This document shows positions 1-64,000 of a stretch of DNA of 64,000 nucleotides, piece by piece (the first letter of the stretch is position 1; every line of letters begins with the position of its first letter). Source of the stretch: Magnetococcales bacterium WMHbinv6 (GTDB lineage Bacteria > Pseudomonadota > Magnetococcia > Magnetococcales > Magnetaquicoccaceae); the NCBI GenBank assembly GCA_002753135.1, contig PDZV01000002.1:81718-145717 (forward strand). The letters run 5' to 3'. The translations under genes were made by a program, and so were the position numbers. The notes below the pieces were generated by a model, which was given only the letters and a program-made list of their open reading frames with translations, did not search any database and was not told the origin of the DNA.

Positions 1-540
1 GACATGCTCTTCCAAACTCGGCACCGGGGTATTAAAAATGTCGCGCAACTTGCCGACAATGATCTCCACATCTTCAATTTTACTGACCGCCATGCCCAGC
101 ACGAACTCATTTTGATCGCGGGCGAGAATATCCTCTTTGCGCACCACCGTGCGCAATTGTTGGGCCAGCCATTGCAAAATCCAATCGCTTTTTTTGCGCC
201 CCAAAGAGTCGCGCAAATCACGAAAGCCCAAAATACCGATGGTCAACAAGACAACCTTGGATTGGTGCCGCCGGGCAAAAGCCAAGGCACTGGTCAAGCG
301 CTCTTCCATGGCCGACGAGTTGAGCAGTCCGGTCAAAGGATCCCGATCACTGTTGGCACGCATCGACTCCAGAATGGCGGTAAAAACCACCTCTGGCGGA
401 TCTTGCTCGATATGGGGCCGACAAACCATCAGGGACTGCAAATTACCCTCGTAACGGGTTCCTTGCAGAAAACCGGACAAAAACGCCAGCATGGCTGCAG
501 AAGAGGGGGCCCCCGATGGTGGGGTAGAATGACTGGTCAT
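1..540 (-). CDS. GGDEF-domain protein, N-terminal part (runs off left edge)
   Basis: The minus-strand frame opens with ATG at 540, preceded by a GAGGAGAGAG ribosome site, and is still open at base 1, so only about 180 N-terminal residues are seen. Residues 80-180 read as a GGDEF fold: RDPLTGLLN near residue 83 is the usual domain start. The signature loop reads RDQNEF where active diguanylate cyclases have RGGDEF, so both catalytic glycines are lost and cyclase activity is unlikely. Such degenerate domains often bind GTP or c-di-GMP and regulate a linked EAL domain, which could lie beyond the edge. No membrane segment is visible in the N-terminus. Confidence 0.75.
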   Translation of the reverse strand, partial: MTSHSTPPSGAPSSAAMLAFLSGFLQGTRYEGNLQSLMVCRPHIEQDPPEVVFTAILESMRANSDRDPLTGLLNSSAMEERLTSALAFARRHQSKVVLLTIGILGFRDLRDSLGRKKSDWILQWLAQQLRTVVRKEDILARDQNEFVLGMAVSKIEDVEIIVGKLRDIFNTPVPSLEEHV

Positions 541-661
541 GGCTCTCTCCTCAAACACCGACTCACAGATAGCCTGAATAAGGCTACCCAACTTCACATC
601 CTAGTGTGCAATTAGCAAAATGACAGCCAACCCCACCGTTTGCCGTGGGATAATGCCGGCC

Positions 662-694
662 AGCTGCCATCCCGGCAGGCTAATGATGGCAGCT
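662..694. repeat. Inverted repeat downstream of the GGDEF and trmB genes
   Basis: Nine-base arms AGCTGCCAT (662-670) and ATGGCAGCT (686-694) enclose a 15-base loop. It lies between the upstream side of the GGDEF gene and the 3' end of trmB. No T-run follows on either strand, so it may be only a transcript-end stabiliser for trmB. Confidence 0.4.
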
Positions 695-768
695 TATGCG
701 GCAAAAACCAAGTCTTTTTCAGCTCTCTTGCGGCAGGAGATGGGCGTTATGCGGAAAAAAGCATTTTG

Positions 769-1536
769 TCACGCGGGATAGATTTCCCCATCGCGGCGCA
801 TGGCGGTCAAATAGCAGATGGCACGCCCTTCGGCCCGGGCTTTGCGCTGGAAGCGTGTTTCAATCCAATCGCCTGGTTGCGGATCGCAGGGCTCATCCGC
901 GCTGCTGCGCACAAAGGCCGGATGAGCGGCCAATTTGCTGCGCATCCATTCGGCATAGTGGGGCCAATCGGTGGCCAGACTCAACAGACCACCCGGGCGC
1001 AGGCGTGCTGCCAACAGATCCAGAAAGGGTTTCTGGATCAGACGACGTTTATGATGGCTGCGTTTCGGCCATGGATCGGGAAAATGGATCAACACTTGAT
1101 CCAGACTCAACAGGGGAATCGATTGCAACAGCACCTCATGAATACTCTGTCTGGCCAGACGAATATTGCTCAGTTGCCACTGCTCAATCCGTAACAAGAG
1201 AGCGGCCACACCGCCGGCAAAGACTTCGACGCCGATAAAACGGTCCTCCGGCTGCCGGGCTGCCCGGGTGGCCAGGGCTTCACCATTGCCAAAACCCACC
1301 TCCAGTACCAGACGACAACGGTCTGGATCGGCCCCCCACTGCTGCAACAGGGTTGTGCGATCTGCCGCCAACGGAATGGTCAACGTCGGCAACATGTTCT
1401 GTAAACGGACGTTCGCTTGTGGCCCCAGTTTGCCGGTTTTGCGCCCTCGGGGAGTCAACAGCGAGTCTGCCAACAAAAAAGCCTGTTGTTCCGCCGTTAA
1501 AGGACCATAAAAATGGTCAGCATCAGCTTGCCGCAT
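769..1536 (-). CDS. trmB: tRNA (guanine-N7-)-methyltransferase
   Basis: This enzyme makes m7G46 in the variable loop of tRNAs using S-adenosylmethionine. At 255 residues it has the TrmB layout: the SAM-binding motif EVGFGNGE near residues 79-86, an acidic residue after the second strand (GVEVF), and the family signature FPDPWPK near 152-158 followed by the basic HHKRR stretch. ATG at 1536 is preferred because GAGGGG lies five bases upstream; an in-frame GTG at 1542 falls inside that ribosome site. It stands alone between the GGDEF gene and hsp20. The family call is firm. Confidence 0.93.
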   Translation of the reverse strand: MRQADADHFYGPLTAEQQAFLLADSLLTPRGRKTGKLGPQANVRLQNMLPTLTIPLAADRTTLLQQWGADPDRCRLVLEVGFGNGEALATRAARQPEDRFIGVEVFAGGVAALLLRIEQWQLSNIRLARQSIHEVLLQSIPLLSLDQVLIHFPDPWPKRSHHKRRLIQKPFLDLLAARLRPGGLLSLATDWPHYAEWMRSKLAAHPAFVRSSADEPCDPQPGDWIETRFQRKARAEGRAICYLTAMRRDGEIYPA

Positions 1537-1607
1537 GGTCACCCCTCAATAACAGTCCCATTTTCGCCAAAGCTGTTATTGATACCGCAATTGCTGGCTG
1601 TTGACCA

Positions 1608-1661
1608 TCAAAAAAATGGCTGTTGCGCAACCGGGAACAACCTGTTGCGGTTGTCCCCGGT
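1608..1661 (-). terminator. Probable terminator after hsp20
   Basis: ACCGGGAACAACC (1630-1642) and GGTTGTCCCCGGT (1649-1661) form a 13-bp stem with one mismatch and a 6-base loop. On the minus strand a T-rich run (complement of 1610-1617) follows about a dozen bases later, so it may end hsp20 transcription before trmB. Confidence 0.5.
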
Positions 1662-1684
1662 CTTTTGCCCGGCCTGCTGACCTC

Positions 1685-2122
1685 TCATTGCACCTGAATC
1701 TCAATGGAACGGGGTTTGGCCTCCTCCCGCTTCGGCAAGACCACCTCCAGGACACCATTTTTGTAGGAGGCCTGAATTTTTTCCGGATTGGTGTTGCTGC
1801 CCAGCTGAAAGGTACGGCTGAAGGTGCCATAGCTCCGTTCGATGCGGTGGTAGTTGTCCCGTTTTTTCTCATCCTCCATCTTCCGTTCGCCGGAGATGGT
1901 CAGCTGGTTGTTTTCCACATGCAGCTTGATATCTTTCTGCTCAACACCGGGAAGATCGGCCTGCAAAAGCAAATGATCGGCCTCTTCCCGAATATCCACC
2001 CGCAACGGCCATTGGCTCATCACACTGCCGGAATCATCAAAATCGCGATCAAACAACCGGTTGATCTCATTTTGCAACAGGCGAACGTTGCGGAACGGAT
2101 CATAATTGACAAGCATTGCCAT
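1685..2122 (-). CDS. Small heat-shock protein, Hsp20/alpha-crystallin family
   Basis: An ATP-independent holdase that binds unfolding proteins during stress. The 145 residues comprise a short N-terminus starting MAMLVNYDPF, an alpha-crystallin domain from about residue 38, and the C-terminal strand signature GVLEVVLPK near 123-131. The tail SIEIQVQ supplies an I-x-I type motif used for oligomer contacts. AAGGAG lies eight bases before the ATG. It is divergent from rpoH, and both intergenic sides carry sigma32-type promoters, which agrees with heat-shock control. Length is normal for IbpA-type class A proteins. Confidence 0.95.
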   Translation of the reverse strand: MAMLVNYDPFRNVRLLQNEINRLFDRDFDDSGSVMSQWPLRVDIREEADHLLLQADLPGVEQKDIKLHVENNQLTISGERKMEDEKKRDNYHRIERSYGTFSRTFQLGSNTNPEKIQASYKNGVLEVVLPKREEAKPRSIEIQVQ

Positions 2123-2198
2123 GGTTGGTTCTCCTTTTTTGCTTACGGTTAGTCGGTAACTTCATCGAGGAGTACAGCTCTGCCCTCCTTATCCGTGC

Positions 2199-2226
2199 AG
2201 ATAGGGCCTGCTGCCGCGAGCGCAAG
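2199..2226 (-). promoter_or_regulatory. sigma32-type promoter of hsp20
   Basis: Reading the minus strand, CTTGCGC (complement of 2220-2226) is followed after 13 bases by CCCTATCT (complement of 2199-2206), close to the sigma32 pattern CTTGAAA-N13/14-CCCCATNT. It lies about 77 bases upstream of the hsp20 ATG. The -10 octamer is identical to that of the divergent rpoH promoter. Confidence 0.65.
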
Positions 2227-2252
2227 GGGGCAAAAAAAATCGCTTGCCACCC

Positions 2253-2281
2253 CTTGAAACTTTTTCAACCTCACCCTATCT
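2253..2281 (+). promoter_or_regulatory. sigma32-type promoter of rpoH
   Basis: CTTGAAA (2253-2259) exactly matches the sigma32 -35 consensus; after 14 bases comes CCCTATCT (2274-2281), one mismatch from CCCCATNT. It lies 57 bases before the rpoH ATG and predicts that the factor activates its own gene. Confidence 0.72.
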
Positions 2282-2338
2282 AATGGCTCAGGGAGGATGT
2301 ATTAAAGGTATCAAATTGTTTTATTGGGAGAATTTCTG

Positions 2339-3232
2339 ATGATGCGCCTGCCTGTTCCCACACATGCCACACCTTTCCCGCTTGTGCAAACAGAGGATAA
2401 TGGCTTCCGCCAATTTGTCCGTCAGGCCATGGAGGCCCCCATCTTGAGTGCGGAAGAAGAGTTGCACCTGGCCACGCGCTATCGGCAGGCCCACGATCTG
2501 GATGCGGCGCACCGTCTGGTACATGCCTATCTGCGTCTGGTGATCAAAACAGCTCGCGACTATCTCAACTATCGTATCAGTCTGCCAGATCTGGTGCAGG
2601 AGGGAACCGTCGGTCTGATGCATGCCGTCAAACAGTTTGATCCGGAACGGGGGGTGCGCCTGGCCAGTTATGCCATTTGGTGGATCCGGGCGGCCATCCA
2701 TGATTTTATCCTGCGCTCCTGGCGCATGGTGAAAATTGCCACCACCCGCTTGAAACGACAGCTCTTTTTTAAATTACGGCAAAACAAGGAGTCCGCCGCC
2801 CTGCTCAACCGCCAGGAGGCGGCTGAGTTGGCCGAAAAGTTTGCCACCGATGTCGATACCATCCTGGAAGTGGATGGCCGCATGCTTGGCAGCGATGAAT
2901 CCCTGAATCAACCCTTGCTGGAAGAGGGAGAAGAGTGGATCGAACAGATTCCTGACCATCGACCCAATCAGGAGATGCAAATGATCTCCCAGGAGCGGCA
3001 CCACCGGCTGCGGCAACTGATTCATGCCGGTTTTGATCGTCTGAATGAACGGGAACAACAGATTGTCTCCGCCCGCTATCTGCAGGAAGAGCCGCAAACC
3101 TTGGATTCCCTGGCCCAAAGTCTGACCATTAGCCGGGAACGGGTGCGTCAGCTGGAAAAACGGGCCCTGGAAAAATTACGCGCTTTTCTGCTCGCTGCCC
3201 CCGCCGGACAAGAGCTGTTGCTGACCGCTTGA
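2339..3232 (+). CDS. rpoH: RNA polymerase heat-shock sigma factor (sigma32)
   Basis: Directs RNA polymerase to heat-shock promoters. Sigma70 regions are in order: region 1.2 (LSAEEELHLATRYR), region 2.2-2.4 (LPDLVQEGTVGLMHAVKQFD, then YAIWWIRAAI), the RpoH box (KRQLFFKLRQNK) that separates sigma32 from other group-2 sigmas, and region 4.2 ending SRERVRQLEKRALEKLR. About 297 residues is normal. The frame also opens with TTG at 2324, but GGGAG at 2326-2330 overlaps that codon and is eight bases from ATG 2339, so ATG is preferred. A strong terminator follows. It sits behind its own sigma32-type promoter, divergent from hsp20. Confidence 0.95.
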   Translation: MMRLPVPTHATPFPLVQTEDNGFRQFVRQAMEAPILSAEEELHLATRYRQAHDLDAAHRLVHAYLRLVIKTARDYLNYRISLPDLVQEGTVGLMHAVKQFDPERGVRLASYAIWWIRAAIHDFILRSWRMVKIATTRLKRQLFFKLRQNKESAALLNRQEAAELAEKFATDVDTILEVDGRMLGSDESLNQPLLEEGEEWIEQIPDHRPNQEMQMISQERHHRLRQLIHAGFDRLNEREQQIVSARYLQEEPQTLDSLAQSLTISRERVRQLEKRALEKLRAFLLAAPAGQELLLTA

Positions 3233-3263
3233 GCTTCTGTTTCACCATCAATACATCGACCAT

Positions 3264-3296
3264 CCGGGTTTGCCTGGCAAACCCGGATTTTTTTTT
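3264..3296 (+). terminator. Rho-independent terminator of rpoH
   Basis: CCGGGTTTGCC pairs with GGCAAACCCGG (3264-3286), and is followed at 3288-3296 by nine consecutive T. It ends the rpoH transcript 32 bases after the stop codon. Confidence 0.9.
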
Positions 3297-3471
3297 AGTC
3301 CGGCCATTTACTCCAGGGGACATCGCTGCCATCATTCCTGGAATTCCGGTTGGTTGGCATGGCCAAAACACCGTTTTTCCGCTTTGATCCGTCTACCGTG
3401 GATGTGTCAATCCCTTGCCTGTTGACAGAATCGATCCCGCCGAACCATCAAGAAAAAGGAACACGTCAACC

Positions 3472-3894
3472 ATGCGTATTCTCTCAGCAAGTTTTTTACT
3501 GTTCTGCTTGTTGCTCTCTGCCGTGGTCAGCGCCGAAGAGGCCTATCGGACGGTGCAACCGTTGTTGCATACCACAGAGACCGTGTTGCACGAACCGCTG
3601 ACAGGGGCTGATGGTTCCCCGTTGGAGATTACCTCCACCATTGTCACCATTCAACCGGGAGAAGAGACCGCCTGGCACAAACATGGCGTCCCTTTGTATG
3701 CCTATATTCTCGCTGGCGAGTTGACCGTCGATTATGGCGCACAGGGTGTCCGCCAATTTCCCGTCGGCAGTGCCTTCATGGAGGCCATGGACCATTGGCA
3801 CCGCGGTCGCAATCTTGGCCGGGAGACGGTACGCATTCTGGCCGTCTACCTGGGGACGGCAAACGGGCAGAAGGTGATCCCGAAAGCAGATTGA
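3472..3894 (+). CDS. Secreted single-domain cupin protein
   Basis: The 140-residue product begins with a signal peptide (hydrophobic residues 8-20, likely cut after VSA at 21) and then one cupin barrel. HKHGVPLYAYILAGELTV near residues 67-85 is cupin motif 1 with two His metal ligands and a later Glu; motif 2 is AMDHWHRGRN with further His. Metal binding in the periplasm is therefore likely, but substrate and reaction cannot be told. ATG 3472 is chosen because it begins the signal peptide and has AAAAAGGAA upstream; an earlier in-frame ATG at 3415 would spoil the signal peptide. It appears monocistronic. Confidence 0.8.
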   Translation: MRILSASFLLFCLLLSAVVSAEEAYRTVQPLLHTTETVLHEPLTGADGSPLEITSTIVTIQPGEETAWHKHGVPLYAYILAGELTVDYGAQGVRQFPVGSAFMEAMDHWHRGRNLGRETVRILAVYLGTANGQKVIPKAD

Positions 3895-4359
3895 ACGCTC
3901 TTCCGCCACGCACGCTCTTCGGTTGCCGCTCCCGCTGACAGAATGTGGCTGGCAGCGCTTGCAGCCGACACAACGCCTGGCGGCCAATGTCACCATTCCA
4001 ACCGGTTTTCGCCCGCAAGCGCCAATCTCTGCCCGAAACCTGCCAAGAACAACAGCAACGACAAAAGCCGGAAAGTTGCTGGCGAACCAGGCAGAACAGC
4101 GCGCAAACGCAGCAAAGGAATAACCATTATCGCTCCACAACAAGGAATAAGGATCTGCAAGACGGCTGGATTGCTGTTGCGCAATATTGCAAAATTTACT
4201 ATTATTTCTGAACAGACGTTCGCCTCATGCCAGCAAATTTGTGACTCCTGCAGTCCATGCCATCCCGTCGCACCGGCACGGATCAATCGGTTTGCAGGGG
4301 GCTGTGACTGTGCTAAAAAAGAAAAATCGCAAGATTGATAATGGAGTTGGAATATACCT
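3895..4359. other. Gene-free stretch between the cupin and chemoreceptor genes
   Basis: Several overlapping open frames exist on both strands but none shows a ribosome site, a recognisable domain or a consistent start. The 3' part turns AT-rich and holds the probable chemoreceptor promoter (4177-4205). Nothing else is recognised. Confidence 0.5.
4177..4205 (+). promoter_or_regulatory. Probable sigma70 promoter of the chemoreceptor operon
   Basis: TTGCGC (4177-4182), 17 bases, then TATTAT (4200-4205), inside an AT-rich patch 155 bases before the ATG at 4360. Confidence 0.4.
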
Positions 4360-6360
4360 ATGTCTCAGTTATTGAAATTGTCCTTGACGGGCAGAATCGG
4401 TATGGTTGTCCTGTTGACCGCTTTGTTTGTCGGGGCCGGGGCCGCTTTGACAACACTCTATGAGCTGCGCAACAAAGGCGATCAAGATGCCTTGCTGGCC
4501 ATTGAACGCAACATGCGGGTCGCCTGGCACATTATCTCCGGGTATGGTCAGAAGTTTCAACGCCAAAACGAGCAATTGTTTGCCGGGCAGACGCTGCTCA
4601 ACGGCCATAACGAAATTGTCGATACCGTTTCCAGACTGGTTGGCGGTACGGCAACCATTTTTGTCGGCGATACCCGTGTCGCCACCTCGGTCCTGAAGGC
4701 CGATGGCAGCCGTGCCATCGGTACGCAACTGGCCAAAAATGCTGCTTATGAAAGTATATTCAGCCACAAAAAACCCTTTCGCGGCGTCGTGGAAATATTG
4801 GGTGTGCCGTATATTACCGGCTATGATCCGATTTTCAACAGCCAGGGAGAGGTGATCGGCATTGTCTATGTCGGCATCAAGACCGAAGAGTTTTATGCCG
4901 GCATCCATCGTCTGGAAAGCATGATTATCGGCATCACACTGTTGACTGGCCTGTTGGGCGTTGTTGCAGCGATGGTTTATGTACGGCAGCGCATCGGTAA
5001 ACCGATTTTTGCCATGTTGCATGCCTTCGACCAGGTGGCCGGTGGGGATCTGATCGGCCAGATTGGCGGCATACACCAACAGGACGAAATTGGCAAGGCC
5101 ATGCAGTCGTTGCGCAACATGGTGGAGAGTTTGCGCCGGATGGTAGCCGACATTCGCGACAATATTGCCACCCTCAATGGTGCTTCGCAGCAGATGGAAC
5201 AGGTTGCCGATGAACTGCACCACGGGGCAAAACAGCTCAACAGTCAGGCGGCAACGGTTGCCAATTCCACCACCCATCTGAAAAATAATATGGATGACAT
5301 TGCCGTTGAAGCACAGCGCAGCGACAGCATGATGGCAACCATCAGTGCGGCGGCGGAGCAGGCCAGCATCAACATGTCCACCATTTCCGCAGCCAGCGAA
5401 GAGGCTGCCACCACCCTGATCAATGTGGCCAAAGCGGCCACGCAGGCCTCTGGTTCACAAGAGGCGGTCAAACAGGCGGTGGAACGTTCGGCCAGCAACG
5501 TAAGCCAGGTGGCACAGTCGGTGATGGTGGTCAATCACTCCCTGCAGGATGTCCGTCGGCAGTGCGAGTCTGCCAGTGAAGGCTCCCGCGAGGCCAGCAC
5601 GGCAGCCACCGCCAACCAGGAGGTGATGAAAAAACTGACCGGATCGGCCAACGAAATCGGCAAGGTTGTGGCCGTGATCAAAAGCATTGCCGAACAGACC
5701 AACATGCTGGCTTTGAACGCCTCCATCGAGGCGACACGCGCCGGAGAGGCCGGAAAAGGTTTTGCCGTGGTGGCGCAGGAGGTCAAACAACTGGCCCGGC
5801 AAACCAATGAAGCCACCGGCCATATTTCCAAACAGATTGAAGAGATTCAATATCATGTCGTCGAGGTGACGCAACGGGTACAACAAGTCACGGATCGTAT
5901 CTCCTCGATCAGTGAAGCCAACCGGAGCATTTTGCAATCGGTGGAGCAACAGAGTCAGTCCATGATCGAGATTGCCCAGGCGATGGATCGAGTGGCTACG
6001 GAAAATCAGGAGGTGACGCAACGTGTCAGTCGTTCCACGGAGGGAATTACCGACGTCACCCGCAATGTTGCTGAAATATCCGCTGGCATTTCTGAAGTGA
6101 CCCGCAATGTCAGTGAAGCATCGATAGGTATCGAGGATATGGCCCGTTCCGTCAGCAACGCCTCACGAGGCAATCGTGAAATCAGCGAAAATGTCACCCA
6201 TGCCTCGCACACCTCCTCAGAGGTGGCACACGCCGTTGCCGATGTCAACCACTTGGTCAATGAGATCAGTCGGTGCAGCGGCATTGTCGACCAGCGTGCC
6301 GTGGATATCAAAAAAATTGCTGGTCAATTGGATGAAATGTTGCATCAGTTCAAGGTGTAA
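4360..6360 (+). CDS. Methyl-accepting chemotaxis protein with single Cache domain
   Basis: A 666-residue transmembrane chemoreceptor that would control CheA. Order: TM1 (about 13-35), periplasmic Cache-type ligand domain (about 40-185, with [17 protein letters not shown] and [11 protein letters not shown]), TM2 (188-208), HAMP (210-262), and a long coiled-coil signalling domain. The conserved hairpin tip [20 protein letters not shown] lies near residues 445-465. The C-terminus lacks an NWETF-type CheR/CheB tether. GGAG precedes the ATG. A hemerythrin gene follows 75 bases downstream in the same direction, which suggests joint transcription and hints at oxygen-linked behaviour, although the Cache ligand is unknown. 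Confidence 0.93.
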
Positions 6361-6435
6361 CATGGCAAGCAGACATGCTGAACAAGGGGGTACGGCAGGC
6401 GGATCAATCTTTCAGGCTGGCAGGATGTGAGCGAC

Positions 6436-7119
6436 ATGGAATCCTTTCATTGGGACAGTTATTTCAATACCGGTCTGATCATGGTGGATGAACAGCATAA
6501 GCATCTTGTCAATATTCTTAACTATTTCGGTGAACTGGTCCAGCGACCGGAAGGTGCCAGTGAAGAGGATATAGAAAGCGTCTTTGCCGCCTTGGCAGCC
6601 TACGCCGTCTATCATTTTCGCGAAGAAGAAAATTTGATGGTGTGCGCACAAATTGACAGCCGACATCAGCTGTCACACGCTGCCGAGCATGCTGATTTTT
6701 TGCAGGAGGTGACACGCATGCGCGCCGATTCGGTCGGCGACCCACGGGAAGCGGCCCTTTTTTTATTGAAATTTCTAACGCAATGGCTGGTGTATCACAT
6801 TCTGGGTTCGGATCAGATGATGGCCATGCAGATCGACGCCATGAGCAGTGGTGCCACGGCAGAAGAGGCCTACCTGACGGCACAAAAAAGTCGGGATCCG
6901 GCGACCAGCGCCTTGTTGCAGGCCATCCATGGTCTATTTCATCAGCTTGCGGAGCGCAACCGGATCTTGTTTGCCATGAACCGGCAGTTATACACCCTGG
7001 TTGACCAGCGCAGCCAGGAGCTGTCGGAAGCCTATCAGCGCCTGGAAGAGATGCCGATGAGCGAACCGCCGCATCTTTCACCCGATGCCACGCCGTGGTA
7101 TGCGGTGCAAGAGGAGTGA
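6436..7119 (+). CDS. Bacteriohemerythrin-domain protein
   Basis: Residues 1-130 form a hemerythrin four-helix bundle with a di-iron site for O2: DEQHKHL, YHFREEE, HAAEHADF and LVYHILGSD carry the expected His, Glu and Asp ligands in the right order. A C-terminal extension of about 90 residues (from SGATAEEAYLT on) has no recognised domain and looks partly helical. ATG 6436 has AGGA ten bases upstream; an in-frame GTG at 6427 abuts that site. The gene directly follows a chemoreceptor, suggesting an oxygen-sensing or O2-delivery role in aerotaxis, as known for McHr-type systems; that link is inference. Confidence 0.88.
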   Translation: MESFHWDSYFNTGLIMVDEQHKHLVNILNYFGELVQRPEGASEEDIESVFAALAAYAVYHFREEENLMVCAQIDSRHQLSHAAEHADFLQEVTRMRADSVGDPREAALFLLKFLTQWLVYHILGSDQMMAMQIDAMSSGATAEEAYLTAQKSRDPATSALLQAIHGLFHQLAERNRILFAMNRQLYTLVDQRSQELSEAYQRLEEMPMSEPPHLSPDATPWYAVQEE

Positions 7120-7147
7120 ATGGCAAAAGGCCTCGACGCAGGCCGCA

Positions 7148-8281
7148 CTACTGCCTCTCGCACGGCATCACCAGGACAAAGCTGCCGCCACAGAGAATCG
7201 TGCCATTGACCAGCAGCTCCAGCCGATGTTCTCCCGGGTAATAACGGCGGGTAGTGATGAGACGCAGGGTATGGTGTTTTTCCAGTTGCACCAGGGTATC
7301 GGCCACCACCTGGCGCGTACTGAGTTTGAACACCTTGGGGGACAAGGTACCGTTGTGTCGCTGGTGATGGATACGGTAGTCGATGCACAGTCTGGCAGGC
7401 TGTCGACAGCGCAGGGTGGCGGTAAAGGTAACCGCTTCTCCCAGCTTGACCTCTGCCGGACCCAGGGAAAAGGCGACCACCTCGGGAGGTTGGCTGCCGG
7501 AAAAGCCCAGCAGGGCCAAGGCGTCGCCATCTCCCTGCTTGATCAGGGTGCGCAGGGCGTGGCGTACCATCCAGCGGCTGTTTGCATCCCCCTGTGCCAA
7601 CCAGCGCCGGGCGGTGGTCAGCACCCGCTTCGGATGGTCTTTGGCCACATCGTTGAGATGATTGGCCACCGAACGGCGCACCACCGGGTGCGACTCGGCA
7701 AAAAGCGGTTCGATAATCGCCAGGCAAACTTCCGGGTTATCGATAAACGGTTGCAGGCGCACCCCCCAGGGCAGTCGTGGCCGGGAACCCTCGGAGGCCA
7801 GACGCCGCAGTCGCCAGTCCGCATCCTCCGCCCACTGCTGCAAACGGGGCAGCGTCAGCTCCGGGTGGTGCAGAATGTAGGGGCGAATCGCAAACTCGGC
7901 ACTGAAATAGCGGGTCATCTCGGCCAACGCATCCAGGGCAAGCTGGGGATGGGCTAGACCATAACGGCCAACAAAGTGCAGCAGTGGCAGATAACGGAAA
8001 CCGGCATGCCCCTCCACCCCACCGCTGCCATCATCCTCCCCCAGCGCAGCCAGCAAAATGACCACCGCTGCGGGAAAGTGCGGCGGCAAAAAGGTCTGTA
8101 ACCCCTCGGCGATACGCCCTACCCGCGCCATCAACGCCAGCCCGGCAAAATCGGTCAACACCGCTGCAACCATCGCCTCGGCAGCAAAACCGGGATAGAC
8201 CGCCGCCACCCGCGCCGCCAACGCCTCCACCAGTGGGCGATCAAAAATTTCCTTCAAAGGTTGTGCGGCACCGTTGGGCAT
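7148..8281 (-). CDS. AlkC-type DNA glycosylase (HEAT-like repeats plus Ig-like domain)
   Basis: A base-excision repair enzyme for alkylated bases. The first roughly 250 residues are helical HEAT-like repeats containing the AlkC signature LRRLASEGSRPRLPWG near 165-180. The last 115 residues (from about 262, LGPAEVKLGEAVTF) are beta-rich and match the Ig-like domain known in AlkC, needed there for lesion excision. The 377-residue length agrees. It is convergent with the hemerythrin gene (28-base gap), downstream of cbiM on the same strand with a hairpin between. AlkD homologues lack the Ig-like tail, so AlkC is preferred. Confidence 0.85.
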   Translation of the reverse strand: MPNGAAQPLKEIFDRPLVEALAARVAAVYPGFAAEAMVAAVLTDFAGLALMARVGRIAEGLQTFLPPHFPAAVVILLAALGEDDGSGGVEGHAGFRYLPLLHFVGRYGLAHPQLALDALAEMTRYFSAEFAIRPYILHHPELTLPRLQQWAEDADWRLRRLASEGSRPRLPWGVRLQPFIDNPEVCLAIIEPLFAESHPVVRRSVANHLNDVAKDHPKRVLTTARRWLAQGDANSRWMVRHALRTLIKQGDGDALALLGFSGSQPPEVVAFSLGPAEVKLGEAVTFTATLRCRQPARLCIDYRIHHQRHNGTLSPKVFKLSTRQVVADTLVQLEKHHTLRLITTRRYYPGEHRLELLVNGTILCGGSFVLVMPCERQ

Positions 8282-8353
8282 CTGTTTCGCCTGCAGGACA
8301 TGATGGTTGAGGGTAGAGGCTTTTTGCCAGGCTGTATTGATGGCAATCTGCCG

Positions 8354-8376
8354 GGTAGCACACTCCTTGTGCTACC
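8354..8376. repeat. Hairpin between cbiM and the AlkC-type gene
   Basis: GGTAGCACA (8354-8362) and TGTGCTACC (8368-8376) form a perfect 9-bp stem with a 5-base loop. No T-run follows on the minus strand, so it is more likely a processing or attenuation hairpin than a strong terminator. Confidence 0.6.
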
Positions 8377-8390
8377 ATCGCCTTGCCTCG

Positions 8391-9074
8391 TCACACAGTC
8401 AGCGTGTCAGAGACAACATCCTCGCATGCCTGCACCTGCAATGCACGGATGTTGCAACAATAACCCACCAGGGCATGCTCTTGCCACCGTTTGAGCAGGC
8501 GCACGGCAGCCATGGTCAGCACCGGTTCAAGGATGACCAGCCCCAGATAGGAGGCGGCAAAGGTGGCCCAGGAGAGAAACGGGGTCTGCACGTCGCCCAG
8601 CAGCAGCCAGAAGCCGACCATGGCGGTCACCCCGGCGTAGTATGCCCCATCCAGACGGACAATGGCGCGCCAACTCAGAGGCCGTGCCTGTTCGACATAA
8701 GATTTGCCCAGGGTATGGTGAACCAGCATCAGCGGCACAATCAACGACAGGCTGTTGACCGACAGATGCAGCAGATCCTGCGGCTCAAAGAGCCAACCTT
8801 GCAGCAACAGGCCAAAAGCGAAGCCAAACAGGGTTGGCAAATAGCCCATTGTCAGGTAGATGGCCATGGCACCGACAAAATGGAGTTCGGAAGGACCAAC
8901 CGGCCTGTGGTACGACTGCATGAAGAAGGAAAAGAAGGTGGCCGCCAGCAACAGACGCCCGAGCAGGCCAGGGGAGTGCAGGGCTTGGCCAGCATGTGCG
9001 GCCAGCACGACAACAGCGGTCAGGTTGGCCAGGGCGAGCTTGGCCGGAGCGATATAACCGGGTTCAATATGCAT
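8391..9074 (-). CDS. cbiM: Cobalt transport protein CbiM-like (ECF permease component)
   Basis: A membrane protein of about 227 residues with several hydrophobic helices. It starts MHIEPGYIAPAKL, matching the CbiM/NikM N-terminus (MHIPDG type), whose His supplies the buried Co/Ni site. ATG 9074 is preferred because GAGGAG lies seven bases upstream; ATG 9077 is only four bases away. No cbiN, cbiQ or cbiO is next to it; the next gene on this strand is a DNA glycosylase. A cobalamin riboswitch upstream predicts cobalt as substrate and repression by B12. The partner components, if any, must be elsewhere. Confidence 0.85.
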   Translation of the reverse strand: MHIEPGYIAPAKLALANLTAVVVLAAHAGQALHSPGLLGRLLLAATFFSFFMQSYHRPVGPSELHFVGAMAIYLTMGYLPTLFGFAFGLLLQGWLFEPQDLLHLSVNSLSLIVPLMLVHHTLGKSYVEQARPLSWRAIVRLDGAYYAGVTAMVGFWLLLGDVQTPFLSWATFAASYLGLVILEPVLTMAAVRLLKRWQEHALVGYCCNIRALQVQACEDVVSDTLTV

Positions 9075-9267
9075 CATTTTTCTCCTCGTGTAGGAAAGAC
9101 AAAGTGCCAACAGCGTGGCACCAACAAAAACCGCACGAGGCCAAAACGCGACAGAAACAAGGGGAGAGAGAATGTGCCAACGGGAACGACGCGGCGGGAA
9201 AAACGCTGAGAGCGCGAGCAGACCGGGCGCGTCATCCCGGCACTCGCCCATACCGCCCACCGCAGCA

Positions 9268-9475
9268 CGTTCTGACCAATTACCTCAGGCCGGTCTCCGG
9301 GCTTGCGCGCTGAGGCTTTCCGAAGAAAGCTCCCGGTTCCACCGCCTTCCCGGCCAAAAGCCAGTGGCATCAAGGCAGAACATGACGCGCCCACCGTTGC
9401 GGGGGCAGCACCGGATTGGCCGCCATAGCGGTTGACCGGATTTCCCGTTTCAGTCCGAAGCAAGAGCGCTCCGCA
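9268..9475 (-). promoter_or_regulatory. Cobalamin (B12) riboswitch upstream of cbiM
   Basis: On the minus strand the leader has the class I cobalamin aptamer elements in order: GGGAAATCCGGT, then CCGGTGCTGCCCCCGCAAC (complement of about 9396-9414), a variable stem, and the B12 box GCCCGGAGACCGGCCTGAGG (complement of 9285-9304). About 200 bases of leader separate it from the cbiM start; the expression platform is not resolved. Adenosylcobalamin binding should shut off cbiM. Exact ends are approximate. Confidence 0.88.
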
Positions 9476-9523
9476 CCACCCGGGCAGGGATGAGGAGGAG
9501 TGTGCGTGTTGCGTGGGCTGTTG

Positions 9524-10276
9524 TCAAGTGAGGGGGTAACCGCCCTGTCCTGTCAGCAACGGTTTTAGCAAATAATCAAATGTATCCGGCGCTTCCAGAA
9601 AAGGCCAATGTCCGCTGTCAGGAACGACAATTAAAGGAATTGCCGCTTGCCTCAACCGTTGCCTGCTTTGCTGAGAAACACCTCCTGCTGTGTCACCTGC
9701 CATATAAACCCTTGGCACACCTGGAATAGCATCGCGAAATTGTTCGATCAACTGCCCATTGACCGATTGCTGCACCAATTCCTGACTGTTGCGATAAAAA
9801 GCCAGCGGATTGCAACCCGCCATGCGTTCCCGGTAGCTTCCTTGACGAGCATCTCCTTGTCCCAAACCGTTCAGCAAGGAGGAGGTCAGCAGGTCATGGA
9901 ACCCTTTTGCCAGAAAATGTTTTTCCGTTTGTGCAATCGCCAAAGAGCTGAAGGTACAATCCGCATCTGACAGATTGCCTTCCACATTGATAAAGGCGGC
10001 AATATGCTCTGGATAGCGCACGCACAACAGGAGACCCAAAACACCCCCCATGGAATGCCCCAGCACCACGCTTGGTTCAGTCAGACAACCAGCCAATTCA
10101 CCCACCATCTCATCAAACGTTGCAGGCGCTTGCGCATGACGTTGCCCATAACCCGGCAAATCCGGGGCCATCACCTCCCAACCCTGTTGCGTCCACGTTG
10201 CACGCAACGACAAAAAGCAAAGCGCCGATTCGCCCAAACCATGAATGAGCAACAGGCGGCGTGGTTTGTTATCCAT
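9524..10276 (-). CDS. Alpha/beta-hydrolase fold protein
   Basis: A cytosolic 250-residue enzyme with the full alpha/beta-hydrolase set: oxyanion-hole motif HGLG at 12-15, nucleophile elbow GHSMGG with Ser near 75, a late Asp in AGDT, and the catalytic His in DSGHWPFLEAP near 222. It resembles the MhpC/esterase group, but the lid region (about 110-180) gives no substrate clue. No signal peptide. It is not obviously in an operon; the riboswitch leader of cbiM begins about 50 bases beyond its 3' end. Confidence 0.85.
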   Translation of the reverse strand: MDNKPRRLLLIHGLGESALCFLSLRATWTQQGWEVMAPDLPGYGQRHAQAPATFDEMVGELAGCLTEPSVVLGHSMGGVLGLLLCVRYPEHIAAFINVEGNLSDADCTFSSLAIAQTEKHFLAKGFHDLLTSSLLNGLGQGDARQGSYRERMAGCNPLAFYRNSQELVQQSVNGQLIEQFRDAIPGVPRVYMAGDTAGGVSQQSRQRLRQAAIPLIVVPDSGHWPFLEAPDTFDYLLKPLLTGQGGYPLT

Positions 10277-10660
10277 CCTGATTTACCTGGTCACTATTGA
10301 AAATAAGTTGCTAATTTTGCACGTATTTTTCCGTGCAAGTTGGACAAGGCCACTTCGGTTTGCGGTACGCAACTGGCTTGATGGAAATAATACGCTTGCC
10401 ATCAGTTGTCCGTTTTGATAGCTTCCCAAGCGGAGGCTTTGCTGCACTTGTGCGCACTGCCTTTTTTTATACCCTTGGCGCGGTGAATAACGACGAAATC
10501 AGTTTAAATCTTCATATTCCGTTAGAACCAAGCTCTTGATAATGATACCGTCATCGCAGAACTTATTCCATTTCCTTCGGGAAATAGGAAAGATATCTCC
10601 CTATTTCCCGTCGTCATTAATGGGTAATGTGGTTTGCTTGGGAAATAAAGCATCCCTACA
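10277..10660. other. Gene-poor stretch with two hairpins
   Basis: No supported gene; a 68-codon frame starting GTG at 10333 lacks a ribosome site and recognisable features. TTGCACG/CGTGCAA (10317-10338) forms a small hairpin upstream of the hydrolase gene. A perfect 11-bp stem, CGGGAAATAGG (10578-10588) and CCTATTTCCCG (10600-10610), lies just after the DUF2235 gene and may end its transcript. Confidence 0.5.
10578..10610 (-). terminator. Possible transcript-end hairpin of the DUF2235 gene
   Basis: Perfect 11-bp inverted repeat with an 11-base loop, 50 bases beyond the stop codon at 10661. No T-run follows on the minus strand, so it is not a canonical intrinsic terminator. Confidence 0.45.
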
Positions 10661-11905
10661 TCAACATGGCCCTTTTTTGCCAGCCTCACAGGATGCAAGA
10701 CGCTGGATAGTGACTTTGATTTTTCCATGATTATTGCCGTACATGGAGACCAGATCGTTGGCAAAAGCAAAAAATTCACCATTTTTTGGAGCGATATAAT
10801 CGCATCCACTGCCAATGCGAAAGAACAGGTCACCCTCTTGGCCAATGGAACCGATCACCTCAAACCAGTTGGCCTTTGGGCAGCGGCGGCGAAACTCCAT
10901 AACTTCCACAACAACCTCCTTGAGGAAAGGAAGAGAGTCGCTCGTCCACCCCTCCGGCCCGCATTCAATGGTACCATCCACCCATTTTTCATCAGGAGCA
11001 ATCGTCATTCGATAACAACCGCCCTTGACAAAGCGAACACCTGACCAACTGTATTGCTCCTCCGCGCGAACGCTGAAAGTCTTTTTATCCCCGATCGCAA
11101 GATCAACACCTTGTGCCGTTTGGTGAAGCTGGTCACCGGGAAGAAGCGTACGCCTGTCATTTTTGATGGGATCAAAATTGCTGCTCAGAGGTGCTGTACG
11201 ATCGCTGGGAAGGTTTTGGGAAACGCAGGCATCGACCGGTACACCGCAATTTTCGGCGTTTTCCATCATCCAGTGCAGGGCAATATTGGATAATAATGTT
11301 TGCCCCCCTCCTCCCACGTCCGAGTGAACACCACGGAACCATACCTCTTGCACATTGACAAGTTCATGATTGGCATTCAGGCGGGTAACATTAAATGCCT
11401 GGCGTCGCTCATCCAAAGCCATGGCATGATAACATTGTGCGACATTGGCAGGGACTGTCAAATCATACCCGATATTCATATCATGAAAGTTGAGGACAAA
11501 GTTGATAGGAATACCAAACGATCCCACCACATCCCATACACCGAGAAAGCGAATCATGGGAGATTGAAGAGGGGGTGCTTCATCGATTTTGATACCTTGG
11601 TCGTGAATGACATTCGCAAAGTGGACCGCCAATGCGGCACCGCGACTAAAGCCGATGATGTCAATGACATGATCCCCATTCTTCCAGTTTTCGACCAGCA
11701 TAGCATACATTTCTTCAATTCGCGTCTGCCCACCGGCACCAAAAACGCCACCGAATATTCTACCCAGGGCACCATACCGTGTTCCTACACCTGAGAGGTA
11801 GTTTACTGTCCCCTTATAGTAATCGCGAAATTTAACAACATTGGTATCTCCAGACGGATCGGGCTCATCATCGTTCCAAGTTCCATCAAATGCGTAAAGC
11901 GCCAT
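10661..11905 (-). CDS. DUF2235/Tle1-like phospholipase with LecA-like C-terminal domain
   Basis: Residues 1 to about 260 match the DUF2235 alpha/beta-hydrolase domain found in Tle1 phospholipase effectors: FDGTWND at 6-12, the nucleophile motif GFSRGA near 85-90, GVWDVVGSFG, and a late FRGVHSDVGGG block supplying Asp and His. Residues about 285-405 are beta-rich and resemble the galactose-binding PA-IL/LecA lectin fold, including IAPKNGEFFAFANDL and the ending MYGNNHGKIKVTI. ATG 11905 has GGGGGACT upstream. There is no signal peptide and no VgrG, PAAR or immunity gene adjacent. Delivery and target are unknown; lectin assignment is by pattern. Confidence 0.75.
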   Translation of the reverse strand: MALYAFDGTWNDDEPDPSGDTNVVKFRDYYKGTVNYLSGVGTRYGALGRIFGGVFGAGGQTRIEEMYAMLVENWKNGDHVIDIIGFSRGAALAVHFANVIHDQGIKIDEAPPLQSPMIRFLGVWDVVGSFGIPINFVLNFHDMNIGYDLTVPANVAQCYHAMALDERRQAFNVTRLNANHELVNVQEVWFRGVHSDVGGGGQTLLSNIALHWMMENAENCGVPVDACVSQNLPSDRTAPLSSNFDPIKNDRRTLLPGDQLHQTAQGVDLAIGDKKTFSVRAEEQYSWSGVRFVKGGCYRMTIAPDEKWVDGTIECGPEGWTSDSLPFLKEVVVEVMEFRRRCPKANWFEVIGSIGQEGDLFFRIGSGCDYIAPKNGEFFAFANDLVSMYGNNHGKIKVTIQRLASCEAGKKGPC

Positions 11906-12059
11906 AGCAGTCCCCCTTTCTGTTGTCACACTAGAATTTGATAATGAATATATTTACTTATATTTCTTTATTTCCCTGATTACAAATATTGGCTATGCCG
12001 TTTTAAATAATATTTGGCACAATTCATCAGGGAGCCAAAAAATTTTAATCTGTTTTCAC

Positions 12060-13061
12060 TTAAATTAGATTATTTTCAAAATCTATTACTTTATCCATCA
12101 AATACGGCAACTCATCTAACAAGAAAAATAAATCTCTTTTATTTACAGTATCATCTGCCCATGACCCTCTCATAGTTAATTCAGCTACCATTTGAAATTG
12201 TTTAACCAGTTGTTTTGCTCCTTTCATATCACCAGCACTTGCTTTACGATAGACTTCCATACCTATTTCATATAACCATGGAAACTGCTCTTTGTAAACA
12301 CTACTGACAACTAGTATTGACATATGTCCACCAACTTTTTTTGGTAAAATTTGCAAAAAATCTTTAATTGCAAAATTATCATAAGCACGCGACCTTGTTC
12401 TAATAGATAATTCTCTAGAAAATTTTCTTATCCAATCATCCTTTTGGATATTATATTCCTGTTCGCTCGGTTTTTCTTTTATAGATATAATTTTCTCTTC
12501 CAGCTTAACCATTACTGATCTAACATCCGTTATTGCAGAGACTATGTCAGCAAGTGATCTTGCTTCTGGTTTTTCACTTTGTCGTAGAACTTGTAAATCT
12601 AGCGCTACTGAAATCGGAGTTTCCATTTCAGTAGAACCAACTTCAAACGACTTGATTTGTTCTATAATTTCTTTTTTTGCTTGTGCCACGCTATCTAAAT
12701 CGTGATGATCAAAACTAATTGTCCTTGTTCCTGCCACATCAAATGGTATACGCTCTCCTTTTTGTATCAACTGGACTAAAGGTTTTTTTATTGCATGACG
12801 TATAGCCAACTCATAAAACACATTTGGATTTGTTTCAGTCAAATCTGCTATAACGAGAGGATCGCTTACAACTTTTTGAATTACTTGACTAGTAATTATA
12901 CCAGGTTTGTCAATTTCATCTGATCGCACAGCTTCGTACCCACACTCTTTAGCAGCTGGTTTTATTATATGCTTCAAAACCTGATCTGCTCTTTTACGTG
13001 TTTCAGATTCAGACTCTCCAATAGGAGAAATAACAAAACAATTTTTTATTTCTTCGGACAT
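12060..13061 (-). CDS. Nucleoside 2-deoxyribosyltransferase-like protein with helical C-terminus
   Basis: Residues 1 to about 140 match a Rossmann-like family related to nucleoside deoxyribosyltransferases and TIR-like NAD hydrolases: CFVISPIGE at 8-16, an RADQVLKHIIKPA helix, VRSDEI, and IADLTETNPNVFYELAIRHA at about 71-90, where the Glu of YEL would be catalytic. The remaining 190 residues are mostly helical with no recognised domain. Start ATG 13061 has GGTGGG just upstream. The gene is distinctly AT-rich and rich in AAA/ATA codons, unlike its neighbours, which suggests transfer. A nucleotide-depleting defence role is possible but unproven. Confidence 0.6.
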   Translation of the reverse strand: MSEEIKNCFVISPIGESESETRKRADQVLKHIIKPAAKECGYEAVRSDEIDKPGIITSQVIQKVVSDPLVIADLTETNPNVFYELAIRHAIKKPLVQLIQKGERIPFDVAGTRTISFDHHDLDSVAQAKKEIIEQIKSFEVGSTEMETPISVALDLQVLRQSEKPEARSLADIVSAITDVRSVMVKLEEKIISIKEKPSEQEYNIQKDDWIRKFSRELSIRTRSRAYDNFAIKDFLQILPKKVGGHMSILVVSSVYKEQFPWLYEIGMEVYRKASAGDMKGAKQLVKQFQMVAELTMRGSWADDTVNKRDLFFLLDELPYLMDKVIDFENNLI

Positions 13062-13462
13062 AACCCACCATAAATTAATAATGTTAGCAAAATTTGTGCG
13101 CAGTGCCGTTTGAACAACCAAAAAAAGTGTGGTTGCTCTACTCTCTTTGCGCAGGAATAATTCATTTACATGCAGAACTAGGTCTTACTTTTTTTCTTTT
13201 AATATAGAAATTAAATATTTCAATTAACAATACATATAAATATTGTATTGTTTATAACTACAAACGTCAAACATAAGTGTGAGACTGCCAGAAAAAAATG
13301 AAAATAGCAAGTCTAAATTTTATCAGCACAAAATATATTCATAGTTATTTTATGGCCAGCAGCATCGTATGCATCAAATGAAACTTAGGTGACCGTCCAT
13401 CTCTCCCCAGGGTACCCATGGGTTCTGATTGATGAAGCCATCCCAGAACACCCTTTTTCTAA
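13062..13462. other. AT-rich gene-free stretch
   Basis: Mostly low-GC sequence upstream of the deoxyribosyltransferase-like gene. AACAATAC (13226-13233) and GTATTGTT (13245-13252) form an 8-bp inverted repeat that could be an operator or part of a promoter. No gene is supported. Confidence 0.45.
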
Positions 13463-13519
13463 AATCGAGGGACAGCATACATATTTCCACCGGTTAAATG
13501 AGTATGGTGTCCCTCGATT
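13463..13519. repeat. REP-like imperfect palindrome
   Basis: Perfect 12-bp terminal arms AATCGAGGGACA (13463-13474) and TGTCCCTCGATT (13508-13519); the match continues imperfectly inward (GCATACATATTT against AAATGAGTATGG). Outer bases of the form GTATGGTGTCCC resemble the extragenic palindromes mobilised by REP-associated or IS200-type Y1 transposases. It overlaps the 3' end of the truncated Rpn gene. Confidence 0.6.
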
Positions 13520-13787
13520 CTTCCGATTCCGTTCTCAACACCCAAAGTTCATCGCCGTTGATCAGCCATACCTTGACCAGCATATCCACCCGGCGATTTT
13601 TGGCCTGCGCCTCTTTCGTAATCCGGTCCAACTCTTTGTCCAGGAACTCTGGGTCGCGTTGCCAATCGATGCCATCATGGGCTGCCGGGAGAAAAAAGGC
13701 CAGAAAATCCTTGAAGTATCCCTTCAGGATCTCTTTCCACGGCGAGTCGTACTCGGTCGGTTGGTTTTGACTGTCGTGATTGGTCAT
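13494..13787 (-). pseudogene. Truncated Rpn/PD-(D/E)XK nuclease-transposase family gene
   Basis: The start (MTNHDSQNQPTEYDSPWKEI, AGGA eight bases before ATG 13787) and the following LKGYFKDFLAFFLP and DWQRDPEFLDKEL stretches are typical of Rpn recombination-promoting nucleases. RRVDMLVKVWLINGDELWVL leads into the core strand that should carry the catalytic H-x-E-V-Q, but from about 13535 on the frame reads unrelated RTESEESRDTILI and stops inside a palindromic element. About 97 residues remain of a family usually near 300. The truncation removes most of the active site, so it is likely dead. Confidence 0.7.
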
Positions 13788-13891
13788 GCACACGTTCCTG
13801 GAAAAGGCATTATGAATAACAAGTCTTTCTACTTTTTCAATATGAGTCATCCTAGATAAATCTTACTCGGGGTATTGGCCTATGGAGTGAT

Positions 13892-14563
13892 CTAATCAGC
13901 AGTGCCAAGATGGGTTGGCCATAATCCTTCCGTCTTTTTGATTACATCAAGCAATATAAATTTATCCCTGCCAATGCCATTTTTCAAGTATCTGGGAAAT
14001 GCAGCCATATCTTCATAGCTCTTCAGCATCACGAATTGCACCTGATCTAACTTAAACTTGAAATCAGAAGGAACTCGCCATTCTCTTTCATGCGTGTAAT
14101 CAACTGGATTTCCGTCCGTTGGGAAATAATCATTCTTATAAGTTTCTGGGGCATAAGAAGGTGAGAATGGAGTCACAAATGAAAATAGATTAGAATCAAA
14201 TCCTGTCCAGCTAGAGTTGTTTCTATGTTGGAAACATTGTTGTTTTTCAAACAAATCCCAGCGGAGATAGATGGCAGGCCCACCACTAGCAGCGAACAGA
14301 TGCGGTTTGGTAAACCCGATACCGTAAGGCGAATATCGTTCGGAATGTGCGATCAAGGACCAGAACGGACACTCCGTAAAACAGACGGCTTTTCGTTGCG
14401 TCCAAGGCATTTTGGTTGCGGTAATTTTTCCAGTGTCCAGAATGGCGATTAATTTTTCGCAGGCAGTCCCCAGCAATGTTCCTCTGGCTTCTATATCAGC
14501 AAGAGGTGGAGTGCCTTTTGTAAAATGAGCAACGAGATTAGAAAAGTCAGGTCTGTAGTTCAT
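13892..14563 (-). CDS. AbiGi-like abortive infection family protein
   Basis: The 223-residue product fits the AbiGi/DUF2971-like group: FSNLVAHFTKG near the N-terminus, AVCFTECPFWSLIAHSERYS, then YGIGFTKPHLFAASGGPAIY, followed by a THEREWRVP motif where conserved His, Glu and Arg cluster. AbiGi is known as one half of the lactococcal AbiG abortive-infection system. No AbiGii-like nucleotidyltransferase is adjacent, so it is an orphan. ATG 14563 is preferred over a TTG at 14593; GGAG is close and GGGGG lies further upstream. Moderately AT-rich, between the Rpn remnant and a tRNA. Confidence 0.6.
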   Translation of the reverse strand: MNYRPDFSNLVAHFTKGTPPLADIEARGTLLGTACEKLIAILDTGKITATKMPWTQRKAVCFTECPFWSLIAHSERYSPYGIGFTKPHLFAASGGPAIYLRWDLFEKQQCFQHRNNSSWTGFDSNLFSFVTPFSPSYAPETYKNDYFPTDGNPVDYTHEREWRVPSDFKFKLDQVQFVMLKSYEDMAAFPRYLKNGIGRDKFILLDVIKKTEGLWPTHLGTAD

Positions 14564-14944
14564 ACTCCTGCACCCCCAACAAGGATCCAGCAACTGTCTC
14601 GTCCATTACCATGCGAGCCCCAGGTTTGAACGATTTTCCCATTCTCCCCGACCAAGTTCACTCTCGAACGAGTCCAACATCAGCGACTCTTGTTAATCTT
14701 TGATATATCACTGAAAAAACAAATACGGTTCTGTCGGACTCACCGAGGGGTGAGTCCAGAGCCTTTGGAGAATATTGGCAGAGGGAGAAGAAAAAGGCAA
14801 GTTCCGGTTCCGGCGGGTCCGAAAAATGATCAAATTCATTCCCGAACCGCCCGTGGTAACCATTGGAAACATTGGGCTTTTTCAAACGACCACAGCCACC
14901 CCGAAAGGTGGCCGCGACGTGGAGAAAACCCTGTAAAATCAAAA
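14564..14944. other. Gene-free stretch between the AbiGi-like gene and tRNA
   Basis: No supported gene. GGACTCACC (14736-14744) and GGTGAGTCC (14749-14757) make a perfect 9-bp hairpin. GCCACC/GGTGGC at about 14895-14912 forms a hairpin about 30 bases beyond the tRNA 3' end and may end its transcript. Confidence 0.45.
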
Positions 14945-15020
14945 TGGTGGGCCCACCAGGATTCGAACCTGGGACCGACCGGTTATGAGCCGGCGGCTCT
15001 GACCGCTGAGCTATAGGCCC
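14945..15020 (-). tRNA. tRNA with CAU anticodon, probably tRNA-Ile2
   Basis: The minus strand folds into a 76-base cloverleaf with encoded CCA. The acceptor stem GGGCCTA pairs with TGGGCCC (one T-G pair), the D arm contains AGCTCAGCGGTCAGAGC, the anticodon loop is CTCATAA on a CCGG stem, and the T arm is CCAGGTTCGAATCCTGG. CAU could be Met or lysidine-modified Ile. The C4-G69 and C5-G68 pairs, which TilS uses to recognise tRNA-Ile2, favour Ile. It is encoded directly downstream of rpoD and its 3' end faces the AT-rich island. Confidence 0.9.
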
Positions 15021-15025
15021 GACAG

Positions 15026-17011
15026 TTATGACTCCAAAAAGCTGCGCAGTTTGCGGGAGCGGGTGGGGTGGCGCAGTTTGCGGAGTGCTTTGGCTTCGAT
15101 TTGGCGAATCCGTTCGCGGGTGACGTGAAATTGTCGACCGACCTCCTCCAGAGTGTGGTCAGTGTGCAGGCCGATGCCGAAACGCATGCGCAGGACATTT
15201 TCTTCCCGGTCGGTCAGAGTCTGCAAAACGCGGCCTGTGGTGTCGCGCAGGTTGGATTGAATGGCCAGCTCCGATGGCGACAACATGGTTTTGTCTTCGA
15301 TAAAATCGCCTAAATGGGAATCCTCTTCATCACCCACCGGCGTCTCAAGGGAGATGGGTTCCTTGGCAATTTTCAATACTTTGCGCACTTTGTCCAGGGA
15401 CATTTCCATCCGCTCGGCAATCTCCTCCGGCGTCGGCTCCCGGCCCATGTCCTGGACCATCTGCCGACTGGTGCGCACCAGCTTGTTGATGGTCTCGATC
15501 ATGTGGACCGGAATGCGGATGGTGCGCGCCTGATCGGCAATGGAACGGGTGATGGCCTGGCGAATCCACCAGGTGGCATAGGTGGAAAATTTATAGCCAC
15601 GCCGCCACTCAAATTTGTCCACCGCCTTCATTAAACCAATATTGCCCTCCTGGATCAAATCCAAAAACTGCAAACCCCGGTTGGTGTATTTTTTGGCGAT
15701 GGAGATTACCAGACGCAGGTTGGCCTCCACCATCTCCTTTTTGGCCCAACTGGCCTTGCGTTCGCCGCTGCTGATCGCCTTGTGCGTCCCTTTCAGTTCG
15801 GTAACGGTCTGACCGGTCTCCAACTCCACCTGGTGCAGGGCGTTCTGAATCCGATAGAGATCCGTCGCATGCTGCTCATAAAAACGACGCCACATCGGCA
15901 TGCTGTGTTCGGCCAACTGATCGACCCACTCCTTTTTGCCTTCGTTGCCTAAATATTCCTTCAGATGGGCCATCTTGGGGACGCCGCAACGTTCCGCCAT
16001 CTTCAGCATCTCACTCTCCAGGGAGCGGATACGGTCCACATGATCCTTGAGCGTCTGCACCATGCGGTCAATCTGTTTCTGGGAAAAGTTGACCGAATCC
16101 AACAAATCCACCATGCCCCGTTTGTGGCCCTGGTATTGACGATCCAGACGTTCCACCTCGGCATCATCGCCACGCAAGGCGGCCTCACGCTGTTTTTCGC
16201 CCACCTCCAGCAGGCGGATATGCTCTTCGGCAATTTTATCGAAGGTGCGTTGCGTGGTCTCCAGCAACTCCAGCAACGGGGTGCCATCCAAAGTTACCGC
16301 CGACAGGTCGACGCCCTTTTTTTCGCTCTCCTCCAGGTCGTCATCCTCATCCTCCTCGGAACGCTCCCGCTCTTCGTCCTCAAAATCTTCGTCCTCCTCA
16401 TCCTCCAACTCTTCATCTTCATCCAGACTGCCACCGTCGGCTTTGTCCAGCGGATCCTCTTCACCCAGTTCGGCGTTGGGCGTGGGAATGTCCAAAATGT
16501 CGCGCAGGGAGACCTCCCGATTGCGCAACCGCTCGGCGAGCAGAATAATCTCCTTGAAGGTGACCGGTGAATCACAAATGGCCGTCAACACCTCCTTGCG
16601 CCCCGACTCGATGCGCTTGGCGATGACAATTTCCCCCTCACGGGTCAACAGATCCACCGCCCCCATCTCGCGCAGGTACATGCGCACCGGATCATCGGTC
16701 TTGCCCAGATCGATGTCGTCAATCCCGGACTCTGAACCGCCATGCTTGTCCAGATCGTCCAGATCTTCCATGCCCTCCCCTTCCAGACTGAGGGCATCGC
16801 CATCATCCGGCTTTAAATCATCCGACGGCTCTGGCTCGTCCACCAGATGAATGCCCATCTCATCCAGGGTCGAAACCACATCCTCAATCTGATCGGCGGA
16901 GTTGATGTGACTAGGCAGTACATCATTGACCTCATCAAAGGTCAAAAAGCCTCTCTCCTTGCCGCGTTCGACAAGCTGTTTCATCGGTTGAAACTTGAAC
17001 TCATCGCCCAT
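15026..17011 (-). CDS. rpoD: RNA polymerase primary sigma factor (sigma70)
   Basis: The housekeeping sigma factor. It contains region 1.1 ([20 protein letters not shown]), region 1.2 ([20 protein letters not shown]), a long acidic non-conserved insert of D/E runs (about residues 220-260), region 2 ([33 protein letters not shown]), region 3 ([13 protein letters not shown]) and region 4.2 ([18 protein letters not shown]). The frame can start at GTG 17038 (670 residues) or ATG 17011 (661); the ATG is preferred but neither ribosome site is strong. It lies downstream of dnaG on the same strand, the usual macromolecular-synthesis order. Confidence 0.97.
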
Positions 17012-17075
17012 TGTCTCTGTTGTCCAATTCACGCTCACGTTTAAAAAGATGCCGGGTTCTCAACACGCTGGCAGG

Positions 17076-18896
17076 TCAGAAAGGCGACGGATGACGCTTG
17101 CGTTGCTGCAGATGGCGCTGCTCTGCCTTCAAAGCAAGTAACACACCAAACTGCCGGTCCACATCTCCCTCTCCTGCCTCAATGGCCTGGGTTATCTGCT
17201 TGATCTGACGGTTGAGCTGCCGCAGTTGGCAATTGTTCAAACAACCGCGAAACTCCTCCTGCAGCGACGCCGGTTGCAGCTCTTCACTGAGCAGGATGGC
17301 CTCGGCCCGCGCCGCCAGATTGGCGTTGCCCAAACGTTGCCACAGTGGGGCGGCACTGCCATGAATCAACTCACTGCCCAGCGCCAGCAGGGCCGACAAC
17401 AGTTCGGTGAGGTCGCCATTTTCCAGCTCCAGACGACTCAGTTCCTCTTCCCACAAGGGCACCAGCTCCGGGGCACGCAATAAAATGGCCAGCAACACCC
17501 GCTCAAAATCCCGACCACCCGGCCCGGTCGCATGGATCCGCCGCGGCGACGGTTGCCAGACAGCTCCTCTTGGCGGCGACGCAGGCGGCGTGACAGGCAA
17601 GCGCTCTTCGGTCTGGGCAAAAAACTGGTTGGGCAAGTCAAGATATTGACTGACCTGCTGCAGATAAAGTTCCCGCAGCAAAGGATCTCCCACCTTGGCC
17701 AACAAGGGACGAGCCCGATGCAAAACGGCCACCCGACCCTCTGGACTGGCGCGGTCCAACCCTTCCGCCAGATGCTGCAACAAAAAGCCCAACAGCGGCA
17801 GCGCGCCATCCAGGCGGGCGTTGAACCCTTCCGCCCCCTCCCGCTGCACCAGATCGTCTGGATCTTCCCCCTGCGGCAACAAGAGAAATTGGACGTGACG
17901 ATCCGCCTGCAACCCGTCCAGCACCATCTCCAGGGCCCGCCAGGCCGCCTTGCGCCCCGCCGTATCGCCATCAAAACAAAAACAGATACGCCGCGTGCGC
18001 CGCCACAACTGGCGCAAATGGGAGGCTGTCAGGGCGGTCCCCAAAGTGGCAACCACCGCCTCCACCCCCCGATCCACCAGGGCGATCAAATCCATATAGC
18101 CTTCGACCACCACCACCCGATCCTGTCGCTGGATCGCCCCCTGGGCCTGATCCAAACCGTACAGAATATCGCTTTTCTGGTAGAGCAGGGTCTCTGGCGA
18201 GTTGATATATTTCGGCTCACCGGAAGCCAACACCCGACCACCAAAAGCGATGCAGTGACCTTGCACATCGCGGATCGGAAAAATAATGCGATCACGAAAG
18301 CGGTCGTGGGCCGAACGGTCGCTGGCCGGAATCAGCAGACCGACCTTTGCCAGAGCCTGTTCTGCCGCCTGCCCGCCACCGAAATAATCCAGCAGATGGC
18401 GCCATCCCGCCGGGGCATAACCCAAACCGAAACGTTCGATGGTGGCCGCCTGCAGCTTGCGCCGCTGCAGATATTCTCGCGCTGCCTGCCCCACCGGAGC
18501 CTGCAACTGCTGACAAAACCACTCCCGCGCCCGGTCGATCACCGCCAACAGCTGCTGTCGTTCCTCCCGCTGTTGCCGCTGTCCGGAATCCTCCTCCACC
18601 ATCGTCGGCAGCATGACCCCCAGCATACCGGCCAACTCGGCAACCGCCTCGGCAAAGGTGACCCCCTTGAGCCGCATGAAAAATTCAAACAGATCGCCAC
18701 CGGCACCACAACCAAAACATTTATAAAACCCCTGGTCGGGCCGCACGCTGAACGACGGGGTTTTTTCGTTGTGAAACGGACAGAGCCCCAGCCAATTGAC
18801 ACCCTGCTTTTTTAAACGCACATAACGCCCAACCACATCCAGCATGTCGGCACGTTCGCGCAGTTCCTCAATAAAGCGCTCTGGATAGTGAGCCAT
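17076..18896 (-). CDS. dnaG: DNA primase
   Basis: Synthesises RNA primers at the replication fork. At 606 residues it has the N-terminal zinc ribbon (Cys39, His42, Cys60, Cys63 in CPFH and CFGCG), the primase core with ERFGLGYAP and SDRSAHDRFRDRIIFPI, and the TOPRIM motifs VVEGYMDLIAL and CFDGDTAGRKA. The C-terminal 150 residues form the less conserved DnaB-binding region. ATG 18896 is chosen because it gives the standard start MAHYPERFIEELRERADMLD; the open frame continues 41 codons upstream without family similarity. It precedes rpoD by about 60 bases on the same strand, probably co-transcribed. Confidence 0.96.
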   Translation of the reverse strand: MAHYPERFIEELRERADMLDVVGRYVRLKKQGVNWLGLCPFHNEKTPSFSVRPDQGFYKCFGCGAGGDLFEFFMRLKGVTFAEAVAELAGMLGVMLPTMVEEDSGQRQQREERQQLLAVIDRAREWFCQQLQAPVGQAAREYLQRRKLQAATIERFGLGYAPAGWRHLLDYFGGGQAAEQALAKVGLLIPASDRSAHDRFRDRIIFPIRDVQGHCIAFGGRVLASGEPKYINSPETLLYQKSDILYGLDQAQGAIQRQDRVVVVEGYMDLIALVDRGVEAVVATLGTALTASHLRQLWRRTRRICFCFDGDTAGRKAAWRALEMVLDGLQADRHVQFLLLPQGEDPDDLVQREGAEGFNARLDGALPLLGFLLQHLAEGLDRASPEGRVAVLHRARPLLAKVGDPLLRELYLQQVSQYLDLPNQFFAQTEERLPVTPPASPPRGAVWQPSPRRIHATGPGGRDFERVLLAILLRAPELVPLWEEELSRLELENGDLTELLSALLALGSELIHGSAAPLWQRLGNANLAARAEAILLSEELQPASLQEEFRGCLNNCQLRQLNRQIKQITQAIEAGEGDVDRQFGVLLALKAEQRHLQQRKRHPSPF

Positions 18897-19211
18897 CCGT
18901 CCCCACCCGCTCAAGGCAAAGCATGCAAGCCTTTTAGAAGAGAATATTCTCTCCGGTTTGTCAAGGGATATTGTTGCGAAATCCGGGATTTGTTCTTTGT
19001 CAAGCCCGCCATTCGCCACGCCTGCCTTTGCATACCCCTCGCCCCGGATCGACCCGGTTTATCCTGCCACGGTCAGAGCAGCGCTGAGCGCGGCTCGGAA
19101 TTAACTTTGACAAATCAAATGTTGCAAATCGATAATGAATCTTTGGGCATGGTGCCCTTTCGTGCCGTCGGCAATCTTTCCTGGATCTTTCTTACGGAAC
19201 CACTGGAGACG
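18897..19211. other. Divergent intergenic stretch between dnaG and the Sel1/PEGA gene
   Basis: Holds a good sigma70-type promoter for the rightward gene (19107-19136). A TTGACA also occurs on the minus strand (complement of about 18958-18963) upstream of dnaG, without a clear -10 at normal spacing. No small gene is supported. Confidence 0.5.
19107..19136 (+). promoter_or_regulatory. sigma70-type promoter of the Sel1/PEGA gene
   Basis: Consensus TTGACA (19107-19112), 18 bases, GATAAT (19131-19136), 76 bases before the ATG at 19212. Confidence 0.55.
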
Positions 19212-20456
19212 ATGCACCCCTCCTCTTCTTTCACGGCCTGGCCAAGGGTTTCCTGCCTGGCGCAGGGGCAGCGCGTTGTGTGCCGCCTGTTGCGGTTGAT
19301 GCTGCTTTGCCTGCTCCTCTGCACCACCGCCTCTCCGGCGCTGGCGGAAGAGAGCCCGGCCCAACCCGCCGTTGAACGACTGCTGCAGGCCGCCCGGCAG
19401 GGTGATGCCGTGGCACAGACGACACTGGGCTCTTTTTATCTGCACGGCGTTGGCGTCAAACGCAATCTGCACAAGGCGCTGCACTGGTTCACCCAGGCGG
19501 CAGAACAGGGTGACGCCCTGGCCCAGTTCAATCTCGGCCTGCTCTACCAGGAGGGGCAAGGGATCGAACGGGACGAACAAAAGGCCATCGTCTGGCTGCA
19601 AAAAGTGGCCGAACAATCCCCGCGTGCTGACCGTTTCCACCCGATCATCAAAGGTTGGGCCCAGTTGAAGCTGGGATTTCTCCACTTTGAGGGGCGCACG
19701 CAGGCCAAAAATTATCCCGAAGCCAAACGGTGGTTTGAACGGGCCGCCGCAGAGAACATCGGCATGGCCCAGGAGATGTTAGGACAAATCCATGGCCAGG
19801 GGCTGGGTGTCGCACGCAACCCGCAACTGGCTGGGCAATGGTATCAACGGGCCGCCAAACAGGGCAGCGTCAGCGCCGAAAAAGCGCTGCAGGCGTTGGC
19901 GCAGGCACCACAAAGCAGCCAATCTGCGCCAGCGGAGGCCACCTCTTCCGCCACGGCAGCAACCACCGGCAAACCCCTCAAACCAACCCCCGGCACCAGC
20001 CATAAAGAGAAAACCGGCAAAACGACCGCCAGCCAGCACGCCTTGACCATCCTGCCCACCCCGGCTGATGCCCAGATACGTATTCTCAATATTCGCGCCC
20101 CCTACCATCCCGGCATCCGCTTGGGCCCGGGCAGCTATCGCGTCGAGGTGAGCAAAAGCGGCTTTTTGAGCCAAACCCGGGAGATTCAACTTGCCGACAA
20201 AGACCGGCAGGTGGCCATTCGTCTGCAGGAACAACCGCTGGAGGCTCGCCCCCGCTTGACCGTGCTGCCCACCTTGCAAGGGGTGATGGTGCGGATTCTC
20301 AATATTGATACCGACTACCGGCCCGGCATCCCCTTGCCGCCCGGCACCTATCTGCTGGAAATCTCCAAACCCGGCTTTCAAACCGTCCAACGCTGGGTCG
20401 AACTCTCCGAAAAGGATGTCAAACTGGAAGTCTCACTGACCGAAACAGCGCCTTGA
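19212..20456 (+). CDS. Secreted Sel1-repeat and PEGA-domain protein
   Basis: A 414-residue exported protein. A signal peptide (MLLCLLLCTTASPALA, about residues 30-45) is preceded by a long basic n-region. Next come Sel1 repeats (about 60-235; GDAVAQTTLGSFYLHGVGV, GDALAQFNLGLLYQEGQGI and further degenerate units), a low-complexity Ala/Ser/Thr linker, and two PEGA domains (about 278-345 and 350-412) with PGSYRVEVSKSGF and PGTYLLEISKPGF. Sel1 units mediate protein contacts and PEGA domains are thought to contact surface layers or peptidoglycan. ATG 19212 has GGAG four bases upstream; upstream open frame lacks a signal peptide. Specific function unknown. Confidence 0.75.
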   Translation: MHPSSSFTAWPRVSCLAQGQRVVCRLLRLMLLCLLLCTTASPALAEESPAQPAVERLLQAARQGDAVAQTTLGSFYLHGVGVKRNLHKALHWFTQAAEQGDALAQFNLGLLYQEGQGIERDEQKAIVWLQKVAEQSPRADRFHPIIKGWAQLKLGFLHFEGRTQAKNYPEAKRWFERAAAENIGMAQEMLGQIHGQGLGVARNPQLAGQWYQRAAKQGSVSAEKALQALAQAPQSSQSAPAEATSSATAATTGKPLKPTPGTSHKEKTGKTTASQHALTILPTPADAQIRILNIRAPYHPGIRLGPGSYRVEVSKSGFLSQTREIQLADKDRQVAIRLQEQPLEARPRLTVLPTLQGVMVRILNIDTDYRPGIPLPPGTYLLEISKPGFQTVQRWVELSEKDVKLEVSLTETAP

Positions 20457-20486
20457 TTCCCCCACCCGTTTGCTCAGGAGTTTGCG

Positions 20487-20924
20487 ATGATCATTCGTCC
20501 CGCCGGTCTCGTCCTGCACCAACAACAGCTGCTGACCATGCGCTATCGCTACGGCGAACGGGATCGTTTCAATTTGCCGGGCGGCAATCTGGAGCCGGGA
20601 GAGAGCATCCCCATCTGCCTGCAGCGTGAGTTTCAGGAAGAGTTGGGCCTGACCGTTGCGGTCGGCGACCTGCTCTGCTGCAGCGAAACGCTGGTTGGCG
20701 AACGCCACGCCGTGCATCTGATTTTTCCGGTCACCATCAGCGCCGGAACGCCCCAGCTCAATCCGCAGGCAACCCGCGCTCTGGAAATCTGCTGGCTGCC
20801 GCTGGTCCAACTGGCCCAGACACCGCTTTATCCCAGTATTGCCGCCCCGCTAAGCCAATGGCTGCTGCAGGGAGAGCTGCCTGCCCGCTATCTGGGTCAG
20901 GTGGTGCAGGAGTGGTTTGCCTGA
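20487..20924 (+). CDS. Nudix hydrolase
   Basis: A small (145-residue) cytosolic pyrophosphohydrolase. The Nudix box is intact: GGNLEPGESIPICLQREFQE then ELGL at about residues 32-54, giving the G-x5-E-x7-REUxEExGU pattern with the Mg-binding Glu residues. A strand QQLLTMRYRYGERDRFNLPG precedes it, as in ADP-ribose and NADH-type Nudix enzymes; the substrate cannot be predicted. It follows the Sel1/PEGA gene by 30 bases in the same direction. Its TGA stop ends at the first base of a 126-bp palindromic element. Confidence 0.9.
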   Translation: MIIRPAGLVLHQQQLLTMRYRYGERDRFNLPGGNLEPGESIPICLQREFQEELGLTVAVGDLLCCSETLVGERHAVHLIFPVTISAGTPQLNPQATRALEICWLPLVQLAQTPLYPSIAAPLSQWLLQGELPARYLGQVVQEWFA

Positions 20925-21049
20925 TACCAGGCCGCAATCGAACGGGTAACCGCGTTGGCTGCGTCGTCGTCTCCTCGCCGTACCTGTTTGTACCGTCTCG
21001 TCGCCTCCTGCCTTGCCGCCTTGTTCCCCATTCGATTGCGACTTGGTAT
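20924..21049. repeat. 126-bp palindromic intergenic element
   Basis: Terminal arms of 20 bases (20924-20943, ATACCAGGCCGCAATCGAAC; 21030-21049 inverted) agree at 17 positions. The interior has further self-complementary parts around CGTACCTGTTTGTACCG. It fills the gap between two convergent genes. The arrangement resembles the 145-bp element at 35292, but the arm sequence differs. Confidence 0.6.
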
Positions 21050-21054
21050 GTACG

Positions 21055-22092
21055 CTACTCGTTGCGGCTGCCCGCCGCCATGCCAGCCAGTTGCTGCTTG
21101 ACCTTGTTTTTTTCTGCCGGATTCATCCGTTGCAAAATGGCATCACGCAGCGTTACCGCCCGACTGTTGCCTCCCAGCACCGCCTGATGGGTCCAGAGAT
21201 AGGCCGAGACCGGATCCCGCACCACCCCCTGACCGGCATGATAGGCCAGCCCGATCCGCTCTTTGGCTTGCACATCGCCTTGTGCTGCTGCCGCACGTAA
21301 CCAGCGCAACCCTTTTTCGTAACTGACAAACAGACCGTCGCCTTCCATGTAGCGCATGCCCAGCTGAGATTGCGCCTGGGCGTTGCCGTTGTTGGCAGCC
21401 TGTTGCAACGCCTGCAGCGGCTTCTGTTTATCCTGCTCCCATTGGGTGTGGCGCACTCTGTTTTGCTGCTGATCCTGGTTGAACCGTTGCTCCTGGCGCG
21501 CAACGGCAGCCACCTCCTGCTGGCGACGCTGTTGTTGTGCCCGATCCAACGCCTCCCGGGCCTGCGCCAGACGTTTCACCTCGGCCTTCTCCTCGTCGGC
21601 GCGCTGCTGGTCCAAACGTCGCGCCGCCGCCTCTTCCGCTTGGGCCTGCAGGCGGGCCAGGCGTTCCTCTTCGCGCACCTTGGCCTGCCATTGTCGATAG
21701 GCCTCCTCTTGCAAAGCTCTCTCTTTGGCCCGCAACGCCTCTTCCTGGCGCAAAGCCCCGCGCCAATCCTCCCGCTGACGGCGATCCTCTTCCCGCATAC
21801 GGGCATCCTCTGTCGCCCGCTGCCCACGGTCACGGCGCTCCTCCTCCTGGAAGCGCCGATCCTCGCTGAGCGACTGCAGACGGGACCGTTGATCTACCGC
21901 CTGCTGCTTGCGCTTTTCCTGTTGCTCCTTGATCTTTCCCCCCTGCTCCTGTTGACGCTCCAGCTGCCGTTGCCACGCCCGCTGCTGACGCTCCTGGCTC
22001 TGCTGCCGCGCCGCAGAAGGTTCCTCTTCCGCCTGCGGGGTGGCGGAGATCAAGAGAAAAATAAGGAATATTAAGGGTGTCAACCCGTTCAT
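21055..22092 (-). CDS. Secreted coiled-coil protein with C-terminal Sel1 repeats
   Basis: A 345-residue protein with a signal peptide or N-terminal anchor (MNGLTPLIFLIFLLISATPQA), a highly charged Arg/Glu/Gln-rich coiled coil over about residues 22-235, and two Sel1 repeats (about 240-315; GNAQAQSQLGMRYMEGDG and GDVQAKERIGLAYHAGQGV). The composition suggests an extended periplasmic rod carrying a protein-binding module. ATG 22092 is used because it begins the signal peptide; the frame stays open for 15 codons upstream. It converges with the Nudix gene. The family is not otherwise recognised. Confidence 0.65.
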   Translation of the reverse strand: MNGLTPLIFLIFLLISATPQAEEEPSAARQQSQERQQRAWQRQLERQQEQGGKIKEQQEKRKQQAVDQRSRLQSLSEDRRFQEEERRDRGQRATEDARMREEDRRQREDWRGALRQEEALRAKERALQEEAYRQWQAKVREEERLARLQAQAEEAAARRLDQQRADEEKAEVKRLAQAREALDRAQQQRRQQEVAAVARQEQRFNQDQQQNRVRHTQWEQDKQKPLQALQQAANNGNAQAQSQLGMRYMEGDGLFVSYEKGLRWLRAAAAQGDVQAKERIGLAYHAGQGVVRDPVSAYLWTHQAVLGGNSRAVTLRDAILQRMNPAEKNKVKQQLAGMAAGSRNE

Positions 22093-22184
22093 GTCGCAAC
22101 CGGAGCCCACAATGAATTGCCACAAAAAGCAGGGCAAACGCGCTAAGATGTCTACAGGCCTGAAAAAAGCATGCCATCTTACGA

Positions 22185-22237
22185 CCTGTTGACATTCGGC
22201 TCCAAACCGTAGCCAGGGCCTGTTCTCATTCGGTCCA
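22185..22237. repeat. Two imperfect direct copies of a palindromic-element arm
   Basis: GACCTGTTGACATTCGGCTC (from about 22184) and GGCCTGTTCTCATTCGGTCC (from 22217) repeat with a period near 32 bases. The second copy (AGGGCCTGTTCTCATTCG, from 22215) is identical to the left arm of the 145-bp element at 35292, so this is probably a remnant of that family. Confidence 0.55.
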
Positions 22238-22275
22238 AGCGCAAATCAGGAGGGTGAGGTGGAGGAAACAAGAGA

Positions 22276-22749
22276 TCAGCGGTGATAGGGAATCCGCTGC
22301 AGGATGGTATAGGCGCGGTACAGTTGTTCCAGCAACAACACCCGCACCAGCATATGCGGAAAGGTCATCGGTCCCAGGGAGAGGCTCCAGGCACCCAGGC
22401 GCAGTATATCCGGGTGCAGGCCATCCGGACCACCGATCAAAAAACAGACCGTGGCATGCGCATCACGCCAGCTTTGCATCTCGGCGGCAAAGGCCGGTGA
22501 AGGCATGCTTCGCCCGCCGCTCTCCAATGGCAGCAACAGGGCGGCGGGCGGAAGCCGTTCGCGCAGGCGTGTTGCTTCCCACAACAGCCCCTGTTGCCGT
22601 TCCGCAACAGAGTCACCGGTGCGACGGGCTTCGGCAATTTCGAGCAAGCTCACCCCGCCGATGCGCTCCAGACGCTGTTGATAATCGTTGACCAGGGTGC
22701 GCACAGCCGGTGGCATGCCCCGGCCTACCGCCAACACCATTATTTTCAA
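22276..22749 (-). CDS. rlmH: 23S rRNA (pseudouridine(1915)-N(3))-methyltransferase
   Basis: A SPOUT-class methyltransferase that modifies pseudouridine 1915 in helix 69 of 23S rRNA. The 157 residues carry family features: KIMVLAVGRG at the start, the SAM-binding CFLIGGPDG loop, LSLGPMTFPHMLVRVLLLEQLYRA, and the YHR C-terminus that completes the knot. The preferred start is TTG at 22749, giving MKIMVLAVG; its TTGA overlaps the TGA stop of rsfS, a sign of translational coupling. ATG 22740 would cut the first strand. Last gene of the rplU-to-rlmH block. Confidence 0.95.
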   Translation of the reverse strand: MKIMVLAVGRGMPPAVRTLVNDYQQRLERIGGVSLLEIAEARRTGDSVAERQQGLLWEATRLRERLPPAALLLPLESGGRSMPSPAFAAEMQSWRDAHATVCFLIGGPDGLHPDILRLGAWSLSLGPMTFPHMLVRVLLLEQLYRAYTILQRIPYHR

Positions 22750-23258
22750 AGCCGTTTGCTCTTGACTCGATTCTGCCCGCTCCGTTTCGGCTTTTCACTT
22801 TTGCCTTCCTTCTCTTTGAGCCTGCTCCGACGCTCTCCGCTGGCCGGTTTCGGTGGTTTGGGCGGTTTGATTTTCTTTTTGCTCTTTTCTGGCCTGTCTG
22901 CCTCCTCTGCTTCCCGCTGCGTCACCGGTGGCGGGGCCCAGAGTCGTTCCAGATCATAAAAGGTGCGTGCCTCCTGTTGGAACAGATGCACCACCACATC
23001 CCCGGCATCCACCAAGACCCAGGTTGCCTCTGGCAGGCCGGTGATGCTCAATACCCGCATCGACCGTCCATGAAAAAAACGGTCCGCCTCCTCGGCCAAA
23101 GCGGCCACATGCGTCTGCGAAGTACCGGTCGCCAGCAGAAAAAAATCGGCAAAGGCGGCCCGTCCACGCAGATCGATCACCACCGGATCGACAGCTTTTT
23201 TATCATCCAATTGTTTCTTGAGCTGCCGTATCAGCAGATCCTGCTCCGTTTTACTCAT
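22746..23258 (-). CDS. rsfS: Ribosomal silencing factor RsfS with basic C-terminal tail
   Basis: Binds ribosomal protein L14 and blocks subunit joining during starvation. Residues 1 to about 110 are the conserved domain (LDDKKAVDPVVIDLRGRAAF, ADFFLLATGTSQTHVAALA, WVLVDAGDVVVHLFQQEAR, FYDLERLW). After that comes an unusual tail of about 55 residues, rich in Lys, Arg and Pro, which most RsfS proteins lack. ATG 23258 sits after GGTGAG; ATG 23267 and 23294 are in frame alternatives. Its stop overlaps the rlmH start and its 5' end overlaps or abuts the nadD stop, so the genes are coupled. Confidence 0.92.
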   Translation of the reverse strand: MSKTEQDLLIRQLKKQLDDKKAVDPVVIDLRGRAAFADFFLLATGTSQTHVAALAEEADRFFHGRSMRVLSITGLPEATWVLVDAGDVVVHLFQQEARTFYDLERLWAPPPVTQREAEEADRPEKSKKKIKPPKPPKPASGERRSRLKEKEGKSEKPKRSGQNRVKSKRL

Positions 23259-23907
23259 GCTCACCATATAAATGCTGTTGTTGAATATAGGCAATCACAG
23301 CCTCCGGCAGCAGATAACGCACGCTCTGCCCCTGCCGCAACCGTTGCCGTATGGTTCGGGAACTGATCTCCAGTGCCGTAACCGGCAACTGACAATAGCC
23401 GTGTCTGTGCAACTTTTCCCGATCCATGGCCTGGGCATCGGCGACCTGATAGGGTTGCAATCTCTCGATGACCGCCTGCTCTGCGGCAGTAATGGCATGT
23501 CCGGGGCGGATCATCAAGCCGATATGGGCCCAGTGTAAAATTTCCGGCCAATTTTTCCAGCGATGTACTTCGGCCAGCAAATCGCTGCCCATCAAAAAAA
23601 ACAGCTCACCCAGGGGAAAACGTTCGGCAAGAATGCGCAGTGTATCCACGGTGTAGGAGATGCCAGGCCGCGACGCATCCAGTTCGCACAGTTCAAACCC
23701 CGTCTGCTCCTGAATCGCCAAACGGGTCATCGCCACCCGGTGTTCCACCGCCGTCGCCCGACCGGCATCTTTGAGCGGGTGGGCCCCGGAGGGCAAAAAA
23801 AAGAGCGCCTCCAGGGACAACTGCTCCATGGCCTCCAAGGCCGGGCGCAGATGGCCATAATGCGGGGGATCAAAACTGCCCCCCAAAATGCCGATGCGGG
23901 TTCTCAT
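23251..23907 (-). CDS. nadD: Nicotinate-nucleotide adenylyltransferase
   Basis: Adenylates nicotinate mononucleotide in NAD synthesis. The 218-residue protein has the nucleotidyltransferase motif [11 protein letters not shown] at residues 9-19, the substrate loop [10 protein letters not shown], the [14 protein letters not shown] segment, the FLMGSDLL strand and the C-terminal ISSRTIR motif. Its ATG overlaps the last codons of proA by four bases and it overlaps the rsfS start region at the other end. The order proA-nadD-rsfS-rlmH is common in proteobacteria. Confidence 0.96.
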
Positions 23908-25175
23908 CGACGCAGTTGGCCGTCGCCCAAGACGATATATTTCTGGGTGGTCAACCCCTCCAGACCGACCGGTCCCCGCACATGCAGCTTGTCGGTGGAA
24001 ATGCCCATCTCGGCTCCCAAACCAAACTCAAAACCATCGCTGAAACGGCTGGAGGCGTTGACCATCACCGAGGCAGAGTCTACTTCGCGCAGAAAACGCA
24101 TGGCGTTGCCATGGCTGCGGGTGACAATGACATCGGTATGGCGCGAGGAGTGTCTTTCGATGTGGTCAATGGCCTCCTCCAGCGACGCCACCACCCGAAT
24201 CGACAAAATGGCATCCAGATATTCGGTGTCCCAATCTTCGGCCCGCGCATCCTGCACCGCAAGCTGGGCGGGCAGCAGGGTGCGTGTTTCTGGACAGACG
24301 CGCAACTGGCAACCGGCCTGCGCCAACTGCTGACACACCTCCGGCAAAAAGGTTGCCGCAACCGCCCGATGCACCAGCAAGGTTTCGGTGGCGTTGCAGA
24401 CACCGGTACGCTGCATTTTGCCGTTCATCGTCAAGGCCAGGGCCATCGCCAGATCGGCTTCGGCATCGACATAGGTATGGCAGATGCCATCCAGATGTTT
24501 GATCACCGGAATGTGCGATTCGGCGATGATGCGGGCGATCAAATCTTTGCCGCCACGGGGAATGATGACATCCACATCGGCATCACAGCGCAACAGTTCG
24601 CCCACCGCTGCCCGATCGGTGGTGTCGATATACTGCACCGCCGTCATCGGCAGACCGGCCTCCTGCAAGCCGTGCATCAAACAGGCGCTGATGGCCCGGT
24701 TGGAATAGTACGCTTCGGAACCACCACGCAAAATGACCGCATTGCCCGATTTGACGCACAAGGCGGCAGCATCGGCGGTAACATTGGGGCGCGATTCATA
24801 AATGACCCCGATCACCCCCAGCGGCACACGCATTTTGCCCACCCGCATGCCATTGGGCCGGGCCTTCAGCGCGGTGATTTCACCCACCGGATCATCCAAC
24901 GCCGCCACCTGACGCACCCCTTCGGCCATGGCGGCAATGCGGCTTTCGTTCAGACGCAAACGATCAATCATGGCACTGCTGAGACCGGCAGCCTCTGCCG
25001 CCTGCAGATCACGGTTGTTCTCTTCCTGCAACCAGGCGCTCTGTTCGAGCAGACGAACGGCCATGATCAGCAGGGCCTTGTTTTTGACCGCACCATCGGC
25101 CATCGCCAGCACACGCGCTGCCTGCCGGGCCTCTTTGGCCATCGCTGCCACATTGACTTGTCGGGAGGTTTCCAT
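23904..25175 (-). CDS. proA: Gamma-glutamyl phosphate reductase
   Basis: The second step of proline synthesis, reducing gamma-glutamyl phosphate with NADPH to the semialdehyde. At 423 residues it is full length with aldehyde-dehydrogenase-fold features: [48 protein letters not shown], and the catalytic Cys in [18 protein letters not shown] 25175 is preceded by AAGGGG. It follows proB on the same strand with a 34-base gap and overlaps nadD by four bases. Confidence 0.97.
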
Positions 25176-25209
25176 CGTCGGCCCCTTTCTTCACTTTTTT
25201 GTGTTGCTT

Positions 25210-26376
25210 TTATCCCAACAACACCAAATTATCGCGGTGAATCACTTCCGCATCACCGGCAAAACCCAGAATTGCTTCAAAAGCCGAACTGTGTTGCCCA
25301 CGAATCAGTTCCACTTCACCGGAGGGATAGTTGACCGACCCTTTGGCAATCGCTTCGCCTGCCGGATCCAGACAGACCACCGCATCTCCGCGAACAAAAG
25401 GGCCGCGAACGGCGACGATCCCCTTGGCCAACAAACTGCCCCCCTTGCGCAAGGCACGGGCAGCTCCGGCATCGAGAACAATCTCCCCCTTGCTCCAGCG
25501 GGCGTTGGCAATCCAGGCTTTGTGAGCGTTCAAAGGGTTGCCGTCGGCCAAAAAGAGGGTGCCCACCGCCTGGGAAAAAACCTCCGCCACCGGATCGGTG
25601 CGAAAGCCGTTGGTCAACACTGTCTGACAACCGCGACGGGCGGCCATTTTGGCCGCTTTCAGTTTGGTTGCCATGCCACCCCGTCCCACCGACGAACCAA
25701 CCCCTCCGGCCAGCTTTTCCAGCGCCGGGGTAATCCGCTCCACCAGCGGCAACGGTTTGGCCTGGGCATTGAGCCGTGGGTCGGCATCAAAAAAACCGTC
25801 GACATCCGACAACAAAATCAACAGATCGGCCCCCACCAGATCGGCGACATTGGCCGACAGAGTGTCGTTGTCGCCGAATTGAATCTCTTCCACCATCACC
25901 GTATCGTTTTCGTTGACCACCGGCACCAGGCCCAAAGAAGAGAGTGTCCATAAGGTGTCGCGGGCATTGAGATAGCGGCGGCGGTTTTCCACATCGGCGC
26001 GGGTGATCAGCACCTGACCCACCGCCACCCCGAAGGCGGCAAAGGCCTGTTCATAACAGCGCATGACCAGTGGCTGCCCGGCAGCGGCAGCGGCCTGTTT
26101 TTCCCGCAGGGAGGCCGGTGGACGCTGCAAACCGAGCAAAGGTGTCCCGGCGGCCACCGCCCCCGAGCTGACAATCACCACCTGTCGCCCCTCTTTGAGC
26201 AGACGCACCACATCGGCAGCCCGTTGGTTGACCCAGGCCTGGCGCAGCCCCTCGCCACCTGCCGTCAACAGATTGGAGCCAATTTTGATCACGACTCGCC
26301 GGGCTGCATGCACCTGTTGCCAGCCCCGCACCATCAGGCTGTCTGCTTCAACCGACCCAGATGCACTCAACCCCAT
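25210..26376 (-). CDS. proB: Glutamate 5-kinase
   Basis: The first and feedback-regulated step of proline synthesis. The 388 residues contain the amino-acid kinase domain (VVIKIGSNLLT, VSSGAVAAG, NENDTVMVEEIQFGDNDTLS, GGMATKLKAAKMA) and a C-terminal PUA domain from about residue 295 (GEIVLDAGAARALRKGGSLL). The frame is open far upstream into obgE; ATG 26376 is chosen because AGGAGG lies about nine bases before it. This makes the gene overlap obgE by 29 bases. It is co-directional with proA. Confidence 0.95.
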   Translation of the reverse strand: MGLSASGSVEADSLMVRGWQQVHAARRVVIKIGSNLLTAGGEGLRQAWVNQRAADVVRLLKEGRQVVIVSSGAVAAGTPLLGLQRPPASLREKQAAAAAGQPLVMRCYEQAFAAFGVAVGQVLITRADVENRRRYLNARDTLWTLSSLGLVPVVNENDTVMVEEIQFGDNDTLSANVADLVGADLLILLSDVDGFFDADPRLNAQAKPLPLVERITPALEKLAGGVGSSVGRGGMATKLKAAKMAARRGCQTVLTNGFRTDPVAEVFSQAVGTLFLADGNPLNAHKAWIANARWSKGEIVLDAGAARALRKGGSLLAKGIVAVRGPFVRGDAVVCLDPAGEAIAKGSVNYPSGEVELIRGQHSSAFEAILGFAGDAEVIHRDNLVLLG

Positions 26377-27526
26377 CCTCACCATCCTCCTCGTTTGCAT
26401 CTTCCGGCCAGGCAGCGTCGGCTGCGCCTTGTCCGGCGCGCGTCGGAGCATCGGCCAAGGCAGAGGCAACCTGTTGCACCGCCCGCTGCCGCTGGACCTC
26501 TGCCGCCAGGGCATGCAACCAGGGCTGCAGCCCCTCCCCGGTAACCGCCGAGAGGGCAAACAGCCACTGCTTGCTTGTTTTCCCGGCTTGGTGCCACGCC
26601 TCATGGTGTTTGCCCATCGCCTTGCGCAACCGTTTGAGCAGGCTCTGCCGCTCTTTTTCCGGCAACAATTCGGCCTTGCTCAGAACAATCCAGCGCGGTT
26701 TGGCCGCCAGAATGGCCGAATAGGCGGCCAACTCCGTTTCGATGGTATACAAATTGTCCACCGGATCAGAACCGTCGACCGGCAGGGCCTCGACCAGATG
26801 GACCAGCAGGGCACACCGTTCGACGTGGCGCAAAAAGGTATGGCCCAACCCATGTCCTTCGCTGGCCCCTTCCACCAGGCCGGGAATGTCGGCCACCACA
26901 AAACTGTTGCCGGCGGCAATGCGTACCGTACCCAGATTGGGAATCAGCGTGGTGAACGGATAATCGGCAATTTTCGGTCGTGCCGCCGAAATGACCGACA
27001 ACAGGGTCGATTTGCCCGCATTGGGCAGACCGATCAGCCCGGCATCGGCCAATATTTTCAGCTCCAGGCGCAACCACAGCTCCTGGCCTGCTTCGCCCGG
27101 CTGGCTATAGTGGGGTGAACGATTGGTGGAACTTTTGAAATGGACATTGCCCAGACCGCCACGGCCTCCGACCGCCAGGACTGCCCGTTGCCCGGCCTGG
27201 ACAAAATCGCACAGCACCGAGCCATCGGCATCGTTGCGCACCAACGTCCCGACCGGGACCGGCACCAATAGATCGGGGGCAGAACGACCGGTCCGGCACT
27301 GCTTCATGCCGTTGGTTCCGCGCTGCGCCTTGAAATGTTGTTGGTAGCGGAAATCAATCAGAGTATTGAGATGGGGATCGGCCACAAAGACGACACTGCC
27401 GCCGTGGCCGCCATCCCCACCATCGGGTCCACCCATCGGGACGAATTTTTCCCGGCGAAAAGTCGCCGCGCCACTGCCGCCATCGCCTGAGCGGATAAAA
27501 ATCTTGGCGTCATCCAGAAAGCGCAT
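26348..27526 (-). CDS. obgE: GTPase Obg/CgtA
   Basis: A ribosome-associated essential GTPase. The 392-residue protein shows the glycine-rich Obg fold (FIRSGDGGSGAATFRREKFV, GGPDGGDGGHGGSV), a G domain with GLPNAGKSTLL (P-loop), switch DIPGLVEGASEGHGLGH and NxxD-type recognition replaced by VLSKAEL, and a weakly conserved acidic tail. The usual NKxD motif reads SKAE here, which is a departure worth noting. ATG 27526 gives the standard MRFLDDAKI start; the frame also opens at 27547. It lies after rpmA and overlaps proB. Confidence 0.95.
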   Translation of the reverse strand: MRFLDDAKIFIRSGDGGSGAATFRREKFVPMGGPDGGDGGHGGSVVFVADPHLNTLIDFRYQQHFKAQRGTNGMKQCRTGRSAPDLLVPVPVGTLVRNDADGSVLCDFVQAGQRAVLAVGGRGGLGNVHFKSSTNRSPHYSQPGEAGQELWLRLELKILADAGLIGLPNAGKSTLLSVISAARPKIADYPFTTLIPNLGTVRIAAGNSFVVADIPGLVEGASEGHGLGHTFLRHVERCALLVHLVEALPVDGSDPVDNLYTIETELAAYSAILAAKPRWIVLSKAELLPEKERQSLLKRLRKAMGKHHEAWHQAGKTSKQWLFALSAVTGEGLQPWLHALAAEVQRQRAVQQVASALADAPTRAGQGAADAAWPEDANEEDGEDGVECIWVG

Positions 27527-27580
27527 GGCTGCCGTGCTTCCATCCAAACCACAAAAGGGTGACAGGAACAGCAGTACCGA

Positions 27581-27862
27581 TTAAACGGCACTGGTGCTGG
27601 ATGCCTCCTGTTCAACAGGTTGAACATTGACATATTTACGATTGTCGCGCTGAGAAAAGAACACCTGGCCCCCGACCAGCGCAAACAAGGTGTGATCCTT
27701 ACCCATACCGACACCCGCGCCGGGATAGACCTGGGTACCCCGTTGCCGGACGATAATATTGCCCGGAATGGCCATTTCACCACCGTACAGCTTGACACCC
27801 AAGCGCCGACCAGCGGAATCGCGTCCGTTGCGGGTACTTCCCGCTGCTTTCTTATGAGCCAT
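27581..27862 (-). CDS. rpmA: 50S ribosomal protein L27
   Basis: A large-subunit protein whose N-terminus reaches the peptidyl-transferase centre. The 93-residue sequence begins [20 protein letters not shown] and carries the [10 protein letters not shown] and [16 protein letters not shown] signatures. There is no N-terminal cleavage extension of the Firmicutes type. TAAGGAG precedes the ATG. It follows rplU by 11 bases. Confidence 0.98.
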
Positions 27863-27873
27863 TTGTCAACTCC

Positions 27874-28206
27874 TTATGCCCCAGCTGCCACAGAACCGTC
27901 CAGGTGAATACCGGTAATTTTCACTTCGGTGAGATTTTGCCGGTGACCTTGTCTGCGGCGATAATTTTTGCGCCGCTGTTTTTTGAAAACCAACACCTTT
28001 TTATCGCGCATCTGGCGGACGATGATGCCATCCACCCGCGAACCGGATACCGCGCCGCCCACCTTCAGGCCATCTTCGCCATCCACCAGCAGCACATCCT
28101 GCAAGGCAACCGTGTCACCCTGTTCACCCGGCAGGGTTTCGACACGAATCAGGTCATTTACCGCCACTTTGTATTGTTTTCCGCCCGTGCGGACTACCGC
28201 ATACAT
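27874..28206 (-). CDS. rplU: 50S ribosomal protein L21
   Basis: A primary 23S rRNA-binding protein. The 110-residue sequence starts MYAVVRTGGKQYKVAVND and contains the KKVLVFKKQRRKNYRRRQGH basic loop and the ITGI C-terminal strand. GGAGGACG lies just before ATG 28206; the open frame extends 17 codons upstream without similarity. It is the first gene of the rplU-rpmA-obgE block. Confidence 0.98.
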   Translation of the reverse strand: MYAVVRTGGKQYKVAVNDLIRVETLPGEQGDTVALQDVLLVDGEDGLKVGGAVSGSRVDGIIVRQMRDKKVLVFKKQRRKNYRRRQGHRQNLTEVKITGIHLDGSVAAGA

Positions 28207-28343
28207 CGTATTCGTCCTCCAAAAAGACCAGAAAAACGGCCAAGCCGCACACCACACGCCTGTTTCATGCCCAGCACGCCTTTAGCGAAACCGGAAAGCT
28301 CAGTCGTGGGAAATCGACTATTCTCACCAAAGCGATCTACAAG

Positions 28344-28940
28344 TCAAGTAAAATCCAACAGCAGGGCCAAAGTTTCGCACAAAGGCAGACCAGCCACCCC
28401 GGAACAGGAGCCTTCCATCCGTGCCACCAAGGCGGCACCGATCCCTTGAATACCATAAGATCCCGCCTTATCCAACGGTTCTCCGCTGGCGACATAGGCG
28501 GCAATCTCCTCGGCGGACATCGCCTTGATCCACACCCGGCTTTGCACGGTACACTGGGCCAACTTTTGCCGGTCGGGTTGCCAGACCGCCACCGCGGTAT
28601 AGACCTCATGTTGCTGCCCGGCCATCCGGTGCAGCATGCGCACGGCATCGTCGGCATCCTGCGGCTTGCCCAACAAGGCACCCTCCAGCACCACGATGGT
28701 ATCGGCGGCCAAGACCAGATCGTCGCCCGCCTCTGCCGCAGCGTGCGCTTTGCTGATGGCCATCCGTTGCACGTAGGCCAGTACGGCTTCGTCGGGCAGA
28801 CGGCTTTCGTCCAAATGGGCCGGACGCACCTCCGGCTGCAACCCCACCTGGCGCAACAGGTCCAAACGTCGTGGCGAGGCAGAGGCCAGACAGAGTCGGC
28901 GATCTTTCAGGGTCTGATAGAGTGAATGATTTGATTTCAT
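28344..28940 (-). CDS. maf: Maf-family nucleoside triphosphate pyrophosphatase
   Basis: A house-cleaning pyrophosphatase that removes non-canonical or regulatory nucleotides. The 198 residues include the N-terminal SASPRRLDLLRQVG loop, HLDES, the VLAADTIVVLEGALLGKPQD strand-loop with the catalytic Asp, and the closing AGSYGIQGIGA motif. It starts at ATG 28940 with AGGAAGAA upstream. It is on the same strand as rplU and upstream of it. Which Maf subgroup (dTTP/UTP or m7GTP) cannot be decided with confidence. Confidence 0.93.
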   Translation of the reverse strand: MKSNHSLYQTLKDRRLCLASASPRRLDLLRQVGLQPEVRPAHLDESRLPDEAVLAYVQRMAISKAHAAAEAGDDLVLAADTIVVLEGALLGKPQDADDAVRMLHRMAGQQHEVYTAVAVWQPDRQKLAQCTVQSRVWIKAMSAEEIAAYVASGEPLDKAGSYGIQGIGAALVARMEGSCSGVAGLPLCETLALLLDFT

Positions 28941-29120
28941 GATATTTTTTCTTCCTGCAACGGATAAATCATCGGGTCGGAGCAAACGGAGAGAAAAAAT
29001 TCCCTGCCCGGACTTTTCAAGAACACTTGACGCTCCCCCGGCAAGCTCCTTAATGTTCGTCGCAACCTTTGCCCATTTTCAAGGGTGCGCGTTATGCGGC
29101 CCCAGACGGGAATCTGAACC

Positions 29121-30164
29121 GTGTCATCTGCTCCTACTTCCGCTGCCTCCGTTGTTGCTGCCGCGCCGACCGCTGCGCTGGATACCGCTTCGGTTCTCAA
29201 GCAGCTGCATGCCTTGATCGGCGACGATCTGATCGCAACCAACCGAATCATTGTCGAACAGCTCAATGCCCAGGTCGAGTTGATCCCCACCTTGGGTTCG
29301 CACCTGATCAACAGCGGCGGCAAACGACTGCGGCCCATTCTCACCCTGCTCACCGCCCGCATGTTCGGTTATCAGGGCAGCGGCCATGCCCTGCTGGCGG
29401 CGGTGGTTGAATTTATCCATACCGCCACCTTGTTGCACGATGATGTGGTTGACAAATCGGAACGTCGCCGTGGCAAATTGACCGCCAACGCCATCTGGGG
29501 CAGCAAAGCTCCGGTTTTGGTGGGTGATTTTCTCTTTTCCCGCTCTTTTCAAATGTTGGTGGCGTATGGCGATCTGAAGGTGCTACAGATCATGGCCGAC
29601 GCCTGTGCGGTCATCTCGGAGGGAGAGGTGCTGCAGTTGGTGGTCAGCAACGATCTGGCCACCAGCGAGGAGCAATATCTGCAGGTGGTCTCCCGCAAAA
29701 CGGCCACCCTGTTTGCTGCCGCCGCCCGTCTGGGTGCCGTGGTTTCGGGCCGCTCCGCAGAGGAGGAGTTGGCCCTGGGCAACTATGGGGAGTATCTGGG
29801 CCGTGCCTTTCAGGTCATCGATGACGCCCTGGATTATGCCTCTTCCAATGAAACCCTGGGCAAATCGGTGGGTGATGATTTCCAGGAGGGCAAAATCACC
29901 CTGCCGGTGATCCATGCCTACCTGCATGCCAACGAGGAGGAGCGCCGCTTCTGGTCGCAATGTCTGGAAGAAAAAAACTATCACGAGGGTGACCTGCAAC
30001 GGGCCATCCAGTTGATTCATGAGCGGGGATCTTTGGCCTATACCATGGCCGTGGCCGAACGTCTGGCCCAGCAGGCAAAAGAGGCGTTACACCCCTTTCC
30101 CCCCTCGCAAGAAAAAGAGGCACTTCTGCTGCTGGCCGATTTTTCCGTCAGCCGCAGCTTTTAA
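29121..30164 (+). CDS. ispB: Polyprenyl diphosphate synthase (octaprenyl-type)
   Basis: Builds the long isoprenoid side chain of respiratory quinones. The 347-residue enzyme has the trans-prenyltransferase motifs: GGKRLRPILTLL near 67-78, the first Asp-rich motif DDVVD at 107-111, the LVGDFLFSRSFQ helix, and the second motif DDALD at about 234-238. The residues upstream of DDVVD are small, agreeing with a long product, but chain length is not certain. The start is taken as GTG 29121, with a weak ribosome site and an Ala/Ser-rich N-terminus. The tRNA-Pro gene follows it. Confidence 0.92.
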   Translation: MSSAPTSAASVVAAAPTAALDTASVLKQLHALIGDDLIATNRIIVEQLNAQVELIPTLGSHLINSGGKRLRPILTLLTARMFGYQGSGHALLAAVVEFIHTATLLHDDVVDKSERRRGKLTANAIWGSKAPVLVGDFLFSRSFQMLVAYGDLKVLQIMADACAVISEGEVLQLVVSNDLATSEEQYLQVVSRKTATLFAAAARLGAVVSGRSAEEELALGNYGEYLGRAFQVIDDALDYASSNETLGKSVGDDFQEGKITLPVIHAYLHANEEERRFWSQCLEEKNYHEGDLQRAIQLIHERGSLAYTMAVAERLAQQAKEALHPFPPSQEKEALLLLADFSVSRSF

Positions 30165-30240
30165 ACGAAGCGTGGCAACGCCCATCAAAAACTCTGGCGC
30201 TTTGCCAGCAAATCAGTATAATGCACCGTCTTGGTGATTT

Positions 30241-30317
30241 CGGGGTGTGGCTCAGCCTGGTAGAGCACTGCGTTCGGGACGCAGGGGTCGCTGGTTCGAA
30301 TCCAGTCACCCCGACCA
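30241..30317 (+). tRNA. tRNA-Pro (CGG anticodon)
   Basis: A 77-base cloverleaf with encoded CCA. The acceptor stem CGGGGTG pairs with CACCCCG; the anticodon arm is CTGCG-TTCGGGA-CGCAG with CGG at the centre; the T arm contains GGTTCGAATCC. The C1-G72 first pair is typical of tRNA-Pro. A strong terminator follows 18 bases later. Confidence 0.97.
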
Positions 30318-30334
30318 AAAGCAGCCAAGATTTG

Positions 30335-30366
30335 ACGGCCACTCCCGAGGTGGCCGTTTTTGTTTT
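30335..30366 (+). terminator. Rho-independent terminator after tRNA-Pro
   Basis: ACGGCCAC (30335-30342) pairs with GTGGCCGT (30350-30357) around a 7-base loop, followed by a T-rich tract to 30366. Confidence 0.9.
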
Positions 30367-30397
30367 CAGAAGGCAAACAGTAAGCATCAGGGTAACT

Positions 30398-30555
30398 ATT
30401 CAGCTCCTCTGGATCGCTGCATTTGCAATGAACTAAAGCCAAAGTTCTGGTGGGTGCAGGGAGGATCATTCCTCCCTGCCGGAGTGCAGAGGCGGAGTCT
30501 CTGTTTCTGGTGCGCTTTCACCGAAGCAGATTTGGCGCAGCCAAATCTGCGCAGC
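30398..30555 (+). repeat. Dispersed structured repeat, copy 1 (158 bp)
   Basis: Nearly the same sequence occurs inverted at 61426-61581. This copy contains two perfect hairpins: GCAGGGAGG/CCTCCCTGC (around 30456-30479) and GCAGATTTGG/CCAAATCTGC (around 30526-30550). It lies in the non-coding gap after the tRNA-Pro terminator. No transposase is linked; it could be a non-autonomous mobile element or a structured RNA. Confidence 0.85.
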
Positions 30556-30875
30556 GCAATGTCCTGGCTCCCAGTTTGACACGGAAAGGCCGGATTGGTT
30601 TTATGACCACGATGGTCATGCCGCCAGTGCCTTGTCGGCATCGGCCTCCATTATTTCTTGCAGCTTTTTCTTGACGGCCTTGGCCCGGTGCTGCCACTTC
30701 GGAATCGTGACGGTCGCCACAGCTACGATCCATTTTTATCATGACGAATGCGTATATTAAATTATTATTTATAAATTATATACTTATTAAAAATAACTTG
30801 AAATGAGTTGCCCTTTGCATGTATATTGGAGACAGAAAGTAAAGGGAATTTACATAATTTATAGGAGGAAATCGC
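30556..30875. other. Gene-free stretch upstream of the diguanylate cyclase
   Basis: The first 170 bases keep normal GC and a short minus-strand frame (about 33 codons, ending LQEIMEADADKALAA) that may be a gene remnant. The last 130 bases are very AT-rich and hold the probable promoter at 30798-30827. No intact gene is seen. Confidence 0.45.
30798..30827 (+). promoter_or_regulatory. Probable promoter of the response regulator/kinase operon
   Basis: TTGAAA (30798-30803), 18 bases, TATATT (30822-30827), in an AT-rich region 49 bases before the TTG start at 30876. Confidence 0.45.
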
Positions 30876-32192
30876 TTGTCATCATCTTTTCCCTCGGGTG
30901 ATACGGAATTGTTGAAGGGACTGACCGCCCTCTACGTGGAAGATGATCTGCAAATTCGTACCCAGCTTCAACAATATCTTGCCCGCCGCCTTGGCACCGT
31001 CCTGACCGCTGACAACGGACAACTCGGTCTGGAAATCTACCGGCAAACCCAACCCGACCTGATTATCACCGATTTGTTGATGCCGGTCATGGATGGACTG
31101 ACCATGATTCGTCATCTGCGGGAGACAGACACCTCCACACCGGTCATCGTCACCACCGCCTACAGTGATGAAGAGTATCTGATGCGGGCCATCGAAGTGG
31201 GTGTGGATCGCTATATTTTAAAGCCCATTGATCCGAAACGCCTGATCGACGGCATCGTCAAAGTGGCCCGCGCCCAGTGGCAGGAAAAAGAACAACAACG
31301 CTTTCATCACTATGTGCAATTTCTTCTCGACAGTTCCCCCAATCTGTTGTTGGCCTTGCTGCCGGATGGTCAGGTGGAGTTTCTCAACAAAGCCTTTTTG
31401 TCCACCTTGGGTTTTACCGACCTGCAACAGTTCCAGGCATCTGGTCAAAATCTGGCGGACTGGCTGCTTACTCCGGAATTCAAACCACTTTCACAGCAAA
31501 ATGACGGCGAGCCCTGGTATCACGCGCTGTTGAGTTCCGAGCATCATATTCCCATTATCTATATCCGTTGCCACAGTCAACCGGAATTGGCGCGTCGCCC
31601 CTATTCAGTTACCACCAATCGACTCTCCGACCCGGCACGGTTGATTGTCTCCCTGACAGACATCACCACCATCGATCGGCAAATTCGTGAACTGGAATTC
31701 AAAGCCTTCACCGACGCTTTGACCGGCACCTGCAACCGGGCCCGTCTGCAAACACTGCTCTATGCCGAAATGCAACGTTCACAGCGACATGGGCAACCGT
31801 TGTCGGTGGTATTGTTTGATGTGGATCATTTCAAACGGGTCAACGACACCTACGGTCACCAGACCGGTGATATGGTGTTGATCGAATTATCAACGTTGGT
31901 GTCGCAAAATCTGCGCGCTTCCGATGTGCTGGCCCGCTGGGGTGGTGAGGAGTTTATGATCGTCACCCCGGATAGCGATTTGCCTGCAGCACTCCGTCTG
32001 GCGGAAAAATTGCGTGTTCTGGTCGAGGGCTATCCCTTCTCCTGCATCGACAAACTGACCAGCAGCTTTGGTGTGGCCCAATATCTACCACAGGATACGA
32101 TCAGCGCCCTCACCGAACGGGCCGATCAAGCCCTCTATCACGCCAAACGGGCGGGTCGCAATCGTGTGGAGTGTACTCCTGCCCCCGAATAA
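30876..32192 (+). CDS. Response regulator with PAS and active-type GGDEF domain
   Basis: A 438-residue diguanylate cyclase under phosphorelay control. Residues 15-130 form a receiver domain (YVEDD acidic pair, phospho-acceptor Asp in LIITDLLMPVMDG near 66, Lys in YILKPID). A PAS-like segment follows (about 150-265), then GGDEF from about 280 with FTDALTGTCNR and an intact GGEEF near 355. RASD five residues before GGEEF is the inhibitory I-site, so product feedback is likely. The start is TTG 30876, with GGAGG eight bases upstream. The large sensor kinase gene follows after 33 bases and is the likely partner. Confidence 0.92.
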   Translation: MSSSFPSGDTELLKGLTALYVEDDLQIRTQLQQYLARRLGTVLTADNGQLGLEIYRQTQPDLIITDLLMPVMDGLTMIRHLRETDTSTPVIVTTAYSDEEYLMRAIEVGVDRYILKPIDPKRLIDGIVKVARAQWQEKEQQRFHHYVQFLLDSSPNLLLALLPDGQVEFLNKAFLSTLGFTDLQQFQASGQNLADWLLTPEFKPLSQQNDGEPWYHALLSSEHHIPIIYIRCHSQPELARRPYSVTTNRLSDPARLIVSLTDITTIDRQIRELEFKAFTDALTGTCNRARLQTLLYAEMQRSQRHGQPLSVVLFDVDHFKRVNDTYGHQTGDMVLIELSTLVSQNLRASDVLARWGGEEFMIVTPDSDLPAALRLAEKLRVLVEGYPFSCIDKLTSSFGVAQYLPQDTISALTERADQALYHAKRAGRNRVECTPAPE

Positions 32193-32225
32193 TCCTCTTC
32201 CTTCACGCCACGGACATGGGATCCC

Positions 32226-35200
32226 ATGAATCATGCTCTTGCTTTTCAGGAAGCCTTGCTGTGGGTCTACTCCGTCGCTTTTTTCAGCATGGGACTGATC
32301 ATACGCACCCGTGTCCAGTCTCTGCAACCTTCGCAGTTGGCAGAAACCTTTCGCTGGTTGGCTGGTTTTGGTTTTTGGCATGCTGTGGCAGATTTTGGTG
32401 AACTGCTGATCCTGCATACCATTCAACCAACCGAACTGCTGATCGCCCGTGCCACCTGTGAAACCATCTCCTGGGCCTTTCTGCTTAATTTTGGTTTGAG
32501 CCTGCTGCATTCATGGCCTGGTCCTCCTGCCCCCTATTTTCGTGATCTCACGGCGCGCAGTTTGCTCTATCTGTGGCTGTTGCTGGCCATTTATTTTGGA
32601 CTTCAAGAGCAGTGGATTGAAATCCGTGTCTTGGGCCGCTATCTGATAGGAGCCCCAGCAACTCTGTTGACAGCCTTCGCTCTATTGCGTCCACACACCG
32701 ATTCCCAGCTCGAAGGGTTGCATGATCGTCCCCTTACCTTGGCAGGATGGGGCTTTTTGGGGCTGTTTTTGCTGATCTGGATTGGCCCGGAGGCCGATTT
32801 GCCCTTGGCAAGATGGCTCAACGCCCATTGGTTTCTTCAGCAGACCGGTTCTCCGGTGGAGTTGTGGCGTACCGCTGTCGTGGTTTTTACCACCGGATGG
32901 CTTTCACACTCTCTGCGCTGGTTCAATCAGGAGCAACAACGACGACTGGACCAGTTGGTGAAAGAAAAGAGCGGTTATCTTGATTCCATTTTGCGTTCCT
33001 CCCTGGATTTGGCCATCACCGCCATCGATGCGCACGGCAAAATCAGCTTTCTCAACCCGGCTGCAGAAGTTCTTTATGGTGCCAGTCTGGAAGCAAGCCA
33101 AGCTCAGCAAGAGAATGTTCCGCCGCATATCTCTGCCGATCGTTGGCAAAGAGCCCTCAACCGTATGCAGCAACAGGGTGAATTTTATTACGAAGAGATT
33201 CATCACGAAAGCGATACCGATCGTGTCATCGCCTCCCGCATTACGCCAATCAGCAACCAGCATGGCCAACAATTCGGTTATCTGCACGCCGCCCGTGACA
33301 TTACCAGACAACGACAAGAAGAGCAGGAACTCAGAGAACATCGCTATCGCCTGGACAAACTGGTTCGCGAACAAACCCAGGATTTGCTGCGCGCCTATCA
33401 AATCCTGGAAGAACGGCGTCAGGTGTTGCACCAATATGCGCGTATTGCCTCCGTTTCTCATGATCTGTTGTCGCTGCTTGATACCCGTTACATCTATCAG
33501 GCAGTCAACGATGCCTATCTGGCAGCACACGGCAAAGCACGCGAAGAGATTGAAGGCCACTCCGTTGCAGAACTGTTTGGCGAGAGTGTATTTGCCGCCA
33601 TCAAACATAAGCTGGATCGCTGTTTATCCGGCAGCACTGTCCATTATCAGGCGTGGTTTCTTTTTCCGGCTTTGGGCAGAAGATATATGGATGTCTGGTA
33701 TCATCCGTATCAGGACACGCAAAGCCAGGTCAGCGGTCTGGTGGTGGCAGCGCGGGATGTCACCGACTGGCATATTTCACAAAAAGCCCTGCAAGCCAGC
33801 GAATCCCGGTACCGCCATCTTTTTGAATCAATGGAAAGCGGTGTGCAACTGCTGCATACCGGCGATGGTGGGCAAACCTTTGTCTGTCAGGATATCAACA
33901 GCGCCACGGAAAAAATATTGAATCTGAACCGGGAACAGATCGTTAACCAATCAATGGAACAGTTATGGCCCGGTGGCGGCGGCAGCGAACTGCTGGATCT
34001 GTTGCGGGCCTCGTTCTGGGATGGCAATCCACGTGCCCTGGCTGTGCGTTCTTATCATAACGGCAAACAATGTCTTTGGTTGGAACGTTATATCTATCGT
34101 CTGCCCTCGGGAGAGGTGGTGGTGATCATTACCGATCGCACCTCGCAACATCAGGCAGAACAACGTCTGGAAGAGATGGCCCGTTTCCCGAATGAAAATC
34201 CCAATCCGGTGATGCGCATTCATCAGAATGGCGAAGTGCTGTTTGCCAACACCCTGGGACGCCGTCTGTTGACCACCTGGAAAACGGAAGTGGGACAGCA
34301 CCTGCATAGTGAAGAGTTGGAGCCGATCATCAATGCCTTGCAAAATGGTCAACAGGGAGAGTGGATCGTCAAGCTGGAGGAGCGCCTTATTCTGCTCAAT
34401 ATCGTCCCGTTCAGCGAACTGGGTTATGTCAATCTGTATGGTCAGGATATTACGGAACATACCCGCCTGCTGCACCTGTTGCGCGAACGGCAGGAACAAA
34501 TCGAACAGTTGAACCACAACCTGGAGAACGAGATCAAAAAAGAGGTGGCGGCCAGCCGACGCAAAGATGCCTTGTTGCTGCAGCAGTCGCGCCATGCGGC
34601 CATGGGAGAGATGATCGGACACATTGCCCATCAATGGCGTCAGCCTTTGACGGTGTTGAACTTGATGCTGGTCAACATGACCGACCTGGCCGAACAGAAA
34701 ATCTGGCATCAAGAGGAGTGGCTGGACAATTTAAGCCGAGGCCAGGAGCTGTTGCACCGCATGTCAGCAACGATTGATCTGTTCCGCAATTTTCTTAAGC
34801 CGGGGCGAATCAAACAGCCGTTTGATCTGCGCCAGGCGGTACGCGAATCGGTGGCACTGCTGCAGGCCGGTTTAACGCAACAGCGCTTGACCATACAGAT
34901 GATTCTTTCCCCACAAGCGATGCAGTCCGTTGGACAACTCAATGAATTTTCGCAGGTGGTACTGATTCTGCTCAATAATGCCAGAGATGCCATTCTCAGC
35001 CACCGTACCGACACCGATGGCATCATCACCATCGAGGTTTTGTCCGATGGCGAGGAGAATCTGCTGCGGGTACGCGACAATGGCGGCGGTATTGCCGATG
35101 CGTTGCTGGAGCGGATTTTTGAACCCTATTTTACCACCAAAACCGAAGGGTTTGGCACCGGTATCGGCTTGTACATTGCCAAAAGCATCATCGAACAACA

Positions 35201-35294
35201 AATGAACGGTCGCTTGCTGGCCTGCAACTGGGAAGAAGGGGCCGAATTTGAGGCGCGCGTTCCGGCTTATGGCAGCAACAACACGAACGATTAG
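32226..35294 (+). CDS. Membrane-bound multi-PAS sensor histidine kinase
   Basis: A 1022-residue kinase. About seven hydrophobic helices occupy residues 1-235, then a coiled linker and PAS domains (about 250-365, 400-530, 535-660 and a shorter one near 665-760). The transmitter has the H-box MGEMIGHIAHQWRQPL with His near 802, the N-box LLNNARDAI, the G1 box RDNGGGI and FTTKTEGFGTGIGLYIAKS. There is no receiver domain of its own, so phosphate presumably goes to the upstream REC-GGDEF protein. Its TAG stop is formed by the end of a palindromic element. The sensed signal is unknown. Confidence 0.92.
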   Translation: MNHALAFQEALLWVYSVAFFSMGLIIRTRVQSLQPSQLAETFRWLAGFGFWHAVADFGELLILHTIQPTELLIARATCETISWAFLLNFGLSLLHSWPGPPAPYFRDLTARSLLYLWLLLAIYFGLQEQWIEIRVLGRYLIGAPATLLTAFALLRPHTDSQLEGLHDRPLTLAGWGFLGLFLLIWIGPEADLPLARWLNAHWFLQQTGSPVELWRTAVVVFTTGWLSHSLRWFNQEQQRRLDQLVKEKSGYLDSILRSSLDLAITAIDAHGKISFLNPAAEVLYGASLEASQAQQENVPPHISADRWQRALNRMQQQGEFYYEEIHHESDTDRVIASRITPISNQHGQQFGYLHAARDITRQRQEEQELREHRYRLDKLVREQTQDLLRAYQILEERRQVLHQYARIASVSHDLLSLLDTRYIYQAVNDAYLAAHGKAREEIEGHSVAELFGESVFAAIKHKLDRCLSGSTVHYQAWFLFPALGRRYMDVWYHPYQDTQSQVSGLVVAARDVTDWHISQKALQASESRYRHLFESMESGVQLLHTGDGGQTFVCQDINSATEKILNLNREQIVNQSMEQLWPGGGGSELLDLLRASFWDGNPRALAVRSYHNGKQCLWLERYIYRLPSGEVVVIITDRTSQHQAEQRLEEMARFPNENPNPVMRIHQNGEVLFANTLGRRLLTTWKTEVGQHLHSEELEPIINALQNGQQGEWIVKLEERLILLNIVPFSELGYVNLYGQDITEHTRLLHLLRERQEQIEQLNHNLENEIKKEVAASRRKDALLLQQSRHAAMGEMIGHIAHQWRQPLTVLNLMLVNMTDLAEQKIWHQEEWLDNLSRGQELLHRMSATIDLFRNFLKPGRIKQPFDLRQAVRESVALLQAGLTQQRLTIQMILSPQAMQSVGQLNEFSQVVLILLNNARDAILSHRTDTDGIITIEVLSDGEENLLRVRDNGGGIADALLERIFEPYFTTKTEGFGTGIGLYIAKSIIEQQMNGRLLACNWEEGAEFEARVPAYGSNNTND

Positions 35295-35436
35295 GGCCTG
35301 TTCTCATTCGCTCCAAAACCCCTTGATACGGCGTTGCTGGGCCGCTCCGCTGCTCACATACACCTCGTATGCTGCGCTGCTCGCGGCCCAGCGCCTTGTC
35401 TGAAGGGCTTTTGGCCTCGAACAAGAACAGTCCCTA
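35292..35436. repeat. 145-bp palindromic element (MITE-like)
   Basis: Terminal arms TAGGGCCTGTTCTCATTCG (35292-35310) and, inverted, TAGGGACTGTTCTTGTTCG (35418-35436) agree at 16 of 19 positions, with inner matches continuing through CCAAAA and GGCCG/CGGCC. It fills the gap between two convergent genes. The TAG at each end is the stop codon of the neighbouring gene (35292-35294 plus strand; 35434-35436 minus strand). Confidence 0.75.
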
Positions 35437-36090
35437 GCTGGTTTTATGCCTGCATAAGTGTTGCACCGCCTGACAAAAATAGGCAAAACTGGGTGATTGA
35501 TTGCTCTCTGGCTGCATATGTGGGGTGATTTTCTCTGCCCACAACGATTTTTCCCGGCCAACAACCGGATACCCTTGCTGGCTGAGAGCCTTGGCCCCGC
35601 CTGGATAGAGGGCATCGGCCACTGTTTCCCAGGTAGCACAGATACTGTCCTGGCGATACTTGTTCAGTATCTTTTTCTTTGCGTCTGGATAAGCGGTCAG
35701 AATGGCCGCACGGTCGCCCAGATACCAGGCTTCCAACTCCTCTACCGCCAGACAAAACATGGTTTGTGGTGCCGGGTCGCAACCCTGCAACAGGGCAAGC
35801 AGCTCTTGCCGAAAAGCTTTTTGGCAGCGCTGGTCCAGATCGACGACGACGAGAACAGCGACGTCAGAACCCGGCGGATAGGTATTGCCGTACCCTTGCA
35901 GGAGGCGTGGCAGCTGATTCAATATCATACGCCGCTCTGGATCACTGCCTCCTTGCAAATTGCCTGGCAAATGGCCAATCCCTTTGTAGGCAATGATGCG
36001 CCAGCTGTGTTCCTCTCCCAATAATTTTGGCAGCAGGATGGCAAGCGCATGCTTGCCGGATTGATCTTCAATCAATATCTCCAGGTGCAT
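35434..36090 (-). CDS. DUF4276-family TOPRIM-like protein
   Basis: A 218-residue partner of the upstream ATPase. The start MHLEILIEDQSG, the strand VAVLVVVDLDQRCQ and the signature FCLAVEELEAWYLGD match DUF4276, whose Glu and D-x-D residues are arranged as in TOPRIM nuclease domains of OLD-like systems. The ATPase TGA stop is seven bases upstream of ATG 36090 and GGTGAG serves as ribosome site, so the pair is one operon. The stop codon is provided by a palindromic element, so a few C-terminal residues may not be native. A role in phage defence is inference. Confidence 0.75.
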   Translation of the reverse strand: MHLEILIEDQSGKHALAILLPKLLGEEHSWRIIAYKGIGHLPGNLQGGSDPERRMILNQLPRLLQGYGNTYPPGSDVAVLVVVDLDQRCQKAFRQELLALLQGCDPAPQTMFCLAVEELEAWYLGDRAAILTAYPDAKKKILNKYRQDSICATWETVADALYPGGAKALSQQGYPVVGREKSLWAEKITPHMQPESNQSPSFAYFCQAVQHLCRHKTS

Positions 36091-36097
36091 GTGCGTC

Positions 36098-37357
36098 TCA
36101 CCGTGGATCCAGATAATCGCTGAACCATAAATTACCCAGCGGCAAACCTTCGGCCACCAGACTGCACACCAATGGGTCAGCGCTGGCGCGGCGCATGGTG
36201 GAAAAACCGTCGGCACCCTTTTCCATGATCCACACCTCCTCCGGTTGCAGGGCGTTCACCAGATAGGGTTGGTGGGTGGTCATGATGATCTGGGAGCCGT
36301 GGCCACGGTTGGCATAGTCGCGAAATTCACCGGCCAGCCTCTCCAGCAATTTGTGATAGAGACCATTTTCCGGCTCTTCGATGCACAACAGAGGTGGCGG
36401 GGTCGGATTTTCCAGCAACAACAGGTAGGCAAACAGTTTCAGGGTACCATCGGAAATTTGCCCGGCATAAAAGGGGTCTTGAAAACCCTGATTGTTGAAA
36501 CGCAACAACACGCGACCATCTTCGCTGGTGCGGGTATCAATTTTTTCCACGCCAGGAATGCGCTGCGCAATACGATCCAAAATGGTTTGAAAACGGTCAC
36601 GATGTTCTCTCTCCATGTATTGCACCACATTGGCCAGATTATCACCATGCACATTCAAATATTTTTGCGGCCCGCTGACCGGTAATGAACGGGCGGCATC
36701 GGGGGTAAAATAACTCAAGCGCCACCCTTCGATAAAACGACAAAAGCGGGCAATGCGCGGGTGTTGTTGCAGAGATCCTAAGGTGGCTATGCCGAGTTTT
36801 CTGGGGTCGGTTAAATGGACCGGCTCGGTATCTGGCAAATTGTCTTGATCAATATCATAACCTTTCAACCACTTTAAATTGTCATATTCTTCAAAATTTT
36901 CTATCAGTTTTCCGCTGTATTCACCAGTCCATGCCACACCGGTTGATTCGGCAAGCAGCAAGAAAAATTTCAGATCGTTGTTGTTGATTTCAGAAAGAAA
37001 TTCTTTGGAAATATATGGCCTATTATATTTATCAAGCATAATAGATAAATAATAATTTAAATTTGGAGATGTCGAGCTTTCTTTATAGTCGATGTTAAAT
37101 TCAATGACTCTTTCCCCTTGCGAACATATTTTATTAAAACTACCTCTTCCTTGCATATCACAAGCCTCTTCCACCCCTGCTTTGAGACAATCTGCAAGAA
37201 AGCCGAGAGCATCAAGCAATGCACTTTTGCCGACACCATTTTTACCGATAATTGCAGTAACGGGAGTCAACGGCTTACCTCCCTCCAACCAACTCAGACT
37301 GCCCAGAACAACATCTTTTAATGACTTGAAATTAGCGATTCTAATCCCTGTTATCAT
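36098..37357 (-). CDS. AAA ATPase of the OLD/AAA_21 type
   Basis: An ABC/SMC-like ATPase of 419 residues. Walker A is GKNGVGKS at 38-45, following ITGIRIANFKSLKDV; the signature-like region is FYAGQISDGTLKLFAYLLLL, Walker B is LLCIEEPENGLY near 325-336, and the H-loop is TTHQPYLVNAL. The middle third (about 90-190) is visibly AT-rich and variable. No nuclease domain is fused; the following DUF4276 gene supplies a TOPRIM-like partner. ATPase plus TOPRIM pairs (RloAB, PARIS, OLD/Gabija-type) act in phage defence, which is the suggested role. Confidence 0.82.
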   Translation of the reverse strand: MITGIRIANFKSLKDVVLGSLSWLEGGKPLTPVTAIIGKNGVGKSALLDALGFLADCLKAGVEEACDMQGRGSFNKICSQGERVIEFNIDYKESSTSPNLNYYLSIMLDKYNRPYISKEFLSEINNNDLKFFLLLAESTGVAWTGEYSGKLIENFEEYDNLKWLKGYDIDQDNLPDTEPVHLTDPRKLGIATLGSLQQHPRIARFCRFIEGWRLSYFTPDAARSLPVSGPQKYLNVHGDNLANVVQYMEREHRDRFQTILDRIAQRIPGVEKIDTRTSEDGRVLLRFNNQGFQDPFYAGQISDGTLKLFAYLLLLENPTPPPLLCIEEPENGLYHKLLERLAGEFRDYANRGHGSQIIMTTHQPYLVNALQPEEVWIMEKGADGFSTMRRASADPLVCSLVAEGLPLGNLWFSDYLDPR

Positions 37358-37478
37358 TAGTTTTTCTCATTACGTGTAGTGAGCAGCCTTCAAATCAGTA
37401 CTCGTCAGCATTGAGCTGTTTGCCTGAATCAATGGCTTGTCATCAACAATGTGGTATGTGGGGGATAAAAGATTTCTG

Positions 37479-37550
37479 CAAGGGCTTTGCCCTTGACCCA
37501 GCAGGGACGCTCTCCCTGCACCCTGCCAGGAGGAGATGATCTCCTCCTGG
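37479..37550. repeat. Cluster of three perfect hairpins
   Basis: CAAGGGC/GCCCTTG (37479-37495), GCAGGG/CCCTGC (37501-37519) and CCAGGAGGAG/CTCCTCCTGG (37526-37550) follow one another. Such strings of GC-rich hairpins are a common intergenic repeat type. It separates the ATPase promoter region from the DsbD_2-like gene. Confidence 0.6.
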
Positions 37551-37603
37551 ACCTCCTCAATAGTTTGATCGTATCCAAAGAGAAATACAATGGCAAGCTC
37601 GAC

Positions 37604-38278
37604 TTAATTGAGAAAATGACTCACCAGCCAGGCCCTGCGCAGACTCATCAGACCCATCACAACCATCAACAACCCCGCCGCCTGCACTATCCGCCGCCGC
37701 GTCGGCCCATCCAGCCAACTGGTCAACATGGCAAAGGCCAACATCGAAGGCAACGTGCCCAAAGCAAAAGCAAACAAAATCAAAACCCCAGAAAGGAGCG
37801 AAGCAGAGGCCAACGCCTGCGCCTGAAAGGCCCAATGCAACGAACAAGGCAATAATCCCGTCAACACCCCCATGCCCAACGCCCGCCACCCTGGGGTAGC
37901 CTGCGCCACACGCTGACTGACAACACGCAACCATCCCCAACCAGAGATGAAATCATCCCCACCAAACAACCCCATGGTGCGCAACCCTACCCAGACCATG
38001 AACAACCCGGCCAACAACATCGGCAAACCACGCAACTCACCCGGACGCGCATACAACAACTGCAACGAACCCAACCAACCACTAAGCGCTCCCAACAGCA
38101 AATAGGTGCCAACCCGCCCCAAAGAATAATAGAGAGGCAACAATAACCGCCCTCGCCACGAATACAGCCCGGAAGCCAACGTACAAGAGGCGGCAATGCC
38201 ACCACACATGCCAATACAATGACCACTCCCCAACAAAGCAGTCAAAAAAATCATCCATAGTTCCAATAATGAAGGCAT
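37604..38278 (-). CDS. DsbD_2/TauE-like membrane protein of cbb3 clusters
   Basis: A 224-residue, roughly six-helix membrane protein. It has GSGHCIGMCGG near residue 18 and a second half-site GVLTGLLPCSLHWAFQA near 145, the paired Cys motifs of the DsbD_2 family (often named sulfite exporter TauE/SafE). Homologues commonly sit by cbb3 oxidase genes, and a role in copper or thiol handling during oxidase assembly is likely. It lies beyond the terminator of ccoP on the same strand, so it may have its own promoter. ATG 38278 is chosen, with GGAGGATCGCGGAGG upstream. The export substrate is not predictable. Confidence 0.75.
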   Translation of the reverse strand: MPSLLELWMIFLTALLGSGHCIGMCGGIAASCTLASGLYSWRGRLLLPLYYSLGRVGTYLLLGALSGWLGSLQLLYARPGELRGLPMLLAGLFMVWVGLRTMGLFGGDDFISGWGWLRVVSQRVAQATPGWRALGMGVLTGLLPCSLHWAFQAQALASASLLSGVLILFAFALGTLPSMLAFAMLTSWLDGPTRRRIVQAAGLLMVVMGLMSLRRAWLVSHFLN

Positions 38279-38319
38279 CCTCCGCGATCCTCCACCCACT
38301 TCATCCAACGGCAAGAACC

Positions 38320-38357
38320 AAAAAAAATGCCGAAGTAACATCCCTGTTCTTCGGCAT
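38320..38357 (-). terminator. Rho-independent terminator of the ccoNOP operon
   Basis: On the minus strand ATGCCGAAG pairs with CTTCGGCAT (38327-38357) and is followed by a run of T (complement of 38320-38326). It lies about 95 bases after ccoP. Confidence 0.85.
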
Positions 38358-38451
38358 CATCTCAAATCAACAATCAGTGCAACAGCGTCCACCTGGTGCC
38401 TGCCCAAAAGAGATCCCCTCTCCTGAGCAGAGGTGTATCAACCGCCTGGAT

Positions 38452-39357
38452 CTATTTGCCACCACCCAGGCTGTGTACATACAAAGTCAACTGCTTGATC
38501 TGCAACGGTGACAACTTACGCGCAGAGTTCTCCTCACCCCAGGCCGGCATATGACCAGTGCGACCTTTGCCAATCGATTCGCGCACGGTCTGCGCATCGC
38601 CACCATACAACCAAATGGCATCGGTCAGATTGGGCGCACCCACCGGCGGCAACGGACCACCGGCCATGGTTCCCTTCAAAGAGCCATCCCCTTTGTCGCC
38701 ATGACAGCTGTTGCAGGCCGCCTCGCCGTGGAACAACTTATCACCCCGGGCAATCGCCGCCGCATCCTTGGATTTGCCCGAAAGAGAAAGCACATACTGG
38801 GTCAAATCCTCTACCTGATTGTCGGCAAAGGCACCACCGGCACCCTTCAGCTGGGCCGGCATCATCCCACTGCGCCCTTTGCTGATCGTCTCCTGAATGG
38901 TCGCCAAATCCCCCCCAAACAACCAATCATCATCGGCCAGAGTGGGAAAGCCACCTGCCTTGACACCAACACCACCAGCACCATGACACGGGGCGCAATA
39001 GTCGCCGAACAGAGCCTTGCCGCCAGAGACCGAATATTGCAACAAGGCATTGTCGCCGGCAATCTCCTTCAAGGAGAGTTTTTCCAGACGATCATTGAAC
39101 GGTTTCTGTTTGGCGGCAACCTCATCCAGATCCTGCTTCAACTCTTTGTACATCGACCAATCCCACACCCCTTTGGTAAAGCCGTCTGCCAATGGCCAGG
39201 CCGGATAAAGCACCCAATAAACCACTGCCCAGATAATCGTGGCATAGAAGGTATACAGCCACCATCTCGGCAAAGGATTGTTGTACTCCTGCAACGGGAA
39301 CCCTTCCTCTTCATCCCATTGGTGACCGGTGGTTTTTCCATCTTTTAAGTCCGCCAT
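38452..39357 (-). CDS. ccoP: cbb3-type cytochrome c oxidase subunit III (diheme)
   Basis: The electron-accepting diheme cytochrome c of the high-affinity oxidase. The 301 residues have one membrane helix (about 33-52) and two periplasmic cytochrome c domains with CAPCH near 121 and CNSCH near 216; Met ligands occur in GMMPAQ and GHMPAW. AAGGAGAAG precedes the ATG. It is the last gene of ccoN-ccoO-ccoP and is followed by a strong terminator. No ccoQ lies between ccoO and ccoP; only 21 bases separate them. Confidence 0.96.
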   Translation of the reverse strand: MADLKDGKTTGHQWDEEEGFPLQEYNNPLPRWWLYTFYATIIWAVVYWVLYPAWPLADGFTKGVWDWSMYKELKQDLDEVAAKQKPFNDRLEKLSLKEIAGDNALLQYSVSGGKALFGDYCAPCHGAGGVGVKAGGFPTLADDDWLFGGDLATIQETISKGRSGMMPAQLKGAGGAFADNQVEDLTQYVLSLSGKSKDAAAIARGDKLFHGEAACNSCHGDKGDGSLKGTMAGGPLPPVGAPNLTDAIWLYGGDAQTVRESIGKGRTGHMPAWGEENSARKLSPLQIKQLTLYVHSLGGGK

Positions 39358-39378
39358 CGTCTCTTCTCCTTTTCTCTA

Positions 39379-40098
39379 TCAGCGGGTCTGAGCCTGATAA
39401 CTGGAAAAATCCACCAGCGTTCCCAGCATCTGCAAATATGCCACCAAGGCATCCAATTCGGTTAGCCGATCCGCTTGACCATCGAAGTCATCCTTGGGCA
39501 CCTTGTTGCCGTAACGTTTGGCCAGACCGGAAGCATCACTGCTTGCCGAAGCCTGATCAGCCAAATCCTTTTTGGCGTTGGCAATCTGCTCCGCCGTGTA
39601 GGGTACACCCACGATGGAGAGTACCTGCATCCGTTTTTCGATGTCGTCAAAGTTCAGATTGTTTTTACGCAACCAGGGATAACCCGGCATCACCGACTCC
39701 GGTACCACCGAACGGGGAGCTTCCATGTGGGCGATATGCCAGTGGTTGGAATATTTGCCCCCAATACGCGCCAAATCCGGCCCGGTCCGCTTGGAACCCC
39801 ACTGGAAGGGGTGGTCATACATGCTTTCTGCCGCCAACGAATAGTGACCATAACGAGAGGCCTCATCGCGCAGCGGACGAATCATCTGTGAATGGCAGTT
39901 ATAGCACCCTTCACGGATATAGATATCCCGGCCTTTCAACTCCAGGGGAGTATACGGACGCATACCTTTGACCGGCTCAATCGTACTCTTGATGAAAAAG
40001 AGCGGTACAATCTCTACCAAACCACCGATGGCAATGGCCACCAGGGTGAAGATGGTCATCAGGGAGACATTTTTTTCCAGGGCTTCATGTTTGATCAT
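39379..40098 (-). CDS. ccoO: cbb3-type cytochrome c oxidase subunit II (monoheme)
   Basis: The membrane-anchored monoheme cytochrome c of the cbb3 complex. It has one N-terminal helix (about 14-36), then the characteristic [20 protein letters not shown] with the CxxCH heme site near 67-71, [14 protein letters not shown], and a later axial Met in [16 protein letters not shown] 40098 is seven bases from GGGAG; the ATG at 40104 is only one base away. Length about 239 residues is normal. It lies between ccoN and ccoP. Confidence 0.95.
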
Positions 40099-40112
40099 CG
40101 TCATTCTCCCGT

Positions 40113-41531
40113 TCAGGCCGCTGCACGCTGGCTTGCGTTACCATCTTGCCGCACAGTCATAACCAGATTGTAGGCCATGACCAGTGCGCCCAACAAAAAG
40201 ACCACACCACCGATTGCCCGAATGGCGTAATAGGGGTGCATGGCTGCCACACTTTCTGCAAAAGAGTAGCTCAGGTTGCCGAAAGCATCATATTGCCGCC
40301 ACATCAAACCCTGCATGATACCGGAAATCCACATAGCAACAATGTAAATGACCACCCCCACCGTTGAGAGCCAGAAGTGAAAGTTGATCAGGCGCGTGGA
40401 ATAGATGTTTACCCCCCACAACCGTGGCACCATGTGATAAAGAGCAGCAAAGGAGATCATCGACACCCAACCCAGGGTACCGGAATGGACATGTCCGATG
40501 GTCCAGTCGGTGTAGTGGGAAAGGGCGTTGACCGTTTTGATCGACATCATCGGCCCTTCAAAGGTGGACATACCATAGAAGGAGAGAGAAACGATACAGA
40601 AACGGAGGATGGGATCGGTACGCAGCTTATGCCAGGCACCCGACAAGGTCATGATACCATTGATCATACCACCCCAGGAGGGCAACAGCAGCATGATCGA
40701 AAAGGTGGCACCCAGAGTGCTGGCCCAATCCGGCAACGCTGTATAATGCAGATGGTGGGGACCCGCCCAGATGTACAAGAAAGAGAGTGCCCAGAAATGG
40801 ACCACGGAGAGACGGTATGAGTAGACCGGACGCTCTGCCTGTTTGGGTACAAAATAGTACATCAACCCCAAAAAGGCCGCCGTCAGGAAAAAGCCCACCG
40901 CATTGTGACCATACCACCACTGCACCATGGCATCCTGTACCCCGGCAAAAACCGGATAGGAGTCGGTCAGGCTGACCGGAACCGCCAGGTTGTTGACAAT
41001 GTGCAGCATGGCCACGGCCAGAATGAAGGCCAGATAGAACCAGTTGGCCACATAAATGTGTTCCACCTTGCGCTTGACCAGGGTACCCATAAAGTTGATG
41101 AAATAGGCAACCCACACCACCGTGATCAGCAGATCGATCGGCCAAATCGGTTCTGCATACTCCTTACCCTGGGTAATTCCCAACGGATAGGTGATGACCA
41201 CCAGCACCACGACCAGATTCCATCCCCAAAAGGTCAAGTTGGAGAGAAAGTCGGAAAACAGTCGCACTTTGCAGGTGCGTTGCACCACATAGTAGCTGGT
41301 GGCAAACAGCACCGAACCCCCAAAGGCAAAAATCACCGCAGAGGTGTGAAGCGGGCGCAAACGACCGAACGTAATATAGGGGATATTTGCGTTCAAATCG
41401 GGAAACGCCAGTTGCAGCGCCAGAATTACGCCAACCAAAAAACCGACGATGGCATAAATTACAGAGACTGCGGAGAACTTTTTGACAATTTCGTAGTCAT
41501 ACGGGTGTTGCTGAATTGGTTGTTGGCCCAC
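40113..41531 (-). CDS. ccoN: cbb3-type cytochrome c oxidase subunit I
   Basis: The catalytic subunit with low-spin heme b and the heme b3-CuB centre, reducing O2 at low tension. It is a 12-helix heme-copper protein of 472 residues; recognisable segments include [20 protein letters not shown] with the heme b His, [18 protein letters not shown] with a CuB His, [15 protein letters not shown] and [15 protein letters not shown]. It starts with GTG 41531, preceded by GGAGGG at six bases. It is divergent from ccoG across a 187-base intergenic region. No FNR box could be identified there. Confidence 0.97.
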
Positions 41532-41718
41532 GTAGCCCTCCTTCCGTTTTTATCAAGGCAAGTGAGAAAAAATTTTGGCCGATTGGCGTAACATCCACTA
41601 TCACGATGCGACGCGATTCTGTTAGTATACCAATTCTGACAAAGAAGCAATCAAAAAATATCAAAAAAGGATACTTTGTTTTTCTGTCACGATCTGTCAA
41701 AGTTTGCGAGGTAATTGT

Positions 41719-43140
41719 ATGTCTAATGCAACAGATTCTCTCTATGCCGCCTGGAAAAAAATTTATCCCCGCTATCAGTTAGGCTTTTTTCGGCACCTGC
41801 GATCGGTATTGTACACAGTTGAACTTGTTATTTTTTTCTTTTTACCTTTTTTGCGATGGGAAAGACCGGGTGGTTTACCGAACCAGGCCGTTCTTTTTGA
41901 TTTGCCGGCACGCAAATTTTACATATTCGATTTAATGATCTGGCCACAGGATATTTTTCTTTTAGCATTTCTTCTCATTGCCGCCGCATTGGGACTCTTT
42001 TTTATTACGGCGTTGGGGGGGAGAGTTTTTTGTGGCTATATGTGTATTCAAACAGTTTGGACCGATTTGTTATTGCATGTGGAGTTATTCTTTGAAGGCA
42101 ATCGCAAACAAAGGATCAAACTGGATCAGGCACCGTGGTCGGGTAAAAAATGGTTGACCAAAATTGGCAAACATGCCGTCTGGTTGCTGCTTTGTGCAGC
42201 CACGGGGGTGGCCTTTGTCAGCTACTTCATGGATGCTCCAACCTTTTGGCAACAATTGTTGGCAGGCACTTTGCCTACTCCGGCTCTGTTTACCATCGCT
42301 TTTCTCACCGTCACCACCTATCTGATGGCCGGGTTTGCCCGTGAACAGGTATGTATCTATATGTGTCCCTACGCCCGTTTTCAGGGGGCCATGTTCGACG
42401 AAGATACCATGATCGTCGCCTATCATCCAGAAATCGGTGAACCCCGTGAGTCCAATCGCCGCATTCGTACCGCGCAACGCGAGCAGGGTGAAAAAGTGGG
42501 TGAGTGTATCGACTGTGAAGCCTGTGTCACGGTTTGTCCCACAGGCATCGATATTCGTAACGGGCAACAATATGAGTGTATCACCTGTGCTGCCTGTATC
42601 GATGCCTGCGACAGCGTCCGCGAACGCTTGAACGCCAGCAGGCGCACCTTGATCTGCTACACTTCGCTGCGGGAAATGCGCGGTGGCAAAACGCGCTGGT
42701 TGCGAGCCCGCGTCTACTACTATTCCCTCCTGCTGGCCATTTTTCTGGGTGGCATCGCCTATTACCTCAATCACCACGCCAGTGTGGAACTGACCGTGAT
42801 CGCCCAGCGGCAACCGATGTATATTCTGCAATCCGATGGCGGAATTCAAAACAACTTTACCGTGCGCGTGTTGAATATGACCTCTTCCCGACAAACCTAC
42901 AGCCTCTCTGTTTCCGGCATTGCTGACGCCACCTTGACGGTCGCGGCGGTAAGCGAAACCAATGCCCAGGGTCATCCTGTATTGACCGTTGATCCGGGAT
43001 CGGTTACACCTTTTACCGCTTATCTTCGTCAACCGGGTCAGCGTGTCGAACCCGGTTCTGTGCCCATTCACTTCACGTTGACCGCTCAATCGGTTGACGG
43101 AGGTACGGCTACCTATCACAGCTCTTTTGCGAGACCCTGA
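41719..43140 (+). CDS. ccoG: cbb3 oxidase accessory protein CcoG (FixG), polyferredoxin
   Basis: A membrane Fe-S protein reported to reduce Cu(II) during oxidase assembly. The 473 residues contain about five membrane helices, the motif GRVFCGYMCIQTVW and later REQVCIYMCPYARFQ, two 4Fe-4S clusters (CIDCEACVTVCPTGIDI and CITCAACIDACD), and a C-terminal periplasmic Ig-like FixG_C domain from about residue 355. ATG 41719 has GAGG seven bases upstream; the earlier TTG at 41704 is rejected. Its stop shares one base with the ccoH start. First gene of the assembly operon. Confidence 0.95.
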   Translation: MSNATDSLYAAWKKIYPRYQLGFFRHLRSVLYTVELVIFFFLPFLRWERPGGLPNQAVLFDLPARKFYIFDLMIWPQDIFLLAFLLIAAALGLFFITALGGRVFCGYMCIQTVWTDLLLHVELFFEGNRKQRIKLDQAPWSGKKWLTKIGKHAVWLLLCAATGVAFVSYFMDAPTFWQQLLAGTLPTPALFTIAFLTVTTYLMAGFAREQVCIYMCPYARFQGAMFDEDTMIVAYHPEIGEPRESNRRIRTAQREQGEKVGECIDCEACVTVCPTGIDIRNGQQYECITCAACIDACDSVRERLNASRRTLICYTSLREMRGGKTRWLRARVYYYSLLLAIFLGGIAYYLNHHASVELTVIAQRQPMYILQSDGGIQNNFTVRVLNMTSSRQTYSLSVSGIADATLTVAAVSETNAQGHPVLTVDPGSVTPFTAYLRQPGQRVEPGSVPIHFTLTAQSVDGGTATYHSSFARP

Positions 43141-43667
43141 TGAACCACAGCAACATCTCTGAACCAGCCCGCCGCTCCTGGCGGCCTGAACCTTGGCTGA
43201 CTGCTATTATCTTGTTTTTTCTGCTGATATTTGCCGTCAACGCCCTGATGATTCGCCTCAGCCTGCAATCCTGGACCGGCGAAGTCACCGATGAGGCCTA
43301 TCGCAAAGGGCTGGCCTTCAACCAAACCTTGCAGGCCCAACAAGAGCAGGATGCCCTGGGCTGGCAAATCAGCCTGGAAAACAGCCCACTGATGGCAGGA
43401 CGGACAACCACGCTGCAAGTAACTGTCAAAAATGATAAAAAACAGCCTCTGACCGGGGCTGTGGTTCACGGCACACTCTACCGGCCAAGCAGCAAAAAAG
43501 CGGATATGCCCGTTCAATTTACCGAGGTCTCTTCCGGCCTCTATACCGTGACCGTCACGCCAAATCTGCCAGGCAGCTGGGAACTGCGCTTGACCATCAA
43601 GCAGGCCACCGGTCAATTTCGTTATGTACACCGCCTGCAGGTTGCTGCCGCACAAGGAGATCCGTAA
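43140..43667 (+). CDS. ccoH: cbb3 oxidase assembly protein CcoH (FixH)
   Basis: A bitopic protein that stays with the assembling cbb3 oxidase. The 175 residues have one N-terminal membrane helix (about 20-40), the FixH helix following (TDEAYRKGLAFNQTLQAQQE), and a periplasmic beta domain (GRTTTLQVTVKNDKKQPLTG, LPGSWELRLTI). ATG overlaps the ccoG TGA by one base. The position between ccoG and ccoI is standard except that ccoQ follows. Confidence 0.92.
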   Translation: MNHSNISEPARRSWRPEPWLTAIILFFLLIFAVNALMIRLSLQSWTGEVTDEAYRKGLAFNQTLQAQQEQDALGWQISLENSPLMAGRTTTLQVTVKNDKKQPLTGAVVHGTLYRPSSKKADMPVQFTEVSSGLYTVTVTPNLPGSWELRLTIKQATGQFRYVHRLQVAAAQGDP

Positions 43668-43668
43668 G

Positions 43669-43824
43669 ATGAGCTTTGATGAGTGGTATTCCCTGGGCAA
43701 ACAGTTTGCCCTGGTTCTTTTTTTCCTGCTCTTTGTCGGCATTTTGTTCTGGGCCTATCGCCCCAAAAACAAGGCCCGTTTCGAGCAGGAGGCCCGCGCC
43801 ATTCTGGATGATCATGACAAGTAG
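43669..43824 (+). CDS. ccoQ: CcoQ-like cbb3 oxidase small subunit
   Basis: A 51-residue single-helix protein (helix about 10-28: FALVLFFLLFVGILFWAY) with a charged tail that begins RPKNKARFEQEARAIL, the typical FixQ/CcoQ pattern. The start ATG 43669 lies one base after the ccoH stop region and is preceded by AAGGAGATC inside the end of ccoH. CcoQ usually sits between ccoO and ccoP; here it is in the assembly operon between ccoH and ccoI. Function in oxidase stability is inferred from family. Confidence 0.85.
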   Translation: MSFDEWYSLGKQFALVLFFLLFVGILFWAYRPKNKARFEQEARAILDDHDK

Positions 43825-43911
43825 ACCCCTGCCAAACCGGGCAACGGTGCCCTGTCGAACGTTGCAACCGTTGCCCCGGCTGTTCCCCTTGCCCGACAAC
43901 CTGCTGCTCTG

Positions 43912-46368
43912 ATGAACAGCTCCACCTGCTACCACTGCGGTCTGCCACTGTCCGAAGAGACGACCATTCGGCAGGAGGATCGGGCATTCTGCTGCCGGGG
44001 TTGTCAACAGGCATGGGCGATGATCCGTTCCATGGGCTTGAGTGGTTATTATCAGCATCGTGACGCCGGGGCCGTCGGCATGCAACCACAAGAGATCGAT
44101 CAGGCCAGCCTCGCCACGTTCGATGATCCGCTTTATCAGGAAAAATGGGTCCATCCGGTCGAGCATGGCTGCCTGGAGGTCAATCTGATCCTGGATGGCC
44201 TCCATTGCGCTGCCTGTGTCTGGCTCAATGAGCAGGTGATACGCCACCTGCCCGGGGTGCAGGAGGTGTGGATCAATTTTGCCACCCACCGCGCCCGGGT
44301 GCGCTGGCAACCCCAACAGACTGCCCTTTCTGAAATCATTGCCGCAGTACGTCGCATTGGCTATCAGGCCGAACCCTACGATCCCAGCCAGCAGGAGTGG
44401 CAGCGCAATCGCCAGGATCGACGCCTGTTGACCCGCCTGGGGGTCGCCGCCTTTGGGGCGGGTAATGTCATGTTTATCGCCGTCGCCCTCTACGCCGGTT
44501 ATTTTCAGGGGATCGATGGGGATACCAAACAGTTTTTTCACTGGATTTCTCTGCTGCTGTCCACGCCGGTACTCTTGTACAGCGGCTCTGTTTTTCTGCA
44601 GGCTGCCTGGCGCGGTTTGCGGGCCAGACGTTTGACCATGGAGTTACCCATCGCCCTGGGGGCCTGGGTCACCTATCTGTACAGTCTGTATGTCACCCTG
44701 CGCGGTTACGGCGAGGTCTATTTTGACTCGGTGACCATGTTTTTGTTTATTCTGCTAGGCGGACGGTTTCTGGAAACCTTGGCCCGCAACAAAACAGCGG
44801 CGGCAATGGAACGGTTGCTCAACCTGCAACCCAGGCAGGCCGTGGTCTTGCGCAACGGCGAAGCGGTGACCGTGCTGGTCCGAGAAGTAGAGGTCGGAGA
44901 GACCGTGCTGCTCAAACCGGGCGAGCGCGTTCCTGTTGATGGCACCATTCTGAGTGGGCAAACCAGCGTCGATGAGTCGATGCTGACCGGTGAATCGGTA
45001 CCGGTCAGCCGGGGTATCGGCGACCCTTTGGTCTGTGGCACGCTCAATCTTGATGGGGGGGTGACCATGACCGTGACCCGCATCGGGGAAGAGACTGCCC
45101 TGGCACGCATTCTGCGCCTGGTGGAACAGGCGCAGGCGGCACGCCCTCCCATCCAAAGCCTGGCCGACCGGATGGCTGGCCATTTTGTTGGCGTGGTGCT
45201 GCTGTTGGCGCTGCTGACTCTTGCCTGGTGGTGGCACGATCCGGCCCAGGCCCTGGAAAATATGGTGGCCGTGCTGATCATCACCTGCCCCTGTGCGCTG
45301 GGGCTGGCCGCTCCGGCGGCAATGATCACCGTCATGGGCAGTGCTGCCCGCAGCGGTATCTTGATCAAAAATGGCGAAACCATCGAACGTTTGGCCCGCA
45401 TCGATCAAATTGTCCTGGACAAAACCGGCGTCATCACCCTGGGCACGCCACGGGTTGCCCGTCTGCTGCCGGCTGCCGGCCATGATGAAGAGAGCCTGCT
45501 GACCTTGGCGGCGGCCATCGAACACTATTCCGAACATCCGCTGGGTCGTGCCATTCGCCTGGCCTGTCAGGAACGGGGTTGGCAACCGGTCGCAGGGGTC
45601 GAGCAGGTGTGCAATCATCCCGGCGTCGGCCTGCAAGCCCAGCTCAATGGGGAGGTGGTGCGGGTGGGTCGGGCAACCTTTGCCCTGGCCGCAGAGAGTG
45701 GTTCACTCCCCGCCTTGCCAGCCGATGTGCAGCAACCGGTAACCTGGAGCGCCTGCAGCCGTGCTGGTCAACTGGTGGGCTGGATCGGTCTGGCCGATCC
45801 ACCGAAACAGAATGCCCCCCAAGTAATTGCCGCTTTGCAACAGATGCAGTTGCCCGCCATGCTGCTCTCCGGGGATCGTCGCGCCGTGGTGGAACATGTG
45901 GGTAATCTGACCGGCATTAAAACGTGTATCAGCGAGGTGCTGCCAGCCGAAAAGGAGGCCGTCATTGCCCGTCTGCAACAGGAGGGTAAAATGACAGCCA
46001 TGGTCGGTGATGGCGTCAACGATGCCCCCGCCCTGGCCCGGGCCGATGTGGCGATCAGTGTGGCCAACGCCAGCGATCTGGCGGTTGCCTCGGCGGATGT
46101 CATCCTGCTCAACCGCGACCTCTCTGCCGTGGTGCAGACCTTTCGCCTGGCGCGGCAAACCCTGCGCATTATCCGGCAAAATTATTGGTTCTCTTTTTTT
46201 TACAATGTTTTGGCCATTCCTCTGGCCATGGCGGGGTTGGTGGCACCAATCATTGCCGCCGTCGCCATGCCTCTTTCCAGTCTGGTGGTGGTCGGCAACG
46301 CCTTGCGCCTGCGACAACCAGAGGGTATGCCCGCCGTCTCGACCAGCCCATTTGCCAAGGGGGGATGA
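43912..46368 (+). CDS. ccoI: Copper-translocating P-type ATPase CcoI (FixI)
   Basis: Exports Cu across the inner membrane to supply the cbb3 CuB site. The 818 residues begin with a Cys-rich segment (CYHCGLPL, FCCRGCQQA), then an HMA domain with CAAC near 102, eight expected helices, the CPCALGLAAP motif in helix 6, the phosphorylation site near 503, SEHPLGRAI and GDGVNDAPALA. The phosphorylation loop reads DKTGVITLG, whereas nearly all P-type ATPases have DKTGTLT, so a conserved Thr is Val. An 87-base gap with no gene separates it from ccoQ. ccoS follows directly. Confidence 0.95.
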   Translation: MNSSTCYHCGLPLSEETTIRQEDRAFCCRGCQQAWAMIRSMGLSGYYQHRDAGAVGMQPQEIDQASLATFDDPLYQEKWVHPVEHGCLEVNLILDGLHCAACVWLNEQVIRHLPGVQEVWINFATHRARVRWQPQQTALSEIIAAVRRIGYQAEPYDPSQQEWQRNRQDRRLLTRLGVAAFGAGNVMFIAVALYAGYFQGIDGDTKQFFHWISLLLSTPVLLYSGSVFLQAAWRGLRARRLTMELPIALGAWVTYLYSLYVTLRGYGEVYFDSVTMFLFILLGGRFLETLARNKTAAAMERLLNLQPRQAVVLRNGEAVTVLVREVEVGETVLLKPGERVPVDGTILSGQTSVDESMLTGESVPVSRGIGDPLVCGTLNLDGGVTMTVTRIGEETALARILRLVEQAQAARPPIQSLADRMAGHFVGVVLLLALLTLAWWWHDPAQALENMVAVLIITCPCALGLAAPAAMITVMGSAARSGILIKNGETIERLARIDQIVLDKTGVITLGTPRVARLLPAAGHDEESLLTLAAAIEHYSEHPLGRAIRLACQERGWQPVAGVEQVCNHPGVGLQAQLNGEVVRVGRATFALAAESGSLPALPADVQQPVTWSACSRAGQLVGWIGLADPPKQNAPQVIAALQQMQLPAMLLSGDRRAVVEHVGNLTGIKTCISEVLPAEKEAVIARLQQEGKMTAMVGDGVNDAPALARADVAISVANASDLAVASADVILLNRDLSAVVQTFRLARQTLRIIRQNYWFSFFYNVLAIPLAMAGLVAPIIAAVAMPLSSLVVVGNALRLRQPEGMPAVSTSPFAKGG

Positions 46369-46369
46369 A

Positions 46370-46591
46370 ATGGAAATACTCTATATGCTGGTTCCCTTAG
46401 CCATTCTGCTTGGTTTGACCGGTCTGGTCGCCCTGATCTGGGCCATTCGCCACGGGCAGTTCGAGGACATGGAAGGACCAGCCCATCGTATTCTTTTTGA
46501 GGATGATCAATCGTTGGTACCGGTCCAACCCCCTCCTTCTACAGCGGAATCACCCCCTGCTGACCACAACAGCGCCGGACCTCCAGCTTGA
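46370..46591 (+). CDS. ccoS: cbb3 oxidase maturation protein CcoS
   Basis: A 73-residue single-helix protein required for cofactor insertion into cbb3 oxidase. The N-terminal helix (MEILYMLVPLAILLGLTGLV) is followed by the family signature WAIRHGQFEDMEGPAHRIL and a Pro/Ser-rich tail. GGGGGATGAA, including the ccoI stop, lies just before its ATG; the genes are one base apart. It is the last gene of the ccoGHQIS operon. Confidence 0.93.
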   Translation: MEILYMLVPLAILLGLTGLVALIWAIRHGQFEDMEGPAHRILFEDDQSLVPVQPPPSTAESPPADHNSAGPPA

Positions 46592-46892
46592 AATAGAGAT
46601 TTCACCTTGGCAACCATTGTCTGGAGAAAGTATTTATACTAATGTTGCCATTGAGGATTGCCGGTGCATCGTCTCAGTGTGGCGTCGCAACAGCGCATGG
46701 CGCTGTGCCAACAATCTGAAACAACAAGAAAAATAAAAACATTGGCACTCCCGACATACCTTGTTACAATGCGCGGTTCTTTTGGCATGTCACAAGAAAG
46801 CCGGGTGGCCGTTGTCTGGGCGACGGGGCACAACAGGGGGACTCCGGCACCCCGGACCGCTATCCATTCATCAAACGAAGGAGAGATACAAC
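46592..46892. other. Gene-free stretch before the SCP2 gene
   Basis: Holds the probable promoter at 46742-46770. Overlapping small frames exist but none has a ribosome site or a recognisable product. A further AT-rich patch near 46630-46652 could be another promoter. Confidence 0.5.
46742..46770 (+). promoter_or_regulatory. sigma70-type promoter of the SCP2 gene
   Basis: TTGGCA (46742-46747), 17 bases, TACAAT (46765-46770): five of six consensus bases in each hexamer, 122 bases before the ATG at 46893. Confidence 0.6.
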
Positions 46893-47288
46893 ATGGCAGA
46901 ACTCTTTTCCGCAGACTGGATGAACCGTTTCCAGGAAGAGTGGAACAAAGAGCCCGAGCTGACGGATCCGCTGGGTAAAATCAATTTCAATTCTACGATC
47001 GCCTACGGCATCGACGGTGAAAGCGCACCCCGTGGTGTGTTGGTCGTTGAACAGGGCCGGGTTGTCAAAAGCGGTGCCTTCAACGGAGAAACCCTCAACT
47101 GGGATCTGCGTGCCAGCCAGGAGAGTTGGGAAAAGTGGATCAGCAAAGGCATCGGCATGATGGGATTGGGCATGGCCTATACCACGCGCAAGCTCAAATT
47201 TGAGGTGGGTGATTATGGTGCCATGATTGCCGATCCGCGGATGGCTGGTCCCTTCATCAAGACCTTTGCGGTCATGGGACGGGTGTAA
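46893..47288 (+). CDS. SCP2-like sterol-transfer-family protein
   Basis: A 131-residue cytosolic protein with an SCP2-type lipid-binding fold: the N-terminal helix LFSADWMNRFQEEWNKEPEL, a central sheet (STIAYGIDGESAPRGVLVVE), DWVLRAS-like WDLRASQESWEKW, and a C-terminal helix with pocket-lining Gly/Met (KGIGMMGLGMAYTTRKLKFE). Such proteins bind hydrophobic ligands; none is identified here. AAGGAGAG lies before ATG 46893. It precedes the efflux adaptor gene, separated by an inverted repeat, so joint transcription is uncertain. Confidence 0.75.
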   Translation: MAELFSADWMNRFQEEWNKEPELTDPLGKINFNSTIAYGIDGESAPRGVLVVEQGRVVKSGAFNGETLNWDLRASQESWEKWISKGIGMMGLGMAYTTRKLKFEVGDYGAMIADPRMAGPFIKTFAVMGRV

Positions 47289-47306
47289 CACACTGGACAA
47301 AACTGA

Positions 47307-47388
47307 CAGCCTGTTGATAAAGTCGTCGGGCGACTGGCCAGCACCGTCTGTACAGCGGCAGGCCGCACGCGATTTTATTAACAGGCTG
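47307..47388. repeat. 82-bp inverted-repeat element
   Basis: CAGCCTGTTGATAAAGTCG (47307-47325) and its inverted copy (47370-47388) agree at 17 of 19 positions; the centre holds further self-complementary GGCCAGC-type sequence. It lies between the SCP2 gene and the efflux adaptor and could act as a terminator-like fold or be a small mobile repeat. Confidence 0.6.
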
Positions 47389-47423
47389 CTGTATTCGGTC
47401 ACACTGTAAGGGGACTGCGTACC

Positions 47424-48623
47424 ATGTTGAAGAAAAGAATATTTTCCCTTGGCATGTCAGCCATCCTGGCCGGCTTCGCCTGCACACCTGCCTTGCTCTC
47501 TGCTGCTGGTTATTCGCTCTCTGCACCGGCAGCGGGTGTACTGATGGTCGAATCCAGCAATATCGGGGCTACGACCACCTTGGGTGGCACGGTTGTCCCT
47601 TACAAAGAGGTGGCCTTCACCGCACAAATGCCGGGTCGCGTTGTTTATCTGGGCGGTGTTGAGGGAGATTGGTTCAAAAAAGGTGACATTCTGGCCGCAC
47701 TGGATAACGACGATCTGTTGGCCAAACGTCGTTCAGCCCAGGCCGCTCTGGCCCAGGCAGAGGCCAACTGGCGCAACGCACGGGTACAATATACCCGCCA
47801 GGTCTATTCCGGTTCCACCATGGCCTCCGACAACACCGGCATGGCCATGCCACGCATGTTCGACCGCATGTTCACCATGCCGCTCAGCGACATGGTCGGC
47901 AACGATAATCCGGAACTGGCCCGCCGGGCACAAATTTATGCCCAGGGCACGGCCATCGACCAGGCACAACATGGTTTGGCGCAGGCCCAGGCCACCATTC
48001 AGGAGCTGGATGCCAAACTGCGGGATACCCGCTCGGTGGCCCCCTTCCCTGGCGTCATCCTCACCAAACATGTGGAAAAAGGGGACACGGTACAACCAGG
48101 CATGCCGTTACTGACCTTTGCCGATACGCGATCCCTGCAAGTCAAGGTGGATATTCCCGCCCGTCTGGTGCCCGGCATCAAAAAAGATATGATTCTGCCC
48201 TGAGAAATGGATGTCGGCGACTCCCGCATTGAAACCCGTGTGGCCCAAATCTATCCGATGGCCGATCCGCAACGGCACACCGTAACTGTCAAGCTGGATC
48301 TGCCCAAAGATTCTCCGGCTGGCCCGGGCATGTATGCAGAAATCATGATCCCGGATATTACCACCCCGATCAAAAGCATGCCGGTGATTCAAAAATCGGC
48401 AGTTCTCTGGCGTGGCAGTCTGCCGGCAGTGATGGTGGTTGGTGCCAACAAGGAGCCGGAACTGCGCATGATCCGTCTGGGCGGCCTGGTGGATGAAAAA
48501 ACCGTCAGCGTACTCTCCGGCTTGCAGGTCGGTGAGCAGATTCTGGCCAACCCGGCCCAAAGTACAGCTGCCGCCGGTTGGCGGGAACAGGGTGGACCGG
48601 AAGCAAAAGGGGTCACCCGTTAA
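47424..48623 (+). pseudogene. RND efflux periplasmic adaptor, interrupted by one in-frame TGA
   Basis: A membrane-fusion protein (HlyD/AcrA family) of 400 codons. A signal peptide (about 1-27) is followed by a barrel-sandwich half-motif (GGTVVPYKEVAFTAQMPG, then VEGDWFKKGDILAALDNDDL), a helical hairpin, the second lipoyl half (SVAPFPGVILTKHVEKGDTV) and a beta-barrel domain. At 48201-48203 the frame meets TGA (CCC TGA GAA), and the same frame then continues with normal adaptor sequence (VAQIYPMADPQRHTVTVKLD) to 48623. No frameshift is involved. It is a nonsense mutation, a base-call error, or readthrough; TGA is an ordinary stop elsewhere in the window. Confidence 0.85.
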
Positions 48624-48776
48624 AAGACGTTGTTTGACCGGTCAATGGCGGCAACGACAGCTCAGGGCAGGCTGGATGACAACAAACGGCACTGTGCCCG
48701 TTGATCTGTGGTTACCAACCTGGTACTGGATGGTTGCTGCTAACTCTTCTCTTGATACAGTGATGGTCACACTCTG

Positions 48777-51700
48777 ATGGGTAAATTATTCAGTAAAGCG
48801 GATATGCCACCTCCCCCGGAACTGCCTCAAAAAGATGTCACCAGCCATCTTGGGGTGGCCGGCAATATGGCCAAAATGTTTATTCACTCCCCCCTCTCCC
48901 CGCTGCTGCTTTTTGCCTGCCTGGGGATGGGTATCCTGGGATTGATTTTTACCCCTCGTCAGGAAGATCCGCAAATTTCCGTGCCCATGGTCGATGTGTT
49001 CGTGCATTACCCTGGTGCCTCGTCCGAACAGGTGACCGCCTTGGTAGCCGAACCCCTGGAACGGATCATGAGCGAAATTGCCGGGGTCAAACATGTCTAC
49101 TCGGCCTCACAACAGGGTCAGGCCATGGTGACCGTCGAATTTGTCGTCGGTCAGGATATGGAGGCCTCACTGGTCAAGTTGTACGACAAGCTTCATTCCA
49201 ACAAAGACAAAATTCCGCCGGGCGTCTCGGAACCTCTGGTCAAACCCAAGGCTGTTGATGATGTTCCGGTGGTCACTTTGACCTTGTGGTCCAAGGATAT
49301 CGATGATGCCGCTTTGCGGGTACTCTCCCTGGACCTGCTGCAGCAGATCAATGAAATTCCCAACACCAGCCAGGGTTTTGTCATTGGCGGACGGGCAGAA
49401 CAGATTCGTGTTGAGGTCTTTCCGGAACGTCTTTCTGGATATGGCATCAGCCTTGATCAAATTGCCCAAACCATCAAAACGGCCAACAGTGAAACCGGAT
49501 TGGGCAAGGTGGAGGCGGGAGATCAGGGCTTTAACGTCTATACCGGTGCTTTTTTGCGCACGGCCCAGGATGTGGGCCGCCTGATTGTCGGCATCCGTGG
49601 CAATGCTCCCATCTATGTGCGCGATGTGGCCAATGTCTTTTCCGGTCCAGAAGAGACCAGCCAGATGGTGACCTATGCCACCGGTCGTTCACGCCCGGAA
49701 AATTTGCCAGAAGCGGATGGCATGCCTGCCGTGACCATCGCTGTGGCCAAGAAAAAGGGTTCCAACGGGGTCACCGTGGCCCAGGGGGTATTGGATAAGG
49801 TCGAAGAGCTGAAAGGACGGGTGATTCCGAAAAATGTGCAGGTTTCCGTCACCCGCAACTACGGCGAAACCGCCAACGAAAAGGTGAACGAACTGCTCTT
49901 CAAACTGCTGGTTGCCACCCTGGCGGTCACTGTGCTGGTATGGTATGCCCTGGGTATCAAACCGGCCATTGTCACCTTGATTGTGATCCCAGTGGTGATC
50001 CTGATGACCGTCTTCGCGGCCTGGATCATGGGTTACACCATTGACCGGGTCAGTCTGTTTGCACTGATTTTTTCGATCGGTATTCTGGTCGATGACGCCA
50101 TTGTGGTGGTGGAAAACATCTACCGCCGCTGGTTGCTGGAAGACAAATGCTGCCCGATCATCTCCATCGATGCCGTGCGCGAAGTGGGCAATCCCACCAT
50201 TTTGGCCACTTTTACCGTAATTGCCGCCCTTTTGCCCATGGGCTTTGTCAGCGGCATGATGGGGCCCTACATGCGACCGATTCCGGCTTTGGGCTCGGTG
50301 GCCATGCTCTTTTCGCTCTTTGCCGCCTTCATTTTTACCCCATGGCTGGCGATGATGATCAAACCAAGCATGCGCTCCTTGCATACCCACTCGGAGGCAG
50401 AACATGCCACCTCTGAAAAACTGGAAAAGTTTTATCGCTACACCATCAATCAGTTGCTGGACCATCCCCGCAAGGGTTGGGGCTTCATGGGATTGCTGGT
50501 CGGCGGTTTTTTTGCCTCGCTGCTCTTTTTCTATACCACGGCTGTCACGGTCAAAATTCTCCCCTTGGACAACAAGCCGGAATTTAACGTGGTGATCAAT
50601 CTGAACGAAGGCACAGCCTTGCCGAAAACAGCCAATCTGGCCAATCAGATGACCAACATCATCCGGGACAAAATCCCCGAAGTGATTGCCATGCCTTCCT
50701 ATGTAGGAACCGCTTCACCCTTCAACTTTAACGGCATGGTGCGCCACTATTATCTGCGGCGCAACTCCTGGGAGGCGGATATTCAGGTCCAATTGATCCA
50801 CAAAAGCAAACGCAAAAGAACCAGCCATGATATTGCCGTGGAGGTGCGTGAGCTGTTGACACCCATCGCCAACAAAAGCAATGCCCGCATTCAGGTGGTG
50901 GAGATGCCGCCAGACGGACCGGTGCTGCAATCGGTGGTCGCAGAAGTGAGCGGTCCGGATGCGGTAACCCGCCGCCGGGTGGCTGCCGATATGCTTGGCA
51001 TGTTTGCCCGCAGCAAGTCGATTGTTGACATGGACAGTTATATGCAGCATGCCCATGAAATCTGGCGTTTTGAAGTGGATACGGAAAAGGCGGTGCGACG
51101 TGGTGTCTCTGTCGATACCATCAACCGCAATCTGGGCATGGCCATGGGCGGTGCGCAACTGGGTGATGTCAAGCGGGGTACCGTTTTGGAGCCGACCTAT
51201 ATCGTGATCCAGGTTCCGATGGAGGTGCGCTCAAAAATCTCCTCGTTGGGCGATTTGCCGATCTCCACCCCCAAGGGGGATACGGTGCCGTTGGGCGAGT
51301 TGGGGCGTTTTGTCAAAGCGATGAAGGATGACATTGTCTTCCACAAAGATTTGCGCCCGGTGGAGTATGTGACCGGTGAGGTGACGGGCAAGCTGGATGC
51401 CCCCATCTACGCCATGCTGGAAGTGGAAGATATGTTGAAAAAATATACCACGCCAGACGGTGTCACCATTGCCGGAGAGTTTATGGGACCACCAAAAACC
51501 TACAGCAAATCCGGTTTTGAGTGGACCGGCGAGTGGACCGTTACCTATGAAACGTTCCGCGACATGGGCCTGGCCTTTGGGGTTGCTTTGATTCTGATCT
51601 ATATGCTGGTGGTATGGGAGTTTGGCAATTTCATGTTGCCAGCCATTATCATGGCACCGATTCCCCTGACCCTGCTGGGTATCGTGCCTGGACACTGGCT

Positions 51701-52364
51701 GCTGGGGGCCAAATTTACCGCCACATCGATGATCGGCTTCATTGCCCTGGCCGGCATTATCGTGCGCAACTCCATTCTCCTGGTCGATTTTACCCAGCAG
51801 GAAATTTTGAAAGGGGTTTCGGTACGGGAGGCGGTGATTCTCTCCTGCAAGGCCAGAACCCGGCCCATTATCATCACTGCATTGGCTTTGGTCGCTGGTT
51901 CATCGGTGATTTTGGGTGACTATATTTTCCAGGGGATGGCCATCTCTCTGCTGTTTGGTGCGATGATTTCCACTCTGCTGACCTTGTTGGTCATTCCATT
52001 GGGTTGTGTCAGTGCGCAACGGGCTTTTGTGATGCCGAAAGCACCCTACCCCAAATCCATCCAAGTGGAGATAGAGCAGCCCGTTGCGGTCAACAACAGT
52101 GCAAAAACAGAGAATGTGCAACCGCCGATGAATACGCCAGCAGTGACCGCCGCCGACTCCCACCAACCAGTCGAGAGCCAGGCACCGCTCAATGAGGCAC
52201 CTCCTGGCGTCATTGAGCCACCTTATGAACCGGTTGAACAGGCCGAGATGGAGGCAGTTGCGGAGGGAGCGAATGCAAGCAGCAAAAAAGAGGGAGGCAA
52301 TCGCCGGGGTATTCGCCTGAAATCGTCGCAAAGCGAAACCTCCTCTGGTGGAGAAACTCTCTGA
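48777..52364 (+). CDS. RND-family efflux transporter, inner-membrane pump
   Basis: A proton-driven pump of 1195 residues with twelve expected helices and two large periplasmic loops. Family motifs include VDVFVHYPGASSEQVTALVA after helix 1, GILVDDAIVVVENIYRR in helix 4 (two proton-relay Asp), and the helix 10-11 region ATSMIGFIALAGIIVRNSIL. The last 120 residues (from about 1075) form a Pro/Ala/Glu-rich, probably disordered cytoplasmic tail, uncommon in this family. The adaptor gene upstream carries a nonsense codon. No outer-membrane TolC-type gene is adjacent. The ribosome site is weak. The substrate is unknown. Confidence 0.9.
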   Translation: MGKLFSKADMPPPPELPQKDVTSHLGVAGNMAKMFIHSPLSPLLLFACLGMGILGLIFTPRQEDPQISVPMVDVFVHYPGASSEQVTALVAEPLERIMSEIAGVKHVYSASQQGQAMVTVEFVVGQDMEASLVKLYDKLHSNKDKIPPGVSEPLVKPKAVDDVPVVTLTLWSKDIDDAALRVLSLDLLQQINEIPNTSQGFVIGGRAEQIRVEVFPERLSGYGISLDQIAQTIKTANSETGLGKVEAGDQGFNVYTGAFLRTAQDVGRLIVGIRGNAPIYVRDVANVFSGPEETSQMVTYATGRSRPENLPEADGMPAVTIAVAKKKGSNGVTVAQGVLDKVEELKGRVIPKNVQVSVTRNYGETANEKVNELLFKLLVATLAVTVLVWYALGIKPAIVTLIVIPVVILMTVFAAWIMGYTIDRVSLFALIFSIGILVDDAIVVVENIYRRWLLEDKCCPIISIDAVREVGNPTILATFTVIAALLPMGFVSGMMGPYMRPIPALGSVAMLFSLFAAFIFTPWLAMMIKPSMRSLHTHSEAEHATSEKLEKFYRYTINQLLDHPRKGWGFMGLLVGGFFASLLFFYTTAVTVKILPLDNKPEFNVVINLNEGTALPKTANLANQMTNIIRDKIPEVIAMPSYVGTASPFNFNGMVRHYYLRRNSWEADIQVQLIHKSKRKRTSHDIAVEVRELLTPIANKSNARIQVVEMPPDGPVLQSVVAEVSGPDAVTRRRVAADMLGMFARSKSIVDMDSYMQHAHEIWRFEVDTEKAVRRGVSVDTINRNLGMAMGGAQLGDVKRGTVLEPTYIVIQVPMEVRSKISSLGDLPISTPKGDTVPLGELGRFVKAMKDDIVFHKDLRPVEYVTGEVTGKLDAPIYAMLEVEDMLKKYTTPDGVTIAGEFMGPPKTYSKSGFEWTGEWTVTYETFRDMGLAFGVALILIYMLVVWEFGNFMLPAIIMAPIPLTLLGIVPGHWLLGAKFTATSMIGFIALAGIIVRNSILLVDFTQQEILKGVSVREAVILSCKARTRPIIITALALVAGSSVILGDYIFQGMAISLLFGAMISTLLTLLVIPLGCVSAQRAFVMPKAPYPKSIQVEIEQPVAVNNSAKTENVQPPMNTPAVTAADSHQPVESQAPLNEAPPGVIEPPYEPVEQAEMEAVAEGANASSKKEGGNRRGIRLKSSQSETSSGGETL

Positions 52365-52365
52365 G

Positions 52366-53139
52366 ATGCCAATCTCTCTGCACCGTGCCGAACCGGTTGC
52401 ACTTCTGACTGCACGGTTAAGGAGCGCAGAGACGAGGCCCGAAGCGCGGCCAGGCCAGCAATGGTGCCGCGATGTCCATACCCAGGCTGGCAGAGGTGCG
52501 CTGGCCAGCGGGGCTCTCCTGGCATGGCTTATCTGTGGCTGGCCTTTTTCCGGGCAGAGTGCCGCGCCGGAATGGGGCAACAATTATTATCGCGCCGACC
52601 CACCCCGGGGTGAAAGTTTTTCCATTGATCCCGGTCGCCAGCAACCGCAATGGCAGACGGACCGTTTTCACCGACGCCGAGAAGATGCGGGACAGGCGGA
52701 CCGCCCGGCAGGCCAATACCGTTATGCACCCAACTGGTCAGAGCATGAAGAGAATGAGCAACCGCTGAAAGAGCGGGAACGGTTTGACCATCGCCCTGGG
52801 GCAGAGGTCTCCCCTTTGTGGCGCAATGAAGATTTGAACCATCGACAACCGCCACGGCATAACAACGGTTACACCGATCCCGCCTTCTCCAATCGTTATC
52901 CCGAACGGCGTGACGAGGTACCGATGGTACCGCCCTATGGTGATTTCAACCGGGAGCGGTCGCGTTGGGAAACCCCTTTCTACCCGCAGGATCGGGAGAG
53001 ATCATTACGGGAATATTCTGTTGTTCCACCGAGTTTTTTTTCCCCATATGAAGAGGAACGTTTGTCTGCGCCGCCCTTGCGGCGACGTTTTCAACCCAAC
53101 ACCTATGACAGTGGGGAAAATTGGTGGGAAAGTCGATGA
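52366..53139 (+). CDS. Arg/Pro/Tyr-rich protein of unknown function
   Basis: A 257-residue protein with no recognised domain. An N-terminal hydrophobic segment (about 50-65: GALLAWLICGWPFSGQSAA) looks like a signal peptide after an unusually long charged leader; a later start may be real. The rest is low-complexity and rich in Arg, Pro, Glu, Asn and aromatic residues, with tracts such as RREDAGQADRPAG and RNEDLNHRQPPRHNNGYT, suggesting a disordered exported protein. ATG 52366 lies one base after the RND stop and GGAG is present upstream; the next gene overlaps its stop, so it is in the RND operon. Confidence 0.55.
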   Translation: MPISLHRAEPVALLTARLRSAETRPEARPGQQWCRDVHTQAGRGALASGALLAWLICGWPFSGQSAAPEWGNNYYRADPPRGESFSIDPGRQQPQWQTDRFHRRREDAGQADRPAGQYRYAPNWSEHEENEQPLKERERFDHRPGAEVSPLWRNEDLNHRQPPRHNNGYTDPAFSNRYPERRDEVPMVPPYGDFNRERSRWETPFYPQDRERSLREYSVVPPSFFSPYEEERLSAPPLRRRFQPNTYDSGENWWESR

Positions 53140-53756
53140 CACGACTGAGTGGCCTTGTTTTGTCTGTGGCCATGCTGCTGCCTGGCAAGCTGCAGGCCCT
53201 GCCTTCGGCCTTGGTGGAATTTTCGGCTGAGGTGACGCGCAGCGTTGCCACCCGTAACGGTACCAGTACGTCAGGAGCCATGTATGTTGGCAAGGAGGGT
53301 ATTCGTACCGAAAGCCGCCAGGATGATCAACCGATCTGGATGATTTTCAAACCGAAACAAAAGCTGTTCTGGACACTTTTTCCCAAACAACAGGTGTATA
53401 TGGAACGCAGCGGACTGGCGTTGGATTGGCCTCCGTTGCCCGAAGATGAACACAGCCCCTGCCGCAGCAAAAATTTTCGCTGCCAAAAATTGGGGCAAAA
53501 AGTGGTGCAGGAGCGCCACACCTGGCACTGGAACATTCAGGTTTTGACCGACAAAGGGGAGATGCCCTACGCGCAGTTATGGGTAGACCCGCGCCTGAAT
53601 GTGGCCATTCGGGAGAGCTATGCCGACGGTTTGACCATTGAAATGCACCATATTCGTGAAGCGCCTCAACCAGCTCATCTATTTGAAATACCATCTAATT
53701 TTTCTAAAATTGACCTTCCGGCGACCCCGACCGCAGACAAACCCCCTGCCAAATAG
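53136..53756 (+). CDS. Periplasmic protein resembling DUF4412/LolA-like proteins
   Basis: A 206-residue exported protein: signal peptide MTRLSGLVLSVAMLLPGKLQA, then a mostly beta domain. The pattern EFSAEVTRSVATRNG, GAMYVGKEGIRTESR, PIWMIFKPKQKLFWTLFPKQ and a Tyr is that of DUF4412-like proteins, distantly related to LolA lipoprotein carriers. Two Cys (CRSKNFRC) may form a disulfide. The ATG overlaps the stop of the previous gene (ATGA), which supports translational coupling and membership of the efflux/envelope operon. Ligand unknown. Confidence 0.65.
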   Translation: MTRLSGLVLSVAMLLPGKLQALPSALVEFSAEVTRSVATRNGTSTSGAMYVGKEGIRTESRQDDQPIWMIFKPKQKLFWTLFPKQQVYMERSGLALDWPPLPEDEHSPCRSKNFRCQKLGQKVVQERHTWHWNIQVLTDKGEMPYAQLWVDPRLNVAIRESYADGLTIEMHHIREAPQPAHLFEIPSNFSKIDLPATPTADKPPAK

Positions 53757-53788
53757 TTGCTTTTTTGTACAGTCATGCAAATTTTTCG

Positions 53789-53817
53789 TTGCAATGGTTT
53801 CTCGATCACGCTATATT
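53789..53817 (+). promoter_or_regulatory. sigma70-type promoter upstream of the globule-protein genes
   Basis: TTGCAA (53789-53794), 17 bases, TATATT (53812-53817), in an AT-rich gap of 190 bases. It could drive 53946-55712 as a unit. Confidence 0.55.
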
Positions 53818-53945
53818 AGATCTTAATAATATTCTTATGTTTATAATTCCTTTTTATCCTGGCATTATTTAGTACGAGTGACGATACTTGGGGGGTAGGG
53901 TTTGCTTTTGTGGTGTTATCTGTCTTACTGCTTCCCGGTTGCGCT

Positions 53946-54752
53946 ATGAACAGTTCAATGCAAAATTTGCGTTTAGGAAATCGCACGATTGTTTCCGTGT
54001 TGGCCATATGGTTGGGTTTAACGGCTCAGACGGCCTGTGCTGCTGCAATGGAGGCACCGTCTGACAAGGAACTCAGTACCATGGGACAGGGGTTCGGCAA
54101 ATTTGTCGGTTCATTCATGCGGCAAATGCAATCCGACGAAGAGAAAAAGGGGGTGCCTGCGGGTGGAGAAGAGCGGCGCTTGATTGAGCGACCCGCCAGC
54201 AAGGCCCCTGAGTGGCCGAGCGCTCGAGAACGGGATGAGGATGCTGGCAGCCACGGTGCAAGGCAGAGGCAACAGGCACGGCAAAATCACCACCCCCTCT
54301 ATGATCCGTGGGGAGCCAGTTGGTGGAACGATCCGGCTTTTGGCTATGATCCCTGGGGACGTGGCAACAGCTGGGTCGATCATGATTGGCAGCGTCGCCG
54401 TTGGCAGTATGGTTGGAACTATGGGCAAACCCCATCGTATGCCGCGCCTTACGGTAGCACGGGACACCCCTATGGCAATGGGGCCCCCTATCCGGGAGAG
54501 TATGAAGCGCTATCCCCCGGTGATGAAGGAGGACGGTGGCCGGGCAGTGGTTATGGCCAGCTTCCTTATGGCCAGGAACGGGGATGGTATGCTCCATATG
54601 ATAACCATCGCAATGCCTTCAACAATGAATGGTTGCGACCACGCGATGAACGGCAACAGCCAGCGGCGGATGAGTTTCTGCCCGGCTCCCGGTCAGGGGA
54701 GAGTTGGCCAGCCAATAACCGGGCACGTGAGCAACGCTGGTACCGGGAGTGA
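53946..54752 (+). CDS. Secreted Trp/Tyr/Gly/Pro-rich protein of unknown function
   Basis: A 268-residue protein with a signal peptide (RTIVSVLAIWLGLTAQTACAAA) and a mature chain that becomes low-complexity, with repeats of the type YDPWGASWWNDP, GYDPWGRGNSW, YGQTPSYAAPYGS and YGQLPYGQERGWYAPY. It has no recognised domain, but the aromatic/Gly composition is like that of the following sulfur-globule-type proteins. The start is uncertain: ATG 53946 gives a clean signal peptide, whereas GTG 53910 has a stronger ribosome site (GGGGGGTAGGG) and would add LLLPGC, a lipobox-like motif. It precedes the globule genes by 43 bases. Confidence 0.6.
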   Translation: MNSSMQNLRLGNRTIVSVLAIWLGLTAQTACAAAMEAPSDKELSTMGQGFGKFVGSFMRQMQSDEEKKGVPAGGEERRLIERPASKAPEWPSARERDEDAGSHGARQRQQARQNHHPLYDPWGASWWNDPAFGYDPWGRGNSWVDHDWQRRRWQYGWNYGQTPSYAAPYGSTGHPYGNGAPYPGEYEALSPGDEGGRWPGSGYGQLPYGQERGWYAPYDNHRNAFNNEWLRPRDERQQPAADEFLPGSRSGESWPANNRAREQRWYRE

Positions 54753-54795
54753 TGGTTGGCATATCAAGGCTTATTGGTAAAAAGGAGGCAACGAC

Positions 54796-55209
54796 ATGCA
54801 ACAAAAGCTGCGCATTGCCCTGCTGTCAATTTTTCTGATGGTGGCCGGAATGGGGGTCGCCACGACCTCGTACGCATGGGGTGGTTGGCCAGGGTCGCCG
54901 TGGGGAGGCGCTCCCGGAGGATGGTGGCCTGGTAACGGTTGGAATAACAACGCAAACAATAACTGGAATAACGGCTGGGCGAACAACTCGCTGTGGAACG
55001 GTTTGCTGAACGGACGTGGCAAGGTCAACTTCTATGTGGAAGCCGATGTCGACGGCATGATGGATTCACTTTGGGACAACGCTTGGAACAACCGTTGGAA
55101 CAATGGTTGGAATAACGGATGGAGAAATGGATGGCATCCTGGCCGCTATCCTGGTTGGGGCGGCCCTGGTTGGGGCGGCCCTGGTCGGGGCCCTGGCTGG
55201 GGATGGTAG
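54796..55209 (+). CDS. Sulfur-globule-type structural protein, first copy
   Basis: A 137-residue exported protein: signal peptide about 1-27 (ALLSIFLMVAGMGVATTSYA), then chains rich in Trp, Gly and Asn, e.g. WNNNANNNWNNGWANN and NRWNNGWNNGWRNGWHPG. The GRGKVNFYVEADVDG segment matches the central F-x-x-D-type signature of sulfur globule family proteins, and the tail is Gly/Pro/Trp (PGWGGPGWGGPGRG). Such proteins form the envelope of periplasmic sulfur globules in Chromatium-type bacteria. AAAAAGGAGG precedes the ATG. Here Trp replaces the usual Tyr as main aromatic. Function is by resemblance. Confidence 0.75.
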   Translation: MQQKLRIALLSIFLMVAGMGVATTSYAWGGWPGSPWGGAPGGWWPGNGWNNNANNNWNNGWANNSLWNGLLNGRGKVNFYVEADVDGMMDSLWDNAWNNRWNNGWNNGWRNGWHPGRYPGWGGPGWGGPGRGPGWGW

Positions 55210-55280
55210 TCACCGCCTGATTGATCGCAAGGGTGACAGGTAAGCAGTTTTTTGCAGCTCACTTTGATGGAGTACATAGA

Positions 55281-55712
55281 ATGAAAAAAGGTTTGAGTGC
55301 TTTGGCAGTGGCCGCCCTGTTGGGAAGTGCCGCGTTTTTTACCGCTGAAACAGCTTCTGCTTGGGGTCCCGGTTGGGGCGGTCCGGGTTGGAATAACGGT
55401 TGGGGCAACAACAATTGGGGCAACAACTGGGGCAATAATGGTTATGGCAACGGCAATGGCCGCGCTCGTGGCAATTTTGGTTTCAACATGAGTGGTGATG
55501 CCGATGGCGGTGGTTGGGGTAACAATAACTGGAACAACAGCAATAACTGGAACAATGGCTGGAACAATGGCTGGCATCCGGGTTATGGCTATGGTCCGGG
55601 TTGGGGTGGTCCCCATGGTGGTCCTTGGGGCGCTCCTGGTTATGGTCCGGCCTGGGGTGGTCCGAACGCACCTGTCGCTCCCCAAGCAGCTCCGCAAGCC
55701 GAAGCCAAATAA
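55281..55712 (+). CDS. Sulfur-globule-type structural protein, second copy
   Basis: A 143-residue exported protein with signal peptide MKKGLSALAVAALLGSAAFF (cut after ASA near 27). The mature part has the repeats GWGNNNWGNNWGNNGYGNG and NWNNGWNNGWHPGYGYGPG, the sulfur globule family signature ARGNFGFNMSGDADG, and the typical Ala/Pro/Val-rich C-terminus APVAPQAAPQAEAK. It is closer to known sulfur globule proteins than its upstream neighbour, with which it shares NNGWNNGWHPG, so the two are probably an old tandem duplication. A terminator follows at 55889. Confidence 0.82.
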   Translation: MKKGLSALAVAALLGSAAFFTAETASAWGPGWGGPGWNNGWGNNNWGNNWGNNGYGNGNGRARGNFGFNMSGDADGGGWGNNNWNNSNNWNNGWNNGWHPGYGYGPGWGGPHGGPWGAPGYGPAWGGPNAPVAPQAAPQAEAK

Positions 55713-56072
55713 TCCGGCTGTTTTTGATCGCGATGAGTCGGTTTGAAAAGCGTTTGTGCAAGCGCGCGACAACCGGACAGGTTTCGAGCGGCGCACAGCA
55801 GAAAGCGGTGCCAATGAAACGGCAGGCAGGCACCACAAACCGTACCGCAGCGCAAAATCAGAGCCTGCAGGCGATTTGAGTATGGATGAAAAAGGGGATG
55901 TGATGCACGCATCCCCTTTTTTATTTTTTGCCTTCGGTGTAGATGGACGGTTTTCAAACACCTGGAAAACCCTGTAATCTTATGCAGCCGCTCGACTGGA
56001 CTGCGGATGGCATGCCAGCGGCTGCGGGAGAACCACTTTGTTGCCACCGGGTCAATTTGGATGTAACCAGCC
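55713..56072. other. Intergenic stretch with terminator
   Basis: No supported gene between the second globule gene and the ParA-like gene. The terminator at 55889-55928 ends the globule transcript. A promoter for the ParA-like gene must lie in the last 140 bases but no clear hexamers were found. Confidence 0.5.
55889..55928 (+). terminator. Rho-independent terminator after the sulfur-globule genes
   Basis: AAAAGGGGATG pairs with CATCCCCTTTT around a 9-base loop (55890-55920) and runs into a T-rich tract. It may act in both directions because of the flanking A and T runs. Confidence 0.9.
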
Positions 56073-56744
56073 ATGATTACTGTGATTGGCAATCTCAAGG
56101 GCGGATGTGGAAAAAGCACCATCACCTTCAACCTGGCCATTTGGTTGGCCGGGGCCGGGGAAAATGTGGTCGCTTTTGATCTGGATCCGCAGGCCACATT
56201 AAGCGATGTGGCCGATGTTCGTCAGGAAGAAGGGGTACTGCCCGCCATCACCGTCTATCGTCCAGAGAGTAACCCGACCAAAATTATGCGGGAACATCAG
56301 GGCGAAGTGTTGGTGGATGTGGGTGCCTCCAACTTGTGGGCCATGCGGCAGGCGATTGCCATGGCGCAACGTATTTTGGTTCCGGTGCCTCCCAGTCAAG
56401 CGGATGTCTGGTCTACGGCCCGTTTTCGCGATATTATTAACGAAACCGTAATCAACCGCAAAGAACCGCCGGAAATTTTGCTGTTCATCAACCGGGCCGA
56501 CACCCACCCAGGGATCAGGGAATCCCGTGAAACGGAAAGTGCTTTGGCCTCGTTGGCCGGGGTGACGTTGTTGGAAAACCGCATCAGTCAACGCACAGCC
56601 TACCGTCGTTCCTTCAGCGAAGGTCGTGCCGTCTTTGAACTGAGCGGAAGCAATAAAGCGGCAGAAGAGTTTTTGCAACTGGCAGCCCGTCTTTATCCAG
56701 AGCTGCCGCCCTTCAAAAAGAAAAGCAACAAGGCACAGCATTAA
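56073..56744 (+). CDS. Orphan ParA/MinD-like ATPase
   Basis: A 223-residue deviant-Walker ATPase. The P-loop is GNLKGGCGKSTITFNLA near residues 6-22, with the signature Lys of ParA proteins; FDLDPQATLSDVADVR holds the A' Asp, and the Walker B strand reads VLVDVGASN instead of the common DTPP. The helical C-terminal part is shorter than in chromosomal ParA (about 255) and there is no N-terminal HTH. No parB or parS is adjacent; the next gene is a membrane coiled-coil protein 18 bases away. This setting is like cargo-positioning ParA homologues (McdA, PpfA type); the cargo is unknown. Confidence 0.82.
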   Translation: MITVIGNLKGGCGKSTITFNLAIWLAGAGENVVAFDLDPQATLSDVADVRQEEGVLPAITVYRPESNPTKIMREHQGEVLVDVGASNLWAMRQAIAMAQRILVPVPPSQADVWSTARFRDIINETVINRKEPPEILLFINRADTHPGIRESRETESALASLAGVTLLENRISQRTAYRRSFSEGRAVFELSGSNKAAEEFLQLAARLYPELPPFKKKSNKAQH

Positions 56745-56762
56745 ACAAGGAGTCCCCTTCCG

Positions 56763-57500
56763 ATGACGGATGTGAATAGCCCAAACGATTCTTCTTCCCC
56801 GCAGCAGCCTTGTGCCGATGAGGGAGGGAACAGTGAGCGGAGTGCGGGACATACCCGTTCTCATAAGCATTATCCGGTGATTCCGGCGGGTAAGTTTGCC
56901 GAATGTGGTGACTGTTCCGGAATGGTATTGGCGGAATTTGCCAAAAGTTTCGACAAGAGCGCACGTCGCTGGGAACTGATTGTCTATCCTTCCCTGTTTG
57001 CCTTCATCATTTTGGCCATGTACGGCTTTTTTCTGATCTATAGCCTGACGCAGGATATTCGCACCATGGCCTCATCGATTGACCCGAAAATGGGCATCAA
57101 CATGGGCAGTCTCTCCACCAACGTCGGGCTGTTGGCCACCAATATTGAACTGATGTCGACCCATCTGGAGTATATCAGTGACAACATGGAGACCATGTCG
57201 GTGGATCTGCAGAGTGTTTCGACCAATATGGAGCAGATGACCGATACCATCCAGGGGATGGGCAACAGTGTCAGTCAGATGGAACGGTCCACCGCGGATA
57301 TGAACCGCAACATGGCCGCCATGACCAAAACGGTGGATAACATGTCCAGCAAATTGAATTTGCTGGTACCCATGGCCAAAGACATGAACGGTTTGGCCCA
57401 AGCCATTCATGCCATCACCGGTGCCGTCCATGTCATGAGCTATGACATGAACAGCGCCACCCGACCCATGAGCTTTATGAACCGATTTATGCCGTGGTAA
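56763..57500 (+). CDS. Membrane-anchored protein with Met at heptad-like intervals
   Basis: A 245-residue protein of no recognised family. Residues 1-75 are hydrophilic with a Cys pair (ECGDCSG near 47-53); one membrane helix follows (about 76-98, LIVYPSLFAFIILAMYGFFL); then about 140 residues of coiled coil with Met at about seven-residue spacing (NMETMSVDLQSVSTNMEQM, DTIQGMGNSVSQMERS, NMAAMTKTVDNMSS). Positive residues before the helix suggest N-terminus inside, coil outside the inner membrane. It is in an operon with the ParA-like gene and AAGGAG precedes ATG 56763. It could be the membrane receptor or cargo adaptor for that ATPase. Confidence 0.65.
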   Translation: MTDVNSPNDSSSPQQPCADEGGNSERSAGHTRSHKHYPVIPAGKFAECGDCSGMVLAEFAKSFDKSARRWELIVYPSLFAFIILAMYGFFLIYSLTQDIRTMASSIDPKMGINMGSLSTNVGLLATNIELMSTHLEYISDNMETMSVDLQSVSTNMEQMTDTIQGMGNSVSQMERSTADMNRNMAAMTKTVDNMSSKLNLLVPMAKDMNGLAQAIHAITGAVHVMSYDMNSATRPMSFMNRFMPW

Positions 57501-57556
57501 TACAGACAATCGGTGTCATCCCTTTTTTTGCAGCTATCGTGTAAGGAATCCGTATC

Positions 57557-58912
57557 GTGTCCACCTCTACCTGGCATCCTTTGTCCTGGCGACAATTCAA
57601 GGCACTTCAACAACCCGAGTGGCCGGACAGGCCGTTGCTCGATGAGGTCTATGACAATCTCAGCCGTTATCCTCCCCTGGTGTTTGCCGGTGAGGTGCGC
57701 GATCTGAAAAGCCATTTGGGCGATGTGGCACAAGGGAAAGCCTTTTTGTTGCAAGGGGGAGATTGCGCCGAGTCATTCAGTGATTTTACCGCCAATGCCA
57801 TTCGCGACAAACTCAAAGTATTGTTGCAAATGGCGGTGATTCTGACCCATGGCCTGGGCAAGCCGGTGATCAAGGTGGGACGCATTGCTGGTCAGTTTGC
57901 CAAACCCCGTTCCAGTCCGGTGGAAGTACAAAACGGGGTCACGTTACCCAGTTTTCGCGGTGAATCGGTCAACGATCCCTCGTTCACCGAAGATGCCCGC
58001 ATTCCCGATCCGCGCCGTTTGGAACGGGCCTATTTTCAATCGGCCAGCACAATCAATCTGCTGCGCGCTTTTACCTGTGGCGGTTTTGCCGACTTGCGGC
58101 AACTGCATAACTGGAACCAGGATTTTGTTGCGCAAAGTCCGCAGGGCCAACGCTATGCTCTGTTGGCCGATCAACTGAGCGATGCCCTGCGTTTCATGAA
58201 GGCGATTGGCATCAACGGTCATCAACATGGCTCCGTACTGCGCGAGGTGGAATATTTCACCAGCCATGAGGCGTTGATTCTGGAATATGAGAGTGCCTTG
58301 ACCCGTTGTGACTCGTTGACCGGTGATTATTATGACTGCTCGGCACACATGTTGTGGATTGGCGAACGGACCCGGCAACCGGATGGGGCCCATGTGGAAT
58401 TTTTACGGGGTGTAAAAAACCCTGTCGGTGTCAAAATTGGACCCACGGTGACAGCGGATGAGGTGTTGGGCCTGTGTGATCGACTGAATCCCCACAATGA
58501 ACCGGGTCGTCTGACCTTGATCACCCGTTCCGGGCACGGCCGCATCGAACAATCGTTGCCGCCACTGTTGCGGGCCATGGCTCCAGAAGGAAGAGCCATT
58601 GCCTGGGTGTGCGACCCGATGCATGGCAACACCTATGAAGCACCGGGTCGGATCAAAACCCGCTCCATGGAACACATTCTGTCTGAGTTGAAAAGTTTCT
58701 TCACCATTCATCAGGCAGAGGGGACCATACCGGGTGGCGTCCACTTTGAACTGACCGGCGACAATGTCACTGAATGTATCGGCGGCTCCCATGAAATTCG
58801 CGAGGAACACCTAAGCGAACGTTATGAAACCACCTGTGACCCACGGCTCAATGTGGCACAAAGCCTGGACGTCGCTTTCCTTGTGGCCGAACTTCTTCGC
58901 GGAGCGGTTTAA
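57557..58912 (+). CDS. Class II 3-deoxy-7-phosphoheptulonate synthase
   Basis: First step of the shikimate pathway, joining phosphoenolpyruvate and erythrose 4-phosphate. The 451-residue length and motifs are those of the plant-like class II enzyme: FLLQGGDCAESF, VIKVGRIAGQFAKPRS, LPSFRGESVND, HMLWIGERTRQPDGAHVEF, NPVGVKIGP, CDPMHGNT and the late ESRYETTCDPRLN-type SERYETTCDPRLN with metal ligands. It starts with GTG 57557 after AAGGAA. It is monocistronic, with a gene-poor stretch after it. Class II enzymes occur in many proteobacteria. Confidence 0.95.
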   Translation: MSTSTWHPLSWRQFKALQQPEWPDRPLLDEVYDNLSRYPPLVFAGEVRDLKSHLGDVAQGKAFLLQGGDCAESFSDFTANAIRDKLKVLLQMAVILTHGLGKPVIKVGRIAGQFAKPRSSPVEVQNGVTLPSFRGESVNDPSFTEDARIPDPRRLERAYFQSASTINLLRAFTCGGFADLRQLHNWNQDFVAQSPQGQRYALLADQLSDALRFMKAIGINGHQHGSVLREVEYFTSHEALILEYESALTRCDSLTGDYYDCSAHMLWIGERTRQPDGAHVEFLRGVKNPVGVKIGPTVTADEVLGLCDRLNPHNEPGRLTLITRSGHGRIEQSLPPLLRAMAPEGRAIAWVCDPMHGNTYEAPGRIKTRSMEHILSELKSFFTIHQAEGTIPGGVHFELTGDNVTECIGGSHEIREEHLSERYETTCDPRLNVAQSLDVAFLVAELLRGAV

Positions 58913-59555
58913 GCAGACGCTGCCGTCCGATCAGCACAGGAAGCCGTTTGCCCCCTTGTGGAAAAAGGGCAGGAAAATAGAGGCTGGGATAGATCATCCG
59001 ATGGCACTCCTTTCGACATGGCGATCCGCACCGTTGGCACCAGGCAGGGCGGGATAGACATGGCCCGGTTTTTGGCTGCTCCAACGGTTGCGCACATGCC
59101 AAACCGGGCTGGGTACCTGTCGGGAAACCGCCTGGCTGGCAAGACGATCCAGCAAACCGTTGCCATGGCGACGTGACGAAGAGAGTTGCCAATCTTCCAT
59201 AGTCGAAATCCTCTCGTAGACGGACAGGGTGAAAGCTAAAGAGTCGGGTCAGCCTTGGTACTGCCTTGTGCGGGGCTGGCTTGCGTTGGTAAGCATCGTT
59301 AATGCAAGGCTCCTGCCACCTTATACTCTTATACATCTTCATAAATTCATTGAATATTTGCACAACGACTCGTGTAAAAGTCAAAATAATGACAAGCAAG
59401 ACGCCACAAGTGACGAATCGCCGACACCTACCCCTATGCAATTTTATATAAAATTATTGGCCTGATTTATGCTTATTGGTTGATGCCTGTTGCGGCCATA
59501 CGGATCGACTGGTCTCCATGCGCCGCGCCATCGACCCCTGCTTGTGAGGATCATC
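58913..59555. other. Gene-poor stretch
   Basis: Between the DAHP synthase and carbonic anhydrase genes. Only one weak candidate gene is seen, a 68-codon minus-strand frame (58994-59200). The 3' half is AT-rich and likely holds the carbonic anhydrase promoter. Larger minus-strand frames overlap the end of the DAHP synthase gene and look like shadows. Confidence 0.5.
58994..59200 (-). CDS. Possible small protein (68 residues)
   Basis: The only reason to list this frame is its start: ATG 59200 preceded at seven bases by GAGAGGATT. The product is Arg/Ser/Pro-rich (MEDWQLSSSRRHGNGLLD at the N-terminus) with no membrane helix or domain. It could equally be noise. Confidence 0.25.
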   Translation of the reverse strand: MEDWQLSSSRRHGNGLLDRLASQAVSRQVPSPVWHVRNRWSSQKPGHVYPALPGANGADRHVERSAIG

Positions 59556-60101
59556 ATGCCAATTGAACCGTATCGGGGCATTTTGCCGACCATCGATCCG
59601 ACTGCCTATGTTCACCCTTCGGCAATCATCATCGGGGATGTGCATATCGGAGCCTACAGTTCCATCTGGCCGGGGGTGGTCATTCGCGGCGATGTCAATT
59701 TTGTTCGTATCGGTGCCCGCAGCAACATTCAGGATGGTTCCATATTGCACGTCACCCGACCCACTGAAGAGAATCCCAACGGTATCCCGTTATTGATTGA
59801 AGATGAGGTAACCATCGGCCATCAAGTCTCTCTGCATGCCTGTCATCTGCGTTCGCGCAGCATGGTCGGCATCGGTGCCATCGTGCTGGATGGGGTGGTG
59901 GTCGAAGAAGAGGCCATGGTCGGGGCAGGCAGTCTGGTCGCCCCTGGCAAACGGGTTGCCAGCGGTGAACTGTGGCTCGGTTCACCGGCCAAGCCGGTGC
60001 GTCTGCTCGATGAACGGGCGCGCCAGGCCATTGCGGCCACCACGGAAAATTATGTTCGTCTGGCCACAGAATTTCGCCAGGCATTGCAGACTTCGGGCTG
60101 A
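59556..60101 (+). CDS. Gamma-carbonic anhydrase family protein
   Basis: A 181-residue left-handed beta-helix protein of the CamH/YrdA type. The hexapeptide repeats are clear (VHIGAYSSIWPGVVIRGDVN, IRIGARSNIQDGS-type); zinc-ligand His occur in LHVTRP, TIGHQVSLHACHL, as expected for trimeric active sites. The C-terminus is an alpha helix packing on the coil (ARQAIAATTENYVRLATEF). ATG 59556 is six bases after GAGGA. The kinase gene starts one base after its stop. Carbonic anhydrase activity in this subfamily is not always present. Confidence 0.88.
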   Translation: MPIEPYRGILPTIDPTAYVHPSAIIIGDVHIGAYSSIWPGVVIRGDVNFVRIGARSNIQDGSILHVTRPTEENPNGIPLLIEDEVTIGHQVSLHACHLRSRSMVGIGAIVLDGVVVEEEAMVGAGSLVAPGKRVASGELWLGSPAKPVRLLDERARQAIAATTENYVRLATEFRQALQTSG

Positions 60102-60102
60102 A

Positions 60103-60966
60103 ATGGTGGCAAAGATGCAGACAGAATCATGCAACGAACCCAGTCAATTGGGACGCTACCATGTCATCCGCCTGTTGGATCAGGGAGCAACCGGTCCGGT
60201 CTATGAAGGAATAGATGGCCAGCAACAAAACCGGGTGGCGATCAAAACCATCCATCCGGCCCTGTTGACGGCTGCTGATCGGCAACGCCTGCTGGATCGT
60301 CTGCGCGACGAAGCCCGTCTGTTTGGCTCTTTTACCCATCACAACATTGCCCGCTTTCGGGAATATAACGAAGATGGCGACGTGCCGTTTATCGCCATGG
60401 AACTGTTGCAAGGTCACAATTTACGGGAGGTGATCGAACAGCAACAACGCCTGGCGGTTGCACGTGTGGTTGCCATCATCGGGCAAATTCTCGACGCTGC
60501 CGCCTATCTGCACGCACAGGGCATCATCCATCTGGACTTGAAACCCGCCAATATTGTCTTGTTGGAACAGGATCGGATCAAAATTACCGATTTTGGCATC
60601 GCCCGCTTCAGCCATCTGCCTGGCGCTGAGCAAACACCGATTGCCGGTACACCGGCCTACATGTCACCGGAACAGTTGATGGGGCATCCGCTGGATGCGC
60701 GCAGCGACCTTTTTTCCATCGCTGTCATTTTGTATGAGCTGCTGACCGGTGTACGTCCCTTTCCCGGCAAGCAGGTTGTCAATATTGTGCAACGGGTTTT
60801 GAACCTCACGCCGGAGCCGGTATCACAGCTCAACCCGCAACTGGCACCGGCGTGGGACAGTCTGCTTTATAAAGCTTTGGCCAAGCAGCCTGCAGAGCGG
60901 TTTGCGGATGCAGAAAGCATGCAGCTGGCCATCCAACAAACCGCTCAAACACTTTGCCTCAATTGA
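60103..60966 (+). CDS. Serine/threonine protein kinase (Hanks-type, HLD variant)
   Basis: A 287-residue soluble kinase. Recognised subdomains: Gly-rich loop LLDQGATGPVYEG, ATP-anchoring Lys in VAIKTIH, catalytic loop HLDLKPAN near 143-150, ITDFGIAR, GTPAYMSPEQ and the DLFSIAVILYELLTG helix. The HRD motif is HLD, so the Arg that links activation-loop phosphorylation to catalysis is missing and regulation may not need it. There is no membrane helix or PASTA domain. ATG 60103 overlaps the previous transcription unit by position (one base after the stop); ATG 60115 is an alternative. Substrates unknown. Confidence 0.88.
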   Translation: MVAKMQTESCNEPSQLGRYHVIRLLDQGATGPVYEGIDGQQQNRVAIKTIHPALLTAADRQRLLDRLRDEARLFGSFTHHNIARFREYNEDGDVPFIAMELLQGHNLREVIEQQQRLAVARVVAIIGQILDAAAYLHAQGIIHLDLKPANIVLLEQDRIKITDFGIARFSHLPGAEQTPIAGTPAYMSPEQLMGHPLDARSDLFSIAVILYELLTGVRPFPGKQVVNIVQRVLNLTPEPVSQLNPQLAPAWDSLLYKALAKQPAERFADAESMQLAIQQTAQTLCLN

Positions 60967-61053
60967 GAGCGTGCGGCGGCGTAGCGGGTTTGTTCGCTTC
61001 TCGCCTGTCCCACTGATATGTCTGTCGCTCGTGACGATTTATTCACAAGCCCA

Positions 61054-61341
61054 CTACTCTCGATGTGCCCCACTGCCCGGCATTTCATCGAACACCTGCT
61101 GTACCAGTGCCTGAATCGCCCGTCCGACTGCCTCGGGGATCGGCAATGGGTCCTGCGCACGCAACAACTGTAAAGCCCGGCGGTAAAAGTCCATTCCTGC
61201 CAGATCGACGGAATCCGTTCCGTTCACAGATCGGGCTGCTTGTACCGCATTGGCCGGGGATCCGGCATTACTCCCACGCGCCGCCATGAACCAACCACCT
61301 TGTTGTATGGAACTGCTCTGTCCCACGACATTGGTGCCCAT
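61054..61341 (-). CDS. Small protein of unknown function
   Basis: A 95-residue product with a Gly/Ser/Ala-rich first half (MGTNVVGQSSSIQQGGWFMA) and an amphipathic helical second half (GMDFYRRALQLLRAQ, PIPEAVGRAIQALVQQVFDEM). AGAGGTGG is five bases upstream of ATG 61341, which is why this start was chosen over the frame opening at 61416. No domain is recognised. The gene converges with the kinase gene and a repeat element lies upstream. Confidence 0.5.
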   Translation of the reverse strand: MGTNVVGQSSSIQQGGWFMAARGSNAGSPANAVQAARSVNGTDSVDLAGMDFYRRALQLLRAQDPLPIPEAVGRAIQALVQQVFDEMPGSGAHRE

Positions 61342-61425
61342 CGTGCCACCTCTTTCGGTTCTGGTGCGTTTATCCTTCCTTATACTTGTTGATCGGCAAA
61401 TTTTCCCCCGACTCAAGCAAAAAAT

Positions 61426-61581
61426 GCTGCGCAGATTTGGCTACGCCAAAGCTGCTTCGGTGAAAGCGCACCAGAAACGAGGCACCGCCTCTGCACTCCG
61501 GCAGGGAGGATGATCCGCCCTGCACCCACCAGAACTTTGGCTGCAGTTCATTGCAAATGCAGCGATCCAGAGGAGCTGAAT
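61426..61581 (-). repeat. Dispersed structured repeat, copy 2 (156 bp)
   Basis: Inverted relative to 30398-30555 and nearly the same over the whole length. The GCAGATTTGG/CCAAAGCTGC hairpin has one mismatch here and the GCAGGG/CCCTGC stem is shortened. It lies between hisI and the small gene at 61054. Confidence 0.85.
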
Positions 61582-61603
61582 CGTTGCAAGCAAACAAGTG
61601 ATG

Positions 61604-61999
61604 TCAGTGCGCTTTTCCATACAGCAGCGCCGGATCGGTCTCCACCGGCGCAATCTCCTGCCAGCCCCCCTCTTGTGCTTCCAGATAGAAGCAGTTGCGG
61701 CGACCGGTATGGCAGGCGACGCCGATTTGATCGACCAGCAAAAGCAGCGTATCCCGGTCGCAGTCGGTGCGCACGGCGTGAATTTTTTGGATCTGACCGG
61801 AACTCTCCCCCTTCTGCCAGAAGGCCTGACGGCTGCGTGACCAATAGCAGGCCACGCCGCTCTGCAGGGTGCGCTGCAGGGAGTCGCGGTTCATCCAGGC
61901 CATCATCAGCACTTCACCGCTGTCATATTGTTGGGCGATGGCCGGGATCAGGCCGTCGGCGTTAAATTTCAGGTTGTCCAGGTCAGGCAGATTTTCCAT
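61604..61999 (-). CDS. hisI: Phosphoribosyl-AMP cyclohydrolase
   Basis: Third step of histidine synthesis, opening the purine ring of PR-AMP. The 131-residue monofunctional form has the family landmarks: GLIPAIAQQYDSGEVLMMAWM, YWSRSRQAFWQKGESSG, the zinc/magnesium Asp cluster VRTDCDRDTLLLLVDQ and the CHTGRRNCFY motif with Zn-binding Cys. There is no fused HisE domain. It follows hisF by 17 bases on the same strand. Confidence 0.96.
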   Translation of the reverse strand: MENLPDLDNLKFNADGLIPAIAQQYDSGEVLMMAWMNRDSLQRTLQSGVACYWSRSRQAFWQKGESSGQIQKIHAVRTDCDRDTLLLLVDQIGVACHTGRRNCFYLEAQEGGWQEIAPVETDPALLYGKAH

Positions 62000-62016
62000 G
62001 ATGACTCAATCAATGA

Positions 62017-62790
62017 TTATAAACGGACGTTGATACCCCGGCTGCGCAGATAGGCTTTGGCCTCCGGGATCGAATGTTGGCGGAAATGGAAGATGGAGGC
62101 GGCCAGCACCGCATCGGCACCCCCCTGATGCAGACCGTCGGCCAGATCCTGCAGGGTGCCGACGCCACCGGAGGCGATGACCGGAATGGTCAGCGCATCG
62201 GCAATGGCGCGGGTCAGTGGCAGGTCGTACCCCTGTTTGGTGCCGTCCCGGTCCATGGAGGTGAGCAAAATTTCTCCGGCACCGTAGGCCTGCATCCGTT
62301 GTGCCCACTGCACGGCATCAAGGCCGGTCGGCTTGCGTCCGCCGTGGGTATAAATTTCCCAACGGAGCGGCAAGCCTTCGCTGTTGCGCTCGACACATTT
62401 GGCATCAATGGCCACCACGATGCACTGGGAACCAAATTGACTGGAGGCCTCCTGGACAAACTCCGGGCGAAACACCGCCGCCGTGTTGATGCCAACCTTG
62501 TCGGCCCCGGCATTGAGCAAACGGCGAATATCGGCGTTGCTGCGGATGCCGCCACCGACGGTCAGCGGAATGAAAACCTGTTCCGCCGTGCGGCTGACCA
62601 CATCGAGAATGGTGTCACGATTTTCGTGCGAGGCGGTAATATCGAGAAAGGTCAACTCATCGGCCCCCTCTTCGTCGTAGCGACGCGCCGCCTCCACCGG
62701 ATCTCCGGCATCGACCAACCCCTCGAATTGCACGCCCTTGACCACCCGCCCGGCCCGCACGTCCAGACAGGGGATGATTCGTTTCGCCAT
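62017..62790 (-). CDS. hisF: Imidazole glycerol phosphate synthase, cyclase subunit
   Basis: Together with HisH makes imidazole glycerol phosphate and AICAR. The 257-residue TIM barrel is typical: [20 protein letters not shown] with catalytic Asp11, [23 protein letters not shown], the [12 protein letters not shown] phosphate-binding loop, [20 protein letters not shown] with the second catalytic Asp, and [13 protein letters not shown] 62790 gives the standard start; ATG 62793 is adjacent. hisI follows directly. It is divergent from the ITPase gene. Confidence 0.97.
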
Positions 62791-63009
62791 CATGATGGTT
62801 TGACCTGAACAGTTAAGATAGAGAAAAGTGGCCACCATTTAACCACTGCCCTGGCCAATACGCAACCGGAGAAGCCGGAAAAAAAACTGTTGCATAAAGA
62901 TAATGTTTGTAGTAAAAATTTTCTTTATCAAAACATCCTTCTCTGCAACTGACTTGCGGCGAGCTTGCTTACCCCGATAAAGGATCGTCTTAAGAGTGAG
63001 AATCCTCTC

Positions 63010-63038
63010 TTGACAGACTGAGAAGAGCAAGGCACTAT
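63010..63038 (+). promoter_or_regulatory. Possible promoter of the ITPase gene
   Basis: Consensus TTGACA (63010-63015) followed after 17 bases by CACTAT (63033-63038), 22 bases before the ATG at 63061. The -10 match is weak. Confidence 0.35.
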
Positions 63039-63060
63039 ATCAGCCTTTACTAATTTACTA

Positions 63061-63699
63061 ATGCTGAAAATCTGGAAACATTTGCCCGTGAAGATTGTCC
63101 TGGCGACGCGCAACAAGAAAAAAACGGAAGAAATCCGGCGCATTCTGGCCGATACGGGCATGGAATTATTCAATTTGACAGCCTTTCCGGCCTGCCCGGA
63201 AGTGCTGGAGGATGGGCAGACCTTTACCGAGAATGCCGACAAAAAGGCGCTGGAGGTTGCCCGTTATACCCAATTGCCAGCTTTGGCCGATGATTCGGGG
63301 CTGGTGGTCGATTGTCTGGGGGGAGCGCCTGGAGTTTGGTCAGCCCGCTATGCGGGACCAGGGGCAGATGATGCGGCCAATTTGAATAAACTTTTGCAAG
63401 CCGTGCGCAACGTTCCTCTCGCAGAACGGTCGGCCCGTTTCGAGTGTGTTATTTCCATGGCCTGTCCCGATGGTCGGCTGCGTCGTTTTCACGGCAGTGT
63501 CTCCGGGCGGATTATCGATGAACCTCGTGGCGGCAACGGGTTTGGCTACGATCCGGCTTTTGTTCCGGATGGTCTGCAACAAACCTTTGCGGAAATGGCG
63601 GGCGAACAGAAGGATTCCATCAGCCATCGGGGGCGGGCGCTGGCGGCATTGGCCGAGGCGCTGCAGACTGCCGGGGAAAAAAATCTGTCGTGTGAGTGA
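63061..63699 (+). CDS. rdgB: Non-canonical purine NTP pyrophosphatase (RdgB/HAM1)
   Basis: Hydrolyses dITP, ITP and XTP to keep deaminated purines out of nucleic acids. The 212 residues have the family motifs: VLATRNKKKTEEI at the substrate loop, FTENADKKALEVA, ADDSGLVVDCLGGAPGVWSA, GGNGFGYDPAFVPDG and the closing SHRGRALAAL. The start is ATG 63061 or GTG 63088 (usual RdgB proteins begin close to the second). It precedes sat by 43 bases in the same direction. Confidence 0.95.
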   Translation: MLKIWKHLPVKIVLATRNKKKTEEIRRILADTGMELFNLTAFPACPEVLEDGQTFTENADKKALEVARYTQLPALADDSGLVVDCLGGAPGVWSARYAGPGADDAANLNKLLQAVRNVPLAERSARFECVISMACPDGRLRRFHGSVSGRIIDEPRGGNGFGYDPAFVPDGLQQTFAEMAGEQKDSISHRGRALAALAEALQTAGEKNLSCE

Positions 63700-63742
63700 T
63701 CGTGTTGGTTGGTAATCCCTTTTGTTTGCAGAGGAGAGAGGC

Positions 63743-64000
63743 ATGTCGAGACTGGTCCCCCCCCATGGTGGAGGCGCATTGAAACCCTTACTGCTTGAGG
63801 GCGCAGCCCTGACGGCAGGAATCGAAAAAGCCAAAACATTGCCGCAGGTGCGGATGACCTCGCGGGAGTCGTGTGATTTGATCATGTTGGGTATTGGTGC
63901 CTTCACGCCCCTGGATGGTTTTATGGGTTCTGCGGACTGGCGCAGTGTCTGTGAAAAGACCCATATGGCCAACGGCGTCTTCTGGCCGATTCCGATTACC
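63743..64000 (+). CDS. sat: Sulfate adenylyltransferase (ATP sulfurylase), N-terminal part
   Basis: Eighty-six residues are visible before the right edge, starting [20 protein letters not shown], followed by [25 protein letters not shown] and [11 protein letters not shown], which is the N-terminal PUA-like domain of the monomeric-type Sat used in dissimilatory sulfur metabolism. In sulfur oxidisers it makes ATP and sulfate from APS and pyrophosphate; the assimilatory CysDN enzyme is unrelated. GAGGAGAGAG lies just before the ATG. The rest, including the catalytic QxRN and HxxH motifs, is beyond the window. Confidence 0.93.

Follow-up and report, generated by a model that had tools for sequence, protein, structure and literature searches.

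In Allochromatium vinosum, the sulfur globules of the periplasm are coated by secreted sulfur globule proteins (SGPs), among them SgpA and SgpB (CV1 and CV2), which are assigned to Pfam family PF17228. SgpD (Alvin_2515) of the same species has been proven on globules; it is secreted, its gene has a promoter and terminator of its own and forms its own transcription unit, and it adjoins a gene for a hydrophobic/amphiphilic exporter (PMC10386293). Little is known about the nucleation and coating of periplasmic globules, about their placement in the cell or about their partitioning when it divides; research has so far concentrated on the coat proteins. The open papers that we searched describe no globule positioning by ParA, and none of them links sulfur globules with ParA plus RND, with HAE1 or with the Magnetococcales. 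A block of genes that occurs in three classes, and in which putative coat proteins are encoded alongside a pump, an ATPase of the ParA type and a coiled-coil membrane protein, would supply named candidates for these steps.

The block lies in a stretch of 64,000 nucleotides, here called the window, from a congener of Ca. Magnetaquicoccus inordinatus UR-1 (Magnetococcales). At its center are two small genes on the forward strand, separated by 71 bp. Protein A (54796-55209, 137 aa) is an exported Trp/Asn/Gly-rich protein ending in GWGW, while protein B (55281-55712, 143 aa) combines Trp/Asn-rich repeats with a GNFGFNMSGD core. Reading by eye gives each a Sec-type signal peptide, with TTSYA followed by WGGW in A and ETASA followed by WGPG in B, and thus the traits of an SGP, a small exported protein of Gly/aromatic repeats. 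Mature A (110 aa) contains 28 Gly, 22 Asn, 19 Trp and 2 Tyr, mature B (116 aa) 35 Gly, 25 Asn, 14 Trp and 4 Tyr, and Tandem Repeats Finder detects arrays of 12 bp, or four codons, within both genes. All of this agrees with the first-pass annotation of the window, which had described a tandem of exported proteins with Trp/Asn repeats.

Of 61 relatives, 36 have homologues of A and B (up to 82% identity), every one of them in the order of the window's genome, which marks the two as genuine genes rather than chance reading frames. Within an independent collection, 16 Magnetococcales loci hold both types, told apart by the C-terminal Trp, and A lies 5' of B in every one of them. Further paralogues of B are found on contigs C2 and C34 of the same genome, with no telling neighbors. 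A search of plasmid records returned no homologue, and NCBIfam no match for A, B or their exported neighbors. AF2 models B as unfolded except for the signal helix (pLDDT 46.9), a prediction consistent with a repeat protein that becomes ordered only on a surface.

The first-pass annotation had also seen a sulfur globule family signature in the pair and proposed profile searches as a check. Taken directly, the signature falls short: B scores 17.5 bits against PF17228, under the curated cutoff of 26.7 bits and hence outside the family by that measure, and the Pfam profile search gave no match for A. Homologues in the same position do reach the family. In genome G027 the second gene of the tandem, the counterpart of B, scores 64.9 bits and the counterpart of A 21.3 bits; counterparts of B also pass the cutoff in loci L167 (34.8), L172 (31.0), L222 (33.2), L225 (41.6) and L231 (56.2 bits), and SGPs scoring 31-56 bits are encoded by most of the gammaproteobacterial loci in which the genes are ordered alike.

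As E-values are unreliable for low-complexity proteins, scores were calibrated on dipeptide-preserving shuffles. Shuffled SGPs retain no match to PF17228. A profile was built from the SGPs of G027 and other genomes of family f11, of Gammaproteobacteria and of G231, a genome of another class; most of these exceed the Pfam cutoff, and the training sets here are small and chosen by the analyst. This profile scores mature B at 44.4 bits, compared with -26 ± 5.6 for its 200 shuffles (maximum -8.8), none of which reaches B, so that the relation of B to accepted SGPs extends beyond composition. A scores -25.6 bits, equaled or bettered by 26 of its 200 shuffles. In the reverse direction, a profile of the B family from which the window and family f11 had been left out separates the SGPs of G027, G231 and two of three gammaproteobacterial loci from their shuffles, the third (L170) not being separated. 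The same profile gives A 42.6 bits, a score attained by 0 of 200 shuffles, and a profile-profile comparison of A with B yields a probability of 99.9. On these profile, shuffle and profile-profile results, B is by sequence relation a member of the SGP family and A its tandem paralogue, linked to SGPs through B only. It is probable that A has drifted further than B from the family.

Could the likeness be one of composition alone? A and B might be structural proteins of the envelope or matrix, forming a surface coat or an adhesive from Gly/aromatic repeats. Their low-complexity composition would suit such a role, as would the score of B below the Pfam cutoff, the unrecognized A and the missing fold in the AF2 model. 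Against this stand the shuffles, of residues as well as dipeptides, which fail to match at equal composition, and the homologues in the same position that clear the SGP cutoff. We consider this alternative unlikely and return to it with the distribution of the cluster.

The dominance of Trp with Asn, regarded by the first-pass annotation as a departure from known globule proteins, turns out to be a matter of extent. Blocks of the form WNNNGWGNNGW are a regular N-terminal part of SGPs in several Gammaproteobacteria; one of them (L231:8269-8706) begins with such a block and ends in a Tyr/Gly block. In A and B the Trp/Asn block is stretched over most of the chain. The pair thus represents a shift along a continuum and no new class, and would indicate that Trp-Asn repeats are able to replace Tyr-Gly repeats in a globule coat.

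The surrounding genes, all on the forward strand, form a block. It is preceded by a gene for a small protein (46893-47288; MAELFSADWM..., SCP2-like by eye) without a match in Pfam or NCBIfam; among 20 gammaproteobacterial loci, 5 have it next to the pump genes, as do several loci of Magnetococcales. The block itself opens with an RND membrane-fusion protein (MFP, 47424-48623; HlyD_3 and HlyD_D23 matches in the N-terminal part). An in-frame TGA at 48201-48203, where UR-1 has GCC, splits this gene, and the frame goes on behind it; the TGA is either a nonsense mutation or a sequence error, and may mean that the genome lacks an intact fusion protein. An AcrB-type RND permease follows (48777-52364; ACR_tran, 7e-149). 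Its stop codon is overlapped or abutted by the start of an exported Tyr/Trp/Pro/Arg-rich protein (52366-53139), which has no family match in NCBIfam or Pfam and a homologue of 35-42% identity at the same place in the closest relatives. Next comes a periplasmic-type DUF4412 protein (53136-53756; PF14371, 22.9 bits at a cutoff of 21.6). These overlapping genes confirm the operon of a pump and two exported proteins that had been described in front of the pair.

Between this operon and A lies a gene for an exported Trp/Tyr/Pro-rich protein (53946-54752), the aromatic secreted product already recognized there, with homologues of 24-57% identity in the same position across the order. The promoter that the first-pass annotation had assigned to the pair did not hold up: the weak promoter-like site at 53789-53817 (9 of 12 sigma-70 matches) is indistinguishable from chance, four such sites being found where 1.9 ± 1.1 are expected. 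The terminator behind the pair fared better. An intrinsic terminator at 55884-55926 (+) folds with -27.2 kcal/mol (z -6.3), and a hairpin stem with a following T run is likewise present 3' of B in close relatives. Two genes complete the block, a ParA-like ATPase (56073-56744) with the P-loop KGGCGKST, matches to CbiA, AAA_31 and MipZ and ParF as best PDB hit (4dzz, E 2e-10), and a membrane-anchored coiled-coil protein, cc (56763-57500). The latter has a mean column identity of 66% in an alignment across the order, is 87% identical to its counterpart on UR-1 contig NZ_RXIU01000067 and is modeled by AF2 as long helices (pLDDT 61.8).

The neighborhood comparison proposed in the first-pass annotation shows that this block is kept well beyond the window. 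Families of Magnetococcales hold together the MFP, the RND permease, the first exported protein, DUF4412, the second exported protein, A, B, ParA and cc (47424-57500), with the pump genes on the other side or strand in some families (L094, L185, L186 and L188). In the position beyond cc, DAHP synthase, carbonic anhydrase and kinase genes were seen in no genus but the window's. Of 48 genomes of the order, 39 contain a high-scoring cc, and when genome contigs were scanned with cc, metagenome-assembled genomes (MAGs) of Gammaproteobacteria came up as well. Their loci encode an RND permease, an SGP, DUF4412, ParA, a TPR protein, a DUF302 protein, cc and a dynamin-like GTPase; the permease of the window is 57% identical to theirs, its ParA 50-52% and its cc 35-39%. 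Among 20 gammaproteobacterial cc loci with flanks, at least 12 have MFP and RND, at least 9 ParA, at least 9 DUF4412, at least 10 the GTPase and at least 5 an SGP by profile, all lower bounds as several contigs are short. Wherever the SGP is detected, it directly precedes DUF4412.

A related set without ParA is present in G231, with MFP, an RND permease (64% identical to that of the window), an exported protein, an SGP, DUF4412, a TPR protein, the GTPase and a short coiled-coil protein. A search for cc in the class of G231 found it in 0 of 289 genomes, with no positive by which to calibrate the search. DUF4412 is a conserved member in the Magnetococcales, the gammaproteobacterial loci and G231, and the gene set as such extends beyond one order. 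The dynamin-like GTPase (for example L170:8598-10109 and L177:6620-8230), which might act on globule membranes, has a homologue in the window's genome that lies apart on another contig (G000:C27:82379-83851).

The host has the genes of a Dsr pathway of sulfur oxidation. Its genome carries two loci of dsrAB type, each with a dsrA above the cutoff (G000:C2:20293-21441 and G000:C47:59008-60162) and one of them followed by a dsrL-like gene, as well as sat, aprB and aprA; the oxidative direction is taken from the description of UR-1, which has two dsrABL copies, dsrEFH and sat-aprAB (PMC6783814). The second dsr copy is reported there as a separate branch of unconfirmed type (PMC6783814). Two types of dsrA can be told apart by length, about 445 and 412 aa, and several relatives appear to have the longer type only. 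For soxB, only weak matches well below the cutoff were obtained in the window's genus. The sat gene at the right edge of the window, counted into the cluster by the first-pass annotation, does begin an operon sat-aprB-aprA that continues just outside (L091:440-4156). Its linkage is not maintained even within the same genus, which rules it out as a member.

Across genomes, the cluster's marker cc is associated with dsrA. In a sample of 293 genomes of the gammaproteobacterial class, dsrA is present in 48 of 55 cc carriers and in 48 of 237 non-carriers (p about 1e-20, a value that ignores shared ancestry and concerns cc, not SGP). Among the nine MAGs to which cc led, dsrA exceeds the cutoff in seven. 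This co-occurrence speaks further against a purely structural envelope role of A and B, although genome G032, which has SGP-like genes and no dsrA over the cutoff, would be in keeping with it. In G003, a genome of the window's genus that is 96% complete, dsrA, the SGP-like genes (B) and cc are all absent, an apparent joint loss.

The distribution of cc also bears on a second alternative, in which the RND pump, ParA and cc form a general system for envelope export or organization, with A, B, DUF4412 and the other exported proteins as cargo or clients and sulfur storage as one use only. RND, ParA and cc do stand together where no SGP is detected, both in L213 and in L230; the latter belongs to G886, a dsrA-negative gammaproteobacterium, and has no detected DUF4412 either. 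G026 retains ParA and cc with no SGP in the stretch read and no dsrA over the cutoff. The window's own genome has a further TolC-MFP-RND operon with genes for two coiled-coil proteins of the cc kind behind it, again without SGP (L183, G000:C32:6000-22000), which suggests that proteins of the cc type may be partners of RND pumps in general. The pump-ParA-cc part may have a wider role, given G886. As an account of the whole locus, though, we find a general system rather improbable in view of the strong co-occurrence of cc with dsrA and of the fixed position of the SGP before DUF4412 in gammaproteobacterial loci. A third alternative, that A and B serve the formation of magnetosomes or polyphosphate inclusions, draws on the relatives being magnetotactic cocci, whose order is noted for inclusions of either kind (PMC6783814). 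Reading through the cluster, we noticed no magnetosome or polyphosphate gene, and homologous clusters exist in Gammaproteobacteria, where cc tracks dsrA; this alternative appears very improbable.

By analogy with the globules of A. vinosum, the most likely role of A and B is that of coat proteins, and we consider it probable that they coat periplasmic sulfur globules as part of a conserved globule-handling locus. Exported by Sec and remaining largely unfolded, their Trp/Asn/Gly repeats would bind and cover the sulfur that sulfide oxidation yields in the periplasm, up to its consumption by the Dsr system. The RND pump with its fusion protein, DUF4412 and the other exported proteins would work in the envelope, while a probable task of the ParA-like ATPase and cc would be to place or tether the coated globules, or else to organize the pump. 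This globule reading is supported by the homologues above the SGP cutoff, the shuffle controls, the recurrence of the cluster in three classes and the tracking of dsrA by cc. Points against it are the score of B under the Pfam cutoff, the failure of the SGP profile to recognize A, the lack of dsrA in G032 and G026, and micrographs of UR-1 in which no sulfur globules were seen (PMC6783814). The idea of a cluster that builds and possibly services globules, put forward in the first-pass annotation, is supported at its core, with sat left outside. More tentatively, and with somewhat less than even confidence, the locus might represent an undescribed system of globule biogenesis and positioning in at least three classes: RND and DUF4412 at the envelope, SGPs on the sulfur, and the ParA-like ATPase with its membrane coiled-coil partner, joined by the dynamin-like GTPase and the TPR protein in Gammaproteobacteria and G231, to space, anchor or remodel the globule compartment.

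How does this locus compare with described systems? SgpA and SgpB share with A and B the export by Sec, a length of about 110-145 aa, repeats of Gly, aromatic residues and Asn and an origin in dsr genomes, and homologues of B from the same block score above the Pfam cutoff of their family. They differ in their Tyr-Gly repeats, where the window pair has Trp-Asn repeats over most of its length, and A and B sit in a pump/ParA cluster and match the family at 17.5 bits (B) or not at all (A). The window's ParA resembles cargo-positioning ATPases of the ParA/MipZ type in its KGG.GKST P-loop, in its best PDB matches, ParF and ParA, and in the adjacent gene for a coiled-coil partner, but its 136 bits against the NCBIfam ParA_partition equivalog stay below the cutoff of 180. 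Similarly, the pump shares the operon of permease and membrane-fusion protein with HAE/AcrB-type RND pumps, but lies far below the curated multidrug pump models (444 bits at a cutoff of 1250) and, unlike those pumps, is encoded together with globule proteins. SgpD, compared here by description, is a Pro-patterned protein with helices and in this respect closer to the exported neighbors that precede A than to the pair itself; like A and B, it is a secreted protein encoded beside an exporter.
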